From positions 1 to 64,000 of the forward strand of contig NZ_JAKZFR010000005.1 in assembly GCF_022808935.1 (NCBI RefSeq): DNA of 64,000 nucleotides, in the 5' to 3' direction. The stretch comes from Geothrix sp. SG200. Its GTDB lineage: Bacteria; Acidobacteriota; Holophagae; Holophagales; Holophagaceae. The position numbers were made by a program, and so were the translations under genes. The notes under the pieces are model-generated. The model was not told the origin of the DNA. It saw only the letters and a list, made by a program, of their open reading frames with translations, and made no database searches. This document shows positions 1-64,000 of the stretch, piece after piece; position 1 is the stretch's first letter; each line of letters opens with the position of its first letter.

Positions 1-119
1 CTTCGTCGCGGCTTTTCCCCAGGGGTCACACCCGTTCCCATCCCGAACACGGCCGTTAAGACCTGGAGGGCCGATGATACTGCTCCCCACAGGAGTGGAA
101 AAGTAGGTCGCTGCGACGT
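1..119 (+). rRNA. rrf: 5S ribosomal RNA, 5' end at the window edge
   Basis: This is the 5S rRNA of the large ribosomal subunit. The closing helix is visible: CGTCGC at 4-9 pairs with GCGACG at 113-118, giving a molecule of about 115 nt. The conserved segment ACCCGTTCCCATCCCGAACA lies in the first half, as in bacterial 5S. A strong terminator follows at once, so this is the end of an rRNA operon whose 16S and 23S genes lie before the window. The first one to three bases of the mature RNA may be cut off by the window edge. Confidence 0.93.
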
Positions 120-128
120 TAAATCCCC

Positions 129-164
129 TCCGGGCCATCACAACTGATGGCCCGGAGCCGTTTT
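129..164 (+). terminator. Rho-independent terminator of the rRNA operon
   Basis: A perfect 12 bp stem (TCCGGGCCATCA at 129-140, TGATGGCCCGGA at 145-156) with a CAAC loop is followed by GCCGTTTT. It lies 10 nt after the 5S end and separates the rRNA operon from thrS. Confidence 0.9.
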
Positions 165-198
165 ACTGATAAAATTCTTCTCCTATTTCGAGGCATCC

Positions 199-2112
199 AT
201 GTCCATCGAGGTCCGCCTTCCTGACGACTCCCTCCGGCAGCTGCCCGAGGGGGCCACCGGGACCGAGCTGGCCGCCGGCATCGGAGCCCGCCTGTTGGAC
301 GCGGCCCTTGCCATCAAGACGGATGGCCGCCTGGTGGACCTGAAAGCGCCCCTGGCGAACGGGGCGAAGGTCGAGATCGTTACCAGCAAGAGTCCCGAGA
401 GCCTGGAGCTGATCCGTCACTCCACCGCCCATCTCCTGGCCCACGCCGTGAAGCGCCTCTACCCCGAGGCCCGGGTGGGCATCGGCCCTGTCATCGAGGA
501 CGGCTTCTACTACGACTTCTGGGTGGACAAGCCCTTCACCCCGGAGGACCTGCCGGTCATCGAAGCGGAAATGCGGAAGATCGTGGCCGAGGGCGTCGAG
601 GTCGAGCGCGAGGATCTCGGCCGGGATGCCGCCGTGGCCCGGTTCGAGGCCATGGGCGAACCCCTCAAGGTGGAGGTCGTCTCGGGCATCCCCGCCGGCG
701 ACATCATCAGCGGCTACAAACAGGGCGACTTCTACGACCTCTGCCGGGGCCCCCATGTGCCCAACACCTCGAAGCTGAAGGCCTTCAAGCTCCTCAGCAT
801 CGCGGGCGCCTACTGGAAGGGCGACGAGCGGAACCAGATGCTCAGCCGCATCTACGGCACCGCCTTCCACACCCAGAAGGAGCTCGACGAGCACCTGAAG
901 CGCCTGGAGGAGGCCAAGGCCCGCGATCACCGCAAGCTGGGCAAGGAACTGGGCCTCTACTCCTTCCATCCCGAAGCGCCCGCCTCGCCCTTCTTCCACC
1001 CCAAGGGCACCCAGGTCTACAACGAGCTGGTGACCTACATGCGGGAGCTGTACTTCAAGTACGGGTACGACGAGGTGATCACCCCGCAGGTGCTGGACGT
1101 GGCCCTCTGGAAGACCAGCGGCCACTACGAGAACTACGCCGAGAACATGTACTTCACCACCGCCGAAGAGCGGGAGTACGCGCTGAAGCCCATGAACTGC
1201 CCAGGCCACTGCATCATGTTCGGCAGCCACAAGCACAGCTACCGGGACCTGCCCATCCGCTACGCGGACTTCGGCCGCCTGCACCGCTACGAGCGCAGCG
1301 GCGTGACCCATGGACTCACCCGCGTGCGCACCTTCTGCCAGGATGATGCCCACATCTACTGCGCATCCGAACAGATCAAGACGGAGATGGCCGCCTTCCT
1401 CGCCCTGCTGAAGGAGGTCTACGACACCTTCGGCTTCGAGGGCATGCGCGTCGCGCTCTCCACCCGGCCTGAGAAGCGCCTGGGCTCCGACGAGATCTGG
1501 GATGCGGCCGAGCAGGCCCTGGGCGAGGCCCTGGACGAGGCGGGCATGCCCTACACCCTGAATCCCGGCGAAGGCGCCTTCTACGGACCCAAGATCGAGT
1601 TCCAGATCCTGGATGCCCTCAAGCGCCCCTGGCAGCTGGGCACCCTCCAGGTGGATTACATGCTCCCGGAGCGCTTCGATCTGAAGTACACGAAGGCCGA
1701 CGGGACCGAGGGGCGCCCCGTCATGCTGCACCGCGCCATCCTGGGCAGCCTGGAGCGCTTCATGGGCATCCTGGTGGAGCACACCGCCGGCGCCTTCCCG
1801 GCCTGGCTGGCACCCGTGCAGGTGGCCATCCTGCCCATCACCGACCGCGCCCACGCCTTCTCCGCGGAGGCTGCGGCGCAGGCCAAGGCCCTGGGGCTCC
1901 GGGCCGAAGTCGATCTCCGGAACGAGAGCCTGAAGGCCAAGATCCGCGAGGCCCAGCTGGCCAAGGTCCCCTACATGCTGGTCATCGGGGATCGCGAGGC
2001 GGAGGCCGGCACGGTGTCCGTGCGGCACCGCCACCGGGGAGACCTGGGCGTCCAGCCCCTGGAGGTCTTCCTGAAGGGGCTCGCCACCGAAGTCCAGGAG
2101 CGACAGCGCTGA
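199..2112 (+). CDS. thrS: Threonyl-tRNA synthetase
   Basis: Charges tRNA-Thr with threonine in the cytoplasm. The 637-residue protein has the usual bacterial layout: an N-terminal TGS domain (about 1-62), the second additional editing domain starting near HSTAHLLAHAV (about residue 74), the class II catalytic core with MNCPGHCIMF and the motif 2 stretch RYERSGVTHGLTR, and a C-terminal anticodon-binding domain (about 535-637). ATG at 199 is preceded by CGAGG at a good distance. It begins the conserved thrS-infC-rpmI-rplT-pheS-pheT order. Length and motifs are normal. Confidence 0.98.
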   Translation: MSIEVRLPDDSLRQLPEGATGTELAAGIGARLLDAALAIKTDGRLVDLKAPLANGAKVEIVTSKSPESLELIRHSTAHLLAHAVKRLYPEARVGIGPVIEDGFYYDFWVDKPFTPEDLPVIEAEMRKIVAEGVEVEREDLGRDAAVARFEAMGEPLKVEVVSGIPAGDIISGYKQGDFYDLCRGPHVPNTSKLKAFKLLSIAGAYWKGDERNQMLSRIYGTAFHTQKELDEHLKRLEEAKARDHRKLGKELGLYSFHPEAPASPFFHPKGTQVYNELVTYMRELYFKYGYDEVITPQVLDVALWKTSGHYENYAENMYFTTAEEREYALKPMNCPGHCIMFGSHKHSYRDLPIRYADFGRLHRYERSGVTHGLTRVRTFCQDDAHIYCASEQIKTEMAAFLALLKEVYDTFGFEGMRVALSTRPEKRLGSDEIWDAAEQALGEALDEAGMPYTLNPGEGAFYGPKIEFQILDALKRPWQLGTLQVDYMLPERFDLKYTKADGTEGRPVMLHRAILGSLERFMGILVEHTAGAFPAWLAPVQVAILPITDRAHAFSAEAAAQAKALGLRAEVDLRNESLKAKIREAQLAKVPYMLVIGDREAEAGTVSVRHRHRGDLGVQPLEVFLKGLATEVQERQR

Positions 2113-2127
2113 GACGGTTTTCCTTGC

Positions 2128-2156
2128 TTGGCAGGAACCCATCCAAGTGGTAGACT
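2128..2156 (+). promoter_or_regulatory. Sigma70-type promoter for infC
   Basis: TTGGCA at 2128-2133 and TAGACT at 2151-2156 are separated by exactly 17 nt. The predicted transcript would start near 2163 and leave a leader of only about 24 nt before the infC start. This suggests that infC-rpmI can be transcribed independently of thrS. Confidence 0.6.
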
Positions 2157-2186
2157 TTTTGTCCTTGTGCAACTAGGGGAGGAACC

Positions 2187-2774
2187 ATTCGTCCGAACGA
2201 GACCCGCATCAACGACGGCATCCGGGCCCCCGAGGTCCGCGTCATCTCCGAGGATGGCGAACAGCTCGGCGTGATGCCCCCTCACCAGGCCATCCGGATC
2301 GCGGAAGAGCGCGGCCTCGACTTGGTGGAAGTGGCTGGAAACGCGAATCCGCCCGTCTGCAGGATCATGGACTACGGCAAGTACAAGTTCATGGAGGCGA
2401 AGCGGGAACACGCGGCCCGGGCCAAGCAGAAGAACATCGTGGTAAAGGAAGTGAAGTTCCGCCCCAAGACCGACGACCACGACTTCGACTTCAAGATGAA
2501 GCACATCCTGCGGTTCCTGGAGGAAGAAGACAAAGTCAAGGTGGTGGTCATGTTCCGCGGACGTGAAGTCGTCCATCGCGACATCGGCTACCGGATCATC
2601 GAGGAAGTCATCCGCCGGGTCGGCGACAAGGCCATCGTCGAGAAGGGCGCCGGCATCGATGGACGCGACATGCACGCCATCCTCGCCCCCCGGATCATCG
2701 AAGTCCCCAAGGCGCCCAAGAAGCCCAAGCCGGCCCAGCCGGAAACCCCTGAAACCGAAGCCAAGATCCAGTGA
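2187..2774 (+). CDS. infC: Translation initiation factor IF-3, AUU start
   Basis: IF-3 binds the 30S subunit, keeps subunits apart and checks the initiator codon. The family N-terminus (here [12 protein letters not shown]) is encoded upstream of the first ATG (2271), in frame from an ATT codon at 2187. A strong Shine-Dalgarno (AGGGGAGG, 2175-2182) lies 4 nt before that ATT. The resulting 195 residues match the normal family length; starting at 2271 would remove 28 conserved residues. In E. coli infC also starts with AUU and IF-3 represses its own translation by discriminating against it. The same feedback is inferred here. The N-domain spans about 1-80 and the C-domain about 90-175, followed by a Lys/Pro-rich tail. 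Confidence 0.95.
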
Positions 2775-2781
2775 GGAAGCC

Positions 2782-2982
2782 ATGAGCTACAAGATCAAGA
2801 GCCACAAGGGCGCCCAGAAGCGTTTCAAGAAGACCGCCGGCGGCAAGTTCAAGCGGGGCTGCTCGCACCAGCGCCACATCCTGACCAAGAAGACCGCCAA
2901 GCGGAAGCGCCAGCTGGACATGGGCGGGATGGTGGCCAAGGCCGACCAGAAGGCCGTCGCGGCGATGCTGCCTTACGCCTGA
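2782..2982 (+). CDS. rpmI: 50S ribosomal protein L35
   Basis: Small basic protein of the large subunit (66 residues). It starts [15 protein letters not shown] and contains the family segment [17 protein letters not shown] 2782 lies 7 nt after the infC stop with GAGGAAG before it, so the two are probably co-translated. A stop-proximal two-hairpin repeat begins 7 nt after its stop codon and separates it from rplT, which normally follows directly. Confidence 0.97.
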
Positions 2983-2989
2983 TTCTATT

Positions 2990-3100
2990 CCGGGGGTTCT
3001 CCTCGCAACGCATGCGTTGCAAGGATCTAAGGTCGCGCTCCGCTTCGCTGCGCGAACACCCCCGGACCCCCACGCCCTCGCAGGCTGAGCCTGCTCGGGC
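2990..3100 (+). repeat. Stop-proximal two-hairpin element, copy A
   Basis: Hairpin I runs 2990-3065: CCGGGGG pairs with CCCCCGG, enclosing a CGCGC/GCGCG stem. Relative to the other copies it carries a 34 nt insertion (3000-3033) that contains the perfect palindrome GCAACGCATGCGTTGC (3005-3020). Hairpin II runs 3074-3100: GCCC, tc, GCAGGC, loop TGA, GCCTGC, tc, GGGC. The element starts 7 nt after the rpmI stop, in the same orientation. Other copies are at 28244-28313 (minus strand), 55280-55360 and 61254-61330. Confidence 0.85.
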
Positions 3101-3129
3101 TTGGGTTCTCTCTCCGCCGGTCCTAGAAT
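3101..3129 (+). promoter_or_regulatory. Sigma70-type promoter for rplT
   Basis: TTGGGT (3101-3106) and TAGAAT (3124-3129) are separated by 17 nt, directly after repeat copy A. It would let rplT be transcribed separately from infC-rpmI, leaving a leader of about 78 nt. Confidence 0.55.
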
Positions 3130-3213
3130 CGGTGGTTCAACCCGGTGGCTGAGGCCACCCCCGATGAGGCCTTCAAACGCTCTCTCTGAGCTGCCTCGAG
3201 GAAAGGAATCAAG

Positions 3214-3561
3214 ATGACTCGTGTAAAGCGTGGTTTTAAGCGGGCCCAGCGCCGCAAGCGGATGATGAAGTTCGCGAAGGGCTTCTACGGCGCCAAGTCG
3301 CGGCTGTACCGTTCCGCCAAGGAAGCCGTCGAGAAGGCCCTCGGGTATGCCTACCGTGACCGCAAGGTCAAGAAGCGCGACTTCCGCCGCCTTTGGGTGG
3401 TGCGCATCAGCGCCGCCTGCACGCAGAACGGCACCAGCTACTCCAAGTTCATGGGCGGCCTGAAGAAGGCGTCCGTGGATCTGGACCGCAAGATCCTCGC
3501 GGATCTCGCCGTGCGCAATCCCGAAGCGTTTACCAAGCTCGTGGCCGTGGCCAAGGGCTGA
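3214..3561 (+). CDS. rplT: 50S ribosomal protein L20
   Basis: Early-assembling 23S rRNA-binding protein (115 residues). It begins [19 protein letters not shown] and has the conserved [18 protein letters not shown] region. GAGGAAAGGA precedes the start. In other bacteria L20 represses its own operon by binding the mRNA leader. Here the operon is split by a repeat, a promoter and a leader of about 78 nt, so any such control would have to act on that leader (inference). A terminator follows. Confidence 0.97.
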
Positions 3562-3590
3562 TCGCGAAGCAACCCATCGCAGACACCCGG

Positions 3591-3615
3591 AAGGCCGCGC
3601 GAGCGGCCTTTCTTT
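3591..3615 (+). terminator. Rho-independent terminator after rplT
   Basis: AAGGCCGC (3591-3598), loop GCGA, GCGGCCTT (3603-3610), then TCTTT. It lies 29 nt after rplT and 27 nt before pheS. It could end the rplT transcript or attenuate pheST. No Phe-rich leader peptide was seen, so plain termination is favoured. Confidence 0.8.
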
Positions 3616-3642
3616 GTTCTGACCTTCCCACCGAGGCTTGCC

Positions 3643-4719
3643 ATGGACTCCTTGCTGCCGCCCGAGATCGATGAAGCGGACCGCACCTTTGCCGGCGCCC
3701 TGGAGGCCTGCGCCGACCTCGATACCCTCCTGCGCCTGAAGGGCGCCTACGTGGGACGCGAGGGCAGCCACGCGGCCCGCATGATGGACCTGCTGAAGGC
3801 CGCTCCCAAGGAGCAGAAGCGCGAGCTCGGCGCCGCCATCAACGCCTTCAAGCAGCGCTGGGAGGAGGGCCTCAAGGCCCGCCAGGCGGATCTGGAGGCC
3901 GCGAAGAAGGCCGTCGGGGCGTCGTCCTGGGATGCGACCCTGCCGCCGCCCATGCCCGCCCGGGGCGCGCTGCATCCCCTCAACCGCCTCATGGACCGCC
4001 TGGTGGACGTCTTCAGGCCCCTGGGCTTCCACGTGGAGGAGGGTCCCGAGGTCGAGACGGAAGAGCACAACTTCGACGGCCTCAACATCCCGGCCGACCA
4101 CCCGGCCCGCGGCAGCGCGGACACCTTCTACCTGGCCGCCCATCCCGGCCGCCTGCTCCGCACCCACACGAGCCCCGTGCAGGTGCAGACGCTCAAACGC
4201 TACGGCAAGGATGGGGCACGCTTGCTCAACGAGAGGGGCGGCATCCGCTTCCTCGCACCGGGCCGCGTCTACCGCAAGGACGAGATCGATCCCACCCACA
4301 GCCCCATGTTCCACCAGGTGGAGGGCATGCTCGTGGGCCACGGCATCGGCATGCAGCACCTCAAGGGCACGTTGGAATATGCCCTGCGTGCGCTGTTCGG
4401 CCCCCACACGGAGATCCGCCTGCGGCCCTCCTACTTCCCCTTTGTGGAGCCGGGCTGCGAGGTGGACGTGAGCTGTCCGCTGTGCGCCGCGAAGGGCTGC
4501 CGCGTCTGCAAGGGCTCAGGCTGGGTGGAGATCCTGGGCGCCGGGCTCATCCATCCGAATGTGCTCGAGTTCGCGGGCATCGATTCAAAGGAATGGTCCG
4601 GCTGGGCCTTCGGCATGGGCGTGGAGCGCATGGCCATGATGCTGAGCCAGACGCCGGACCTGCGGCTGTTCTTCGAGAACGACCAGCGGTTCCTCGAAGC
4701 CATGGGAGGGCTGGACTGA
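3643..4719 (+). CDS. pheS: Phenylalanyl-tRNA synthetase alpha subunit
   Basis: Catalytic subunit of the alpha2beta2 enzyme that charges tRNA-Phe. The 358 residues comprise an N-terminal coiled-coil arm (about 1-100) and a class II core with TRTHTSPVQVQTL, the GRVYRKDEIDPTHSPMFHQ region and the C-terminal motif FGMGVERMAMM. A cysteine-rich insert, CPLCAAKGCRVCKGSGW, sits just before the GAGLIHPNVL phenylalanine-site segment and looks like a metal-binding knuckle. E. coli PheS lacks it, but related inserts are known from memory in other phyla. The TGA stop overlaps the pheT ATG by one base, implying translational coupling. Confidence 0.97.
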   Translation: MDSLLPPEIDEADRTFAGALEACADLDTLLRLKGAYVGREGSHAARMMDLLKAAPKEQKRELGAAINAFKQRWEEGLKARQADLEAAKKAVGASSWDATLPPPMPARGALHPLNRLMDRLVDVFRPLGFHVEEGPEVETEEHNFDGLNIPADHPARGSADTFYLAAHPGRLLRTHTSPVQVQTLKRYGKDGARLLNERGGIRFLAPGRVYRKDEIDPTHSPMFHQVEGMLVGHGIGMQHLKGTLEYALRALFGPHTEIRLRPSYFPFVEPGCEVDVSCPLCAAKGCRVCKGSGWVEILGAGLIHPNVLEFAGIDSKEWSGWAFGMGVERMAMMLSQTPDLRLFFENDQRFLEAMGGLD

Positions 4720-6665
4720 TGTGGATCGAACGCGCCGCCCTGGCCGCTGAACTGCCCGCCGCCGCCTCGCTCGCCACCCGCGAGCTGGCGGAGCTGCTGG
4801 CCTCCCTGGGCTTCCCCGTGGACGCCGTGGAGGCCCGTCCCGGCACCGAGGTGCTGGACGTGGACATCACCGCCAACCGCGGGGACGCCATGTCCCACCG
4901 CGGCATGGCCCGGGACCTGGCCGCCCGCCTGAAGGCGCCGATGGCGCCGCTGGCCCCGCCGCCCACCCCGGAGGGGGCGCCGAAGGTCCCGGTCCACCTG
5001 CCGGATCCCGGCTGCCCGATCTATGCCACGGCCCTGCTGACGCTGGGCGCGGGCGAGACGCCGGAGGCGGTGCAGGCCTTCCTCGCCGCCCTGGGCGCGT
5101 CGCCCAAGAAGCTGCCGGCGGTGGACGCCTCCAACGAGCTGCTGCACCGCTACGGCCACCCCACCCACGCCTTCGACGCCGACCGCATCCACGGGGCCGT
5201 CACCGTGCGCCGGGCCGTGGCGGGCGAGAAGCTGGTGACCCTCGACGGCGTGACGCGCACGCTGGCGGCGGAGGACCTCGTCATCGCCGACGAGCGCGGC
5301 CCCATCGCCCTGGCGGGCGTCATGGGCGGCGAGGCCACCAAGGTCACGGAGGCCACCCGGCGGGTCCTGCTGGAGAGCGCCTGGTTCGAGCCCCGCACCG
5401 TGCGCGCCTCCGCCCATCGCCACGGCCTGCACTCCGACGCCTCCCAGCGCTTCGGCCGGGGCGCGGACCCCGCCATGGCCTCCGTGGCCCGGGACCTCCT
5501 GGTCCAGCGGCTCCAGGCCTGGGCCGGCGCCACCCTCGAAGGCGCCTGGACCGCCGGTGCCCTGCCCGCGACGGTTCCGACCGTGACCCTGACGGCGGAT
5601 CTCCTGACCCGGGTGGCCGGGGAGCCTCTGTCCCTGGCGGAAGCCGCCGGGACCCTGGAGGCCCTGGGCTGCCGGGTGACGACTGGCTCCGAGGCCATGG
5701 CCGTGCAGCCACCCACCTGGCGCCATGACCTCGGCATCCCCGAGGACTTGGCCGAGGAGGTCCTGCGCCTCCGCGGCTATGCGGCCATTCCCTCGGTCCT
5801 GCCGCCCCTGGAGGGCCCGCCCCAGCCGCTGGCTCCCGAGTACCTCCAGCGGCAGGCCCTGGCCCGTCGGCTGGCCCACCTGGGCTTCCACCAGACCGTG
5901 ACCTACGGCTTCGTGAGCCCAGAGATGGACGCGAGCTTCGCCGGTCCCCTGGGGACGGAGGCCCACGATGATCCGGAGAAGCGCACCCTGGCCAACCCCC
6001 TGGGCGTCGAGTACTCGCGACTGCGGCGGTCCCTGGTGCCCTCCCTCGTGGAGACGGCCCGGCAGAACCGCAAGCAGGGCCAGCGGGAGGTGCGCCTCTT
6101 CGAGATCGCGCCCACCTACCGCGGCCTGCCCGCCGGGCCGGAGGACACCTGGACCGTGGCCCTCCTCTGGGCTGGAGAGCGTTGGGACGGGGATCCCGAA
6201 TCCAAGCCGGCCCTTGTGAAGGCCAAGCACCTTCACGGGGTTTTGAAGGATGTGTGCCTCCCTGGGACGGACCGGAAGGTGCGAGTCCTTGATGAAGATG
6301 CCATGGTGGTGACCGAGCTGCCCCTCTCCTATTTCCGCCGGCCCGATGCCCGCATCATTCCCACCTACATGCCCCACAGCCGTTTTCCGGCAGTGGAAAG
6401 GGATCTCTCGCTTACGATTCCAACGAACCTGCCCTGGCTGCGGATGCATGGGGTGGTACGAGAAGCCCTGAAGGACTCGGCCCTGGTGGACCTCACCTGC
6501 GCGGACCTCTACCAGGGAAAGGGGCTGGAGCCGGGCAGCAAGTCCTGGCTTCTCCGGCTGACCTTCCAGGCCATGGATCGGACCCTCGTGAGCTTGGAGG
6601 TGGAGGCCTGGATGGCCTCGGCCCTGGCCGCCGCCGAGGCCCTCGGGGCGAAGCTGCGGGCCTAG
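4719..6665 (+). CDS. pheT: Phenylalanyl-tRNA synthetase beta subunit, short form without OB tRNA-binding domain
   Basis: Beta subunit, which edits mischarged Tyr-tRNA-Phe and binds tRNA. At 648 residues it is well short of the usual roughly 800. The N-terminal 45 residues run straight into LDVDITANRGDAMSHRGMA, so the EMAPII-like OB domain (B2), normally about 40-150, is missing. Retained are the B3/B4 editing region (SNELLHRYGHPTHAFDADRI), B5 with RHGLHSDASQRF at its start, the core-like domain and the C-terminal FDX-ACB anticodon domain from about residue 555 (HSRFPAVERDLSL). The ATG overlaps the pheS stop (TGATG). No frameshift is visible, so the loss looks native. Confidence 0.95.
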   Translation: MWIERAALAAELPAAASLATRELAELLASLGFPVDAVEARPGTEVLDVDITANRGDAMSHRGMARDLAARLKAPMAPLAPPPTPEGAPKVPVHLPDPGCPIYATALLTLGAGETPEAVQAFLAALGASPKKLPAVDASNELLHRYGHPTHAFDADRIHGAVTVRRAVAGEKLVTLDGVTRTLAAEDLVIADERGPIALAGVMGGEATKVTEATRRVLLESAWFEPRTVRASAHRHGLHSDASQRFGRGADPAMASVARDLLVQRLQAWAGATLEGAWTAGALPATVPTVTLTADLLTRVAGEPLSLAEAAGTLEALGCRVTTGSEAMAVQPPTWRHDLGIPEDLAEEVLRLRGYAAIPSVLPPLEGPPQPLAPEYLQRQALARRLAHLGFHQTVTYGFVSPEMDASFAGPLGTEAHDDPEKRTLANPLGVEYSRLRRSLVPSLVETARQNRKQGQREVRLFEIAPTYRGLPAGPEDTWTVALLWAGERWDGDPESKPALVKAKHLHGVLKDVCLPGTDRKVRVLDEDAMVVTELPLSYFRRPDARIIPTYMPHSRFPAVERDLSLTIPTNLPWLRMHGVVREALKDSALVDLTCADLYQGKGLEPGSKSWLLRLTFQAMDRTLVSLEVEAWMASALAAAEALGAKLRA

Positions 6666-6699
6666 GGGCTGCGGGCGTAGAATCCCCCAAGAGGACACC

Positions 6700-6936
6700 A
6701 TGGATCTGCTGAAACAACTCGAATCGAAGATGCACGCCCTGGTGCAGCAGCGCAACCAGCTGAAGGAAGAGCTGGATGCGCTGAAGGCCGCCGGCTCGGC
6801 CGGAGAGCAGGAGCTCCAGTCCCTCCGGGCCCGGCTGGAGGAGGCCCTGTCCGAGAAGACGGCTCTGGAGAAGGACCGCGAGGCGGTGAAGACGCAGGTG
6901 GCCGCCATCCTGCAGGCTCTGGAGGCCCTGGGATGA
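6700..6936 (+). CDS. Small coiled-coil protein, ZapB-like
   Basis: A 78-residue protein made almost entirely of heptad-like helix (Leu, Glu, Lys, Gln rich) with no signal or membrane segment. Size, coiled-coil character and its place directly before zapA, with a 4 nt ATGA overlap, suggest a ZapB-type division protein that works with ZapA at the FtsZ ring. Sequence alone cannot separate this from other short coiled coils. AGAGGAC precedes the ATG at 6700. Confidence 0.7.
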   Translation: MDLLKQLESKMHALVQQRNQLKEELDALKAAGSAGEQELQSLRARLEEALSEKTALEKDREAVKTQVAAILQALEALG

Positions 6937-7292
6937 AGCCCCAGCCGCCCCTGCCGGGGATCCGGGCCGCCACGGTGTCGGTCCTGGGGCGGGAGCTCCA
7001 GGTCCAGACGGACCGGCCCGAGACCCTGGCGGCGGCGGTGCGGATCCTGGAGGACACCTTCCGCGACATGGACTCGCAATGCCAGCTAAGATGGGGGAGC
7101 GTCCCGAAGGGCCTGGACACCCCGTCCTGGTACCTCCTGGGCGCCCTGAACCTGGCGCACCGTGTGGCGCGCCTCGAGCAGGAAGCCAACCAGCACACCC
7201 AGAACCTGGAACAGACTCTCTCGAAGTTGCTGAACGATGTTCCGGACGAACCTTCCGCCCCCGTGCCCTTCCTCGACGAGGACGGAGACTGA
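6933..7292 (+). CDS. zapA: Cell division protein ZapA
   Basis: ZapA stabilises FtsZ protofilament bundles at midcell. The 119-residue protein has the family start VSVLGRELQVQTDRPETLAAAVRILEDT in pieces (beta hairpin then helix) and a C-terminal coiled coil (about 70-100, RVARLEQEANQHTQNLEQ). It overlaps the ZapB-like gene by 4 nt. In many bacteria a 6S RNA gene follows zapA, and a matching RNA candidate lies immediately downstream here. Confidence 0.85.
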   Translation: MKPQPPLPGIRAATVSVLGRELQVQTDRPETLAAAVRILEDTFRDMDSQCQLRWGSVPKGLDTPSWYLLGALNLAHRVARLEQEANQHTQNLEQTLSKLLNDVPDEPSAPVPFLDEDGD

Positions 7293-7293
7293 T

Positions 7294-7467
7294 TTCCCTG
7301 CGAGGCCCGTGATCATGGCCAAGCGCTTGTTCCGTAAGTCGACCTGGGAGACCTTCCCCCTGTCCTGTGCGTTCCGCGCGTCGGCGCGCCTTAGCCAGGG
7401 ACTCTGGTTTCCCCCCTACCAGCTAGGGAACTCGGCAAGCCTCCACGACTGAGCGGGGATTTTCTTT
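7294..7467 (+). ncRNA. ssrS: Probable 6S RNA (SsrS)
   Basis: The 224 nt between zapA and rny holds no reading frame but looks like 6S RNA, which mimics an open promoter and sequesters housekeeping RNA polymerase. The ends pair: TCCCTGC near 7295-7301 with GCGGGGA at 7453-7459 (one G-U), continued by GAGG with CCTC. A terminal hairpin CGCGC-GTCG-GCGCG sits near the middle, with partly paired arms around a central open region. TTTTCTTT follows the closing stem as an intrinsic terminator. The length of about 167 nt and the position after zapA both fit. No covariance model was run. Confidence 0.6.
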
Positions 7468-7516
7468 CACATTCTGGTGCTGGTGGCTCTTCGGATCCCA
7501 TTCCCTGGAGTCGCCC

Positions 7517-9157
7517 ATGAACCTGATCAGCTGGATTTTTCTTCTCCTCTTCTTCGCCGCGGCCGGCGTGGGCCTCCTCATGGCCCTGCGGGCCCAGAAG
7601 GCGACGGTGGAAGCCTCCCAGGCCCAGGCCAAGGCGGAAGCCGACATCAAGGCCCAGCGCGAGAAGCTGTTGGAGGAGGCCCAGCGCGAGGCCCAGCGCC
7701 TCCGCGAGCGTGGCGAGCAGGAGGCCGAGGCCCTCCGCAAGGAATCGGCCCTGAAGGCCAAGGAGCAGGCCCTCCAGGCCCGGCAGGAGGCCGAGAAGCT
7801 GCTGGCCGAGCGCCAAGCCAACCTGGAGAAGCAGGAGCAGCGGCTCCACACGAAGGAGACCGGCCTCCAGACCAAGGAGGAGGGCCTCGACAAGAAGCTC
7901 CAGCAGGTGGACCAGAAGACGAAGGACCTCGACGCCCTCAACGACAAGCGCAAGGCCGAGCTGGAGAAGCTCGAGGCCAAGCAGGCCGAGGCCAAGCAGC
8001 TGGTGGAGGCCCAGGCCCAGCGCCTGGAGGAGATCGCCGGCCTCACCCGCGAGGACGCCAAGAAGGAGCTGACGGCACAGCTGGAATACGCCGCCAAGAT
8101 GGACGCCGCCAAGCTGGTGCGCCGCATCGAGGAGGAGGCCCAGGAGGAGGCCGCCAAGAAGGCCCGGTGGACCATCGGTGCCGCCATCCAGCGCGTGGCC
8201 TCGGACGTGGTGGCCGAGCAGGCCGTGAGCTCTGTCCAGCTACCCAGCGACGACCTCAAGGGCCGCATCATCGGCCGCGAAGGCCGCAACATCCGCGCCC
8301 TGGAGAAGGCCACGGGCTGCGACCTCATCGTGGACGACACGCCCGAGAGCATCGTCGTCTCCAGCTTCGACCCCATCCGCCGGGAGGTGGCCCGCCAGGC
8401 CATCCTGAAGCTCCTGGCGGACGGCCGCATCCACCCGGCGCGCATCGAGGAGGTGGTGGAGAAGGTCAAGGTGGACATGGACCAGCACCTCAAGGAGATC
8501 GGCGAGGCGGCCTGCATCGAGCTGGGCTTCCCCGACGTGCACCCCAAGCTGCACAAGCTGGTGGGTCGCCTGAACTACCGCACTTCGTACGGCCAGAACG
8601 TGCTGGAGCACACCAAGGAGGTGGCCCGCATCGCCGAGTACATGGCGGGCGAGATGGGCGCCAACGCCAAGCTGGCGCGCCGGGCCGGCCTCTTCCACGA
8701 CATCGGCAAGGCCATCGACCGCGAGGTGGAGGGCACCCACATCGAGATCGGCATGCAGCTCATGCAGCGCTACGGCGAGAAGGAGGAGGTCATCCACGCC
8801 ATGAGCTGCCACCACGGGGACTTCGAGCCCCGCACGGTGGAGGCCATGCTCATCACGGCCGCGGACGCCCTCAGCGCCGCCCGGCCCGGCGCCCGGCGCG
8901 AGATGCTGGAGACCTACGTGAAGCGCCTCGAGAAGCTCGAGGAGATCGCCGGCAGTTACAAGGGCGTGCAGAAGAGCTACGCCATGCAGGCCGGCCGCGA
9001 GATCCGCATCCTGGTGGACGCTGGCTCCGTCAACGACGACCAGGCCTACTGGATCGCCAAGGACGTGAGCCGGCGCATCGAATCCGAGATGCAGTACCCC
9101 GGCCAGATCAAGGTGACGGTCATGCGGGAGCTGCGCGCGGTGGAAATCGCAAGGTAG
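7517..9157 (+). CDS. rny: Ribonuclease Y
   Basis: Membrane-anchored endoribonuclease that starts decay of many mRNAs. The 546 residues contain an N-terminal membrane helix (about 3-24), a long coiled coil rich in Glu, Gln, Ala and Lys (about 25-190), a KH RNA-binding domain (LKGRIIGREGRNIRALE, about 250-310) and an HD phosphohydrolase domain whose metal-binding His-Asp is in LFHDIGKAID, with HHGD later. CTGGAGTC precedes the ATG. It follows the putative 6S RNA and appears to be a single gene. Confidence 0.97.
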   Translation: MNLISWIFLLLFFAAAGVGLLMALRAQKATVEASQAQAKAEADIKAQREKLLEEAQREAQRLRERGEQEAEALRKESALKAKEQALQARQEAEKLLAERQANLEKQEQRLHTKETGLQTKEEGLDKKLQQVDQKTKDLDALNDKRKAELEKLEAKQAEAKQLVEAQAQRLEEIAGLTREDAKKELTAQLEYAAKMDAAKLVRRIEEEAQEEAAKKARWTIGAAIQRVASDVVAEQAVSSVQLPSDDLKGRIIGREGRNIRALEKATGCDLIVDDTPESIVVSSFDPIRREVARQAILKLLADGRIHPARIEEVVEKVKVDMDQHLKEIGEAACIELGFPDVHPKLHKLVGRLNYRTSYGQNVLEHTKEVARIAEYMAGEMGANAKLARRAGLFHDIGKAIDREVEGTHIEIGMQLMQRYGEKEEVIHAMSCHHGDFEPRTVEAMLITAADALSAARPGARREMLETYVKRLEKLEEIAGSYKGVQKSYAMQAGREIRILVDAGSVNDDQAYWIAKDVSRRIESEMQYPGQIKVTVMRELRAVEIAR

Positions 9158-9212
9158 GAAGCACCGCGTCTGATAGAGTCCTGGCAGACCATACCCACAG
9201 GCCGGATTCCTC

Positions 9213-11861
9213 TTGGACGTATTCCCGCCCGACCCTTCCGATCCCCTCCCTGTCGACGAGGAGGCGGGTGCCGCAAGGCTGCGTCGGCACCTGGCGGAGG
9301 GGTGTTATTCCCTGAGCCTGGCCCGCACCCGGGAGGAGGTGTTCCGGGTGCTCCTCGGACGGGCATTGGAGATTCGACCCCGCGCCCAGTGGTTCGTCGG
9401 CCAGATCGAGGCGCGCGAGGGCCAGCGGGCCCTGGCCGTGGCGGCCTCCCTCCCTCCCCTGGAGCCGCGCCTCGAAGCCGCCCTCAGGGATGCCCGCCTG
9501 TCACTCCTCGAGGCCGGCCTGGTGCGGGAGATCTGCGACCGTCACCGCCCGGTCTTCCTGGCGCATGCGGCCGCCATGCCCGGAAAGGTGCCGCCCGGGT
9601 TCGTGAAGGCGGCAGGCTTGGGCAGCCTGCTTGGCGTTCCCATGGTCCATGAGGGGCGCCTTGGAGGGGTTCTTTTCGGCGTCGACCTCGGGGGCGAGGA
9701 GGCCGCCCACCCCGGCGAGGACGAGCTGGCGACCCTCCAGGGTCTGGCCCGGGCCAGCGCGCTGCTGCTGGAGCGCATCGAGGCGGAGGCGCGCCTTGCG
9801 GAAACGGCCCTTCTCTTCCGGGATTTGGCCCGCGCCGCGCATGATCTGGCCGAAGCGGCGGACGAGGACACCCTGGTGGCCCAGCTGTTCCAGTGGGCCG
9901 GGCGGCTGGCCCCCCTTCCCGAGTGGTGGTTCAACCGCTTCGATGCCTCGGCCCGCGCGTGCCGCACCACCCATTGGACCCGCGGTCTCGAGGCCCATGG
10001 CACGGTCGAAAGCATCCGCCGGCCCGATCCGGTGGATGGGGACCGCATCCTGGAGCGGGTCTACCTCCGACAGAAGGCCGTCCACATCCGCCGGTGGGAG
10101 GACCTCCCGGTTGAGCCGAACCGGTCCGGCTGGCCGAGACCCATGCACACCTGGGTGGGTCTCCCCCTGGCCCACGAGGGCACGGTGGTGGGGTCGCTCA
10201 GCGGCGGTTCCTTCGGGGCTCAGGGCCACGTGACGCTTTCCGAGGAACAGTTCGAGGCCCTGCAGAGCCTGGCGGAGACTGCCGGTCTGGTGCTGAACCG
10301 CCTCCTGGCCCGAAAGGCCCTGGAGTCTGAGGAGGGGCGGTTCCGCCGGCTGTTCGAACAATCCCCCGATCCCATCATCCTCCTGGTGCATGGGGTGATC
10401 CAGGATGTGAACCAGGCCTCGATGGAGCTGCTCGGTCGGCCCGGCCCGGCCCTGCTTGGCCAGGATCCCACCCGGCTGAGCCCGGCCCGACAGCCTTCGG
10501 GCCTGACCAGCCGCGAGGCGGCGCTGGGGCTCCTGGCCGAGGTGAAGGCCGGCACCCGCAACCGCTTCGAGTGGGTCCTCCTCCACGAGAGTGGCCGGGA
10601 GATCCCCTGCGACGTGGCCATCACCCAGTACCGCCTGGGCACTCAGCACATCTACCACGCTGTCCTCCGGGACCTCACGGAACAGAAGCGGGCCGAAACG
10701 GAGCGCGCGACCCTGGAGCGGCAGCTGTTCCAGGCCCAGAAGATGGAAAGCCTGGGCGTGCTGGCGGGCGGTATCGCCCACGACTTTAACAACCTGCTCA
10801 TGGGCGTCCTGGGGCACGCGGGCCTGGCCCTGGACCAGCTCAACCCACTGCACCCAGCCAGGCGGAACATCGAGGCCATCCAGAAGGCGGGCCAGCGGGC
10901 CGCGGACCTGACCCGCCAGATGCTCGCCTATTCCGGCCGCGGCCGGTTCGAGGTCCGCAACCTGGATCTCAGCGTCCAGGTGGATGAAATGCTCCACCTC
11001 CTGGAGGTGAGCCTGCCCAAGACCGTGGTGCTGAGCCTGAGCCTGAAGAAGGGCCTCCCGGCGGTCTCCGCGGACGCATCGCAGATCCAGCAGGTGATCA
11101 TGAACCTGGTGATCAACGCGGCCGAGGCCATCGGCGAGGCCTCCGGCACGATCACCCTCGCCACGGGCCTCCAGCGCGTGGACGCGACCTCCGCCCAGAC
11201 CATGCTGGTGGGGCAGGATGTGGCGCCGGGCCCCTACGTCTATCTGGAAGTGGCCGACACGGGCTGCGGGATGGACCCGGAAACCCAGGGCCGGATCTTC
11301 GAACCCTTCTTCACCACCAAGTTCACGGGCCGGGGCCTGGGGCTTTCGGCCATCATGGGCATCGTCAGGGGCCACAAGGGCGCCCTGCGCGTCTATTCCG
11401 AAGTGGGGCACGGCACCACGTTCAAGGTGCTCCTGCCGGCCCTCGACCTGGAGACCGAGACCGCCATGGTGGTGGAGGAGGCCCCCTGGGCCGGCCACGG
11501 CCTCGTGCTGGTCGTGGACGATGACGAGACCGTGCGGATCGTGGCCCGGCAGATCCTGGAGAGGCGGGGGCTCCAGGTGCTCGAGGCCCAGGACGGCCAG
11601 GAGGCCGTGGATCTGGTGCGCACCAGGGGAGCCGACATCGGCGTGGTGCTCCTGGACATGACCATGCCCCGCATGGGCGGCGAGGAGGCCTTCCGGGAGA
11701 TGCGGCGCCTCCAGCCCGACATCCGCGTCATCCTGAGCTCGGGCTACAACGAGAGCGAGGCCATGGGCCGCTTCGTGGGCAAGGGGCTCCGGGGCTTCAT
11801 CCAGAAGCCGTACGGCCCCAAAGAGCTGCTGGCCAAGATCCAGGGCGTGCTCGAAGCTTGA
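9213..11861 (+). CDS. GAF/PAS hybrid sensor histidine kinase with C-terminal receiver
   Basis: Soluble hybrid kinase of 882 residues. Two GAF-like regions (about 20-175 and 195-365) are followed by a PAS domain (about 375-500), a phosphoacceptor helix with H523 in [11 protein letters not shown], an ATP-binding domain with [17 protein letters not shown], and a receiver domain (about 765-882) with phosphoacceptor D815 in VVLLDMTMP and K in IQKPYG. No membrane segment is seen, so the ligand is probably cytoplasmic. The start is taken as TTG at 9213; the Shine-Dalgarno is weak, so a different start is possible. No partner output regulator is adjacent. Confidence 0.88.
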
Positions 11862-11959
11862 GGGATGCGGACTGTCCTCCTGCTTATTCCCAGCAACATC
11901 TTCTTCGCCCTGCGGGCTCAGGCCTCAAGCTCGATTGTTGCGGCCTCGGAGGGTGGCCG

Positions 11960-12289
11960 ATGAGAACGGTCATCCTGCTCGTCCTCAGCAACATTTTCAT
12001 GACCTTCGCCTGGTACGGGCACCTGAAGCACCACCGCGACAGCCCGCTCTGGATCGCCATCCTGGCGAGCTGGGGCATCGCCTTCTTCGAGTACTGCCTC
12101 ATGGTTCCCGCCAACCGCTTCGGCTACGGGCGCTTCAGCCTCCCCCAGCTGAAAGTGATCCAGGAGGTGGTGACGCTGCTGGTGTTCGCCGTGTTCACCG
12201 TGGCCTGGATGCGGGAGCGGCTGCACCTCAACCACCTCTGGGCGGGGCTGTGCCTCGTGGGAGCCGTGTTCTTCACCTTCCGGAAGTAG
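11960..12289 (+). CDS. DMT-superfamily small membrane protein (DUF486 type)
   Basis: A 109-residue protein with about four membrane helices, beginning MRTVILLVLSNIFMTFAWYG and containing MVPANRFGYGRFSLPQLK, typical of DUF486 proteins related to small drug/metabolite transporters. The substrate is unknown. ATG at 11960 has GGAGGGTGG just upstream. It converges with the LuxR-type regulator gene, with 3 nt between the stops. Confidence 0.85.
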   Translation: MRTVILLVLSNIFMTFAWYGHLKHHRDSPLWIAILASWGIAFFEYCLMVPANRFGYGRFSLPQLKVIQEVVTLLVFAVFTVAWMRERLHLNHLWAGLCLVGAVFFTFRK

Positions 12290-12292
12290 GCG

Positions 12293-12937
12293 TCAGCCAT
12301 CCAGGTGGATGATGCCCCGCTTGAGGGCCACCATGGCCGCCTCGGTGCGGTCCTTCACCTGCAGCTTGCGCAGCAGGTTGTTCACGTGGATCTTCACCGT
12401 GGGTTCCGCCAGGCCGAGGGAGTCCGCGATCTCGCGGTTCCGCTGGCCCTGGGCCAGCAGGCGCAGCACATCCAGCTCCCGGGCGGTGAGACGCTCGGAT
12501 TCCATGCCCTCCACCAGGCGGGCGGCCGTGGCGGGAGGCAGGTAGCGCTGGCCTGCGGCCACGGCCCGGACGGCCTCGATGAGCGTGCCGCGCCGCATGC
12601 TCTTCAGCAGGTAGCCCCGGGCCCCTGCCTCCAGGGCGCGGTGGATGTCGGCATCGCCGTCGAAGGTGGTGAGGACCAGGATCCGTGCGTCCGGATCCTC
12701 GCGCCGGATGGCCGTGATGGCCTCCACGCCCGTTTGGCCGGGAAGCTGGAGGTCCATGATGATGACCGTGGGGCGCAGGGTGCGCCAGGCCGCCACGGCC
12801 TCCTTGCCGTCACCGGCCTCGCCGACCACTTCGAGATCGGGTTCGCCGTGGTGGAGGATGGCGACCAGGCCGTCGCGGACCACGGGATGGTCGTCCACGA
12901 TGAGCAGACGGATGGGATCGGAAGGGGTCGTGGTCAT
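12293..12937 (-). CDS. LuxR/NarL-family response regulator
   Basis: DNA-binding output of a two-component system (214 residues). The receiver domain (about 8-125) has the Asp-Asp pair in LLIVDDHPVVRDG and the phosphoacceptor in IIMDLQLPG. The C-terminal LuxR helix-turn-helix starts at LTARELDVLRLLAQG. The ATG at 12937 overlaps the kinase stop (ATGA) and has CCGGAG 9 nt before it; the in-frame ATG at 12946 lacks space for a ribosome site. Its partner is the propeller kinase upstream. It may control the divergent cytochrome genes (inference). Confidence 0.93.
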   Translation of the reverse strand: MTTTPSDPIRLLIVDDHPVVRDGLVAILHHGEPDLEVVGEAGDGKEAVAAWRTLRPTVIIMDLQLPGQTGVEAITAIRREDPDARILVLTTFDGDADIHRALEAGARGYLLKSMRRGTLIEAVRAVAAGQRYLPPATAARLVEGMESERLTARELDVLRLLAQGQRNREIADSLGLAEPTVKIHVNNLLRKLQVKDRTEAAMVALKRGIIHLDG

Positions 12938-15900
12938 GGGCGCCATCTCCGGAGGGGCAGGATGATGGTGATGCGGGTGCCCCGTCCCGGTCCACTGTCG
13001 ATATCCATGTGGCCCCGGAGCTTGCCCAGGGTTTCACGAATGCTGCGGAGGCCATAGCCCGCGGCCCCGGCGGCGGGATCGAAGCCCTTGCCGTCATCCT
13101 CGACGCGCAGCCCCACCTCCCGCCGCTTGTAGTGGACCGTCACCCGGACCCACTTGGCCTTGCCGTGGCGGAGGGCGTTGGTGAGGGCCTCCTGGGCCAT
13201 GCGCAGCAGCTCCTCCTCCAGCTTGGCGTCCAGGCGTCTTGGCTCTCCGGTGTGGGCCAGCTCCACCCGGATGCCCGTGCCCGCGAGGAGGCGATCGGAC
13301 AGGATGCGCAGGGCGCCCAGCAGGTCGGTCCCCTCGGGTTTGCGGGGGCTCAGAGCCATCACGGACCGGCGCGCCTCCTGGAGGCTGGCGGCCGCCAGCT
13401 CGCGGGCCCGGTCGAGGCGCGTGAGCACCGGCGCGGGATCGCCCGCCAGGCGGGCCAGGCCGGCCTCGGCGGCCTCGAGCTGGAGCAGCACGCCCGTGAA
13501 GCCCTGGGCCAGGTGGTCGTGGATCTCCCGGGCCATGCGGTTGCGCTCGTCCAGCACGGCGGAGCGGGCCTCCACCTGCTGGAGGCGGAGGCGCAGCAGC
13601 CACCATCCGAAGAGGCCTGCCGCCAGGGCGCACAGGGCCCAGAACACCGGACGCTGGTGGAAGAAGGGCTGGACCCGCACCTCGAGGGAGACCTCCTGCG
13701 GGGGGCCCTCCTCCCCGGGCCGCCAGGCCTGGAGTCGGAAGCGCCGCGTGCCCGGGGGCAGGTTCGAGTACACCGCGAAGCGCCGGTCGCTCACTTCGTT
13801 CCAGCCAGGGTCGATCCCCTCCATGCGGTACCGGAACCGCAGCTTCTCGGCGCCCGTGAGGCTGATGCCCGTGTAGTGGATCTCCAGCCGATGGCTGCCG
13901 GGGGCCAGGACTAGGGGGCCCTGGATCGGCTGCGCCGACTCGTCGCTCAGGACCTTCGAGAGGCACAGGCGGAGGGGAGGTGGGGGGGGCGGCAGCCGGA
14001 GGGTGTCGGCATGGGCCATGCCCCGGCTGGTGGGAACCCAGAGCTCGCCTTCTCGGGTGAGCCAGGCCGCGGGCTGGGGGCCTCCGTGGGTCTCCCGGGC
14101 GGGCAGGCCGTCCCAGTGATCGAAGGTGGCGAGGGGGGAGGGGCCGGCCGCGGGCAGACTCCGGCTCATGGCCAGCCGGGGGACTCGGAGCACGCCCTGG
14201 CTGGTGCTGAGCCAAAGGATCTGGTCCGAATCCTCCAGGATGGCGTGGATGGCTGTCTTCAGAAGTCCCTCAGGACCGGTGAACGTCTGGAAGGCGTCAT
14301 GGCGGAAGAGGCGCAGGCCGTCCGGGGTGCCCACCCAGAGGGAGCCCGTGCCATCCAGGTGCAGGGCCTGGGCGCCGGCGGAGGCCAGGCCCTGGGCGGC
14401 CCCGAACCAGTGCAGGCCCTCCGCGTCCAGGATCCCGACCCCCTGGGACGGGCTGGCCACGTACAGCGGCTCCGGGCCGCCTCCGGCCATGGCCACCACG
14501 CCCCGGGCCACCGGGAAGATCTGGTGCGCTCCACCGGACAGGAGCTTCAGCAGCCCCTGACGGGGCGTGGCGATCCACAGGTCGCCGGCGGGGTCTTCGT
14601 AGAGGGTGAGGATCTCCTCGGGCTCCGGTCCGCCCTGCAAGGGCACGGCCCGGGCCCTTCCCCCCTCGAGGATGAACAGCCCCCCTTTCCGGGTGCCCAC
14701 CCAGAGACCGCCACTCCCGCGGGGCCACAGCGCGGAGATGGGCCCGGGCCCCACGGTTCCCGTCGGGACGAAGGGTTCGATGCGGCCGTCGCGGACCTGG
14801 CCGAGGGACTGGTCCCCCGTGAGGCACCAGACGGTGCCCGAAGCGTCCTGGCAGACCATCCTGGCGGCTTCTTCGGGTTCGGGCCCCCTCACCGGCACGG
14901 CCTGGAAGGGGACGGCAACCGCCGCGCGGAGGCCGCGATCTTCGCTTCCCACCCACAGGGTGCCGGCGCGGTCTTCCAGCAGGCAGAGCACGGTCCACCG
15001 GATCTGCGGCCCATCGGGCGCGGTCTCCAGCCGGCCGTCCCGCATCCGGTGGTACAGGCCCGCCTGTTCGGTGCCGATCCATAGGCCGCCGCCGCGGTCC
15101 GCCCGGAGGGTGGTGATGGCTCGCGCGGGGAGGCCGCCCAGGCCGCTGGAAGGCCCCAGGCGACCGTCCGCGAAGGTGAGCAGTCCCTGGGTCCGCGTGC
15201 CCACCCACAGCGTCCCGGCGGCGTCCTGCTCGAGGGCCGTGATGTCGCCGGCCGAGAGGGCCACCAGCTCCAGCCGCCGCTCCCGGACCCGCCAGAGGCC
15301 CGATCCCGCCGTGCCCACCCAGAGCGTGCCCCCGGAGTCCGTCGTCATGGCCTGGATCCGCAGGCCGACGGCGTCACAGGCGACCGGCTGGAACTGCTCC
15401 CCGACCCGTTGCAGCAGCGGGCCTTCGGCCGGGGCCGCCCAGAGGCCGCCCTGGGGATCCGTGGCCAGGTGGAGGATGGGGCTGTCGGGCAGGCCTTCGG
15501 CGGGACCAAGGGCGGTGAAGACACCCTGCTTCAGGCGGAAGAGACCCGGTTGCGAGGTGCCGATCCAGAGGCTGCCGTCCGGGGTTTCGGCCAGGCAACG
15601 CACATCGTTGTGGGAGAAGGCAGGCGCTTCGCGGCGGGACAGGCGATCGAACCGGGCCCCGTCGAACCGGGCCAGGCCGTCCTCGGTGCCCACCCACAGG
15701 AACCCGTCCCGGCTCTCCAGCAGGGCCGTGGCCGTGTCCTGGGCCAGTCCCGGCTGGTTCCGCCAGATCCGGTGCCCCAGGACCGGGGGCCGGGCGCGAA
15801 CGGAGTCGCGGGCCGCGAGGGGCGTGGGCGCCAGGACCATCACCGCCACCATGGGCATCACGATCCCCAGCGACAAGGCGGCGGCGCACCATCCGGCCCA

Positions 15901-15942
15901 GCCTCTGCGGAAGCCCTGAGTACCTGCCCAGTCCATGATCAT
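12934..15942 (-). CDS. Two-component regulator-propeller sensor histidine kinase
   Basis: Membrane sensor of about 1002 residues. An N-terminal signal anchor is followed by a large periplasmic region of two-component propeller repeats (recurring LWVGT and DGLARF-type motifs, about 60-640), a Y_Y_Y domain (about 665-745), a membrane helix (about 752-772), and a HisKA_3 kinase module with H808 in REIHDHLAQGF and the N-box EALTNALRHG. Such hybrid-like sensors in Bacteroidetes sense oligosaccharides; the ligand here is unknown. It overlaps its LuxR-type regulator by 4 nt and is divergent from the multihaem cytochrome cluster across a 350 bp gap. Confidence 0.93.
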   Translation of the reverse strand: MIMDWAGTQGFRRGWAGWCAAALSLGIVMPMVAVMVLAPTPLAARDSVRARPPVLGHRIWRNQPGLAQDTATALLESRDGFLWVGTEDGLARFDGARFDRLSRREAPAFSHNDVRCLAETPDGSLWIGTSQPGLFRLKQGVFTALGPAEGLPDSPILHLATDPQGGLWAAPAEGPLLQRVGEQFQPVACDAVGLRIQAMTTDSGGTLWVGTAGSGLWRVRERRLELVALSAGDITALEQDAAGTLWVGTRTQGLLTFADGRLGPSSGLGGLPARAITTLRADRGGGLWIGTEQAGLYHRMRDGRLETAPDGPQIRWTVLCLLEDRAGTLWVGSEDRGLRAAVAVPFQAVPVRGPEPEEAARMVCQDASGTVWCLTGDQSLGQVRDGRIEPFVPTGTVGPGPISALWPRGSGGLWVGTRKGGLFILEGGRARAVPLQGGPEPEEILTLYEDPAGDLWIATPRQGLLKLLSGGAHQIFPVARGVVAMAGGGPEPLYVASPSQGVGILDAEGLHWFGAAQGLASAGAQALHLDGTGSLWVGTPDGLRLFRHDAFQTFTGPEGLLKTAIHAILEDSDQILWLSTSQGVLRVPRLAMSRSLPAAGPSPLATFDHWDGLPARETHGGPQPAAWLTREGELWVPTSRGMAHADTLRLPPPPPPLRLCLSKVLSDESAQPIQGPLVLAPGSHRLEIHYTGISLTGAEKLRFRYRMEGIDPGWNEVSDRRFAVYSNLPPGTRRFRLQAWRPGEEGPPQEVSLEVRVQPFFHQRPVFWALCALAAGLFGWWLLRLRLQQVEARSAVLDERNRMAREIHDHLAQGFTGVLLQLEAAEAGLARLAGDPAPVLTRLDRARELAAASLQEARRSVMALSPRKPEGTDLLGALRILSDRLLAGTGIRVELAHTGEPRRLDAKLEEELLRMAQEALTNALRHGKAKWVRVTVHYKRREVGLRVEDDGKGFDPAAGAAGYGLRSIRETLGKLRGHMDIDSGPGRGTRITIILPLRRWRP

Positions 15943-16292
15943 GGAAGCAGCAGGTTAGGCCATCACCGAGGCTCCGGCAACCAGGGATCTCGAAGGCTCC
16001 CGCGGCTGCGAGCGGGCCGCGTCGGGACGCCCAGCCACCATCTCGGGATGCCCGAGTCGCGACGGCAGCCTTACATCTAAAGGCCTAACAACAACATTCG
16101 TTGGATGTATCGACACGGGTCCGCGATCAGGGGATCGTTCCTCATCATCCAAATTCCGCCCGGGTTCCTTCCACGCCAGGGACACCAGGCCTACCTTGGA
16201 CAGCGAAGCCGATCTTCTGCGCTTCGGACTGTCCTTCCAACGGTCGCCGTCGGTTCCCGCTCGGCATCGGCCCGTCGCCTGGAGGTGCCAGC
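15943..16292. other. Divergent intergenic control region between sensor kinase and cytochrome cluster
   Basis: A 350 bp stretch with no convincing gene. It must hold the promoters of the minus-strand kinase gene and the plus-strand cytochrome genes, but no clear sigma70 boxes were found. GTTAGGCC (15954-15961) and GGCCTAAC (16082-16089) form a widely spaced 8 bp inverted repeat, and a strong hairpin lies at 16198-16234. Confidence 0.6.
16198..16234 (+). promoter_or_regulatory. Leader hairpin upstream of the multihaem cytochrome gene
   Basis: GGACAG and CGAAGC (16198-16209) pair with GCTTCG (16221-16226) and CTGTCC (16229-16234), with a 2 nt bulge and an 11 nt loop. It ends 58 nt before the cytochrome start and has no T-run, so it is more likely a leader structure or operator than a terminator. 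Confidence 0.5.
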
Positions 16293-18188
16293 ATGCTCAG
16301 GAACCCAGCCTGGATGGGTCTTCGCGGCATCCTCCTCCTCGCGGTGGCGGCCTTCGTCGGCTGCGGGAAGGGGACTTCCGACCCGGTGGTGTACTACGGC
16401 TACTACCACCCGGCCGGCTGGATCAATGAGCATCCCGGCAAGGCCCTGGCCGATGCGGGCAGCTGCGCCAGGTGCCACGAGCTGACGGTCCTGAAGGTCG
16501 GCAGCGGCGTGCCCTCCTGCATGGCTTCTGCCTGCCACCATGGCACCCAGCCGGGCTGGGCGAACGCGGACCTCCACGGCCTGCGGGCGAAGCTGGCGGC
16601 GGGCCCTTCGGGGAGAAGCTTCGCTTCCTGCCAGATCTGCCACGGGAAGGACTTCTCCGGGGGCGGTTCGGCGAACGCCTGCGCGACCTGCCACGGGGTC
16701 CAGGCGCCGCACCCCGCCAAGCCATGGCGTCTCTCCGCCGGATCGCTCCACACGCACACCACCACCGATCCCTCCAATGCGGCGGTGTGCGCCCAGTGCC
16801 ACTACCCGGGCTCCCCCCACAACCCCGCCGGGCACCCGGCGTCGCCAGCCCCCGCTGGCACGCAGCCCGGCTGCTACAACGCCACCCTGTGCCACGCGAA
16901 CGCCGGCGCGCCCCATCCGCTGGGCCCCATCTGGACGGAGGCCACGAGCCCCTCGTTCCATGGGATCCAGGCCAAGCAGGACCTGCTCTACTGCCAGAGC
17001 TGCCACGGCACGCCCGGCACTCCGATGTTCGATGGGGGCACCGCGTCGACGGCCTGCTCCGCCTGCCATACGGCGGCCTTCGCCCATTCCACGACCTGGT
17101 ACCAGGATCCGGTCCAGACCTTCCCGGGCTATGTGCCTTCGCATCGCAACGCGGGCAACCTCGCGGCCTGCCAGGCCTGCCATGACGGCCTCGTCCAGGG
17201 CCGGACCGCGCCCCTGCCCGCGGCCCCGAGCTGCTACTCGGCCTCCTTCGACAACGGCGTCCACGGCACGGTCGGATGCCACGCCAACGGCCCCGCCGCG
17301 CCGAACCATCCCGTCCCGTTCACGGGCACGACCCACACGACGGTGACCCAGGCCCAGTTCACGGCGGACTGCGCGGCCTGCCATGCGGTGGCCGGAAGCT
17401 CTCCCGTGGCGGGGGCGCCGCTTTGCAGCGTGTGCCACCAGGCCGCCTCCCCCCTGGACGCCGGGAAGGGCCCGGGGACCTGCCTCTCCTGCCACCTGGG
17501 CGCGGCCGGTCTGCCCGCCGGTCCCACGGGCACGGCCTTCCCCAGCCTGGCCGGGGCCCACGCCAAGCACATGGGCCTGCGGACCGCCCTGACCTGCAAC
17601 ACCTGCCACAACGGCATCGGCGCAGGCAGCCTGGCGCACTACAACGCCGCCAATGCGCGCGTCTCCCAGCCGACCTCCCCGGCCCCGGTGGCCATGGTGG
17701 CCACCTTCAACGCCCAGTCGGGCACGGCCGGGTTCACCGCGGCTGCGCTGACCTGCTCCAACGTGAGCTGCCATGGCGGCCAGACGACCCCAAGCTGGCA
17801 GACGGGGACGCTCGCCGTGAATGCCACGACCTACTGCCTGGCCTGCCATAAGATCGCTTCCACCCCCACCCAGTACAACGACGCCATGGGCCGCCACAAC
17901 ACCCCGAGCGACCACAACCAGACCTGCGACTACTGCCATGACATGACGCAGGCCAAGCCGGGCGCCCAGAACCACTTCAAGTACCTCGATACCCCCGCGG
18001 TCAGCGGGGCCGTCACCGGCTCACCCGCCGATCAGTTCCCCAGCGACACCATCCGGTTCGGAGGCGGCTCACAGCCGGCCACCGGCGCGCTCACCTACAC
18101 GGTCACCTCCAGCACCCAGGGGCAGGGTGGCTGTGCGCTGACCTGCCACACCCAGGACCACACCACCGCCAACAACACCTGGAACTGA
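16293..18188 (+). CDS. Multihaem c-type cytochrome lipoprotein (CxxCH/CxxxxCH type, about 18 haem sites)
   Basis: A 631-residue exported electron-transfer protein. The signal peptide ends in FVGC (C24), indicating a lipoprotein. I count 13 CXXCH motifs, two CX4CH (CMASACH, CSNVSCH) and three atypical candidates: CX5CH (CYNATLCH), CX3CH (CALTCH) and a CX14CH spacing starting at CYSASFDN. The CxxxxCH pattern is typical of the large Geobacter-type OmcA-unrelated multihaem family (GSu_C4xC). Many further His residues could be distal ligands. ATG 16293 has TGGAGGTG upstream. It heads a cluster with a monohaem cytochrome, a barrel and a P460-like protein, suggesting periplasmic or outer-membrane electron transfer (inference). 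Confidence 0.92.
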   Translation: MLRNPAWMGLRGILLLAVAAFVGCGKGTSDPVVYYGYYHPAGWINEHPGKALADAGSCARCHELTVLKVGSGVPSCMASACHHGTQPGWANADLHGLRAKLAAGPSGRSFASCQICHGKDFSGGGSANACATCHGVQAPHPAKPWRLSAGSLHTHTTTDPSNAAVCAQCHYPGSPHNPAGHPASPAPAGTQPGCYNATLCHANAGAPHPLGPIWTEATSPSFHGIQAKQDLLYCQSCHGTPGTPMFDGGTASTACSACHTAAFAHSTTWYQDPVQTFPGYVPSHRNAGNLAACQACHDGLVQGRTAPLPAAPSCYSASFDNGVHGTVGCHANGPAAPNHPVPFTGTTHTTVTQAQFTADCAACHAVAGSSPVAGAPLCSVCHQAASPLDAGKGPGTCLSCHLGAAGLPAGPTGTAFPSLAGAHAKHMGLRTALTCNTCHNGIGAGSLAHYNAANARVSQPTSPAPVAMVATFNAQSGTAGFTAAALTCSNVSCHGGQTTPSWQTGTLAVNATTYCLACHKIASTPTQYNDAMGRHNTPSDHNQTCDYCHDMTQAKPGAQNHFKYLDTPAVSGAVTGSPADQFPSDTIRFGGGSQPATGALTYTVTSSTQGQGGCALTCHTQDHTTANNTWN

Positions 18189-18227
18189 TTTCCCCCGCCT
18201 TTCCACCCTCCCATAGGAGATTCCTCC

Positions 18228-18581
18228 ATGAGCCGTGCCCTTCTGCCCCTCCTGCTGCTCGCTGGCGCCACGCTGTCCGCCGGAGACCCCGCCAAGGACC
18301 TACCCAAGTTCCAGGGCGATCTCCAGAAGTACTGGACCGATGCCTGCGCCCGCTGCCACGGCGTCAACGGCAACGGCCGCGACAACAGCGGCAAGCCGCT
18401 TCCCGACGCCGGTTTCGACTTCACGGACAGCCGCAAGGCCAACAAGAAGAAGGACAGCGACTGGGTGAAGGTCACCATGCAGGGCAAGGACAAGATGCCG
18501 GCCTTCAAGGACAAGATGTCCGAGGCCGACGCCCAGAGGATGATCACCGACATCGTCCGCAAGTTCGCCGCCAAGCGCTGA
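18228..18581 (+). CDS. Monohaem class I c-type cytochrome
   Basis: A 117-residue periplasmic cytochrome. The signal peptide (about 1-18, ending TLSAG) is followed by the haem site CARCH at 40-44 and a likely distal Met in KMPAFKDKM. The fold fits a small class I cytochrome. It lies 39 nt after the multihaem gene and 11 nt before the barrel gene, so it is probably in the same operon and may shuttle electrons between the P460-like membrane protein and the multihaem lipoprotein (inference). Confidence 0.92.
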   Translation: MSRALLPLLLLAGATLSAGDPAKDLPKFQGDLQKYWTDACARCHGVNGNGRDNSGKPLPDAGFDFTDSRKANKKKDSDWVKVTMQGKDKMPAFKDKMSEADAQRMITDIVRKFAAKR

Positions 18582-18592
18582 GTGGAGGCCGG

Positions 18593-19459
18593 ATGCCACG
18601 GAAGCTCCTCTCTCTCGCCTGCGCAGTCGGGACCGCGTGCGCGCTCCACGCCGAGTCCTCGGACTATCCCCTGGCCATCAACCTCCCCACGGCCGAGCGG
18701 ATGCAGTTCTGGGACATCGGCCTCGCCTTCACCCACCGCTTCGTCACGCCGGTGAAGGACCACGGCAAGGATGTCTACGGCCTGGACGGCTACGCCTATG
18801 CCGGCCTGGGGTTCACCTTCGGCATCAAGCCGGTCCCCGGCCTCAACGCCTTCATCTACCGCACGGCGGACAACAAGACCTTCACCTTCGGCTTGCAGCA
18901 GCAGGTGCTGGACCTGGATCGCATCCGCATGGCCGTGCGGGCAGAGCGGTTCGACGAGGTGGTGCCTGCCACCACCACGCCCATCGGAAGGGTGGGCGTC
19001 GCCGGGGGCGTCTTCCAGGTGCCCACGGAGATCTTCCTCACGGACGACATCATCTTTTCGGTGGTGCCCACTTACATCACCAAGACCACCACCACCGACA
19101 CGATCCTGGCGGTGCCGCCCGGGGCCGCGCCCAACACCTCGCCCAACACGGGAGGCGTGTTCAACGTGGGTCTGGGCCTGCGCATCGGGTTCACCGAGAA
19201 GTTCTCCTTCATGGGCGAGTACTATCCGCGGCCGTCCAAGTTCGCCCACGCCACGCCCGGCGTCGTGACCGACGGCAGCACCTACCGGCCAGGCTTCGCC
19301 GCCGGCGTCTCCTACCGGACCTTCAAGCACCGCTTCACCCTTATCGGGACCAACGTTCCAGGCACCACGGCCAACCAGGTCCTCAGCGGGGACTACGGAG
19401 GCGGGCCCAGGTCCTCCTCCCAGTGGTCCATCGGCTTCAACGTCGTCCGCGTGTTCTGA
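18593..19459 (+). CDS. Outer-membrane beta-barrel protein, DUF5777-like
   Basis: A 288-residue exported protein with signal peptide MPRKLLSLACAVGTACALHA and alternating, aromatic-rich strands typical of a small beta-barrel (for example MQFWDIGLAFTHRF, YAYAGLGFTFGIKP). It ends in a strand with the final phenylalanine (NVVRVF), a usual outer-membrane insertion signal. The sequence resembles DUF5777 barrels from memory. Its place between cytochrome genes suggests a role in an electron conduit or in exporting a substrate, but the barrel is much smaller than MtrB-type porins. Confidence 0.7.
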   Translation: MPRKLLSLACAVGTACALHAESSDYPLAINLPTAERMQFWDIGLAFTHRFVTPVKDHGKDVYGLDGYAYAGLGFTFGIKPVPGLNAFIYRTADNKTFTFGLQQQVLDLDRIRMAVRAERFDEVVPATTTPIGRVGVAGGVFQVPTEIFLTDDIIFSVVPTYITKTTTTDTILAVPPGAAPNTSPNTGGVFNVGLGLRIGFTEKFSFMGEYYPRPSKFAHATPGVVTDGSTYRPGFAAGVSYRTFKHRFTLIGTNVPGTTANQVLSGDYGGGPRSSSQWSIGFNVVRVF

Positions 19460-19471
19460 GGTCGCCCGCCC

Positions 19472-20449
19472 GTGTCCACCGCCCCCCTGCTCGAGTTCAT
19501 CGCCCGGGAGCACCCGGCCTTCGTCCACATCCCCCTGGGCCTGATCGCCGTGCTGCCGCTGGCCATGCTGGCCTCCTTCCATCCGAGGCATGCCCGGCTG
19601 TGGACGGGCACATCGTTCTTCCTGGCCCTCGTGGGCTGGCTGGGCAGCACCGTGGCCCTGGCCAGCGGCCTCCTGTGGGGGCGCCAGATTGCGCTCATCC
19701 CGCCCGGGGCCTTCCTTCCGCGGACCGTCACCGAGAAACAGGTCCTGCAGCGGATCCTGCAGCTCCACGAGCTGGCGGCCCTCAGCGGGTTCCTGGTCGG
19801 TGGCCTATGCCTCTGGCTGCTCTGGCGCGCCTGGCGCCGGCTTGACGCCCCCGTGGCGCTGGGTCATCCCCGGCGGGCCGGCCGCCGGTTCTGGGAACGA
19901 GGCGTGGGGGCGGGCTCGCTCCTGGTGGGCGTCATCTGGCTGGGGTGCTGGGGGCTCAGCGGGAAGCTGGGCGGCATCATGGTCTTCGGCAACGAGGAGA
20001 CCAACCGGGCTGCGGCCGAGGCGGATGCCGCCAAGCGGGCGGATGCCGAGGCGGACCTGCCCATCCGGGCCCTGGACTACGCGAGCCTCGAGCCCGCCAC
20101 CTCGGCACCGATCCGCAGCAAGTCCCACGGGAACCGCTGGCAGCGAACCTGGGTCACCGCCTCGGGGATCGACGCCTACCGCGCCGGCCAGCCGCTTCCC
20201 CCCGGAGCCTACGCGGTGCTCTCCACCTACGAAGACGACCACGGCCGGCCGGGGACCGAGCCGGGCCCGCTCTACATGAAGGAGACGAAGGCCGACGGCA
20301 GCAGCGCCTTCGCCTTCTACTGGCCCCGGGTGCCGGAAGCCCGGCGCGGAGAGGTGGAGGGTCAGGACGGGGTCTACTGGCGGAGCCCCGACCCGCACCT
20401 GGCGGCCTGCGTGGACTGCCACGCGAAATCCGGCGCGGCCCGGAAATAG
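19472..20449 (+). CDS. Membrane protein with DUF2231-like domain fused to a cytochrome P460-like haem domain
   Basis: A 325-residue protein starting at GTG 19472. Four membrane helices (about 16-35, 44-68, 95-116, 140-168) form a DUF2231-like region with conserved His in REHPAFVHIP and LHELAALSG. The loops after helices 1 and 3 are basic, placing them in the cytoplasm and the C-terminus in the periplasm. The C-terminal 120 residues resemble cytochrome P460 (PPGAYAVLSTYEDD, PLYMKETKADGSSAF) and end with the haem site CVDCH at 313-317. The fusion suggests a membrane-tethered redox enzyme or quinone-to-cytochrome step; substrate unknown. Confidence 0.75.
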   Translation: MSTAPLLEFIAREHPAFVHIPLGLIAVLPLAMLASFHPRHARLWTGTSFFLALVGWLGSTVALASGLLWGRQIALIPPGAFLPRTVTEKQVLQRILQLHELAALSGFLVGGLCLWLLWRAWRRLDAPVALGHPRRAGRRFWERGVGAGSLLVGVIWLGCWGLSGKLGGIMVFGNEETNRAAAEADAAKRADAEADLPIRALDYASLEPATSAPIRSKSHGNRWQRTWVTASGIDAYRAGQPLPPGAYAVLSTYEDDHGRPGTEPGPLYMKETKADGSSAFAFYWPRVPEARRGEVEGQDGVYWRSPDPHLAACVDCHAKSGAARK

Positions 20450-20508
20450 GAACGCCCCCGGGTTGACCTCAAGACACGAGGCTGACACCGTCGTGCGTGA
20501 GGTCCCCC

Positions 20509-23193
20509 ATGCGCCTGATGAGCCTGAGCCCCCTGGCCCTGTCGATCTGCCTGGCTTCGCCGCTGATCGCCGCGGGCCGACCCCGGAAGGCCGAGCCCGC
20601 CGCGTCGCCCGCGGTCCCGGCCCTTCCGGTGGACGCCACCTTCCTGAAGCCCCTGAAGGCCCGGGCCATCGGGCCCGCCGTCATGGGCGGGCGCATCTCC
20701 GAGGTGGCCGTGGATCCCTCGGATCCCTTCACCTGCTACGTGGGCCTCGCCCACGGCGGCGTGATGAAGACCACGGACGCAGGCGCCAGCTTCCAGCCCA
20801 TCTTCGACAAGACAGGCGTTGGCTCCATTGGCGCCCTGGCCGTGTCCCCCGCGAACGCTAAGGTGGTGTGGGCCGGCACGGGCGAGGCCAACGACCGCAA
20901 CAGCTCCGGCTGGGGGAAGGGTGTGTTCCGCAGCACGGACGGCGGGACCACCTGGACGGCCGCGGGCCTGGAGGCCAGCCGCTGCATCGCGCGCCTGGCC
21001 GTCCATCCCAAGGACGAGGCCGTGGCCTACGCCGCGGCCATGGGCGATCTTTGGACGCCGGGCGGCGAGCGGGGCCTCTACAAGACCACCGACGGCGGGA
21101 AGAGCTGGAAGGCCGTGCTCACCGCCCCGGCGCCCTACGGCGACCGGGTGGGCTGCGGCGACGTGGTGCTGGACCCGCGGAATCCCGACATCGTCTACGC
21201 CGCCCTCTACGCGCGGCGCCGCTTTCCCTGGGCCTTCCAGGCGGGGCCGGCGGCCACGGAGGGACGCGATCTTGGCGGCATCTTCCGCAGCACGGACGGC
21301 GGGGCCACCTGGACGAAGCTTACGAAGGGCCTGCCGGCAGGCACGGGGCGCATCGGCCTGGCCGTCAGCGCCTCGAAGCCCGGCGTGGTGATGGCCGTGG
21401 TGCAGAGCGACGAGGGCGGCACCGTCCCCATCATGGACATCATGAGCAAGGCCGGCGGCACCTTCCGATCCGAGGATGGCGGCGACACCTGGACCCGCAC
21501 CAGCCCCCTGAACCCCCGCCCCTTCTACTTCAGCCAGATCCGCATCGCCCCGGACGACGACCGCCGCGTCTACGTCCTGGGCTTCGGCCTGCACGTCTCC
21601 GAGGACGGCGGCGCCACCTGGCGGGAGGACCGCTCCGAGAAGGTGCACCCGGATCTGCACGCCCTGGCCTTCGACCCGAAGGCGCCGAAGCACCTCCTGC
21701 TGGGGACGGACGGCGGGCTGTACCAGAGCCACTCCGCCGGCGCCTCCTGGGAGGCGCTGAACCGCTTTCCCGCCGGCGAGTACTACCGCATCGCCGTCGA
21801 CGACGGCACGCCCTACCGGGTGGCCGGCGGACTCCAGGACAACCGGAACTGGGTGGGCCCCGGCCGAACCTTCAGCAAGGACGGCATCCTCAACCAGGAC
21901 TGGACGAACCTGGGGGGCGGCGACGGCTTCCACGTGCTGTTCGATCCCGCCGACGCCGGGATCCTGTTCGCGGAGAGCCAGGGCGGATCCATCTTCCGGG
22001 TGAACCTCCGCAGCGGGGCCACCAAGTTCCTGCGGCCCGAGCCCGCCGAGGGGCAGGAGGCCTACCGCTTCCACTGGGCCAGCCCCTTCCTCCGCAGCCG
22101 GCACGCCAAGGACGTGCTCTACCTGGCGGGCAACCGCGTGTTCAAGCTGACGGATCGGGGCGAGCGCTGGAAGCCCATCAGCCCCGACCTCACCACCCAG
22201 GATCCCCAGCGCACCCGCACCAGCGGCAGCGGCGCCGAGACTTTCGGCGTGATCTACACCCTGGCCGAATCCCCCGCCAAGGCCGGGCAGCTCTGGGTGG
22301 GCACGGACGACGGGAAGGTCTGGCGCACCGAGGACGAGGGCGGCACCTGGGTGGACCTCACGCCGAACCTGCCGGCGGCGGTGAAGGGCCGGTGGATCCA
22401 GCGCCTCGAGGCCGGCCGGGAGCCCGGCGTGGCCTACCTGGTGGCCCAGGCGTACCGCACCGGCTCCTACGCGCCGCTGGTCTACCGTACGGCGGATGGA
22501 GGGAGGACCTGGCAGGGGCTCGGCGCGGGCCTGCCCCCGGACCAGCCGGCCCACGTGGTGAAGGAGGATCCGGTCAACCCGAAGGTGCTCTACTGCGGCA
22601 CCGAGGGCGGCCTGTTCGTGAGCCTGGACCAGGGCCAGCGCTGGCTGCCCCTGGGCGATCTGCCGCCGGTGCCCGTGGACGACCTGGCCATCCAGGCCCG
22701 GGAGAATGACCTCGTCATCGCTACCCACGGCCGCAGCCTCTTCGTGCTGGACGACCTGTCCGTGCTGCAGGGCCTGTCGCCCGAGGTGCTGGGCGGAGAG
22801 CTCCACCTCTTCACGCCACGGCCCGTCCTGGCCCGCCAGCTCCTGCCCGGAAACGCCAACGAGGAGGGGAAGGCCGGGACCTTCCGGGGGGTCAATCCGC
22901 CCTTGGGCGCCACCTTCCAGATCTACCTCAAGGCCGACACCGGAGAGGACCTGAGCCTGGCCATCAAGGCTCCGGACGGCCGGCCCGTGGCCAACCTCAA
23001 GGCACCGGGGCGGGCGGGCCTCCAGCGCATCGCCTGGGACCTGAGGCCCACCTCGGACCTGGTCTCGTCCTACCGAGGCGAGGGCTCGAAGTTCGTCAAG
23101 CCCGGCCTCTACACGGTCACCGTGACCCGGGGCTCGGCGGAGGCCGCGGGGACGATCCAGATGGAGGTCGGCGAGGACCTGGAGACGCGCTGA
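20509..23193 (+). CDS. Secreted BNR/Asp-box beta-propeller protein (sortilin/VPS10-like)
   Basis: An 894-residue exported protein with signal peptide MRLMSLSPLALSICLASPLI. At least seven Asp-box motifs are visible (STDGGTTW, TTDGGKSW, STDGGATW, SEDGGDTW, SEDGGATW, TEDEGGTW, TADGGRTW), which mark blades of one or two beta-propellers. The C-terminal about 130 residues look like a separate beta-sandwich. Such proteins are often annotated as glycosyl hydrolase BNR-repeat or WD40/YVTN proteins, but no catalytic residues can be assigned. ATG 20509 is chosen over GTG 20497 because TGAGG lies 6 nt before it. It converges with the Cache kinase (1 nt gap). Confidence 0.88.
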   Translation: MRLMSLSPLALSICLASPLIAAGRPRKAEPAASPAVPALPVDATFLKPLKARAIGPAVMGGRISEVAVDPSDPFTCYVGLAHGGVMKTTDAGASFQPIFDKTGVGSIGALAVSPANAKVVWAGTGEANDRNSSGWGKGVFRSTDGGTTWTAAGLEASRCIARLAVHPKDEAVAYAAAMGDLWTPGGERGLYKTTDGGKSWKAVLTAPAPYGDRVGCGDVVLDPRNPDIVYAALYARRRFPWAFQAGPAATEGRDLGGIFRSTDGGATWTKLTKGLPAGTGRIGLAVSASKPGVVMAVVQSDEGGTVPIMDIMSKAGGTFRSEDGGDTWTRTSPLNPRPFYFSQIRIAPDDDRRVYVLGFGLHVSEDGGATWREDRSEKVHPDLHALAFDPKAPKHLLLGTDGGLYQSHSAGASWEALNRFPAGEYYRIAVDDGTPYRVAGGLQDNRNWVGPGRTFSKDGILNQDWTNLGGGDGFHVLFDPADAGILFAESQGGSIFRVNLRSGATKFLRPEPAEGQEAYRFHWASPFLRSRHAKDVLYLAGNRVFKLTDRGERWKPISPDLTTQDPQRTRTSGSGAETFGVIYTLAESPAKAGQLWVGTDDGKVWRTEDEGGTWVDLTPNLPAAVKGRWIQRLEAGREPGVAYLVAQAYRTGSYAPLVYRTADGGRTWQGLGAGLPPDQPAHVVKEDPVNPKVLYCGTEGGLFVSLDQGQRWLPLGDLPPVPVDDLAIQARENDLVIATHGRSLFVLDDLSVLQGLSPEVLGGELHLFTPRPVLARQLLPGNANEEGKAGTFRGVNPPLGATFQIYLKADTGEDLSLAIKAPDGRPVANLKAPGRAGLQRIAWDLRPTSDLVSSYRGEGSKFVKPGLYTVTVTRGSAEAAGTIQMEVGEDLETR

Positions 23194-23194
23194 C

Positions 23195-25513
23195 CTAGCG
23201 GGCTCCAGAGGCCCCCAGCATCTCCGCCATCAGGCCCAGCAGGCGCGGCAGCTCGAAGGGCTTGGGCAGGAGCCGCACCCGGGGCACCCTGGCCAGCTTC
23301 GCCTCCATGCCCTCCAGCCCCTGGCCGCTCACCAGGATGAAGGGTACCGTCGAGCCCGTGGCCCGGATCCGCTCCAGTAGCTCCAGCCCCGTGCAGTCGG
23401 GCATGCGGTGGTCGCTCAGCACCAGGTCGTAGCGGCCCGTCTGCCAGGCCTGCCAGGCCACGCTCCCGTCCGGAGTTGCCGTGACCTGCGCCCGGGCCAG
23501 GGTCAGGGCGTCCGCCAGCATGTCGCGCAGGAGGGTCTCATCTTCGGCCACCAGGATCCGCCGTCCGGCCAAGGTTCCCGGATCTGCGGCGGGATCGGTC
23601 GGAGCCGGGGCCTCCTGTGGCGCGTCCGTGGGGACCGGCGGGAGGCACATGCGGAAACAGGCCCCGCCGCCCGGGGCATTCTCCGCCCAGACCTGTCCCC
23701 GGTGGGCCCTCACGATGCCGAAGACCATGGCCAGTCCCAGGCCGGTGCCCTTGGTCGAATCCTTCGTGGTGACGAAGGGTTCGAAGATGTGCGGCAGGAG
23801 ATGGTCGGGAATGCCCGTGCCCGTGTCCTGGACCTCCATGCAGACCTGCCCTTCCTCGTCCAGGAAGGTCCGGAGGGTGAGGCTGCCCCCCGCCGGCATG
23901 GCATCCCGCGCATTCACCACCAGGTTCATGAGCACCTGCTCCAGCTGCACCGAGTCGCCTTCCACCCGGGGAAGGTCCGGGTCGAGGGCCAGGTGCAGCC
24001 GGATCAGGCCCCCCAGCAGGCGCTCCAAGAGGGCCGCCGTATCGCCGATGAGCGCGTTGAGGTCGAGGGGCTTCAGCTCCGGCCGCGACTGGTGGCTGAA
24101 GGACAGCAGGGCCTTGGTGGTCTGGGCGCAGCGCTTCGTGGCCTCCTCGGCGCGGAGGATCCGGTTGATCACCGGATGCCCCTCGGGCAGCAGCTCCCGG
24201 CTCAGGTGGAGCTGGCCCAGGATCGCGGCCAGCTGGTTGTTGACGTCGTGGGCAATGCCCCCGGCCAGGGTGCCCACGGTCTCCATGCGCTGGCTGTGCT
24301 CCAGCTGGCTCTGCAGGCGGGCGCGGTCCGCGAGGCTCTCGTCCGCCCGGAGGAGGGCGTGTTCCAGGCTGCGGATCTCCTGGATGTCCGAGTGGATGGT
24401 GGGGGCAGGTCCGCCCTGCCCCAGGGTTTCCGCCATGGTCCCGAGGGCGGTGATGGGTTCGGCCACCCGGCGGGCGATGTGATGGATGCGCCAGGCGGCC
24501 AGGGCGAGGCCGATGACGACCAGACCGAACAGGCCCGCCACCCGGAATCCCAGCGGGCCCAGCAGGTCATCCTCGGGGATGGCCAGCATCAGCGACCAGT
24601 GGAGGCCCGGGAGGCCCTCGAAGGAGCGGGACAGCCCCATGGCCGTCCGGCCCCCCAGGCGGATGCGGCGGGGCGCCCCATCCTTCGCGTCGTCCTCCAG
24701 GCGGATCCCCGGATTCAGGAAGCGGGCTTCCGGGGGCTTGAGGAAGGCCTGGCGGCGGTTTTCGGGGGATTCATAGGCCGCGTCCCGCGGAAGGATCAGG
24801 GCCCGTCCCCGGGCGTCCACCACGAGGGACTGGCTGCGGGGCGTGGGCTGGGCGGACCAGACGCGGCGGGTGAGGTCGTCCAGCAGGAAGTCGAGGGCCA
24901 CCACGCCCCGGAGGCCGGCCTCGCCCCGGAGGGGCAGGGTGTACGTGATGCCCGGATCCTGGGTGGTGTAGAAGGTGTAGGGTTCGGTCCAGGCAGGGGA
25001 GGAGGCCGCCGCTCCGGCGGCGTACCAGGGCCGGGTGCGGGGATCGTAGGACATGGGGGTCCAGGGTCCCGGCGCCGCGGGTCCGGCCAGATCGAGGCGC
25101 CGCCAGCGGATCCGGGCCCCGGGCCCCGCATTCTCCAGCTCCCGGAGGGACCAGACCTGGCCGATTCTCAGGAAGAGCAGGGATCGCCCATCCGAGGCGG
25201 CCAGGTTGAGGCTGGTGATGCTGTGCTGGGCCATCAGCGCCGGCAGGATCATCCGGGCGGCCTGCTCGGGCTGGGCCGGATCCAGGGTCCCGTCCGTCCA
25301 CCAGTCATGGACCACCTGACCCAGGGACTGGGAGGACTGGAGATCGATCCGGAGCAGTTCGTCGAGGTGGCGCAGCGCCGTCTTGGCCCGCGCGCCCGCC
25401 TGCCGCTCCAGCGCCCGCTGCTGGCCCCACCAGGCCAGGCCCAGGAGCAGCGTGAACAGACCCGTCATGAGGATCAGGTGATCCCGCAACAGCAGGCGAC
25501 GGATGGGAAGCAT
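23195..25513 (-). CDS. Cache-domain hybrid sensor histidine kinase with receiver
   Basis: Membrane-bound hybrid kinase of 772 residues. Helix 1 (about 14-31), a periplasmic double-Cache sensor (about 35-310, with TRPWYAAG and TYTLPLRGEAGLRGVV segments typical of Cache), helix 2 (about 318-338), a HAMP-like linker, a phosphoacceptor helix with H422 in GGIAHDVNNQL, an ATPase domain with FEPFVTTKDSTKGTGLGL, and a receiver (about 650-765) with D701 in LVLSDHRMP. Cache sensors bind small carboxylates or amino acids in other systems; the ligand is unknown here. It follows alaS on the same strand after 72 nt. Confidence 0.9.
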   Translation of the reverse strand: MLPIRRLLLRDHLILMTGLFTLLLGLAWWGQQRALERQAGARAKTALRHLDELLRIDLQSSQSLGQVVHDWWTDGTLDPAQPEQAARMILPALMAQHSITSLNLAASDGRSLLFLRIGQVWSLRELENAGPGARIRWRRLDLAGPAAPGPWTPMSYDPRTRPWYAAGAAASSPAWTEPYTFYTTQDPGITYTLPLRGEAGLRGVVALDFLLDDLTRRVWSAQPTPRSQSLVVDARGRALILPRDAAYESPENRRQAFLKPPEARFLNPGIRLEDDAKDGAPRRIRLGGRTAMGLSRSFEGLPGLHWSLMLAIPEDDLLGPLGFRVAGLFGLVVIGLALAAWRIHHIARRVAEPITALGTMAETLGQGGPAPTIHSDIQEIRSLEHALLRADESLADRARLQSQLEHSQRMETVGTLAGGIAHDVNNQLAAILGQLHLSRELLPEGHPVINRILRAEEATKRCAQTTKALLSFSHQSRPELKPLDLNALIGDTAALLERLLGGLIRLHLALDPDLPRVEGDSVQLEQVLMNLVVNARDAMPAGGSLTLRTFLDEEGQVCMEVQDTGTGIPDHLLPHIFEPFVTTKDSTKGTGLGLAMVFGIVRAHRGQVWAENAPGGGACFRMCLPPVPTDAPQEAPAPTDPAADPGTLAGRRILVAEDETLLRDMLADALTLARAQVTATPDGSVAWQAWQTGRYDLVLSDHRMPDCTGLELLERIRATGSTVPFILVSGQGLEGMEAKLARVPRVRLLPKPFELPRLLGLMAEMLGASGAR

Positions 25514-25585
25514 GGGTGGGACGCCTCCGGGAGTGCTACCTCCATCTTGTCGGACCTGCAGGGCGAAAGGTAACCCTTGGCCGGA

Positions 25586-28207
<2,622 letters not shown>

Positions 28208-28234
28208 AGGTGATCCAGGATATCGGACGATCGG

Positions 28235-28272
28235 AAAGAAAAAGCGCGGAACGGGCTTTGCCCGTGTCGCGC
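28235..28272 (-). terminator. Rho-independent terminator after purH (hairpin II of repeat copy B)
   Basis: Read on the minus strand, GCGCG (28272-28268), an internal loop, ACGGGC, loop AAA, GCCCGT and CGCGC (28248-28244) are followed by TTTTTCTTT (28243-28235). It is both the second hairpin of the repeat element and a plausible intrinsic terminator between purH and alaS. Confidence 0.7.
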
Positions 28273-28313
28273 GTGGGGGCTCCGGGGGTGTGCGCGCAGC
28301 GCGGAACCCCCGG
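28244..28313 (-). repeat. Stop-proximal two-hairpin element, copy B
   Basis: On the minus strand hairpin I (28313-28282) reads CCGGGGGTTCCGCGC, then GCGCGCACACCCCCGG; it is about 10 nt shorter in the apical part than copies C and D. Hairpin II (28272-28244) has the shared plan of outer stem, 2 nt internal loop, inner stem and AAA loop. It starts 6 nt after the purH stop codon and has purH's orientation. Confidence 0.82.
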
Positions 28314-28319
28314 ACAACC

Positions 28320-29864
28320 TCAATGCCTGAAGTGCCGCATGCCCGTGAAGAAGAGCCACACGCCGAGCTTCTGGGCGGCGGCGATGACTTCGTTGTCGCG
28401 CAGGCTGCCGCCGGGCTCCACGAAGGCTGTGACGCCGTGGCTGGCCGCCAGCTCGAGGCCGTCGGCGAAGGGGAAGAAGGCGTCGCTGCCAAGCACGGAT
28501 CCGCGGGACTTGGTGCCGGCCTTGCGGCAGGCGATCTCCACGGAATCCACGCGGCTCATCTGGCCCGCGCCGATGCCCACGGTGGCGCCGTCCTTCACCA
28601 GCACGATGGCGTTGGACTTCACGGCCTTGGCCACGCGCTGGGCCAGCATGAGGTCCTCGGCCCGGGGTTTGGTGCCGGACCCGCTGGCCTTGACCTCCCA
28701 GTCCTCGAAGGGCACGAAGCCGTCGTCCGCGTGCTGGACCAGGTAGCCGCCGCCGATGGAGCGGGTGTCCAGGCCCTCGGCGGCCTGGGGCCAGTGGTCG
28801 GGGGTCTGCAGGATGCGGAGCTGCTTCTTGGCCGCGAAGACCTCCAGGGCCTCGCCGGTGAAGGCCGGGGCGAGGATCACCTCCCAGAAGGTCTGGGCCA
28901 TGACGCGGGCCACCTCGACGCCCACGGGCCGGTTGAAGGCCACGATGCCGCCGAAGGCGCTGACGGGGTCGCCGGCCTGGGCGCGCATGAAGGCTTCCAG
29001 CGCATGGGGCCCCTGTCCCACGCCGCAGGGGTTGTTGTGCTTGACGATGACGCAGGCCGGGGCCGGGAACTGCCAGACCAGCTTGGCGCAGGCGTCGGCG
29101 TCCAGCAGGTTGTTGAAGCTGAGCTCCTTGCCCTGGTGCTGGTGGCAGGCGGCCATGCCCTCCACCTTGCGGCCGGGCTCCACGTAGAAGGCCGCGGGCT
29201 GGTGCGGATTCTCGCCGTAGCGGAGGCCCTGCTTCTGCACCAGGTTCAGGCAGAGGTGGTGGGGAAGTTCCGCAGCCTTGCCGTGGGCCAGCTCCCGCTC
29301 CATCCAGCCGGCGATGGCGGCATCGTAGGCGGCGGTGCGACGAAAGGCCTCCAGGGCGCAGCGGCGGCGGTCCTCCAGCCCCCAGGCGCCGCCCTTGAGC
29401 TTCGCGAGGAACGGCTCGTACTGGTCGGGGCTGGTGAGCACGGTGACGGAGGCGTGGTTCTTGGAGGCGCTGCGGATCATGCTGGGGCCGCCGATGTCGA
29501 TCTGCTCGATGGCCTCGGCCGGCGTGACGCCCTCGCGGGCAATGGTGGCCTCGAAGGGGTAGAGGTTGATCACCACCAGGTCGATGGGATCGATGCCTTG
29601 GGCCTTGGCGTCCGCCACGTGCTCCGGCAGGTCGCGACGGTAGAGCAGGCCCCCGTGAATGCGGGGGTGCAGGGTCTTCACCCGGCCGTCGAAGCACTCC
29701 GGGGCGCCGGTGTAGGCGGCCACCTCCTGGGCCTCCAGCTTGGCCTCCTGCAGGGCGCGGAGGGTCCCTCCGGTGGCCAGGATGCGCCAGCCCTGCGCCA
29801 ACAGTCCCTTGGCCAGGGGCAGCAGCCCCGTCTTGTCGTACACCGAGATCAATGCCGTAGGCAT
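28320..29864 (-). CDS. purH: Bifunctional AICAR transformylase / IMP cyclohydrolase
   Basis: Performs the last two steps of purine synthesis: formylation of AICAR and ring closure to IMP. The 514 residues contain the MGS-like cyclohydrolase domain (about 1-190, starting MPTALISVYDKTGLLPLAKG, with ATGGT and FDGRVKTLHP) and the transformylase domain with the catalytic KHNNPCG and YGENPHQPA. ATG 29864 is preceded by GGGGGCGG on the minus strand. Upstream open frame is not conserved and is rejected. No other pur gene is adjacent. Confidence 0.97.
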   Translation of the reverse strand: MPTALISVYDKTGLLPLAKGLLAQGWRILATGGTLRALQEAKLEAQEVAAYTGAPECFDGRVKTLHPRIHGGLLYRRDLPEHVADAKAQGIDPIDLVVINLYPFEATIAREGVTPAEAIEQIDIGGPSMIRSASKNHASVTVLTSPDQYEPFLAKLKGGAWGLEDRRRCALEAFRRTAAYDAAIAGWMERELAHGKAAELPHHLCLNLVQKQGLRYGENPHQPAAFYVEPGRKVEGMAACHQHQGKELSFNNLLDADACAKLVWQFPAPACVIVKHNNPCGVGQGPHALEAFMRAQAGDPVSAFGGIVAFNRPVGVEVARVMAQTFWEVILAPAFTGEALEVFAAKKQLRILQTPDHWPQAAEGLDTRSIGGGYLVQHADDGFVPFEDWEVKASGSGTKPRAEDLMLAQRVAKAVKSNAIVLVKDGATVGIGAGQMSRVDSVEIACRKAGTKSRGSVLGSDAFFPFADGLELAASHGVTAFVEPGGSLRDNEVIAAAQKLGVWLFFTGMRHFRH

Positions 29865-30146
29865 GTCCGCCCCCTGAACCCTTGATTTTTTCATGCCGTG
29901 GCCCCATCCGGAAGGGCTGGATGTCCCCGGTGGCCTTGAGGTCCTGCCCCACCGGCTTCCAGGGCGCCGGCAGCAGGCGCCCGTCCCGAATGTGACTCCC
30001 GCCACAGGGGGCCGCTGCCGGCCGGATCTGGCGGATTTCCTGGACTTTCGGGCACCCGGAAGGACCTGGGCCGCCGGAAGGGGCTGGGGCGTCCACCTTT
30101 ACCTCCAGCGCCCCAAGCCCCATCCTGGAAGGCCTGGAGTGGGCCC
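29865..30146. other. Divergent intergenic region between purH and nuoG
   Basis: A 282 bp gap with the 5' ends of purH (minus) and nuoG (plus). It contains a perfect 7 bp hairpin, GGGCGCC (29962-29968) and GGCGCCC (29976-29982). Open frames cross it on the minus strand but run out of frame into purH. No purine-riboswitch-like or PurR-like site was recognised. Confidence 0.5.
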
Positions 30147-31595
30147 ATGCCGACGATCAAGATCAACGACGTTGAACTGAGCGTGAACCCCGGCACCCTG
30201 GTGCTGGATGCCTGCCGCACCGTGGGCATCGACATCCCCCACTACTGCTACCACCCGGCGCTCACGCCCGTGGCCACCTGCCGCATGTGCCTGGTGGAGA
30301 TCAAGGGCCAGCCCAAGCTCGCCACGAGCTGCACCACCACCGTGCCGCCCGCGCCCAAGGACAACCCCGAGGCCGTGGTGATGGAGGTGTTCACCAACAC
30401 GCCCGCCGTGGCCGATGCCCGGGCCGGCGTGATGGAATTCCTGCTGATGAACCACCCGCTGGACTGCCCCATCTGCGACCAGGCGGGCGAGTGCAAGCTC
30501 CAGGACTACTCGTACCACTACGGCAGCGGCGACTCCCGCATGGCCGAGGTGAAGCGGCGCTACCGCTACGAGGACCTGGGCGCCAAGATCGTCATCGACA
30601 AGAACCGCTGCATCCACTGCACCCGCTGCGTGCGCTTCACCAAGGAGATCAGCGGCGGCTACGAGCTCACGGTGGCCCAGCGCGGCTCCCGCCTGGAAGT
30701 CACCACCTACACGGGCAAGTCCCTCGACCAGAATCCGTATGCGGGCAACGTGGTGGACCTCTGCCCCGTGGGCGCCCTCACAAGCCGCGACTTCCGCTTC
30801 CGCAAGCGCGTCTGGTACCTCAAGAACACGCCCTCCATCAGCCGCCACTCGGCGCTGGGCAGCCCCATCTGGATCGACCACGAAGGCAACCAGATCCACC
30901 GCTTCCGGCCCCGGCCCCTGGAGGGCAAGGAGACCACGCACTTCATCAGTGACGCGGAGCGCTACGCCTACGTGCACTACAACCGGCAGGACGGGGCTCC
31001 CACGCCGCTGCTGAAGGGCGCGCCGGCCTCGCTCGACGCCATCCGCGAGGCCCTCCAGGCCGCGGGTCCCGTGGCGGTCATCGGCCAGGGCACCTTCGGC
31101 TGCGACACTGCCCAGCGCCTGGGCGATCTGGCGGCCTCCGAAGGCCTGCGCTACGGCAGCGGCGACAAGACCATTCCCGCCGTGCTGCCCAAGTACCAGA
31201 CCAGCGAGGACGGCATCCTGAACCGCCGGGGCTTCACGGAGCGTGGCTACCGCTTCGGCGCGCTGGAAGAGCTGCAGGCCAAGGTCCAGAAAGGCGAGGT
31301 CAAGGCTGTCGTCCTCCTGCACGACGCCGACTTCACCAGCGCCAAGGAGGCCGAGCTGCTGGGCCAGATCCTCAAGGCCGCGGCGTTCAGCCTGGCCTTC
31401 GAAGTGGAGGCCTCGGACCTGGGCCGCGCCGCCACCGCCTGGCTGCCCATCACCAGCTACGCCGAAGAGAGCGATTTTATCGTCAACCACGAGGGCGAGC
31501 TCCGCCGCTACCAGAAGGCCCTGCAGGCGCCCAAGGGCGTCCGCACCCTGCCGGCCTGGGTGAAGGAGCTGGCCGCCGTTCCCGCCGCCGTCTAG
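30147..31595 (+). CDS. nuoG: NuoG-like iron-sulfur subunit of NADH:quinone oxidoreductase, short form
   Basis: Electron-relay subunit of complex I. The 482 residues carry the N-terminal 2Fe-2S site (C34, C45, C48, C62), the His-Cys3 4Fe-4S site in NHPLDCPICDQAGEC (about 102-116), and a further 4Fe-4S site from CIHCTRC plus DLCPVGAL. The segment WYLKNTPSISRHSALGSPIW aligns where some NuoG proteins carry cluster N7, but its cysteines are gone. The molybdopterin-like domain is reduced to about 240 residues, whereas NuoG usually has 700-900. No other nuo gene is adjacent, so it is an orphan locus here. CTGGAGTG precedes the ATG. Confidence 0.88.
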   Translation: MPTIKINDVELSVNPGTLVLDACRTVGIDIPHYCYHPALTPVATCRMCLVEIKGQPKLATSCTTTVPPAPKDNPEAVVMEVFTNTPAVADARAGVMEFLLMNHPLDCPICDQAGECKLQDYSYHYGSGDSRMAEVKRRYRYEDLGAKIVIDKNRCIHCTRCVRFTKEISGGYELTVAQRGSRLEVTTYTGKSLDQNPYAGNVVDLCPVGALTSRDFRFRKRVWYLKNTPSISRHSALGSPIWIDHEGNQIHRFRPRPLEGKETTHFISDAERYAYVHYNRQDGAPTPLLKGAPASLDAIREALQAAGPVAVIGQGTFGCDTAQRLGDLAASEGLRYGSGDKTIPAVLPKYQTSEDGILNRRGFTERGYRFGALEELQAKVQKGEVKAVVLLHDADFTSAKEAELLGQILKAAAFSLAFEVEASDLGRAATAWLPITSYAEESDFIVNHEGELRRYQKALQAPKGVRTLPAWVKELAAVPAAV

Positions 31596-31613
31596 CGGAG
31601 GAAAGGAGGAACC

Positions 31614-32390
31614 ATGTTCCTCCATGACGCGCTGACCAGGGGCCTCGTCCGCTACCTCACGGCGGAGCTGCCCAGCTACCAGCGGCGGGTGCCCAACGAT
31701 GTGGAGCGGCTCCGGGCCGGGCTCCGCCCCGGCGACGTGGTGCTGGTGGAGGGCAAGTCCCGCATCAGCCGCATGATCATGAGCCTCAGCCAGAGTTCAT
31801 GGAGCCACGCCGCCATGTACATCGGCGATGCCCTGCTGCGCAGGGGCGGTCCCCATGCCGAGTCGGCGCTGGATCGCTTCGGGGCCGAGGCTGCCCACCT
31901 GGTCCTGGAGAGCGACATGGCCGAAGGGGTGCGGGTGTTCCCCGTAGCCTGGTATGCGGACCACAACCTGAGGGTCTGCCGCCCCCAGGGGCTCTCGCCC
32001 GGGGACCTGGAGCAGGTGGTGGCCGAGATGCTCCGGCACCTGGGCCTGCGCTACGACCGGCGCAACATCTTCGACCTGGGACGCTACCTCACCCCCGTCC
32101 ACCTGCTGCCGGCCCGCTGGCGGCGGCGCCCCCTGTACCTGGGCAGCTCCAGCAGCCGCGAAGTGATCTGCTCCGCCCTCATCGCCAAGGCCTTCTACCG
32201 GGTGGGCTTCCCCGTGCAACCCCTGGTCGGCGACGCGTCCGCCTCCCATTCGCACCAGGTGATCGCGCGGCACCCGAGCTACATCATGCCCCGGGATTTC
32301 GACCTGAGCGCCAACTTCGAGGTGCTGAAGGTCAACCTGGCCCCACCCGAAAAAGCGGGCGCCTGGGGGCGCCCGCTTGCCGAAAATTGA
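31614..32390 (+). CDS. YiiX/YebB-like NlpC/P60 superfamily cysteine hydrolase
   Basis: A 258-residue predicted thiol hydrolase of the permuted papain fold. The motif GDVVLVEGKSRISRMIMSLS followed by SWSHAAMYIG supplies the catalytic His, and the Cys is in REVICSALIAKAF, as in YiiX-type proteins. These cleave or bind amide, ester or lipid substrates; the true substrate is unknown. No signal peptide is seen. A strong AAAGGAGGA precedes the ATG, 18 nt after nuoG. Its last codons run through a hairpin that can serve as a terminator. Confidence 0.82.
   Translation: MFLHDALTRGLVRYLTAELPSYQRRVPNDVERLRAGLRPGDVVLVEGKSRISRMIMSLSQSSWSHAAMYIGDALLRRGGPHAESALDRFGAEAAHLVLESDMAEGVRVFPVAWYADHNLRVCRPQGLSPGDLEQVVAEMLRHLGLRYDRRNIFDLGRYLTPVHLLPARWRRRPLYLGSSSSREVICSALIAKAFYRVGFPVQPLVGDASASHSHQVIARHPSYIMPRDFDLSANFEVLKVNLAPPEKAGAWGRPLAEN
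32350..32376 (-). terminator. Terminator hairpin inside the 3' end of the YiiX-like gene
   Basis: GCGGGCGCC (32355-32363), loop TGGG, GGCGCCCGC (32368-32376) form a perfect 9 bp stem. On the minus strand it is followed by TTTTT (32354-32350) and would end the transcript of the OB-fold lipoprotein gene, whose stop is at 32415. On the plus strand only a weak T/A stretch follows. Confidence 0.75.
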
Positions 32391-32414
32391 AGCCTGAATC
32401 CTGAGGACTGAGGC

Positions 32415-33173
32415 CTACTTCCGCACCTTGGCATCCTCGATGAGGACCACGTAGGAATAGCCGGAGCCGAAGTCCTTGTCGGTGCGCACCACGCCGGTGA
32501 CGGTGACCGTGTCGCCCTTGGCGGCCGGGTCGTTGCTGGTGACGGTGATGTCGTTGCTGCCGGCCTTCGCGTCACCACTGCCATCCTGCAGGTGCAGCCA
32601 GTTCTTGCCCATGATGCCGGCGTTGTACTTCACGACCTTGCCCCGCACGGTGACGGTCTTCCCCTTGAGGGCGCTCTTCTGGGCCCAGACTTCGGCGACG
32701 GTGCGGGCATCCGCCCCCGAGGCCTTCTCGACCTTGCCCACCTCAACGGCCGCCGCCTGGCCAGCAGAGGCATGCGGGTCGCCAGCGGGAGCCCCGGCCG
32801 GGCCGCTGCCGGCCAGGGTGCCGAAATAGATCTGGGCGAAGGTCCGCTTCAGCGTCTTGGATTCGAAGTCCCGCATGATCATGGCGCCGGTCACCGTGAC
32901 CTCGGCACCCTTCTCGACCTTGGTCTCCGGCACGGCGGCCCAGACTTCGCCCTGGGCGGTCTGGATGCGCAGGTAGGAGTAGGGCGAGGCGGCGATGCGC
33001 TCCAGGAGCTTTCCGGTGACGGACAGGCCCGCGGAAGGCGCGGCGGCCGGTGCGGCACCGGGCGCGGCGGTCTGGCCCTGGATGGGGGCGGCGACCACGG
33101 GAGCCTGGGACTTGTTGGAATTGCAGCCGATGATGGCCGCGGCGATGAGCAGGACGGGAAGGGCGCTGCGCAT
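32415..33173 (-). CDS. Lipoprotein with two OB-fold-like domains
   Basis: A 252-residue exported lipoprotein with lipobox AIIGC (C17). After an Ala/Pro-rich linker there are two similar beta-rich domains. The first, about 50-120, has LRIQTAQGEVWAAVP and GAEVTVTGAMIMRDF. The second, about 155-250, has GKTVTVRGKVVKYNAGIMGK and GDTVTVTGVVRTDKDFGSGY, typical of tRNA_anti-like/OB folds found in periplasmic proteins near cytochromes. The ligand is unknown. AAGGAGT lies 8 nt before ATG 33173. It is the last gene of the efp-rsgA-acyltransferase string. Confidence 0.78.
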   Translation of the reverse strand: MRSALPVLLIAAAIIGCNSNKSQAPVVAAPIQGQTAAPGAAPAAAPSAGLSVTGKLLERIAASPYSYLRIQTAQGEVWAAVPETKVEKGAEVTVTGAMIMRDFESKTLKRTFAQIYFGTLAGSGPAGAPAGDPHASAGQAAAVEVGKVEKASGADARTVAEVWAQKSALKGKTVTVRGKVVKYNAGIMGKNWLHLQDGSGDAKAGSNDITVTSNDPAAKGDTVTVTGVVRTDKDFGSGYSYVVLIEDAKVRK

Positions 33174-33228
33174 GGATGGGACTCCTTGTAGGAACCGGGA
33201 AGAGGCCACGGGACCTTGAAGCTTACGG

Positions 33229-34233
33229 TCAAACACCTATGACCGTCGACAAAGGCTCCGCAGAGGTGGCTTGCCCCGAGCCCCTGGGGCCGGAGGCCCG
33301 GATCGGGTCGTCCCAGAAGGGATAGAAGCAGTACCACTGGCTGGGATGCTCGCGGATCAACTGTTCCAGGGTGGAGACATAGGTTCGCATTCCCGCTTCG
33401 ATGGCGGCCTGACGCTCACCCCTGCGGCCCAGGACCCGGATGGGCTCGCCGAACCGGGCATGGAAGCGCCGTGCCTCGTCCGTGTAGAAGAAGGAGGTCA
33501 CGATGGGCGCCCCGGTCATGGCCGCCAGCTCCCAGGGGCCGCGGGGGAAGGGCGCCTCCCGGCCGAAGAAGGGGATGGGCAGTCCGTTCAGGCTGAAGTC
33601 CCGGTCGCCCTGCATGCCCACCAAGGCGCCTTCCCGCAGCAGCCTGACCAGGGGCAGGGTCGAGAAGCCGATGCCATCCACGGGGACGCCCACCACGCCG
33701 CCCTGGGCGCGCATCTGCTCCCGCAACCGCTCCACCGCCTCGAAGCGGTCGGGCTTGTAGACCGTGTGGATCTTCAGGTTCCGGGCCCGCAGCAGCAGCC
33801 CGCCCAGCTCGTAGTTCCCCGCGTGGGCCGTGAGGAGGATGACGCCCCGCCCTTCGGCCATGGCCGCGTCCAGGTGCTCCAGGCCCTCCAGGGAGGTGAA
33901 CTGGGCCAGGGCCTCCTCCGGGGCGCGCTGGCCGTAGTAGAAGAAGTCCACCCAGGCGCGGGCATGCTGGCGCACCATGTCCCGGGCGATCCGGTCCACC
34001 TCCGGGTGGGTGGGGCGCAGCCCCAGCGTCCGGGCGGTGTTGCCCAGGATGGCCTCCAGGTACTTGGGGCGCAGCGTCAGGAAGGCGTGGGCGATCTGGT
34101 CGGCGATCTCGTGGCCCCGCTCGCGCCGGGCAAAGGACCGGGCCGCGAAGTGGAACAGGGGGAACAGCGAGCCGAAGACCGCACTGTAGACGAGGCCCAG
34201 GAGCCTGGAGTCGGACTGCATCCGGTCCTGCAT
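33229..34233 (-). CDS. Lysophospholipid / lipid A acyltransferase family protein (LpxL-like)
   Basis: A 334-residue membrane-associated acyltransferase. The HX4E catalytic motif is HAGNYE (about residue 137), followed by the conserved GVPVDGIGFSTLPL and MQGDRDFSLNGLPIPFFG segments of the LpxL/HtrB lauroyl acyltransferase family, and WYCFYPFWDDP near the end. It probably adds a secondary acyl chain to lipid A or a related lipid at the inner membrane. It lies 10 nt after rsgA, so it is likely in one transcript. Confidence 0.88.
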   Translation of the reverse strand: MQDRMQSDSRLLGLVYSAVFGSLFPLFHFAARSFARRERGHEIADQIAHAFLTLRPKYLEAILGNTARTLGLRPTHPEVDRIARDMVRQHARAWVDFFYYGQRAPEEALAQFTSLEGLEHLDAAMAEGRGVILLTAHAGNYELGGLLLRARNLKIHTVYKPDRFEAVERLREQMRAQGGVVGVPVDGIGFSTLPLVRLLREGALVGMQGDRDFSLNGLPIPFFGREAPFPRGPWELAAMTGAPIVTSFFYTDEARRFHARFGEPIRVLGRRGERQAAIEAGMRTYVSTLEQLIREHPSQWYCFYPFWDDPIRASGPRGSGQATSAEPLSTVIGV

Positions 34234-34243
34234 CCCCGGCCTC

Positions 34244-35380
34244 CTAACGCCACACGTTCTGGTTGGGGTTGCGGTCCTCCATCTCCAGCCACAGGCGCTG
34301 GAGGCTCTGGAGGCGCTCGGGGTACTCGAGGTCGAGGCGGTCCAGCGTCGCGTCGTCCTCGGCGTCGAAGGCGCAGGGATCCTCCAGCACCTCGGCGGGG
34401 AACTCGGGGAACACCTCCGCGAGCAGGGCCCGGTCGAAGCCGCGCACGCTCAGGGTGCGGATGCCCGGAGTGTCCACCAGGGTGCCCCCCTCCAGGGCCA
34501 GCCAGCGGGCGGCCGTGGTGGTCTGCTTGCCGGTGCCGAACTTCGTGAGGCCGCCGATCTTCAGGGCCGCCTGCGGGTGCAGGGCGTTCACGAGGGTGCT
34601 CTTGCCCACGCCGCTGTGGCCCAGCAGCACCACCACCTTGCCCTGCAGGAGGTCGCGTAGGGACTCCAGGCCTTCGCCCCTGAGGGCGGACGTCTCATGA
34701 ATGGAGACCCGCTGGCCGCGCAGCGGATCCAGCTCGGGCAGGGTGTCCTTCTTCGAGGCCCGGTCCCGCTTGGTGACGATGACGCGGAAGGCGAGGCCCG
34801 CGTCCAGGGCCAGCACCTGGGCCCGCTCCAGGAGGCCGGGGCGCAGGGGCGGATCCACCACCGCGGCGCAGATCCAGAGCTCGTCGGCATTGGCGCAGAT
34901 GAGCTGCCAGGGCTCGCGATCGTCGATGCCGCCCCGCTTGAGCAGGCTCTTGCGAGGCATCACCGCCACCACCTGGGCTTCGGGGGAGCCCCCGTCGCCT
35001 CGGACGGATGGGGAGGCGGGGGCCCTGGGGTCATCGAGCTCGACGGGGACGGCCGAGTAGCGGACACGGTCCCCGCAGACCAGGCGTACGCCCTTGAGCT
35101 TGCCGCTCAGGGTGGCCCGCATCACGGTGCGATCCGCCAGCTCAAGGTCCACCCATTGGCTGTGGCGCTGGATGAGCGTGGCCTCGGGCAGATGCATCCA
35201 GGGCGCGGGATCCGGAAGGCGCAGCAGGGCCTCGGGGTCGTGCGCCTCGATGCCGGTCTCCAGGCGCTCCGCGTGGCGCTGTCGCCGCTTGCTGTCCGCC
35301 GCCCGCTCGCGGGAATAGGCCTCCCGGTGGTCCAGGTCCTGGGCCTCGCGGCTCTGGCCGAGGCGGAACTTGCGGGTCAT
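34244..35380 (-). CDS. rsgA: Ribosome small-subunit-dependent GTPase A, zinc site lost
   Basis: Circularly permuted GTPase that checks and releases late 30S assembly intermediates. The 378 residues include an N-terminal basic extension (about 1-55), an OB-fold (about 60-125), the GTPase with G4 TKRD before G1 GHSGVGKST and G3 DTPG, and a C-terminal helical region. In most homologues that last region binds zinc through three Cys and one His. Here it reads FPAEVLEDPCAFDAEDDATL with only one Cys, so zinc binding is probably lost. ATG 35380 overlaps the efp stop by 4 nt (ATGA), indicating coupled translation. Confidence 0.93.
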   Translation of the reverse strand: MTRKFRLGQSREAQDLDHREAYSRERAADSKRRQRHAERLETGIEAHDPEALLRLPDPAPWMHLPEATLIQRHSQWVDLELADRTVMRATLSGKLKGVRLVCGDRVRYSAVPVELDDPRAPASPSVRGDGGSPEAQVVAVMPRKSLLKRGGIDDREPWQLICANADELWICAAVVDPPLRPGLLERAQVLALDAGLAFRVIVTKRDRASKKDTLPELDPLRGQRVSIHETSALRGEGLESLRDLLQGKVVVLLGHSGVGKSTLVNALHPQAALKIGGLTKFGTGKQTTTAARWLALEGGTLVDTPGIRTLSVRGFDRALLAEVFPEFPAEVLEDPCAFDAEDDATLDRLDLEYPERLQSLQRLWLEMEDRNPNQNVWR

Positions 35381-35952
35381 GCCCTGCCTGCGAACTCGCC
35401 GGTCTCGGTGCTCACCTTCACCTTCTCGCCCTCCTTGATGAAGAGGGGCACCTTGATCTCGATGCCGGTCTCCAGCTTGGCGGGCTTGGTGACGTTGCCG
35501 CTGGCCGTGTCGCCGCGGGCGCCGGGCTCCGTGTAGGTGACGGACAATTCCACCTGGCCGGGCATCTGCAGGCCGATGGGGTTGCCGTTGAACTTCTGGA
35601 TCTGGACGATGAGACCTTCGGTGAGGTAGTCGAGGGCGTCGCCCATGAGGGAGGCGCCCAGGGTGTGGGTCTCGTAGGTCTCCTGGTCCATGAAGTGGGA
35701 GCCTTCACCGTCGCTGTAGAGGTAGCTGGCGGGCGTGAGGACCAGATCCGGCTCCTTGAACTTGTCCCCGGCCTTGAAGGTCTTGTCGAAGACGGCGCGG
35801 GTGAGGAGATTTCGCATCTTGATGCGCACCAGCGTCTGGCCGCCCCGGGCCGTGGGGGTCGAAATTTCCACATCCAGGCAATGGTAGGGCGTGTCTTCGA
35901 GTTCGAAGAACATCTTGCGCTTGATTTCGATGGCTTCGAGAAGGGCGGCCAT
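35377..35952 (-). CDS. efp: Elongation factor P with an EfpL/YeiP-like loop
   Basis: EF-P rescues ribosomes stalled at proline runs. The 191-residue protein has three beta-barrel domains. The body is EF-P-like (YLYSDGEGSHFMDQETYE, and the C-terminal KLETGIEIKVPLFIKEGEKV). The tip loop that normally reads PGKGQA with a modified Lys instead reads STPTARGGQT, two residues longer with Arg at the tip, like the EfpL/YeiP loop PTARGA. Modification by EpmA-type enzymes is therefore unlikely (inference). TGGAGTG precedes ATG 35952. It is divergent from the kinase gene and coupled to rsgA. Confidence 0.93.
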   Translation of the reverse strand: MAALLEAIEIKRKMFFELEDTPYHCLDVEISTPTARGGQTLVRIKMRNLLTRAVFDKTFKAGDKFKEPDLVLTPASYLYSDGEGSHFMDQETYETHTLGASLMGDALDYLTEGLIVQIQKFNGNPIGLQMPGQVELSVTYTEPGARGDTASGNVTKPAKLETGIEIKVPLFIKEGEKVKVSTETGEFAGRA

Positions 35953-36027
35953 GGGCACTCCAGATTGTCGAATCCTCCATTCTAGCCCGGCTTCGGAGAG
36001 GGGTCTCGTGGTTAGAATTTCAGTTCC

Positions 36028-37248
36028 ATGGCAGATCCAAGAACCATCGGCAGGTACCAGGTCCTGCGGCCCCTCGGACAGGGCGGCATGGGGACTGTCT
36101 ATCTGGCGGAGGATCCGCTGCTCAAGCGGCGCGTGGCCATCAAGGTGGTGCGGGTCGCGGGCGCCGCGCGGCACCAGGCCACCCTGCGCTTCCGGCGCGA
36201 GGCGGAGATCAGCGCCCAGCTGAACCATCCGAACCTGGTGACGGTCTTCGACGTCGGCGTGGAGGAGGACCTGGGGCCCTTCCTCGCCATGGAATACGTG
36301 GAAGGGAAGAGCCTCGGCCGCCACATCAAGGACAGGGACCTGGACACGGAAACCAGCGCCCGCGTCCTGATCCAGACCGCCCGCGCCCTGCGGGCCGCGC
36401 ATCGCCGCGCTATCGTGCACCGCGACGTGAAGCCGGACAACATCCTGCTGAGCGAAGAGGGCCGGGCCAAGCTCATGGACTTCGGCATCGCGCGCACCCT
36501 GGGCCACCTGGGCCCGGGTTCCGACCAGTCCCTGGACATGCCCCTCATGGAGGGGGATGGCGCCGCGCTGGCCCAGACGCTGGCGCTGCGGTTGACCTCC
36601 TCCGGCGACTTCCTGGGCTCCCCGGCCTACGCGCCTCCGGAAGTGCTCCGGGGCAGCGAGGGCACGCCGGCCTCGGACCGCTACAGCTTCGCCGCCACGG
36701 CCTTCGAGCTCCTCACCGGCAAGCTGCCGCACCCGGGGAGCGGCCTCGCCGAGATCATCCTCCACATCCTCCAGGAGCCCGTGGCCATCCCGGCGGATGT
36801 GTCTCCCCGCATGGCCGCCGTGTTCCGGCGGGCCCTGGCGGCGGATCCGGACGACCGCTACACCACGCTGCCCGAGTTCATGGAAGAGCTGATCGACGCC
36901 TTGCCCGGCCCCGTCAGCATGCGGGCCCGCCTGTTCACGTTCCTTGGGCAGGATGAGGACGGCACCGGAAGCGTCTCCACGGCGCGGTTCCGGCAGGTCG
37001 AGGCCTCGCCGTCGGCGGAATCCGGATCCCACGAGTCCCGCGCCCGGGGCACGGCGCCCCTCAAGATCGCCCTGGCCGAAGACCCGGTGGAATCCTACCT
37101 CTCCACCCGGAAGCGCGCCGGCCGCCAGGCCGGTTCCGAAGGTCCGGGCACCAACTGGGGCCAGGTCCTGAAGTGGATCGTCCTGGCCTTCATCGTCCTC
37201 CAGCTCTTCTGGTGGCTGGCGCCGGCCCTGTCGCGGCTCCAGTTCTGA
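36028..37248 (+). CDS. Serine/threonine protein kinase, PknB-like, with C-terminal membrane anchor
   Basis: A 406-residue Hanks-type kinase. The P-loop GQGGMGTVYLAED, VAIK lysine, catalytic loop HRDVKPDN and DFGIAR magnesium loop are all present, so it should be active. The activation segment is long (about 45 residues between DFG and GSPAYAPPE). The kinase domain ends near residue 290, followed by a linker and a C-terminal membrane helix (about 379-400). No PASTA or sensor domain follows. A TAGAAT -10 box (36013-36018) lies only 9 nt before the ATG, suggesting a nearly leaderless mRNA. Confidence 0.93.
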   Translation: MADPRTIGRYQVLRPLGQGGMGTVYLAEDPLLKRRVAIKVVRVAGAARHQATLRFRREAEISAQLNHPNLVTVFDVGVEEDLGPFLAMEYVEGKSLGRHIKDRDLDTETSARVLIQTARALRAAHRRAIVHRDVKPDNILLSEEGRAKLMDFGIARTLGHLGPGSDQSLDMPLMEGDGAALAQTLALRLTSSGDFLGSPAYAPPEVLRGSEGTPASDRYSFAATAFELLTGKLPHPGSGLAEIILHILQEPVAIPADVSPRMAAVFRRALAADPDDRYTTLPEFMEELIDALPGPVSMRARLFTFLGQDEDGTGSVSTARFRQVEASPSAESGSHESRARGTAPLKIALAEDPVESYLSTRKRAGRQAGSEGPGTNWGQVLKWIVLAFIVLQLFWWLAPALSRLQF

Positions 37249-37288
37249 GGGGACGGCCCCTGACGGCGTCAGGAACAGCTGGGCGGCC

Positions 37289-38635
37289 TCAGGAGAAGGC
37301 CCGCATCAGCAGGAAGAGCGATCCGTTCCAGCAGGCATGGACGAGGATGGCGGGCCAGAGGCTGCCGGCGCGCCGCACGGCCAGGGCGAGCACCAGGCCC
37401 AGGGTGCTGAGGATGGGCAGGCCCGCGGGCTGGAGGTGGATGGCCCCGAAGAGCAGGGCCGAGGCGACCAGGGCGAGGGTGACGCGGCCCCCCCGCGCCA
37501 GCACGGGAAACAGGAACCCGCGGAAGAGGAACTCCTCGAAGACGGGGGCCACGCCCCCCACCACGAGGAACATGACCAGGGTGGGGCCCCAGCCCGTCAG
37601 ACCCCGGAGCAGCTCCTGCAGGTCCCGCTGGGGGTTCTGCTCCGGCTTCAGCACCACGCTCGTGGCCATGGCCACCGCCAGCACCAGGAACACGGCCAGG
37701 GCGAGGAAGGCCACGGCCCAGGCCAGGTCGCGGCGGGTCGGACTCGGCCCCATCCGTCGCCACAGTCCGGAGAAGGAGAGGCCTTCCGCCCAGCCCAGCA
37801 ACCGCAGGCCCACCCCCGCATGGAGAAGGGTGCCCAGGGGCACGACCGCCCAGCGCAGGGAGGGCCAGGGCGCGAGGAGCAGCCCAGCCAGGTTGCCCGC
37901 CGCGAAGAAGGCCATGAACCAGCCCAGGAAGACCAAGGCCGCCGCCCGTCCCGACAGGCCCCAGGCGGGCAGGGGCCGGCCAGGCGGCTGCCGGCGCGTG
38001 GCCCAGAGGTAGATGCCCACCGCGAGGCCCCCCGCGGCGAGGGTCGTCACCAGCAGCCCGAGGCCCCCCAGGGCCGCGAGGCGGGTGATCAGCAGGCCGC
38101 GGGCCTGGGCGCGCAGGAGCTCGCCGGCGCCTGGTCCCCCTTCCCGGTCCCGGAGCCGGGCCTCCAGCAGGCGGGCCGTGTAGCCGTTCCCCAGCCGCCG
38201 CTGGATCTCCGCGCGCGTCGCGGCGTCCGGGACGGGGGCGCCTTCGTAGGCGGCCTCGAAGGTCCGCCGGAAGCGCGCTCCCGCGGCGCCGGCGGGGAGG
38301 CTGGTCTGGACGAGCTCCTTCGCCCCGGCGGGGTCGCCCAGTTCCGCCATGAGCACCGCGAGCAGGGACCGGTCCCACGGATCCGAAAGTCCGCCTCGCG
38401 CCTTGGCCCATTCCTGGGGCGGGATGGGGGTGCCCCGCAGCAGGTGGGATCCGGCCAGGCCGGCTTCGAGAATCTGCCCCTGGAGGGTGGTCCGGCCCGA
38501 GGGGCGGTGGTTCCCCTCTTGGCGGACGCGAAGGGTGAGACCCGCGGCCATCAGGGCGAGGAGGGCCAGGAAGGCGATGAGGGGATCGGCCCAGCGGCGG
38601 TCCGGGTGCCAGGGGCTTGGAGGGGTGGAATCCAT
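37289..38635 (-). CDS. CPBP-family intramembrane metalloprotease (CAAX-type)
   Basis: A 448-residue polytopic membrane protein. Helix 1 is at about 20-38, a soluble region of about 150 residues follows, then about eight helices. The glutamate/arginine motif FEEFLFRGF (EExxxR) and the downstream FGAIHLQP (FxxxH) are the conserved active-site motifs of the Abi/CPBP family. The substrate is unknown. It follows the DCC gene by 10 nt on the same strand and converges with the kinase gene; a palindrome CCTGACGGCGTCAGG lies between them. Confidence 0.87.
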   Translation of the reverse strand: MDSTPPSPWHPDRRWADPLIAFLALLALMAAGLTLRVRQEGNHRPSGRTTLQGQILEAGLAGSHLLRGTPIPPQEWAKARGGLSDPWDRSLLAVLMAELGDPAGAKELVQTSLPAGAAGARFRRTFEAAYEGAPVPDAATRAEIQRRLGNGYTARLLEARLRDREGGPGAGELLRAQARGLLITRLAALGGLGLLVTTLAAGGLAVGIYLWATRRQPPGRPLPAWGLSGRAAALVFLGWFMAFFAAGNLAGLLLAPWPSLRWAVVPLGTLLHAGVGLRLLGWAEGLSFSGLWRRMGPSPTRRDLAWAVAFLALAVFLVLAVAMATSVVLKPEQNPQRDLQELLRGLTGWGPTLVMFLVVGGVAPVFEEFLFRGFLFPVLARGGRVTLALVASALLFGAIHLQPAGLPILSTLGLVLALAVRRAGSLWPAILVHACWNGSLFLLMRAFS

Positions 38636-38645
38636 GGTTCCCAGG

Positions 38646-39014
38646 CTACGCGAAGGGCGGCCGGCCGGTGCGGCGGAACCGTCGGGCCGCCACCCCCAGG
38701 TAGACCCGGTTCAGCAGGCGGGGGAGGCCGGGGATCGCCAGCAGCGGTGCGGCCCAGCGCCAGCCCGGCAGGCGCCGGGCGATGGGCCGGAGGAGGTCCG
38801 CCCCCGCCCAGACCTGGCGGGTGCCCAGGTCAAGGCCGTGGATCTCCGCCTCCAGGGGGCGCCCGGCCAGCTCGGGTCCCAGGGCCAGCAGGTCCGGATC
38901 GCGCAGGGAGGCGATGTGCAGGAGCCCCCGGCGGTCCCGCCGGGCCAGCCAGAGGGCCATGCGGCAGCAGAGGGTGCAGGCCGGGTCGTAGGCGAGGAGC
39001 AGGGGCGCGGGCAT
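38646..39014 (-). CDS. DCC1-like thiol-disulfide oxidoreductase family protein (DUF393)
   Basis: A 122-residue protein with the family motif YDPACTLCCRM near the N-terminus, where the CxxC pair is predicted to be redox active. It continues with short helices and LGVAARRFRR near the end. The partner protein is unknown. Start ATG 39014. It lies just upstream of the CPBP protease on the same strand and is divergent from the thioesterase gene (51 nt). Confidence 0.82.
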   Translation of the reverse strand: MPAPLLLAYDPACTLCCRMALWLARRDRRGLLHIASLRDPDLLALGPELAGRPLEAEIHGLDLGTRQVWAGADLLRPIARRLPGWRWAAPLLAIPGLPRLLNRVYLGVAARRFRRTGRPPFA

Positions 39015-39065
39015 CGGGACGCATCATGCCACGGTTGGCGGTAAGGTTCAGGGTCCGGAGGCTCC

Positions 39066-39461
39066 ATGCCCTTCTCCCATCCCATCGAGGTGCGGTTCAG
39101 CGACCTGGACGCCATGGGCCACGTGAACAACGCGGTGGTGGTGAGCTTCATGGAGCAGGGGCGCTTCCAGTGGTGGCGCAGCTTCCTGGGCGGCCGGGCC
39201 TTCACGGACGAAGGCTTCCTCATCGCGCGCATCGAGGTGGACTACCGCATGCCGATCCTCCTGGGCGACGACGTCCGGGTGGAACTCCACTGCGCCCGGG
39301 TGGGCAACAGCTCCTTCGACCTGGGCTACCGCCTCACCAAGGGCCTGGGCGGCCCGGTGTTCGCCGAGGGGAAAAGCGTGCAGGTGATGCTGGACTTCGC
39401 CACCAACCGGCCCAAGCCGCTCTCAGGCACCACCCGCGCCTGGCTCGAAGCCCAGGTCTGA
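39066..39461 (+). CDS. Acyl-CoA thioesterase, 4HBT hotdog fold
   Basis: A 131-residue hotdog protein. EVRFSDLDAMGHVNNAVVV holds the catalytic Asp and the conserved GHVNN, as in 4-hydroxybenzoyl-CoA thioesterase and YbgC relatives. It likely hydrolyses short or aromatic acyl-CoA. GGAGG lies 5 nt before the ATG. The unrecognised gene at 39469 follows after 7 nt and may be co-translated. Confidence 0.9.
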   Translation: MPFSHPIEVRFSDLDAMGHVNNAVVVSFMEQGRFQWWRSFLGGRAFTDEGFLIARIEVDYRMPILLGDDVRVELHCARVGNSSFDLGYRLTKGLGGPVFAEGKSVQVMLDFATNRPKPLSGTTRAWLEAQV

Positions 39462-39468
39462 TCCGCTG

Positions 39469-40218
39469 ATGCTGCTCGGCACCGCCGCCTGGGCCGAGGG
39501 GCCCCTGGAACGCCGGACGCTCGTGGGCCGGCTGGCGTCGGGCCGCCTGGCGGACCTGAACCGCATCGAGGGCATGCGCCTCCGCAAGCTGGGGGAAGGC
39601 GATCCGGAGCGGCTGGCCGAGGCCCTGATGCCCGGAAGCCTCCGGCGCCTGCTGGAAGGCGGAGCCCGAGCCCTGGCCCGGGCCAAGCAGACCCTGGCCT
39701 ACGCCGAGAAGTGGGACCGCCGCGGCACCCTGCCGGAGTCCCTGGCTCCACTTCCGGAATCCGTGAACCTGCTGCCCTGCCTGCCCCGGCCCGCGGCGCT
39801 GCACCGGGCCGACAGGACCGCCCTCGACCGCTTCCAGGTGAGGGGGCCCGGGGCGGAGCTGATGGAACTTCCCCGTCCCGGCCTGGCGGTCCTGGGCCTG
39901 GCGGGCGGGGGCGCCGCGGGGTTCTGCCTGGCCCTGGAGGATGGAGGAAGCGTCCTGCTGGGAGCCTGGATGGTGGACGCCTGGCCGGAGGGAAGCCTCG
40001 AGCTGCGGGCGGGGGCCGCCCGCCGCAGCACGCCCCTCGGGGCCTGGGAGGGCCTGGAGCTGCCGACCCTTCGCCCGGGCGAGGCTCTGCTGCTGCCGGT
40101 GCCGAAGCTCAAGCCTCTGCAGGAGCTGCTGCCGGGAGCCGAGGTCCTGGTGGGCACGGCTTTCGAAACGCTGATCCTTCGGGCCGGCCCGGAGGGCATC
40201 CACCCCACCGTGCACTGA
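39469..40218 (+). CDS. Conserved-looking protein of unknown function
   Basis: A 249-residue protein that I do not recognise. It starts MLLGTAAWAEGPLERRTLVG and has a helix-rich, Arg/Leu-rich first third (about 20-85), then a beta-rich second part with Gly/Leu strands (LAVLGLAGGGAAGFCLALED, LLPVPKLKPLQELLPGAEV). There is no clear signal peptide, membrane helix or catalytic motif. Codon positions look normal for this genome, so it is probably a real gene. It follows the thioesterase after 7 nt and converges with the serine hydrolase gene (4 nt). Confidence 0.65.
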   Translation: MLLGTAAWAEGPLERRTLVGRLASGRLADLNRIEGMRLRKLGEGDPERLAEALMPGSLRRLLEGGARALARAKQTLAYAEKWDRRGTLPESLAPLPESVNLLPCLPRPAALHRADRTALDRFQVRGPGAELMELPRPGLAVLGLAGGGAAGFCLALEDGGSVLLGAWMVDAWPEGSLELRAGAARRSTPLGAWEGLELPTLRPGEALLLPVPKLKPLQELLPGAEVLVGTAFETLILRAGPEGIHPTVH

Positions 40219-40222
40219 GCCC

Positions 40223-41341
40223 TCAGGGCACAGTCCGGATCACCGGCGGATGCTGGGCGAGGGCGACGCGGATCAGGGGGTCCAGCTGGGCTTTGAGGGT
40301 CTCGGAGGGGAGGATGGTGCCCGCCGCCTGCTTGGTCATGACCAGGCCAGCGCAGGTTCCGTCGGCGGCCACCCAGGGGGCCCAGCCGAAGGTGCCGGTG
40401 CTCGAGTAGCGGATCACGGGCGACCCTGGGGCCGGCGGCGTGCCACCGGCGGTCTCCAGCCAGTTGCCGAGGGCATAGTGGTAGGTCCACCCGGCCGCAT
40501 CCTGGTAGGGGCTGTAGGCGAGGGTGGTGGCGGGGCCGTAGCCGTCGGTCCGCTGGTCCGAGACCAGGGAGGGCGACAGGAACACTGCCGAGCCATCCCG
40601 CCCGCCGCGCAGCTGCATCATCAGGAAGCGCATGTACTCCAGGCCGGTGCACCGCAGGCCCCCGGCCGGGTTGGGATTGGGACCGCCGCCGCTGTAGATG
40701 CTGTCGGGGGACCAGCCCATGGGGTCATGCAGCTGCTCTGCGAAGATCTGGGCCCAGGGCTTGCCTGTGGCCACCTCCGCCATGCGGGCGGCAATGCGCA
40801 TGTGGGTGCTGCCGTAGTAGAAGTAGCTGCCCGGCGCCGAGGCGGTGGCGGCGAAGTCGCTGTAGATCTGGTCCACGGCCGCCCGGAGGCTGATCAGCAC
40901 GTTTTCCGAGGCGGCGTCGTCCCCGCTGATGCCCGAGGTGAAGCTGAGCAGGTGGCGCAAGGTGACCTGGCCCATGTTTCCGGCCCAGGGGGCGCCGCCG
41001 GGGTCCGCGAGGAGGTCGCTGGTCTTCGTGTCGAGGCCGTGGGGGAAGGCGCCCGCGGCCACCAGGCGGAGGATCACGGTGCTGGTGACCCACTTGGAGC
41101 CGGAAGCCACCAGCACGGAATCCTGGTTCGTGAAGCCGCCGAAGGACCGGGAGTACACCACGCCGTCTGGCGTAGCCACCTCCACGCACAGTCCGCCCGG
41201 GAACTGGGACTGGGCGGCCTGGACGGCGGCCGTCACCGAGGCCCAGGGGTCGGCGGCGGGCGGAGGAGGCGCGGAGGAGGACCCTCCACCCCCGCACGAG
41301 AGGAGCAAGGCGAGTCCCAGGCACCACCCTCCCTGACGCAT
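40223..41341 (-). CDS. Serine hydrolase lipoprotein, class C beta-lactamase-like
   Basis: A 372-residue exported lipoprotein with lipobox ALLLSC (C16) and a Gly/Ser/Pro linker. The SxxK nucleophile motif is SGSK (about residue 81) and the YxN equivalent is in YFYYGSTHM, the arrangement of the class C beta-lactamase/DD-peptidase/esterase superfamily. It could be a peptidase, esterase or lactamase; the sequence does not decide. A GGGAGGTGGG site precedes the ATG. Confidence 0.85.
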   Translation of the reverse strand: MRQGGWCLGLALLLSCGGGGSSSAPPPPAADPWASVTAAVQAAQSQFPGGLCVEVATPDGVVYSRSFGGFTNQDSVLVASGSKWVTSTVILRLVAAGAFPHGLDTKTSDLLADPGGAPWAGNMGQVTLRHLLSFTSGISGDDAASENVLISLRAAVDQIYSDFAATASAPGSYFYYGSTHMRIAARMAEVATGKPWAQIFAEQLHDPMGWSPDSIYSGGGPNPNPAGGLRCTGLEYMRFLMMQLRGGRDGSAVFLSPSLVSDQRTDGYGPATTLAYSPYQDAAGWTYHYALGNWLETAGGTPPAPGSPVIRYSSTGTFGWAPWVAADGTCAGLVMTKQAAGTILPSETLKAQLDPLIRVALAQHPPVIRTVP

Positions 41342-41460
41342 CCCACCTCCCTCAATCAGCCTATCGACCCTGGCGCCGGGGGCGCGGTTGAGAGCCCGGT
41401 GATCGGTGTCGCGACAATCCCATCGGCGCTATCCTGCGGGCCCCTGCCCGAGGAGCGGCC

Positions 41461-41913
41461 ATGTCCACGAACACCGTCCACCTCCACCGCGTGCTCCGTG
41501 CCAGTCCCGACAAGGTCTACCGCGCCTTCCTGGACCCGGACGCCATGGCCAAGTGGCTCCCGCCCCACGGTTTCACGGGGAAGGTCCACCACCTGGAGGC
41601 AAAGGTCGGCGGCACCTACCGGATGTCCTTCACGAACTTCGGGACGGGCAGCAACCACAGCTTCGGTGGCGAGTATCTCGAGCTGGTGCCCGGCGCGCGC
41701 ATCCGGCACACGGACACCTTCGACGATCCGAACCTGCCCGGGACCATGGAGACGGCCATCTCCCTGAAGGCCGTGTCCGTCGGCACGGAGGTGGACATCG
41801 TGCAGGCGGGCATTCCGGCCGTCATCCCGCCGGAGGCCTGCTACCTGGGCTGGCAGGAGTCGCTCCTGCTGCTGGCTCAGCTGGTGGAGGCGGAGATCCC
41901 TGACGGAGCCTAG
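41461..41913 (+). CDS. SRPBCC / AHSA1-like domain protein
   Basis: A 150-residue cytoplasmic protein with the START-like helix-grip fold: RVLRASPDKVYRAFLDPDAMAKWLPP at the start, GGTYRMSFTNFGTG and a C-terminal helix. AHSA1-type bacterial proteins bind hydrophobic ligands or act in stress responses; the ligand is unknown. GAGGAGCGG lies before the ATG. The 3' end overlaps the DAHP synthase stop by 4 nt in convergent orientation. Confidence 0.85.
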   Translation: MSTNTVHLHRVLRASPDKVYRAFLDPDAMAKWLPPHGFTGKVHHLEAKVGGTYRMSFTNFGTGSNHSFGGEYLELVPGARIRHTDTFDDPNLPGTMETAISLKAVSVGTEVDIVQAGIPAVIPPEACYLGWQESLLLLAQLVEAEIPDGA

Positions 41914-43238
41914 CCCCGCATCATCTCCGCGATGAGGAAGGCCATCTCCAGGCTCTGGGTGCCGTTCAGGCGCGGGTCGCAGCCGGTCTCGTAGGCCTTG
42001 GCCAGGTCCGCCTCGGAGAGGCCCTCACTGCCGCCGGTGCACTCGGTGACGGCCTCGCCCGTGAGCTCGATGTGGACGCCGCCCAGGTGGGAGCCGTGGG
42101 CCCGGTGGAGCTCGAAGGCCTGGCGCAGCTCCGAGAGGATGGCGCCGAAGTCGCGGGTCTTCAGGCCCTGGGCGCTCTCGGCGCCGTTGCCGTGCATGGG
42201 GTCGCAGCTCCAGAGTACCGGGTGATCTGTGGCCTGCACGGCCGCCAGCAGCGGCGGCAGGGCCGCCTGGATCTTCGTGGCGCCGAAGCGGGAGATGAGG
42301 GTGACCCGGCCCGGTTCCCGGTCCGGGTCCAGGCGGTCCAGGAGGGCCGCCAGGTGCTCGGGCGTGGCGCTGGGGCCCACCTTCACGCCGATGGGGTTGC
42401 GGAGGCCGCGCAGGTACTCGATGTGGGCGCCGTCCAATTGGCGGGTCCGCTCGCCCACCCAGAGGGTGTGGGCCCCCAGGTTGTAGTAGGCGGAGCTCTC
42501 TCCCACCCAGCGGGTGAGGGCCTCCTCGTAGGGCAGGAGCAGGGCCTCGTGGCTGGTGTAGAAGTCGATGCGCTCCAGGGCGTCCCGCTGCACGCCGCCC
42601 AGGGCCTCCAGGAAGTCCAGGGATTCGCGCACCTGGTCCAGGGTGCGCCGGTACTCGGGCACCCGGCCCGCCTCGCCGGGCAGCTCCCAGCGCTCGGGGT
42701 GGTGCAGGTCCGCGTAGCCGCCGGCCGCCAGGGCCCGCAGGTGGTTGAGGGTGGCGGAGGCGTGGAAGTAGGCCTCCAGCATGCGCCCGGGGTCCGGGCG
42801 GCGGGCCGCCTCGTCCGCCTCCAGGCCGTTCACGAGATCGCCGCGGTAGCTGGGCAGCTCGCGGCCCCGGACCATCTCCGTGGGCCTGCTGCGGGGCTTG
42901 GCGAACTGGCCGGCGATGCGGCCCACCCGCACCACGGGCTTCCGCCCGCCGTGGGTGAGGGCCACGGACATCTGGAGCAGCACCCGCAGCTTGCCCGCGA
43001 TGGATTCTGCCGTGCAGTCCTTGAACTGCTCCGCGCAGTCGCCGCCCTGGAGGAGGAAGCGCCGGCCCGCGGCGGCCTCGGCCAGCAGGCCCCGGAGGCG
43101 GTCCACCTCCTGGGGCACCACCAGGGGGGGCATGCGGCGGAGCCGCGCCAGGACGCCCTCCAGCTCGGAGGGATCGTCGTAGGCCGGCTGCTGCGCGGCG
43201 GGGCAGCGCTGCCAGCTGTGGGGGTTCCAGGGCGCCAT
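41910..43238 (-). CDS. 3-deoxy-7-phosphoheptulonate synthase, class II
   Basis: First enzyme of the shikimate pathway, joining PEP and erythrose 4-phosphate. The 442-residue protein fits the class II (plant/Mycobacterium-type) family: WNPHSWQRCPAAQQPAYDD near the start, the metal-site Cys in LLQGGDCAEQF, RVGRIAGQFAKPRS, GVKVGPSAT and HGNGAESAQGL. The start at 43238 gives the family length. It lies 25 nt after the OmpR-type regulator on the same strand. Confidence 0.93.
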   Translation of the reverse strand: MAPWNPHSWQRCPAAQQPAYDDPSELEGVLARLRRMPPLVVPQEVDRLRGLLAEAAAGRRFLLQGGDCAEQFKDCTAESIAGKLRVLLQMSVALTHGGRKPVVRVGRIAGQFAKPRSRPTEMVRGRELPSYRGDLVNGLEADEAARRPDPGRMLEAYFHASATLNHLRALAAGGYADLHHPERWELPGEAGRVPEYRRTLDQVRESLDFLEALGGVQRDALERIDFYTSHEALLLPYEEALTRWVGESSAYYNLGAHTLWVGERTRQLDGAHIEYLRGLRNPIGVKVGPSATPEHLAALLDRLDPDREPGRVTLISRFGATKIQAALPPLLAAVQATDHPVLWSCDPMHGNGAESAQGLKTRDFGAILSELRQAFELHRAHGSHLGGVHIELTGEAVTECTGGSEGLSEADLAKAYETGCDPRLNGTQSLEMAFLIAEMMRG

Positions 43239-43263
43239 CGGACCTCGGGGACGAAGGTCCAGT

Positions 43264-43977
43264 CTACCCGTTCGACGCGGCCCCGCCGGGCTCCGGTTCC
43301 ACGGGGGTGATCCACCGGTAGCCTTCGCCGCCCACCGTGGTGATCCAGGGCGAACCGAGCTCCTCTCCGAGCTTGCGGCGCAGGTTGGCGATGTGGACGT
43401 CCACCGTGCGGGCGCTGGGGCGGGCGTCCGGCTCCCAGGCCAGCTGAAGCAGCTCCTTGCGGCTGTGGGTCCGGCCCGCGTGGGAGATGAGGATCTCCAG
43501 CAGGCGGAACTCGCGGGGGGTCAGCTCCAGGGGCCGGCCTTCCCGCCGGGCCTCCAGGCGCGGGAGGTTGAAGCGGAAGGGGCCGGACCGCAGCAGGGTC
43601 GGCCGGTCCACGGGGCGGGTCCGGCGCAGGATCGCCTTCACCCGGGCGACGAGCTCCAGCACGGAGAAGGGCTTCACCAGGTAGTCGTCGGCCCCCAGGC
43701 TCAGGCCCTTCACCCGGTCCGCCTCCTCGCCCCGGGCCGTGAGGAGGAGCACGGGCACGTGGTCCCGCCGGTCCCGGAGGGTGCGGAGGACCTCGAACCC
43801 GTCCAACTGGGGCAGCATCAGGTCCAGCACGATGAGGTCCGCCGCCCGGGCCGTGTGGGCCGCCAGGGCGGGCACACCATCCTCCACGGCCTCCACGGAG
43901 TAGCCTTCGAAGCTCAGGTTGTTGACGAGGAGTTGGCAGAGGGAGGGCTCATCCTCCACCACGAGGATGTGGGTCAC
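43264..43977 (-). CDS. OmpR/PhoB-family response regulator
   Basis: A 237-residue regulator with GTG start at 43977. The receiver domain has VVEDEPSL, phosphoacceptor Asp in LIVLDLMLPQLDG, Thr and Lys (LLLTARGEE, DDYLVKPF). The C-terminal winged helix carries LTPREFRLLEILI and RTVDVHIANLRRKLG. The likely partner is the histidine kinase at 45002-46573, from which it is separated only by a cytochrome gene on the same strand. Target genes may include that cytochrome (inference). Confidence 0.92.
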   Translation of the reverse strand: MTHILVVEDEPSLCQLLVNNLSFEGYSVEAVEDGVPALAAHTARAADLIVLDLMLPQLDGFEVLRTLRDRRDHVPVLLLTARGEEADRVKGLSLGADDYLVKPFSVLELVARVKAILRRTRPVDRPTLLRSGPFRFNLPRLEARREGRPLELTPREFRLLEILISHAGRTHSRKELLQLAWEPDARPSARTVDVHIANLRRKLGEELGSPWITTVGGEGYRWITPVEPEPGGAASNG

Positions 43978-44073
43978 GGCATCTCGCTCAAGGATCGTGC
44001 TTCATCCACGATGCGAGCATTGCCTTGGAAAGGCAAGTTGGATTGGCTGCAATTTCCTAGTTCGGATATTCCT

Positions 44074-44874
44074 TCAGTACCGGCTGTCCGCGGGCTTTCC
44101 GCCCCGGGGCCAGTCGTTCACCTTCCCGGGGAAATCCGGCCGGGGCTGATGGGTGAAGTAGGCGGACACATCCCAGGCCTCCTGGGCGGTGAGGGGCTCC
44201 GTTCCGCCCAGCCCGCTCATGTTGGCCTTCACGAAGGCCGCGGCCTTGCTGGTGCGGGCCATGCCGGCCCCGAGGTTGAAGGACCGGGGACCCCAGAGCG
44301 GCGGAATATCCGCGGAGCCCTGGCCGTCCTCCCCGTGGCAGACCACGCAGGCCCGGGCGTAGATCGCCTTGCCGCGTTCCGGATCCGCGGGCGCGAGGGC
44401 CTGCAGGGGGGGATTCCCCCGGCCCACCACCTCGGCTCCCACGGGGACGTCCCTGGACAGCCACCAGACATAGGCGAGCAGGCCGCGCATTTCCTCGCTG
44501 CTGGTCGGGAGGGGCTTGCCGTTCATGGAGCGCAGGAAGCAGCCGTTGATGCGGTCCTCCATGGTTCCCACGCGCCCGGCCCGGGGCAGGTAGGTGGGGA
44601 AGACGGCCCAGAGGCCCACCATGGGCGCGGCGTGGGGCGCCTTCCCGGCGTCCAGGTGGCAGCTGCTGCAGCTGAGGGCATTCCCGGAATAGGCCGGCGC
44701 GTACTTGGGGGTGTTCGTGAAGATCTTCTGGCCCAGGCGGATCGCCTCGCCGACGGGCCCCGGGGGGATGGTCGCCTCCTGGGGCGCCTTCAAGGGCACC
44801 TGGACGGGCTTCGGCGGCTCGGCGGCCACCATGCCCAGGCTGAGAACCACGAGGCCCATCCATGAACGCGTCAT
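44074..44874 (-). CDS. Dihaem c-type cytochrome, thiosulfate dehydrogenase (TsdA)-like
   Basis: A 266-residue periplasmic dihaem cytochrome with signal peptide MTRSWMGLVVLSLGMVAA. Haem 1 is CSSCH within NALSCSSCHLDAG and haem 2 is CVVCHGEDGQG. The stretch MEDRINGCFLRSMNGKPLP matches TsdA, in which that Cys is the unusual distal ligand of the active-site haem. TsdA converts thiosulfate to tetrathionate or the reverse. Function here is inferred from motif similarity only. ATG 44874 is preferred over 44886 because GGGGGAAG precedes it. It lies between a kinase and a response regulator gene. Confidence 0.8.
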   Translation of the reverse strand: MTRSWMGLVVLSLGMVAAEPPKPVQVPLKAPQEATIPPGPVGEAIRLGQKIFTNTPKYAPAYSGNALSCSSCHLDAGKAPHAAPMVGLWAVFPTYLPRAGRVGTMEDRINGCFLRSMNGKPLPTSSEEMRGLLAYVWWLSRDVPVGAEVVGRGNPPLQALAPADPERGKAIYARACVVCHGEDGQGSADIPPLWGPRSFNLGAGMARTSKAAAFVKANMSGLGGTEPLTAQEAWDVSAYFTHQPRPDFPGKVNDWPRGGKPADSRY

Positions 44875-45001
44875 GACTTCCCCCATCAGGGCGGGTGCCG
44901 CCCGCCTGATGGTAGGCCCCGGGAGGAACCGTGCCCCGTGATCCTGGTCATCTCTGAAGGTGTCAGGCGGGTGGAAACCGAGTGGAAACGGGACCGGCCG
45001 T

Positions 45002-46573
45002 TCAGGCGACCGGCACCTCCAGAAGGGCCGAGAGGCCCTCGCCGGGAGCCGAGGTGAAGGAGAGTCCCCAGCCTTCCTGCTCCGCCACCTGCACCAGGAG
45101 GCTCAGGCCGAGCCCCTGCCCCTCCCGCATGAACCCCTCCTTCCCCTTGGAGCGCAGGCGCTGGAAGGGCTTGCCCAGGGCCTTGAGCTGGTGGGGTTCC
45201 AGCCCGTCCCCCTCGTCGGTGACCCGGAGGCAGAGGCGCCGCCGGGTCCGCCAGGATTCCAGGGTGACCCGTCCACGCCCGTGGGTCAGGGCGTTCTCCA
45301 CCAGGGTGAGCAGGGCCGAGCGCAGGGAGGGCAGCGGGGCCCGCCCCGAGGCCTCCGCCAGCTGGATCTCCAGGGGCCGGTTCTCGACCTCGAATCCCGG
45401 GCGCAGGTCCTCCACCACGTCGCGGATCCAGGCGGGGGTGGCCAGGCCGTGGGGACCGGAGGCGCCCCCGCCGCGGATGACGCGCAGGCCGGTCTCGATG
45501 ATGGTGGTGAGGTGGTCCACCTCCTCGCCGATCTTGAGCAGCTCCTCGTCGGCCCGCTCGGGGCTGAGGCGGCCAAGGCGCAGGGAGTCGCAGCGGAACT
45601 TGAGGATGGCCAGCGGCGTCTTGAGGCTGTGGGTCATGGATGCCATGCGGTCTGCGTCCAGCTCGGCCTTGCGCCGGGTCCGGTGCCGCAGCCACAGGCC
45701 CAGCAGCATGGCGAGCCCCACGGAGAGGGCCACGCCTGAGACCAGGCGCCGCTGGGACTTGAGCGTCCGACGAAAAGCCGCCTGGTCGTCGTCGAAGGCC
45801 ACGCCGCCCAGGGACCAGCCCTCTCCGAAGGCGTTGGTCTTGGTGATGGAGCCCAGGGGCAGGACGATGAGCCGCTGGGGATCGGCCTGGAGGTTGGGCT
45901 GGGCCCCCCAGGGCTGGGGCTTCAGATCCTTCCGCGTGGCGTCAGACTCCCGGAGGAGCCCCATGCGCAGGGCCCGGCGGGGGGCCAGGGCGATGCCCAG
46001 CTCGCGCTCCACGTCCGGGGACCCGGGCCGCCAGCGCTTGATCACCAGCCAGCGGTCCGAGAGCAGGACCACCGTGGCCACCCTCCCGAAGTCGGGATCC
46101 TGCTCCTGCGGCGGGTTCCACTCGAAGCGCTGGGCCATCTCGGCGTGGGTCATCCATCCCAGGTACTGCTGGGTCTGGGCGGGGTCCCGGGCGGGGACCA
46201 GGTGGTCGCCCTCGCGGACCCAGAGGTGGCGGCCCTCGAAGCGGTCCAGCAGGGCCACCACCAGGGGCTGGTCGGCGAGAAAGCGGCTGACGTCCTCCTC
46301 ATCGCCCCGCTGGATGCTGTGGAGGATCGGCAGGCTCTTCCAATGCCGCTCCACCGCCTCGAAGTCCACCCAGTGGGCTTCCATGTAGGCCTGCTGGGCG
46401 TTGCCGATCTGATCCATCAGGTAGTACCGGGGGGCGAAATACAGCACCCCCGCCGTCAACAGGCCCGCCAGGACCAGGAGGACGATGCCGCTCTGCTGCT
46501 GGAGGCGCTGCCACCGGGAGGTTCCGAAGCCGGGATGGAGGACGCGGAAGCGGGAGGTGCGATGGCGTGGCAT
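45002..46573 (-). CDS. Sensor histidine kinase
   Basis: A 523-residue membrane kinase. Helix 1 (about 29-46), a periplasmic sensor region of about 230 residues with no recognised domain, helix 2 (about 279-295), a phosphoacceptor helix with H315 in MTHSLKTPLAILKF, and an ATPase domain with LVENALTHGRG and GLGLSLLVQVAEQ. HSLKTPL resembles PhoQ-like kinases. It is the probable partner of the OmpR-type regulator at 43264-43977. The 66 bp upstream of the start separate it from the inverted-repeat element at 46639. Confidence 0.9.
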   Translation of the reverse strand: MPRHRTSRFRVLHPGFGTSRWQRLQQQSGIVLLVLAGLLTAGVLYFAPRYYLMDQIGNAQQAYMEAHWVDFEAVERHWKSLPILHSIQRGDEEDVSRFLADQPLVVALLDRFEGRHLWVREGDHLVPARDPAQTQQYLGWMTHAEMAQRFEWNPPQEQDPDFGRVATVVLLSDRWLVIKRWRPGSPDVERELGIALAPRRALRMGLLRESDATRKDLKPQPWGAQPNLQADPQRLIVLPLGSITKTNAFGEGWSLGGVAFDDDQAAFRRTLKSQRRLVSGVALSVGLAMLLGLWLRHRTRRKAELDADRMASMTHSLKTPLAILKFRCDSLRLGRLSPERADEELLKIGEEVDHLTTIIETGLRVIRGGGASGPHGLATPAWIRDVVEDLRPGFEVENRPLEIQLAEASGRAPLPSLRSALLTLVENALTHGRGRVTLESWRTRRRLCLRVTDEGDGLEPHQLKALGKPFQRLRSKGKEGFMREGQGLGLSLLVQVAEQEGWGLSFTSAPGEGLSALLEVPVA

Positions 46574-46638
46574 GGGGGCTCGGCGGGAAGGGGGGTGACA
46601 GCCAGCTTAGCGGCCGCCGGCCACTTCCGGGCGCCTAA

Positions 46639-47001
46639 GAGTGCCTAACAAATCCCCGACGGGGCCGCGAGAAAGCCAGGTGGGATGCACCGCAAGGAGG
46701 GGCCCGCAGGGCAATGCGGGACATCGTTCAAGGGCCCTGACGCCGCGGGGCGCCCACCTGGCTTTCTCCCTCCGGGCGAGGGCCGGCGGGGAGGCTCCAC
46801 CTCCGCGAGGAACGAGCGGGAGGGCCCTGCGGGGCAGGGCCCACCAGGTGGAGGGCGATGCCGCTACGCCCTCCGTCTGACGGCACGCCTTGCGTGCCTC
46901 CCACTCGCCTACGGCTCGTGGAGCCGGAGCCTCCCTCGTATTCCTCGCCTCGCTCGCCCGGCGACCCTCGCGCGGCCTCGTGGGGGTTTTGCTAGGCGCT
47001 C
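46639..47001. mobile_element. MITE-like element with about 31 bp terminal inverted repeats
   Basis: A 363 bp non-coding unit. Its left end GAGTGCCTAACAAATCCCC and the reverse complement of its right end, GAGCGCCTAGCAAAACCCC, continue in register to GGCCGCG, about 27 of 31 matching. TAA flanks both ends (46636-46638, 47002-47004), which could be a target-site duplication. Inside, GAGAAAGCCAGGTGGG (46669-46684) and CCCACCTGGCTTTCTC (46753-46768) form a 16 bp inverted repeat, with further hairpins such as GGCACGC-CTT-GCGTGCC (46882-46898) and GAGGGCG/CGCCCTC. It encodes no protein. The nadA stop codon straddles its right boundary. Confidence 0.65.
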
Positions 47002-47969
47002 TAACCCAGGGCCAGCATCCGCTCCAGGGGCTTCAGGGCCTTCAGGCGGGTGGCCTCCTCCAGGCGGATCTCGGGCTGGAGGTCCCGCAGGCAGAGGTAG
47101 AGCTTCTCCAGGCTGTTGAGCTTCATGTAGGGGCAGAGGCTGCAGTTGCAGCCGCTGTCCGCCGGGGCGGGGATCAGGTCGGCGTCGGGTCGCCGCTGGC
47201 GCATCTGGTGGAGGATGCCGGCCTCGGTGGCCACGATGAAGGCCTTGGCGCTGTCCTTGGCCACATAGTTCAGCAGGGCGGCCGTGGAGCCCACGAAGTC
47301 CGCCAGCTGGCTCACGGTGGCGTCGCACTCGGGGTGGGCGATGAGCTTGGCTTCGGGATGCTGGGCCTTGAGGGCCGCCACCCGCTTGGCCGTGAACTGC
47401 TCGTGCACGATGCAGAACCCGGGGAACAGCACCATGTCCCGGCCCGTCTGCTGCATCACCCACTTGCCCAGGTGGCGGTCCGGGGCGAAGACGATCTTGC
47501 GATCCTTCGGCAGGCTCTCCACCACCCGCACGGCGTTGCTGCTGGTGCAGATGACGGTACTGAGCGCCTTCACGCCGGCAGAGCAGTTGATGTAGCTCAC
47601 CACGTCGTGGTCGGGGTACTGCTTCAGCCACTCGGCAAAGTGGTCCGCGGGGCAGCGGTCCGCCAGGCTGCAGCCGGCGTCCATGTCGGGGATCACGACC
47701 GTTTTGCCGGGGTTGAGGATCTTGGCGGTCTCGGCCATGAAGTGGACGCCGCAGAAGGCGATGACGTCGGCATCGGCCTTGGCGGCCTGCTGGCTGAGCT
47801 GGAGGCTGTCGCCCACGAAGTCGGCCAGGTCCTGGATTTCGGGCTCCTGGTAGTAGTGGGCCAGGAGGACCGCCCGCCGCTCGGCCTTCAGCCGCCGGAT
47901 CTCGGCAGGCAGGTCGAGGCCCGCGGGGATGCTTTCGAGGTCGGGGACATAGGGGGCGGTCAGGTCCAT
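47001..47969 (-). CDS. nadA: Quinolinate synthase
   Basis: Condenses iminoaspartate with dihydroxyacetone phosphate to quinolinate in NAD synthesis, using a 4Fe-4S cluster. The 322-residue protein has [21 protein letters not shown] in pieces, [33 protein letters not shown] and the C-terminal Cys-rich segment [11 protein letters not shown]. The stop codon TAG (47003-47001) uses the last base of the adjacent inverted-repeat element, so the insertion may have reset the C-terminus. A small ORF lies 9 nt upstream and may be co-translated. No nadB or nadC is adjacent. Confidence 0.96.
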
Positions 47970-47978
47970 GACCCCATT

Positions 47979-48155
47979 CTAGGCCTTCTCAAGGAACCGG
48001 CGGATCCGCTGTCCGGGACCCGGGTCGTCGAAGACGGCGGCGAAGGCCGCCCGTTCCCAGGCCAGGGCGGCGGGGCGGGGGGTCCCATCCTGCCGCCTCT
48101 GGAGATCCTCCAGGAGAAAAAGAGCTCGTTCGCAGGCGGGAAAATCTGTCGCCAC
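47979..48155 (-). CDS. Candidate small protein upstream of nadA
   Basis: A 58-codon frame from GTG 48155, starting MATDFPACERALFLLEDL and ending RIRRFLEKA. The second half has almost only G or C at third codon positions, like real genes here. The stop is 9 nt before the nadA start, fitting a coupled leader gene. The family is not recognised, the ribosome site is weak, and a longer frame extends upstream to 48263. It may be a short helical protein or a spurious frame. Confidence 0.4.
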   Translation of the reverse strand: MATDFPACERALFLLEDLQRRQDGTPRPAALAWERAAFAAVFDDPGPGQRIRRFLEKA

Positions 48156-48291
48156 AAGGGGGATTCCGCTACCCTGGGGATGGATCGCAGGATCCAGGTG
48201 GACATGGGAATCCGATGGCTGCCCCCGAGGGGCGGACGTCGGTCCTTTTGTATTTACAGTCATCTTTCACCACCGTCCAAAGGGGGGACAC

Positions 48292-50451
48292 ATGGCCAAG
48301 GCGCCGGCGCCAGACACTTCCAGCATCTCACGGCTGGACCAGACCAAGATCAGCCAGTACTTCGGCTGCAACACCTTCAGCGAGCGGACCATGCGCGACC
48401 GTCTGCAGAAGGATGTCTACAAGGCCTACCGCCAGGCGCTGAAGCGCGGCGAGGCCCTGTCGCCCGAGGTGGCCAAGAGCGTGGCCCAGGCCATGAAGGA
48501 CTGGGCGCTGGAGCAGGGCTGCACCCACTTCACCCACTGGTTCCTGCCCATGACCGGCGCCACCGCGGAGAAGCACGACGCCTTCATCTCCTGGGACGAG
48601 CCGGGCCAGGTCATCGAGCGCTTCAGCGGCAGCCAGCTCATCCAGGGCGAGCCCGACGCCAGCTCCTTCCCCTCGGGCGGCCTGCGCGCCACCTTCGAGG
48701 CCCGCGGCTACACGGCCTGGGATCCGGCCAGCCCGGCCTTCCTCATCGAGGGTCCCATCGGCAAGACCCTTTGCATTCCCACGGCCTTCGTGGGGTACCA
48801 CGGCGAGGCCCTGGACCACAAGGTGCCCCTGCTCCGGTCCATGGAGGTGGTGTCCAAACGCGCCATCGAGGGCTTGGCCCACTTCGGCGTGGCCGCTGAC
48901 GCGGTGGTGGCCCAGTGCGGCCCCGAGCAGGAGTACTTCGCCGTGGACCTGGAACTGGCCCAGCAGCGGCCGGACCTCATGTTCGCCAACCGCACCCTCC
49001 AGGGCGCCAAGCCCCCCAAGGGCCAGGAGCTGGAGGACCACTACTTCGGCAGCATCAAGGAGCGGGTCCTCGGCTTCATGCAGGAGGTCGAACTGGAGTG
49101 CTTCAAGCTCGGCATTCCCGCCAAGACCCGGCACAACGAGGTGGCCCCCAACCAGTTCGAGATCGCCCCCATCTACGAGGCCGCCAACATCGCCAGCGAC
49201 CACAACCAGCTGCTCATGGAGATCCTGAAGTCCGTGGGCGAGCGCCACGGCCTGGCGGTCCTGCTCCATGAGAAGCCCTTCGCCGGCGTCAACGGCAGCG
49301 GCAAGCACGTGAACTGGAGCCTGGCCACGGACGAGGGCCAGAACCTGCTGGAGCCCGGCCAGACCCCCGAGGAGAACCTGCAGTTCCTCTACTTCCTCAG
49401 CGCCACCCTGAAGGCCATCCACACCCACGGCGGCCTGCTCCGCGCCGCCATCGCCAGCGCCGGCAACGACCATCGCCTGGGTGCCAACGAGGCGCCGCCC
49501 GCCATCATGTCCGTGTTCCTCGGCGCCCAGCTCAGCCACATCCTTGACGCCATCGAGAAGGGCGCCGCCGCCGACGCCTCCTCCCAGCGCATCCTGGATC
49601 TCGGCATCGGCAACCTGCCCCGCATCGAGAAGGACGCCACGGACCGCAACCGCACCAGCCCCTTCGCCTTCACGGGCAACAAGTTCGAGTTCCGCGCCGT
49701 GGGCTCCAGCCAGCCCATCGCCCTGCCGCTGACGGTGATCAACGCCGCGGTGGCCGAGGCGCTGGAAGGGCTGAACGCCAAGCTGGAGGCGGAGATCAAG
49801 GCCGGCAAGGAGCACCGCGCTGCCGTCCTGTCCGTGGTGCGCGAAGCCATCATCGAGACCAAGTCCATCCGCTTCGAAGGCAACGGCTACTCCGACGAAT
49901 GGAAGGCGGAGGCCGAGCGCCGTGGCCTTCCCCACGCGAAGGACACGGTGGCGGCCCTGCACATCTGGGAGAACCCCGCGGCCAAGTCCGTGTTCTCCAA
50001 GCCGGGCATCCTGTCCGAAGGTGAGTTGGAGTCCCGCATCCACATCCGCCACGAGCAGTACCAGAAGGCCATCGCCATCGAAACGCAAGTGCTGCGGGAG
50101 ATGGCGGAGACCCAGATCCTGCCCTCCATCACGGCGGACCTGGGAGCCCGGGCCAAGAGCCTCGGCCGGCTGGCTGCCGCGGGCATCGCGGTGCCCGAAA
50201 CGCTGAAGGCCGCGCTGCAGGCCCAGGCCACCCTCGCGGGCGAGGCCCAGTCGCGCCTTTCCGCCATGAAGACCGCCCTGGCCGACGCGGACGCCATCGA
50301 GGACCTGCACGCAAGGACCGAGGCCTTCGGGCAGAAGGTGAACGAGGCCAAGCACGCGCTGAGGGAGGTGCTCGACCTCCTGGAAGAGGCCTGCGACGCC
50401 GACCTCTGGCCCCTGCCCAAGTACTGGCAGCTGCTGTCGCCCCTGCTCTAG
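48292..50451 (+). CDS. glnN: Glutamine synthetase type III
   Basis: Makes glutamine from glutamate, ammonia and ATP. At 719 residues it has the long GSIII form common in Bacteroidetes, cyanobacteria and some other phyla. Visible are the N-terminal FGCNTFSERTMRDRL, the metal/substrate region CGPEQEYF, KTRHNEVAPNQFEIAP, FAGVNGSGKHVNWSL, AGNDHRLGANEAPP and the C-terminal helical extension (about 600-719). AAAGGGGGGA lies before the ATG. The 136 nt upstream region contains a CCCC-GAG-GGGG hairpin and an A/T-rich stretch TTTTGTATTTACAG but no certain promoter. No GlnB gene is adjacent. Confidence 0.96.
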   Translation: MAKAPAPDTSSISRLDQTKISQYFGCNTFSERTMRDRLQKDVYKAYRQALKRGEALSPEVAKSVAQAMKDWALEQGCTHFTHWFLPMTGATAEKHDAFISWDEPGQVIERFSGSQLIQGEPDASSFPSGGLRATFEARGYTAWDPASPAFLIEGPIGKTLCIPTAFVGYHGEALDHKVPLLRSMEVVSKRAIEGLAHFGVAADAVVAQCGPEQEYFAVDLELAQQRPDLMFANRTLQGAKPPKGQELEDHYFGSIKERVLGFMQEVELECFKLGIPAKTRHNEVAPNQFEIAPIYEAANIASDHNQLLMEILKSVGERHGLAVLLHEKPFAGVNGSGKHVNWSLATDEGQNLLEPGQTPEENLQFLYFLSATLKAIHTHGGLLRAAIASAGNDHRLGANEAPPAIMSVFLGAQLSHILDAIEKGAAADASSQRILDLGIGNLPRIEKDATDRNRTSPFAFTGNKFEFRAVGSSQPIALPLTVINAAVAEALEGLNAKLEAEIKAGKEHRAAVLSVVREAIIETKSIRFEGNGYSDEWKAEAERRGLPHAKDTVAALHIWENPAAKSVFSKPGILSEGELESRIHIRHEQYQKAIAIETQVLREMAETQILPSITADLGARAKSLGRLAAAGIAVPETLKAALQAQATLAGEAQSRLSAMKTALADADAIEDLHARTEAFGQKVNEAKHALREVLDLLEEACDADLWPLPKYWQLLSPLL

Positions 50452-50467
50452 CTTTTTCCAGTCCTCA

Positions 50468-50499
50468 CGAAAACGGGCCGCGATCGCGGCCCGTTTTCG
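50468..50499. terminator. Bidirectional terminator between glnN and the barrel gene
   Basis: A 32 nt perfect palindrome: CGAAAACGGGCCGCG followed by its complement ending CGTTTTCG. The A and T runs make it an intrinsic terminator on both strands, serving the two convergent genes. Confidence 0.9.
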
Positions 50500-50513
50500 T
50501 AGGTGGGAGGTGC

Positions 50514-51089
50514 CTATCGGCCGAAGCGGAACACCGCGCTGACCTGAACCCAGGTGGCAGTGTCGAAGCCGAAGCCATCGTTGCCGTTCTTGTCCACGAA
50601 GACCTGGTTCAGGCTGCCTTCGAGGGAGAACATCTTGTTGAAGGTGTAGCCGCCGCCGCCGCGGATGCCGAGCTTGCCGCTCTGGCTGGCGCTGCCGCTG
50701 AAGCCGTTTCCGCTGTAATCGTCCTTGACGCTGTTGAGGGAGGCGCCGGCGATGGTGTACCAGCCCTGGTTCGGGCTCTGGAAGCTGTAGACCCAGTCGG
50801 CACCAATCTGCAGGATCTTGAAGTCGTTGTTGACATCAGCCGGACCGCCCCAGCCGGAGCCGGGAAGGTTGTGGTAGGTCAGCTGGGCGCGGACCTGGTG
50901 GTGGGAGGTGATGTTGAAGTCCAGGTGACCGCCGATGTGGGCGCCGAAGAACTGGTTGGTGCCGAAATCGGTCTTGTCCTTCAGGTCCCCGACCGGCAGG
51001 GAGAGCCCCGTCTGCAGTCCGCCAGTGATGTCCTGGGCGGCGAGGGGCAGGCCCAGAAGGGCGAGGGCAAGGGCAACGCGGTGACGCAT
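50514..51089 (-). CDS. Outer-membrane beta-barrel protein
   Basis: A 191-residue exported protein. Signal peptide MRHRVALALALLGLPLAAQ is followed by about eight amphipathic strands with aromatic girdles (GGLQTGLSLPVGDL, HLDFNITSHHQVRAQLTYH, WVQVSAVFRFGR at the end), as in OmpW/OmpX-like or opacity-type barrels. Its function is unknown. GGAGGTCTC precedes the ATG. It follows the heptose adenylyltransferase gene by 83 nt on the same strand. Confidence 0.82.
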   Translation of the reverse strand: MRHRVALALALLGLPLAAQDITGGLQTGLSLPVGDLKDKTDFGTNQFFGAHIGGHLDFNITSHHQVRAQLTYHNLPGSGWGGPADVNNDFKILQIGADWVYSFQSPNQGWYTIAGASLNSVKDDYSGNGFSGSASQSGKLGIRGGGGYTFNKMFSLEGSLNQVFVDKNGNDGFGFDTATWVQVSAVFRFGR

Positions 51090-51172
51090 GAGACCTCCGA
51101 CAATGACGGGCCCCGGTGTGAGGCCGGTCCCAGCCTAGCGAGGTACTGTCACAATTGGATCATCCGAAGGAT

Positions 51173-51670
51173 CTATGCGCGGGGCTCGAGCGTGACGCCG
51201 CGCCCGCTGAGGATCCGCTGCTCGATGCGCGAGGTGCTGTGGCCGGGGAGGAAGGGCAGGAGGACGAGCCTGCCGCCGCGGGCCTCCACGATCTCGCGGC
51301 CCACCACGTTGTCCGGCGTGTAGTCCCCGCCCTTCACCAGCACGTCTGGCTGGAGGGCGCGGATGAGCTCCAGCGGCGTGTCCTCCCTGAAGAGCACGAC
51401 CGCATCCACGCTGCGCAGGGCCAGGAGGATGGCTGCCCGGGCGGCCTCGTCCTGCAGCGGCCGGCCCGGCCCCTTCAGGCGCGCCACGGAGGCGTCGCTG
51501 TTGAGGCCCACCACGAGGAAGTCGCCCAGGGCGCGGGCCTCGGCCAGGTACTGCACGTGGCCGGGGTGGATCAGGTCGAAGCAGCCGTTGGTGAAACACA
51601 GCCTTCCCGGACGGGGGACAGCCTGGAGAAAGGCTTCAGGGCTCTGGAAGAAACGGGTCGGTGACGGCAT
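51173..51670 (-). CDS. Heptose 1-phosphate adenylyltransferase (RfaE2/HldE C-terminal type)
   Basis: A 165-residue nucleotidyltransferase that would make ADP-heptose for the LPS inner core. [21 protein letters not shown] contains the HxGH active-site motif, [17 protein letters not shown] is characteristic of RfaE2, and the C-terminal part has [15 protein letters not shown]. The kinase half (RfaE1) is not fused or adjacent. ATG 51670 gives the family length; the ribosome site is weak. It is divergent from the FmdB-type gene. Confidence 0.93.
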
Positions 51671-51725
51671 CTGAAGACCGGGATAAAATGAAAGGTTCAG
51701 GGAGAAGTCCCAGGAGAAGTCTGCC

Positions 51726-51998
51726 ATGCCGCTCTATGAATACCGTTGTGAAGCTTGTGGCCAGCCTGAGGAGAAGCTGGAGAGCATGTCCGCCCCCGAC
51801 ACGCATGCGTGCCCGGCCTGCGGCGAGCCCGGCGGCATGAGGCGGCAGGTGTCCGTGTCGGCCTTCGCCCTGACCGGCGGGGGGTGGTACAAGGGCGCCG
51901 CCTCCGCCCCCGCCACATCTTCCGCTTCGGCCCCGGAGGCCCCCAAGGGCGGCCATGGCTGCGCCGCTGGCGGCTGCGGGTGCCCCCTGGCCGGGTGA
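51726..51998 (+). CDS. FmdB-family zinc ribbon protein
   Basis: A 90-residue protein with the FmdB start [20 protein letters not shown] and a second CxxC in CPACGEPGG, together forming a zinc ribbon of about 45 residues. The tail is Ala/Ser-rich and ends with a Cys/Gly-rich stretch, [12 protein letters not shown]. These are putative regulatory proteins of unknown target. AGGAGAAG precedes the ATG. It lies upstream of the str operon promoter. Confidence 0.88.
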
Positions 51999-52027
51999 GG
52001 CCCCTCTCCAGGTTTACGCCTGGTGCG

Positions 52028-52055
52028 TTGACTTCCCTGGCCATTCCGATAACCT
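52028..52055 (+). promoter_or_regulatory. Promoter of the str operon
   Basis: TTGACT (52028-52033) and TAACCT (52050-52055) are 16 nt apart. The leader of about 115 nt to rpsL contains a perfect hairpin CCGGCCC-CGT-GGGCCGG (52064-52080), a possible regulatory element in the 5' UTR. Confidence 0.6.
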
Positions 52056-52178
52056 AGATGGTTCCGGCCCCGTGGGCCGGCGCAGGATTTCATCCGTCCG
52101 ACGTTCTCCGGAGCCTCCATCGCGGCGAACCTCTCGGGCCCAGGCCCGGATCCACCGGTGCCTTCCTTGGAGGATGGT

Positions 52179-52577
52179 GTGCCTACCATCAATCAGCTGA
52201 TCCGCCTCGGGCGGAAGACGTTCCAGAACAAGACGAAGAGCCCCGCGCTCGACGCCTGCCCGCAGAAGCGTGGCGTGTGCACCCGCGTGTTCACCACCAC
52301 CCCCAAGAAGCCGAACTCCGCGCTTCGCAAGGTGGCCCGCGTGCGCCTCACCAACGGCATCGAGTGCACGACCTACATCCCGGGCGTGGGCCACAACCTG
52401 CAGGAGCACAGCATCGTGCTCATCCGCGGCGGCCGCGTGAAGGATCTGCCGGGCGTGCGCTACCACGTCGTCCGCGGCACCCTGGACGCCACCGGCGTCG
52501 CGGGCCGCAACCAGTCCCGTTCCAAGTACGGCGCCAAGCGCCCCAAGGCTGGCGCCGCGCCGGCCAAGAAGAAGTAG
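52179..52577 (+). CDS. rpsL: 30S ribosomal protein S12
   Basis: Decoding-centre protein (132 residues from GTG 52179, where the family start [12 protein letters not shown] follows; the GTG at 52158 would add seven non-conserved residues). GGAGGA lies just before. The loops [18 protein letters not shown] and [15 protein letters not shown], where streptomycin-resistance residues lie, have the wild-type lysines. The Lys/Ala-rich tail, GAAPAKKK, is a few residues longer than usual. Confidence 0.97.
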
Positions 52578-52586
52578 GGGAGGTGA

Positions 52587-53060
<474 letters not shown>

Positions 53061-53074
53061 CAGCCCATCCGACC

Positions 53075-53105
53075 GGAAGGAGCCGCCAACCCGGCGGCTC
53101 CTTCC
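53075..53105 (+). promoter_or_regulatory. 13 bp hairpin between rpsG and fusA
   Basis: GGAAGGAGCCGCC (53075-53087) pairs perfectly with GGCGGCTCCTTCC (53093-53105) around an AACCC loop. No T-run follows, so it is more likely a pausing, processing or protein-binding structure than a terminator. It could be folded before ribosomes reach fusA, 61 nt downstream. Confidence 0.7.
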
Positions 53106-53166
53106 GCGAAGGTCTTTGAAGCACGTCCCGACTCCGTTTCTGCATTGATCCTTTCAGGAGGCCGCT

Positions 53167-55275
<2,109 letters not shown>

Positions 55276-55279
55276 CGTA

Positions 55280-55360
55280 GCGGGGGTTCCGCGCTCCGCT
55301 ACGCTGCGCGCACACCCCCGCACCCCCGCAACTCGACCCGGTAAAACCGGCTCTCGTTGC
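55280..55360 (+). repeat. Stop-proximal two-hairpin element, copy C
   Basis: Hairpin I (55280-55321): GCGGGGG pairs with CCCCCGC, enclosing CGCGC/GCGCG; the closing pair is G-C where copies A, B and D have C-G. Hairpin II (55328-55360): outer stem GCAAC/GTTGC, 5 nt internal loops, inner stem CCGGT/ACCGG, loop AAA. T-rich sequence follows. It starts 4 nt after the fusA stop. Confidence 0.85.
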
Positions 55361-55619
55361 CTTCAGTTTTAGTCATTTCTTGCTTTACCTGAAGTCTTAG
55401 CCCCCTCCGGGGGTGAGGCCGTCCTTCGAACCTTCGGGTTGCCGGGCCTCCTGATCCACCCGCTTCCTCCTCCGGGAGGTCGTGCGTTCTCTCAAAAAGC
55501 CGTTGAATTTGCAGCGGCTTTTGTTATGCTGATCAGCCCTGTCCCTGTCGTTGGGACGGATTTACATGGGCGGTCAGCGCCCCACGTCTATGGACGGTCC
55601 CCGTCCCAATGGAGTGAGC
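55361..55619 (+). other. fusA-rpsJ spacer and S10 operon leader
   Basis: After repeat copy C come an imperfect CTTCAG/CTGAAG inverted repeat (about 55361-55398), small GC hairpins and then AAAAGCCG/CGGCTTTT (about 55495-55522), a stem ending in TTTT that may terminate upstream transcription. The S10 promoter overlaps it. The leader of about 80 nt has a GTCCC/GGGAC hairpin. There is no gene here; tuf is absent. Confidence 0.6.
55503..55530 (+). promoter_or_regulatory. Promoter of the S10 operon
   Basis: TTGAAT (55503-55508) and TATGCT (55525-55530) are separated by 16 nt, giving transcription from about 55537 and a leader of about 83 nt before rpsJ. Confidence 0.65.
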
Positions 55620-55946
55620 ATGAAAGACAACATCCGCATCCGTTTGCGTGCCTTCGACCACCGTCTGCTCGATCAGAGCACCCGCGAGATCGTGGACACC
55701 GCCAAGCGCACGGGCGCCCAGGTGGCCGGGCCCATCCCCCTGCCGACCCGGACGAACAAGTACACCGTGAACCGTTCCCCCCACGTGGACAAGAAGAGCC
55801 GGGACCAGTTCGAGATCCGCACGCACAAGCGGCTGCTGGACATCCTGAACCCGACTCAGAACACCGTGGACACCCTGATGCGCCTCGACCTGCCTGCTGG
55901 CGTCGACGTGGAGATCAAGGTCTTCAGCCGCCAGGGCAACCGGTAG
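55620..55946 (+). CDS. rpsJ: 30S ribosomal protein S10
   Basis: 108-residue small-subunit protein that also serves as the antitermination factor NusE. It starts [20 protein letters not shown] and has [20 protein letters not shown], the conserved loop. ATG 55620 has TGGAGTG at 5 nt; the upstream 23 codons of open frame are leader. It is the first gene of the S10 operon. Confidence 0.97.
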
Positions 55947-55960
55947 AGGGGGGAGAAAAC

Positions 55961-56587
55961 ATGTCCAAAGGAATCATCGGCAAGAAGCTGGGGATGACCC
56001 AGATCTTCAATGAGCAGGGCCAGATCGTCCCCGTGACCGTCATCCAGGCCGGCCCCTGCGTGGTCGTGATGCGCAAGACCTCCGCCAAGGATGGCTACGA
56101 GGCCGTGCAGATCGGCTACGTGGACCCCAATGGCGGCAAGCGTGCCTCCAAGGCCGAGAAGGGCCACTGCGAGAAGCAGGGCGTCGCTCCGGTCCGCGTG
56201 CTGCGCGAGATCAAGGTGGACGCGGCTGACACGTCCAAGCCCGGCGACAGCGTCCTGGCCAGCGCCTTCGAGGCGAAGACCAAGGTGAACGTCACCGGCA
56301 TCAGCAAGGGCAAGGGCTTCGCCGGCGTCATCAAGCGGCACCACTTCGCTGGCGGCCGCGCGACCCACGGCTCCATGTTCCACCGCGCTCCCGGCTCCAT
56401 CGGCCAGTCGAGCTACCCCAGCCGCGTGTTCCCCGGCATGCGCATGGCCGGCCACATGGGCGACGCCCAGGTGACCGTGCGCAACCTGGAGATCGCCAAG
56501 GTGGACGCCGAGAACAACCTGCTGCTCATCAAGGGCGCCGTCCCCGGCCCCAAGGGTGGGTACATCGTCATCAAGCAGGAGGCCTAG
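55961..56587 (+). CDS. rplC: 50S ribosomal protein L3
   Basis: 208-residue large-subunit assembly protein near the peptidyl transferase centre. MSKGIIGKKLGMTQIFNEQG at the start and KRHHFAGGRATHGS with HRAPGSIGQSSYPSRVF are characteristic. GAGGGGGGAG precedes ATG 55961, 14 nt after rpsJ. Its length is normal. Confidence 0.98.
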   Translation: MSKGIIGKKLGMTQIFNEQGQIVPVTVIQAGPCVVVMRKTSAKDGYEAVQIGYVDPNGGKRASKAEKGHCEKQGVAPVRVLREIKVDAADTSKPGDSVLASAFEAKTKVNVTGISKGKGFAGVIKRHHFAGGRATHGSMFHRAPGSIGQSSYPSRVFPGMRMAGHMGDAQVTVRNLEIAKVDAENNLLLIKGAVPGPKGGYIVIKQEA

Positions 56588-56588
56588 G

Positions 56589-57224
56589 ATGGCAGCGTTC
56601 CAGCACCCCGTCGTCAACCTCGACAACAAGCAGGTCGGCACCGTCGACCTCCTGCCCGAGGTGTTCAAGCTCGAGGACCTGAACGAGCACCTGATCTGGG
56701 AAGCGGTCCGCCACTTCCTGGCCAAGCGCCGCTCCGGCACCGCCAAGACCAAGGACAAGTGGGAAGTCAGCGGCTCCGGCAAGAAGCTCTGGAAGCAGAA
56801 GGGCACCGGCCGCGCCCGTGTGGGCTCCATCCGCAGCCCTCTGTGGAAGGGCGGCGCGACGGTCCATGGCCCGCACCCCCGTTCCTATGACTACGCCTTC
56901 CCCAAGAAGGCCCGGCGCGCCGCCCTGCGGAACGCCCTGTCCGCGAAGCTCGCGAGCGGCCAGATGCTGGTGGTCGAGAGCTGGGAGGTCGAGTCCCACA
57001 AGACCAAGGCCCTGATCCAGACCCTCGGCAAGCTCGGCGTCACCGGCTCCGCCCTTCTGGTGGGCACCGAGGCCAGCGAGAAGCTCTCCCGCGCCGCCGG
57101 CAACAACCCGAAGCTGCAGACCGTCGAGAGCCTGGGCGTGAACGTCTATGAGCTCCTCAAGTACGACCAGGTGATCTTCTCCAAGGAAGCCGTCCTGGCC
57201 CTCCAGGAGGTGGTGAAGCCATGA
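56589..57224 (+). CDS. rplD: 50S ribosomal protein L4
   Basis: 211-residue protein lining the exit tunnel; in enterobacteria it also represses the S10 operon. The tunnel loop region is GTGRARVGSIRSPLWKGG, and the N-terminus is MAAFQHPVVNLDNKQVG. ATG 56589 is 1 nt after the rplC stop. Its stop overlaps rplW by 4 nt. Confidence 0.97.
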   Translation: MAAFQHPVVNLDNKQVGTVDLLPEVFKLEDLNEHLIWEAVRHFLAKRRSGTAKTKDKWEVSGSGKKLWKQKGTGRARVGSIRSPLWKGGATVHGPHPRSYDYAFPKKARRAALRNALSAKLASGQMLVVESWEVESHKTKALIQTLGKLGVTGSALLVGTEASEKLSRAAGNNPKLQTVESLGVNVYELLKYDQVIFSKEAVLALQEVVKP

Positions 57225-57496
57225 CCAAGATCTTCGACGTGATCCGCAAGCCCCTCCTCACGGAGAAGGGCCAGATCCTGCGGGAGAAGAACATCCAGGT
57301 GTTCGAGGTGGCCACCTGGGCCACCAAGCACCAGATCCAGGAGGCCGTGGAGCTCCTGCTCCAGTCCAAGGTGAAGAGCGTCCGCACCGTGCGGATCCCC
57401 AGCCGGACCAAGCGCCTCGGCCGCTTCGTGGGGACCTCCAGCCCCCGCAAGAAGGCCTATGTCGAACTCGCCGAGGGCGCACCCGCGTCCGAGTAG
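57221..57496 (+). CDS. rplW: 50S ribosomal protein L23
   Basis: 91-residue protein at the tunnel exit, docking site for trigger factor and SRP. DVIRKPLLTEKGQ and VEVATWATKHQIQEAVE-like (FEVATWATKHQIQEAV) segments fit. Translation is coupled to rplD through ATGA. A 73 nt spacer follows before rplB. Confidence 0.96.
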   Translation: MTKIFDVIRKPLLTEKGQILREKNIQVFEVATWATKHQIQEAVELLLQSKVKSVRTVRIPSRTKRLGRFVGTSSPRKKAYVELAEGAPASE

Positions 57497-57569
57497 GCGA
57501 TCCATGGCGGACGGACAAGCTTTGCCCACTATCGCCCGCCCCTTTCAACCCTGAGGCAAGAGGACACCC

Positions 57570-58391
57570 ATGAGCATCAAGCAGCTCAAGCCCACGACCC
57601 CCGGTCAGCGCGGCATGTCCAAGTTCGGCTTCGAGGAAATCACGACGGACACGCCTGAGCGTTCCCTGATTGCCAAGAAGAACCGCACTGGCGGCCGGTC
57701 CAACACCGGTCGGGTCACCACCCGCCACATCGGCGGCGGCCACAAGCGCCAGTACCGCATCATCGACTTCAAGCGCAACAAGCTCGAAGTCCCGGCCAAG
57801 GTCGCGACCATCGAATACGATCCCAACCGCACCGCCCGCATCGCCCTTCTGGTCTACGCGGACGGCGAGAAGCGCTACATCCTGGCCCCCGATGGCCTGG
57901 AAGTGGGCCGCACCGTGGTGGCCGGCAAGAACGCCGACATCCTGGTGGGCAACGCGCTGCCCCTGCGGAACATCCCCGTGGGCAACACGGTGCACAACAT
58001 CGAGATGAAGCCCGGCAAGGGCGGCCAGATCGCCCGCGCCGCCGGCACCTTCGCCCAGCTCGTGGCGAAGGAGGACGACTACGCCCAGCTCCGCATGCCC
58101 TCCGGCGAGATCCGCAAGATCCACCTGGACTGCTACGCGACCATCGGCACCGTCGGCAACCTGCAGCACGAGAACATCCAGATCGGCAAGGCCGGTCGCA
58201 CCCGCTGGAAGGGCATCCGCCCGACCGTCCGCGGCGTGGTCATGAACCCCGTCGACCACCCCCACGGTGGCGGCGAGGGTCGCACCTCCGGTGGCCGTCA
58301 CCCGGTGACGCCCTGGGGCCAGCCGACCCGTGGCTACAAGACCCGTGGCAACCGTCGCACGGACAAGTTCATCGTCAAGCGGATCAACTAG
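57570..58391 (+). CDS. rplB: 50S ribosomal protein L2
   Basis: 273-residue protein needed for subunit joining and peptidyl transfer. The family segments [17 protein letters not shown], ASVGRTxG-equivalent [19 protein letters not shown] and the C-terminal [19 protein letters not shown] with the essential His are present. AAGAGGACACC precedes the ATG. Confidence 0.98.
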
Positions 58392-58402
58392 GAGGCCCGA
58401 CA

Positions 58403-58687
58403 ATGGCACGTTCCCTGAAAAAAGGCCCGTTCATTGACGCCCACCTCCAGAAGAAGGTGGAAGTCGCCCAGGCGGCCAACGACAAGCGCGTGATCAAGAC
58501 CTGGTCCCGCCGCTCCACCGTGGTCCCGCAGATGATCGGACTGACCCTCGCCGTGCACAACGGCAACAAGTTCATTCCTGTCTATGTCACCGAGAACATG
58601 ATCGGCCACAAGCTGGGCGAGTTCGCCCTGACCCGCACCTTCAAGGGTCACGCTGGCAAGGCCGACACCAAGGCGAAGGGGAAGTAG
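58403..58687 (+). CDS. rpsS: 30S ribosomal protein S19
   Basis: 94-residue protein of the 30S head. It starts [19 protein letters not shown] and has [16 protein letters not shown] and [15 protein letters not shown]. It lies 11 nt after rplB and 2 nt before rplV. Confidence 0.97.
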
Positions 58688-58689
58688 CG

Positions 58690-59043
58690 ATGGCTGAGAT
58701 CGTTTCCAGCGCCACCGTTCGCCACCTGCGCGGTTCGGCCCAGAAGGCCCGCCTCGTGGTGGACATGATCCGCGGCAAGCACGTCGGCGAGGCCCAGTGG
58801 GTGCTCGCGCAGGCCAAGAAGTACGCCGCCGCCCCCATCCGCAAGCTCCTGGATTCCGCCGTGGCCAACGCCATCGACAAGAACCCGTCCGTCAACCCGG
58901 ACGAGCTGATGGTCAAGACCGCCTTCGTGGACGAGGGCTTCCGCATGAAGCGGGTCCGCCCTGCGCCCATGGGCCGCGCCTACCGGGTCCAGAAGCGCAC
59001 CTGCCACATCACCATCCAGCTTTCTGCGGCCGGGGAGGAGTAG
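58690..59043 (+). CDS. rplV: 50S ribosomal protein L22
   Basis: 117-residue tunnel protein. [20 protein letters not shown] and the tunnel hairpin [19 protein letters not shown] are conserved. This hairpin is where macrolide-resistance changes occur in other bacteria; here it looks normal. The next start follows 2 nt after its stop. Confidence 0.96.
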
Positions 59044-59045
59044 TC

Positions 59046-59693
59046 ATGGGTCAGAAGGTCCACCCCTACGGGTTCCGCCTCGTCCACCAGAAGAACTGGC
59101 GCAGCAAGTGGTTCTCCAAGCGCGAGTACTCTTCGCTGCTCCACGAGGACATCAAGCTGCGCCGCGAGCTCAAGAAGCAGCTGCACAGCCTGAATGCGAT
59201 GATCTCGAAGATCGACATCGAGCGCGCCGCGGACAAGGTCACCGTGCGCATCTTCACCGCCCGCCCCGGCATCGTCATCGGCCGCAAGGGCGCCGAGATC
59301 GACAAGCTGCGCGAGGATCTCCAGAAGCGCCTGAACCGTCCCGTGTCCGTCGACATCCAGGAGATCAAGAAGCCTGAGGTCGATGCCCAGCTCGTGGCCG
59401 AGGGCGTGGCCCAGCAGCTCGAGCGCCGCATCGCCTTCCGCCGCGCCATGCGCAAGGCGGAGGAGGCCGCGATCCGCTTCGGCGCCAAGGGTTTCAAGAT
59501 CAAGGTCTCCGGCCGCCTGAACGGCGCCGAGATCGCCCGGACCGAGGACTACCTCTCCGGTCAGATGCCCCTGCAGACCATTCGCGCGGGCGTGGATTAC
59601 GGTTTCGCCGAGGCCCGCACGACCTACGGGATCATCGGCATCAAGGTTTGGGTGAACCTGGGCGACCAGGTTGCCGAGACCGTGAAGCGCTGA
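59046..59693 (+). CDS. rpsC: 30S ribosomal protein S3
   Basis: 215-residue mRNA-entry protein with helicase function. [20 protein letters not shown] starts the protein, and the KH-type motif [17 protein letters not shown] and C-terminal [13 protein letters not shown] follow. ATG 59046 lies 2 nt after rplV with GGGGAGGAG before it. Confidence 0.98.
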
Positions 59694-59702
59694 GGTGACC
59701 CC

Positions 59703-60122
59703 ATGCTGATGCCCAAGAAGGTCAAGAACCGCAAAACCCAGAAAGGCCGCACCCGCGGCGTCGCCACCCGCGGCAACGATCTCGCCTTCGGCGATTTCGG
59801 CCTCAAGGCGACGGAGCACTGCTGGCTGACCAACCGTCAGATCGAAGCCGCCCGTATCGCCATGACCCGCCACATCAAGCGCGGCGGCAAGATCTGGATC
59901 CGCATCTTCCCGGACCGTCCCACTACCTCGAAGCCCGCGGAGACCCGCATGGGCTCCGGCAAGGGGGCTCCGGACGGTTGGGTGGCAGTGATCCGCCCCG
60001 GCCGCATCCTCTTCGAGATGGAGGGGGTGACCGACGAGGTGGCGCGCGAGGCCCTGCGTTTGGCCCAGATGAAGTTGTCCGTGGCGTCTGAAATCGTCAC
60101 CCGCACGCCGCCGGAGGAGTGA
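59703..60122 (+). CDS. rplP: 50S ribosomal protein L16
   Basis: 139-residue protein at the A-site tRNA elbow. It starts [19 protein letters not shown]; the MLMPK form is the usual family start. [10 protein letters not shown] and [18 protein letters not shown] are conserved. GAGGTGA lies before ATG 59703. Confidence 0.97.
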
Positions 60123-60127
60123 TCGCC

Positions 60128-60328
60128 ATGACCAAGAAGAATCCCTTTTCCGATTTGACCGGCAAGAGCGTCGAGGAGCTGGCGCAGCTGGAGGCCGAGC
60201 TGGCCGCCAAGCGGTTCACCCTCCGCTTCCAGCACGCCGTGGGCCAGGTCGAGAACACCGCCGAGATCCGCAAGACTCGCCGTGAGCTCGCCCGTGTCAA
60301 AACCGCCCTGGCGACGAAGCTGGCCTAG
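60128..60328 (+). CDS. rpmC: 50S ribosomal protein L29
   Basis: 66-residue helical protein near the tunnel exit. [20 protein letters not shown] and [20 protein letters not shown] are typical. ATG 60128 is chosen over ATG 60119, which would overlap the rplP stop; GGAGGAG lies about 9 nt before it. Confidence 0.95.
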
Positions 60329-60336
60329 GAGATCCC

Positions 60337-60594
60337 ATGAGCCTCGAAAACAAGATGATTCGTAACGGCGTCGTGGTCTCCAACAAGGCCGACAAGACCG
60401 TGGTGGTGAAGGTGGAGCGCAAGTTCCAGCACCCGCTCTACCACCGCACGGTCAAGCAGACCGCCAAGTTCATGGCCCACGACGAGACCAACGCCTGCGG
60501 CATCGGCGACGTGGTCAAGATCGTGGAGACCCGCCCCCTTTCCAAGCGCAAGCGCTGGACGGTCCTCGAGATCGTCCAGAAGGCCGGCGAGTAA
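60337..60594 (+). CDS. rpsQ: 30S ribosomal protein S17
   Basis: 85-residue primary 16S-binding protein. [39 protein letters not shown] and [18 protein letters not shown] are hallmark segments. It is tightly spaced with rpmC (8 nt) and rplN (9 nt). Confidence 0.97.
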
Positions 60595-60603
60595 GGAGCT
60601 CAC

Positions 60604-60972
60604 ATGATCCAGATGGGAACCATGCTCACCGTCGCCGACAACTCCGGCGCCAAGAAGATCTGCTGCATCCTGCCCCTGGGCGGCGGTGTGGGCAAGATCG
60701 CCCAGCTCGGCGACGTGATCACCGCCTCCGTCAAGGAAGCGATCCCGGGCGGAACGGTCAAGAAGAAGGCCGTCGTCCAGGCCGTGATCGTCCGCCAGCG
60801 CAAGGCCTACCGCCGCAAGGACGGCTCCTACATCCGCTTCGACGAGAACGCCGCCGTCATCATCAAGAAGGATGGCGAGCCCGTCGGCACCCGCGTGTTC
60901 GGCCCCGTGGCCCGCGAGCTGCGCGAGCGGAAGTACATGAAGATCGTCTCCCTCGCCCCTGAGGTGCTGTAA
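60604..60972 (+). CDS. rplN: 50S ribosomal protein L14
   Basis: 122-residue protein of the subunit interface, binding site of the silencing factor Rsf[20 protein letters not shown] starts it, and [12 protein letters not shown]-like [19 protein letters not shown] follows. The TAA stop overlaps the rplX ATG by 1 nt (TAATG). Confidence 0.97.
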
Positions 60973-61247
60973 TGGAAGCCACCACCACCAAGATGAAGCT
61001 CAAGAAGGGCGATCAGGTCGTCGTCATCGCCGGCAAGGAGAAGGGCAAGACCGGGACCGTCTCCAAGGTCAGCCCCGCCACCAACCGGGTGGTCGTCGCC
61101 GGCGTCAACATGATCAAGAAGGCCACCAAGCCCAATCCCCAGACCGGCGAGGGCGGCGGCATCGTCGAGAAGGAGGCGTCCATCCACGCTTCCAACGTCA
61201 TGCTCCTCGACGCCAAGACCGGCAAGGGCACGCGCAAGCGGGGTTGA
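60972..61247 (+). CDS. rplX: 50S ribosomal protein L24
   Basis: 91-residue assembly initiator with a KOW motif, [20 protein letters not shown], then [18 protein letters not shown]. It is one of the first proteins to bind 23S rRNA. Repeat copy D starts 6 nt after its stop and a 330 nt spacer separates it from rplE, which is usually adjacent. Confidence 0.96.
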
Positions 61248-61253
61248 TTCTCT

Positions 61254-61330
61254 CCGAGGGTTCCGCGCTCCGCTACGCTGCGCGCACACCCCCGGGCCCC
61301 CGCGTCCTCGGAGGCTGAGCCTCCTCGGAC
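61254..61330 (+). repeat. Stop-proximal two-hairpin element, copy D
   Basis: Hairpin I (61254-61295): CCGAGGG pairs with CCCCCGG apart from one A-C mismatch, enclosing CGCGC/GCGCG. Hairpin II (61304-61330): GTCC, tc, GGAGGC, loop TGA, GCCTCC, tc, GGAC. Compared with copy A two pairs differ by compensatory change (T-A for C-G in the outer stem, G-C for C-G in the inner stem). It starts 6 nt after the rplX stop. Confidence 0.87.
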
Positions 61331-61577
61331 CTACCTGATCGGGTGTTCCGGGACCCTGGAACCACCGCACCGCCTTTGAAATACAAGCTTTTGCCTTCCC
61401 AGGGGCCTTCGTTCATGGGAAGATCTTCGTTCTGTCCCGTGCGCGGGGCGGGAATCCACGGCGCATATCGCGCCATGACAACTGAGGTTGGGGGGAAACG
61501 GGCCGGACCGCCGTCCCAAGCCCCCCCGCCCTCCCGAACCCCTGGGGCATAGCCGCCCCACGGAAATGGAGGCATCC
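61331..61577 (+). other. Spacer between repeat copy D and rplE
   Basis: About 247 nt without a supported gene, interrupting the spc operon. It contains the hairpin GGCGC-ATATC-GCGCC (about 61459-61473) and TTGAAATACAAG (from about 61375), which offers a possible -35 box but no matching -10. It may hold a secondary promoter for rplE onward. Confidence 0.5.
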
Positions 61578-62141
61578 ATGACTGCCAAGCAGGACCACGC
61601 GGAGCCCCGCGTCAAGGCTCGCTACCACCAGGAGGTGGTGTCGAAGCTCAAGGAGGAGTTCGCCTTCTCCTCCGCCATGCAGGTGCCCCGCCTGCAGAAG
61701 ATCGTCATCAACATGGGCGTCGGCGACGCCATCCAGAACATCAAGGTCCTGGACGTGGCTGTTGACGAGCTGACCGCCATCGCCGGCCAGAAGGCCGTCG
61801 TGCGCAAGGCCAAGAAGAGCGTCGCCCAGTTCAAGCTGCGCGCCGGCATGCCCATCGCCTGCATGGTGACCCTGCGCGGTCCCCGCATGTGGGAGTTCTT
61901 CGACCGCCTGGTGACCCTGTCCCTTCCCCGCGTCCGCGACTTCCGCGGCGTGCCCACCAAGTCCTTCGACGGCCGCGGCAACTACACGCTGGGCCTCAAG
62001 GACCAGTTGATCTTCCAGGAGATCGACTACTCCAAGGTGGACAAGATGAAGGGCATGAACATCACCTTCGTGACCACCGCCAAGAACGACGCCGAAGCGC
62101 GGGCCCTGCTGGCCCACCTCGGTATGCCCTTCCGCAAATAG
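61578..62141 (+). CDS. rplE: 50S ribosomal protein L5
   Basis: 187-residue central-protuberance protein that binds 5S r[32 protein letters not shown] and the [13 protein letters not shown] region fit. ATG 61578 has GGAGG at 5 nt and is preferred over ATG 61566. The N-terminus has a short extra stretch, [14 protein letters not shown]. Confidence 0.97.
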
Positions 62142-62159
62142 GCTAAGGAGATCATACCG

Positions 62160-62345
62160 ATGGCCAAGATTTCCAAAATCGTCAAGGATTCGCGCAAGCC
62201 GAAGTTCTCGACCCAGCACCGCAACCGCTGCAAGTGCTGCGGCCGGCCCCGGGGCTTCATGCGCAAGTTTGAACTCTGCCGTCTGTGCTTCCGCAAGTTC
62301 GCCCTCAACGGCGAGCTGCCGGGCGTCCAGAAGTCCAGCTGGTAA
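62160..62345 (+). CDS. rpsZ: 30S ribosomal protein S14, zinc-binding (type Z)
   Basis: 61-residue S14 of the short form. Four Cys in CKCCGRPRG and [10 protein letters not shown] give the CxxC...CxxC zinc site, so this is the zinc-dependent type rather than the long C-minus form. It starts [18 protein letters not shown] and follows rplE by 18 nt. Confidence 0.96.
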
Positions 62346-62357
62346 GGAGAGGGGACC

Positions 62358-62753
62358 ATGCATACCGATCCCATCGCTGACTACCTCACCCGCATCCGCA
62401 ACGGCATCATGGCCGGTCACGATGCCGTGGTGGTGCCCGCCTCCAAGATCAAGGCCGGCCTCTGCGGCATCCTGAAGCAGGAGGGCTACATCCATTCCTT
62501 CAAGCAGGTGGAGCACGAGGGCCGCGCGTACCTCATCCTCAACCTCAAGTACGTGAAGGACAAGGAGAACGTGATCCACGGCCTGCGCCGCGTGTCCCGT
62601 CCCGGCCTGCGCATCTACTCCGGCGCGCAGGAGATCCCCGAAGTCCATGGCGGCCTCGGCATCGCGATCCTGTCCACCCCGAAGGGTCTCCTGACGGGCA
62701 AGGACGCCAAGAAGCAGAACGTCGGCGGCGAAGTCCTCGCCCACGTCTGGTAA
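62358..62753 (+). CDS. rpsH: 30S ribosomal protein S8
   Basis: 131-residue central-domain assembly protein and, in E. coli, repressor of the spc operon. [19 protein letters not shown] at the start and [19 protein letters not shown] with GGEVLAHVW at the end are typical. GGAGAGGGGA precedes the ATG. Confidence 0.97.
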
Positions 62754-62801
62754 CCCATCCTGAAACGGGCGGCATCCCCGCCCTCATCTAAGGAATCAAC
62801 C

Positions 62802-63338
62802 ATGTCTCGAATCGGAAAGAAGCCCGTGACGCTGCCCAAGGGCGTGAAGGTCACAGTCACCGGGTCCGAGGCCGTCGTCGAGGGCGCCAAGGGCAAGCTC
62901 ACTTGCCCGATCCCCGCCGGGATCACCCTCGAAGTTCAGGCCGACTCCGTGAACCTCACCCGCGTCAACGATGAGCCCCAGACCCGTGCCTACCACGGCC
63001 TGACCCGCGCCCTGCTCGGCAACGCCGTCACCGGTGTGACCGAGGGCTGGAAGAAGGAGCTGGACATCGTCGGCGTCGGCTACAAGGCCGCCATGGACGG
63101 CGCCAAGCTCAACCTCGAGCTCGGCTACAGCCATCCCATCAAGTACGAGGCTCCCGCGGGCATCCAGATGGCCGTCGAGAAGGCCACCCACATCGTCGTG
63201 ACCGGCATCGACCGGCAGCTGGTGGGCCAGGTCGCCGCCGACATCCGGAAGTTCCGCAAGCCCGAGCCCTACAAGGGCAAGGGCGTCATGTACACCGGCG
63301 AAGTCATCCGCCGCAAGGCCGGCAAGACCGGGAAGTAA
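62802..63338 (+). CDS. rplF: 50S ribosomal protein L6
   Basis: 178-residue protein of the factor-binding site with two similar domains. MSRIGKKPVTLPKGVKVTV starts it, with VGVGYKAAMDGAKLNLELG and the C-terminal KPEPYKGKGVMYTGE. A small hairpin GGGCGG-CATCC-CCGCCC lies in the 48 nt spacer before it. Confidence 0.97.
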   Translation: MSRIGKKPVTLPKGVKVTVTGSEAVVEGAKGKLTCPIPAGITLEVQADSVNLTRVNDEPQTRAYHGLTRALLGNAVTGVTEGWKKELDIVGVGYKAAMDGAKLNLELGYSHPIKYEAPAGIQMAVEKATHIVVTGIDRQLVGQVAADIRKFRKPEPYKGKGVMYTGEVIRRKAGKTGK

Positions 63339-63347
63339 GGGGAACCC

Positions 63348-63710
63348 ATGGCGAACGATATCAACATTCGGCGTGACAAGACCAAGGCCCGCATCCGCGG
63401 CCGCGTGAGCGGCACGCCCGAGCGGCCCCGCCTCACCATCTACAAGAGCCTGAAGCGCATCTACGTGCAGGCGGTGGACGACAGCAAGGGCATCACCCTG
63501 GCCTCCGCCAGCAGCCTCGAGAAGGACCTGCGCGAGAAGCTCAAGAACGGCGCCAACATCGAGGCCGCCAAGGCCGTCGGCGCCAGCATCGCCGCCCGGC
63601 TGAAGGAGAAGGGCATCACCGCAGTGGTGTTCGACCGGAACGGTTACGTCTATCACGGCCGCGTCAAGGCGCTGGCTGACAGCGCCCGCGAAGCCGGGCT
63701 CCAGTTCTAG
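63348..63710 (+). CDS. rplR: 50S ribosomal protein L18
   Basis: 120-residue 5S rRNA-binding protein. [38 protein letters not shown] and the C-terminal [20 protein letters not shown] are conserved. GGGGAA lies before the ATG, 9 nt after rplF. Confidence 0.97.
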
Positions 63711-63719
63711 GGGATCACC

Positions 63720-64000
63720 ATGGCGACTGCAGAGCTCAAGGACAACAAGGAAACCCGCAACAACCCCGAAGCCGGGGAATTCAAGGACCAGGTCATCTAC
63801 GTGGGCCGCGTCACCAAGGTGGTGAAGGGGGGCAAGAACTTCTCCTTCTCCGCGCTGGTGGTCGTGGGCGACGGCAACGGCAAGGTCGGCTTCGGTCTCG
63901 GCAAGGCCCTGGAAGTGCCCTCCGCCATCAAGAAGGGCATCGAGAGCGCCAAGCGCAACATGATCAAGGTCCCCCTCACCTCGAACGGCAGCCTGCCGCA
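63720..64000 (+). CDS. rpsE: 30S ribosomal protein S5, 3' end beyond window
   Basis: Partial gene: the first 93 codons are present and the frame is open at the window edge. [20 protein letters not shown] and [19 protein letters not shown] are the N-terminal double-stranded-RNA-binding region of S5, a fidelity protein at the mRNA entry. It starts 9 nt after rplR, continuing the spc operon. Confidence 0.96.

Follow-up and report, generated by a model that had tools for sequence, protein, structure and literature searches.

A probable new REP-like repeat family of Geothrix, docked at stop codons

Background

It has long been asked whether REP-like repeats are selfish or serve a purpose at stop codons and at the 3' ends of mRNAs. 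Mycobacterial MIRUs are dispersed repeats oriented like the genes they separate, at whose TGA/ATG junctions they lie, with insertion at DTGA. Inverted uptake-sequence terminators occur in Haemophilus and Neisseria.

As described in the passages of Di Nocera et al. (2013, PMC3733652) drawn on here, GTAG REPs are short, imperfect, intergenic palindromes with a tagged end, which in the two genomes plotted mostly lie less than 20 bp from ORF 3' ends and are said to supply TAG as the stop of a gene. The same passages describe CGTC REPs as having no linked transposase, stems of 8-9 bp with A-T at the first two positions, loops of 4-5 nt and CCA tails. For E. coli, the RepRanger sections consulted (PMC12306157) place 446 of 4,072 predicted REPs no more than 15 nt away from a stop and state, from earlier work, that REPs lower translation only when they lie less than 16 nt from it.

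The Geothrix repeat described here shares with GTAG REPs, as far as those passages characterise them (PMC3733652), the short palindromes, the tagged end, the intergenic location and the proximity to ORF 3' ends. It also resembles them in apparently offering a stop, but this stop is TGA, brought by a TGATGYTSTCC leader. GTAG is found in the 12-nt leader of none of the 59 copies compared and SG200 has no RAYT/Y1 gene, so that we do not count the repeat among the GTAG REPs. Moreover, GTAG REPs are often dimers according to the same source (PMC3733652), whereas by a loose pattern none of the 59 Geothrix copies has a partner on the other strand within 300 nt, and these copies are further distinguished by a spacing peak at 8 nt and a single orientation relative to the gene. 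Absence of a linked transposase is common to the CGTC REPs of that source (PMC3733652) and the Geothrix repeat. The four bases before the stem (with the first C counted in the tag) are CGTC, TGTC or CCTC in 18/59 copies and TCTC in 22/59, but a GC stem followed by an internal loop and an inner stem departs from the stem and loop described for CGTC REPs. Compared with the E. coli proportion given in PMC12306157, proximity to a stop is far more common here (51 of 59 copies). A literature search found no paper that pairs Geothrix with an intergenic repeat.

Four copies in the 64-kb window

The window, i.e. the whole stretch of 64,000 nucleotides of Geothrix sp. SG200 DNA that was analysed, contains four copies, here called A to D. 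Copy A follows rpmI (L35 Pfam match), whose TGA stop codon was read directly at 2980..2982 (+); its hairpin I (2990..3065, +; covariance-model match at 2981-3074) contains a nested hairpin insert of about 34 nt (about 3000-3033) and is followed by a C-rich linker read directly at 3066..3073 (+) and by hairpin II at 3074..3100 (+), whose inner stem GCAGGC/GCCTGC is backed by comparison of rpmI orthologs. Copy B lies on the minus strand behind the TGA of purH (28320..28322; Pfam AICARFT_IMPCHas), with hairpin I at 28282..28313 and hairpin II, then TTTTTCTTT, at 28244..28272. Behind the TAG of fusA (55273..55275, +; EF-G Pfam matches), copy C was assigned by direct reading, hairpin I extending over 55280..55321 (+), with its closing pair flipped to G-C, and hairpin II over 55328..55360 (+). 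Copy D follows the TGA of rplX (61245..61247, +; L24 Pfam match) and consists of hairpin I (61254..61295, +), a C-rich linker (61296..61303, +; direct reading) and hairpin II (61304..61330, +). For copies B and D, both hairpins rest on direct reading and folding, and hairpin I on a covariance-model match as well. According to our own gene caller, the ribosomal-protein cluster ends with rplX and is followed by a predicted convergent ORF at 61413-62744 (-).

The repeat core consists of the TGATGYTSTCC leader, hairpin I and GG-R-CCCCC. Hairpin I itself is a 7-bp GC stem (CC-GGGGG/CCCCC-GG) with an internal loop UUC/ACA and a short inner stem. Several claims of the initial annotation of this DNA could be read directly: 7, 6, 4 and 6 nt separate the stop from the first stem base at rpmI, purH, fusA and rplX; copies A and D differ by the paired changes GCCC/GGGC versus GTCC/GGAC and GCAGGC/GCCTGC versus GGAGGC/GCCTCC; and the closing pair of hairpin I is changed from C-G to G-C in copy C. 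The conservation of hairpin I in all four copies also stood, but not in its details, as copy A carries the nested hairpin inside and copy D has GAGGG instead of GGGGG, so that its outer stem contains a single A-C mismatch. When folded alone, copy B was more stable than its shuffles (z -4.28) and copy D no better than them (z -0.88). Neither the window copies nor six loci matched Rfam at gathering thresholds, and we rejected a known RNA family on these grounds.

A nested palindrome (CTCGCAACGCATGCGTTGCAAGGATCTA...) within hairpin I was seen at window positions 3000-3033 and at the loci L048, L055, L056 and L058. Its presence varies among orthologous rpmI copies (genomes G017 and G032 versus G014).

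Distribution in Geothrix and relatives

The covariance model R1, built from leader, hairpin I and linker and including the three stop-codon columns, gave 33 matches at E<=0.01 and 34 at E<=1 in the SG200 genome (3.36 Mb, 10 contigs). The four copies of the window are thus no special set. Thirty SG200 matches were read as sequence; four of these belong to tandem arrays as extra units, and the rest represent 26 separate loci. The repeat was detected in 47/47 Geothrix genomes searched, with 3-46 copies per congener, and in 7/30 genomes from the rest of the family, which gave 1-7 matches each, while the model search was positive in none of 23 genomes outside the family. In addition, an exact 30-mer of hairpin I, leader excluded, was matched against GTDB genomes and yielded 59 copies, all of which fall in Geothrix, Holophagaceae or Acidobacteria genomes. 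A REP-like repeat, mentioned at the outset as an alternative, is supported by this dispersal (33 matches in SG200, 47/47 congeners), and in the broad sense of short, palindromic, intergenic sequences with tens of copies per genome the repeat is REP-like.

Head-to-tail arrays were observed at G000:C7:27193-27532, G000:C7:199533-199731, G000:C1 near 982170 and G027:C97:19690-19973. In the SG200 arrays that were read, hairpin II is included in the repeating unit; the G027 array is known from match positions alone.

Docking at the stop codon

Because R1 includes the stop-codon columns, distances to the stop were taken from the leader-free pattern copies only. Genes were called with our own dicodon score, which mis-called some of them (rpmI, for example, was missed), and stops were therefore judged by ORF length and local score. 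In 51/59 copies, the stop of a coding-like ORF lies 5-14 nt upstream of GGGGG on the same strand, and in 30/59 at exactly 8 nt. Uniform intergenic placement at the same loci in either orientation, which likewise rests on our gene caller, predicts 4.0% (4-14 nt) and 0.38% (8 nt). Sorted by the DNA upstream of them, the 59 copies form 32 groups; at least one copy is stop-adjacent in 27 of these groups, and at least one has the exact spacing of 8 nt in 17. The near-fixed distance in gene orientation that had been proposed from the window is supported by these copies, most of which are docked rather than randomly placed.

In SG200, an ORF stop precedes the G run by 6-14 nt at 21/26 separate loci. 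The five loci without such an adjoining stop (L044, L048, L060, L061, L068), together with the 8/59 copies for which an adjoining gene stop is not proven, count against the explanation that we favour below. Four of these eight exceptions are located behind a terminator-like U-run (L115, L128, L132 and, with a partial copy between, L130), one (L141) lies within a tandem array, and in the three related copies L101, L106 and L112 the stop triplet at 8-9 nt belongs to a candidate gene only. In several copies at 12-14 nt (L138, L147, L155), another stop triplet lies in front of GGGGG at exactly 8 nt, as if an earlier stop had overtaken the repeat's own TGA.

The orientation of the repeat follows that of the gene, since in the L058 intergenic region of genome G007 the copy is on the opposite strand, where a 359-codon ORF has its stop 8 nt before it (L136). 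The repeat of the L050 intergenic region of the same genome is likewise on the opposite strand, the stop of the opposing gene being a candidate. Only 21/59 copies have an ATG overlapping the stop, which sets the repeat apart from the MIRUs as these are described and led us to reject a TGA/ATG mini-ORF as the rule. Stop-codon readthrough was set aside as well, because internal inserts of 10 or about 34 nt shift the frame past the stop.

The stop triplet

The stops called over all 59 rows, including the eight distant ones, are TGA (31), TAG (15) and TAA (13). We then compared the stops of 13 SG200-occupied loci in SG200 and eight congeners (51 occupied and 60 other sites; two rows that lacked a stop where one was expected were excluded), the classes being set by letter pattern and doubtful for the occupied rows L041 in G032 and L064 in G007 as well as for the other rows L065 in G032 (a collapsed derivative) and L042 in G025 (where the repeat starts two bases past the stop). 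TAG is the stop at 3/51 occupied versus 22/60 other sites (p 8e-5), TGA at 35/51 versus 27/60 (p 0.014), and the base right after the stop is T at 45/51 versus 9/60, with the reservation that the congeners are not independent. At rplX, the repeat is present in SG200 and G017 alone (2/8 genomes), where the stop is TGA, and all six congeners without it have TAA or TAG.

We read the 5' end TGATGYTSTCC as a sequence that may become the stop of the gene, and the rarity of TAG at occupied sites is in keeping with a TGA brought by the repeat. The repeat often still begins with TGA where the gene stop sits further upstream (L163 and L182 at fusA; G015, G017 and G023 at rpmI). Counting against this reading, two fusA loci of a longer-leader type (L160, L167) have CGA and CGG in place of the leader's TGA. 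At L050, TAA is the stop in all three occupied species and in 4/6 others, so that the gene's own stop seems to have been kept there. As the 5' end reads TGA and could serve as a stop, the fixed spacing need not mean a ribosome function.

Occupied and unoccupied orthologous sites

For fusA, we inspected 28 of the 30 loci from the 31 genomes with a match, leaving out two short weak matches (L185, L186): the repeat is present in 16, a variant or shortened form in two and another hairpin in nine, and one locus was unreadable. Among the best 30 rpmI loci from 40 genomes with a match, 18 have the repeat, two a collapsed form and ten none; in these ten, two other hairpins follow the gene, the second of which shares the inner stem GCAGGC/GCCTGC with hairpin II of copy A in 4/10 cases and differs in the rest. 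At L062, a hairpin AAGAGCCGGC...GCCGGCTCTT follows the stop after 3-5 nt in three of the five species that lack the repeat, and in the occupied species hairpin I lies between the stop and this same hairpin. From such pairs of sites it follows that the variable unit is leader, hairpin I and C-rich linker, joined at the stop. Hairpin II had been taken for a constant part of the element; as some sites that lack hairpin I nevertheless have hairpin II or its inner stem (L062, rpmI), it is not obligatory, and the supposed two-hairpin element is partly composite.

Shortened copies with a collapsed hairpin I, in which GGGGGTC runs directly into CCCCGC or a like sequence as though the stem had been cut through by a deletion, were seen at L253, L323, L329, L361 and L365.

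Selection on base pairing

The selection on structure that the initial annotation had suggested from copies A, C and D is borne out in larger samples. In 65 distinct hairpin I sequences, 95.8% of cells pair, and 35 double-sided cells compare with 5.1 in shuffles (0/500 reach this number) and 1-7 in slid controls; a second set of 36 gave nine versus 2.0. For hairpin II, 18 rpmI orthologs (17 distinct) contain 14 double-sided cells versus 4.9 in shuffles. Pair counts lean towards the model, to which both alignments, A5 (from 65 chosen loci, of which 64 gave matches) and A6 (from all 100 fetched stretches), were fitted, and double-sided cells count sequences rather than events; the C-G to G-C flip, for example (11 cells), comes mostly from the fusA lineage. 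Further pair types are only mildly above shuffles, being reached by 16/500, 49/500 and 141/500 of them for the 65 sequences, the second set of 36 and hairpin II, respectively.

The rpmI site illustrates the exchange of pairs in place. The closing pairs of hairpin I are CC/GG, CA/UG, UU/AA, and CU/GG or CU/AG, depending on the species, the second one being C-G, A-U, U-A or U-G, with U-G in G020 but U-A in G001, whose sequence is very similar. One outer pair of hairpin II is U-A, G-C, A-U, C-G or G-U across orthologs. Since both hairpins covary at orthologous sites, pairing seems to be selected in place. At the ten stem pairs of 100 distinct copies, G-U pairs (17) are barely more frequent than A-C pairs (11), so that selection on a sense-strand RNA is not singled out from selection on single-stranded DNA.

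Upstream genes, terminators and a mobilising enzyme

Three of the four window copies follow translation genes, but the upstream genes as a whole are not mainly translational: five of 20 upstream proteins scanned are (L24, L21, L35, EF-G, CysRS), 12 fall into Pfam families of other kinds, such as transporters, outer-membrane proteins, purH, SecD/F-type and Hsp20, and three gave no Pfam family; L067, a 21st, was left out. An exclusive link to translation genes was therefore rejected.

A U-run past hairpin II is present in copy B (TTTTTCTTT) and not in copies A, C and D. Scans with a terminator consensus reported none of the four window hairpins II as a terminator; one match overlaps part of hairpin II of copy A, with a score at shuffle level.

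A Y1_Tnp domain was not detected in the SG200 genome and is present in 5/41 congeners, the repeat being absent from the six Y1_Tnp loci fetched from the latter. A Y1/RAYT partner was rejected accordingly. By eye, we take the Y1 ORFs of L237 and L240 to resemble IS200-like ones.

Possible origin and function

The repeat docks, in the direction of the gene, at the stops of genes that are unrelated to one another; species differ in whether they have it at a given site, and double substitutions preserve its pairing. We think it probable, with some reserve, that it represents a new REP-like family of the genus Geothrix with unusually strict stop-codon docking, transcribed as an mRNA 3' structure, and we infer an effect on ribosomes or mRNA ends. 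In the transcript, the repeat would be the first structure of the 3' UTR, with its stem about 6 nt after the stop. Hairpin I could then meet the terminating ribosome, in which it would be like the stop-near E. coli REPs as reported in the RepRanger sections cited above (PMC12306157), and hairpins I and II together would form the 3' end of the message. Hairpin II may often be the gene's own older hairpin, against which counts that at L050, L056, L058, fusA and elsewhere it is mostly unrelated to the hairpin of unoccupied sites. Copies elsewhere would have been lost or never made, leaving the stop-docked ones and a minority behind terminator-like U-runs. A more daring proposal, which we consider improbable, is that the placement process senses the end of translation, either on the mRNA or on the DNA exposed at that point, and writes its own TGA as the new stop, making the repeat a mobile translation-termination module; every terminating ribosome of the captured genes would then have a hairpin at a set distance before it.

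Alternatively, though in our judgement this is the less likely course, the repeat could be purely selfish, joined to T-rich or TRA sites by an enzyme, perhaps one since lost, with stop codons and terminator U-runs as the least harmful targets and a hairpin needed as single-stranded DNA for copying, without a host role. Its presence and absence between species, the tandem arrays, the copies directly behind U-runs and the collapsed derivatives would all be expected of such a repeat, as would the occurrence of other palindrome families in the same slot and a leader TGA that persists even where the gene stop lies further upstream (fusA L163, L182; rpmI G015, G017, G023). Mobility alone, however, does not suffice for compensatory changes within one orthologous site, rpmI, unless copies are replaced by others, and the Y1_Tnp search of SG200 and 41 congeners, including six loci, gave no enzyme candidate. 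Domestication as a gene-end module, with hairpins I and II serving to terminate transcription or to block 3' exonucleases in the manner of the Haemophilus and Neisseria terminators, would explain why unoccupied sites mostly have another strong hairpin at the same place, why hairpin II covaries and why hairpin II of copy B is followed by TTTTTCTTT; yet copies A, C and D have no U-run there, the scans gave no hairpin-II terminator (the partial overlap at copy A being at shuffle level), and the hairpins that hairpin I precedes are found in some species where it is absent (L062, rpmI), which makes this reading doubtful at best. The conserved internal-loop letters UUC/ACA and linker, and the three of four window copies behind translation genes, might recall a true cis-regulatory RNA of translation genes that binds a protein or metabolite, but with diverse upstream genes, erratic occupancy between species and no Rfam match for the window copies and six loci we regard this as very improbable.

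The published dispersed palindromes with which we compared our preferred candidate, the stop-docked REP-like family, are only loosely tied to gene ends, whereas the Geothrix family is placed with near-base precision in one orientation, and it varies in presence at the same spot between species yet keeps its pairing. The combination of strict docking, presence or absence and kept pairing makes the question of selfish versus used REP-like repeats testable in cultured Geothrix, with the natural pairs of occupied and unoccupied sites as ready controls.

Other palindromes at the same gene ends

The slot right after the purH stop was inspected in the best 30 loci (L187-L216) from 39 genomes with a match. 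The repeat described here occupies 12/30 of them, a palindrome of the CACCAAGG or CACCACCAAGGCACCAAG type 8/30, CGCGAA repeats of the CGCGAATGACGCG type followed by a GxxExxY-like reading frame 4/30 (TIGR04256 was confirmed in two of these four, L194 and L215), a CTCGCAGAGG palindrome 2/30 and a simple hairpin 3/30; no hairpin was noticed by eye in 1/30. Judging from these sequences, several families of repeats seem to use gene ends as docking slots. Yet another type of palindrome, AACAGGATTAACAGGATT, lies shortly past the stop at L252 and L256 (locus L041 in G025 and G007).
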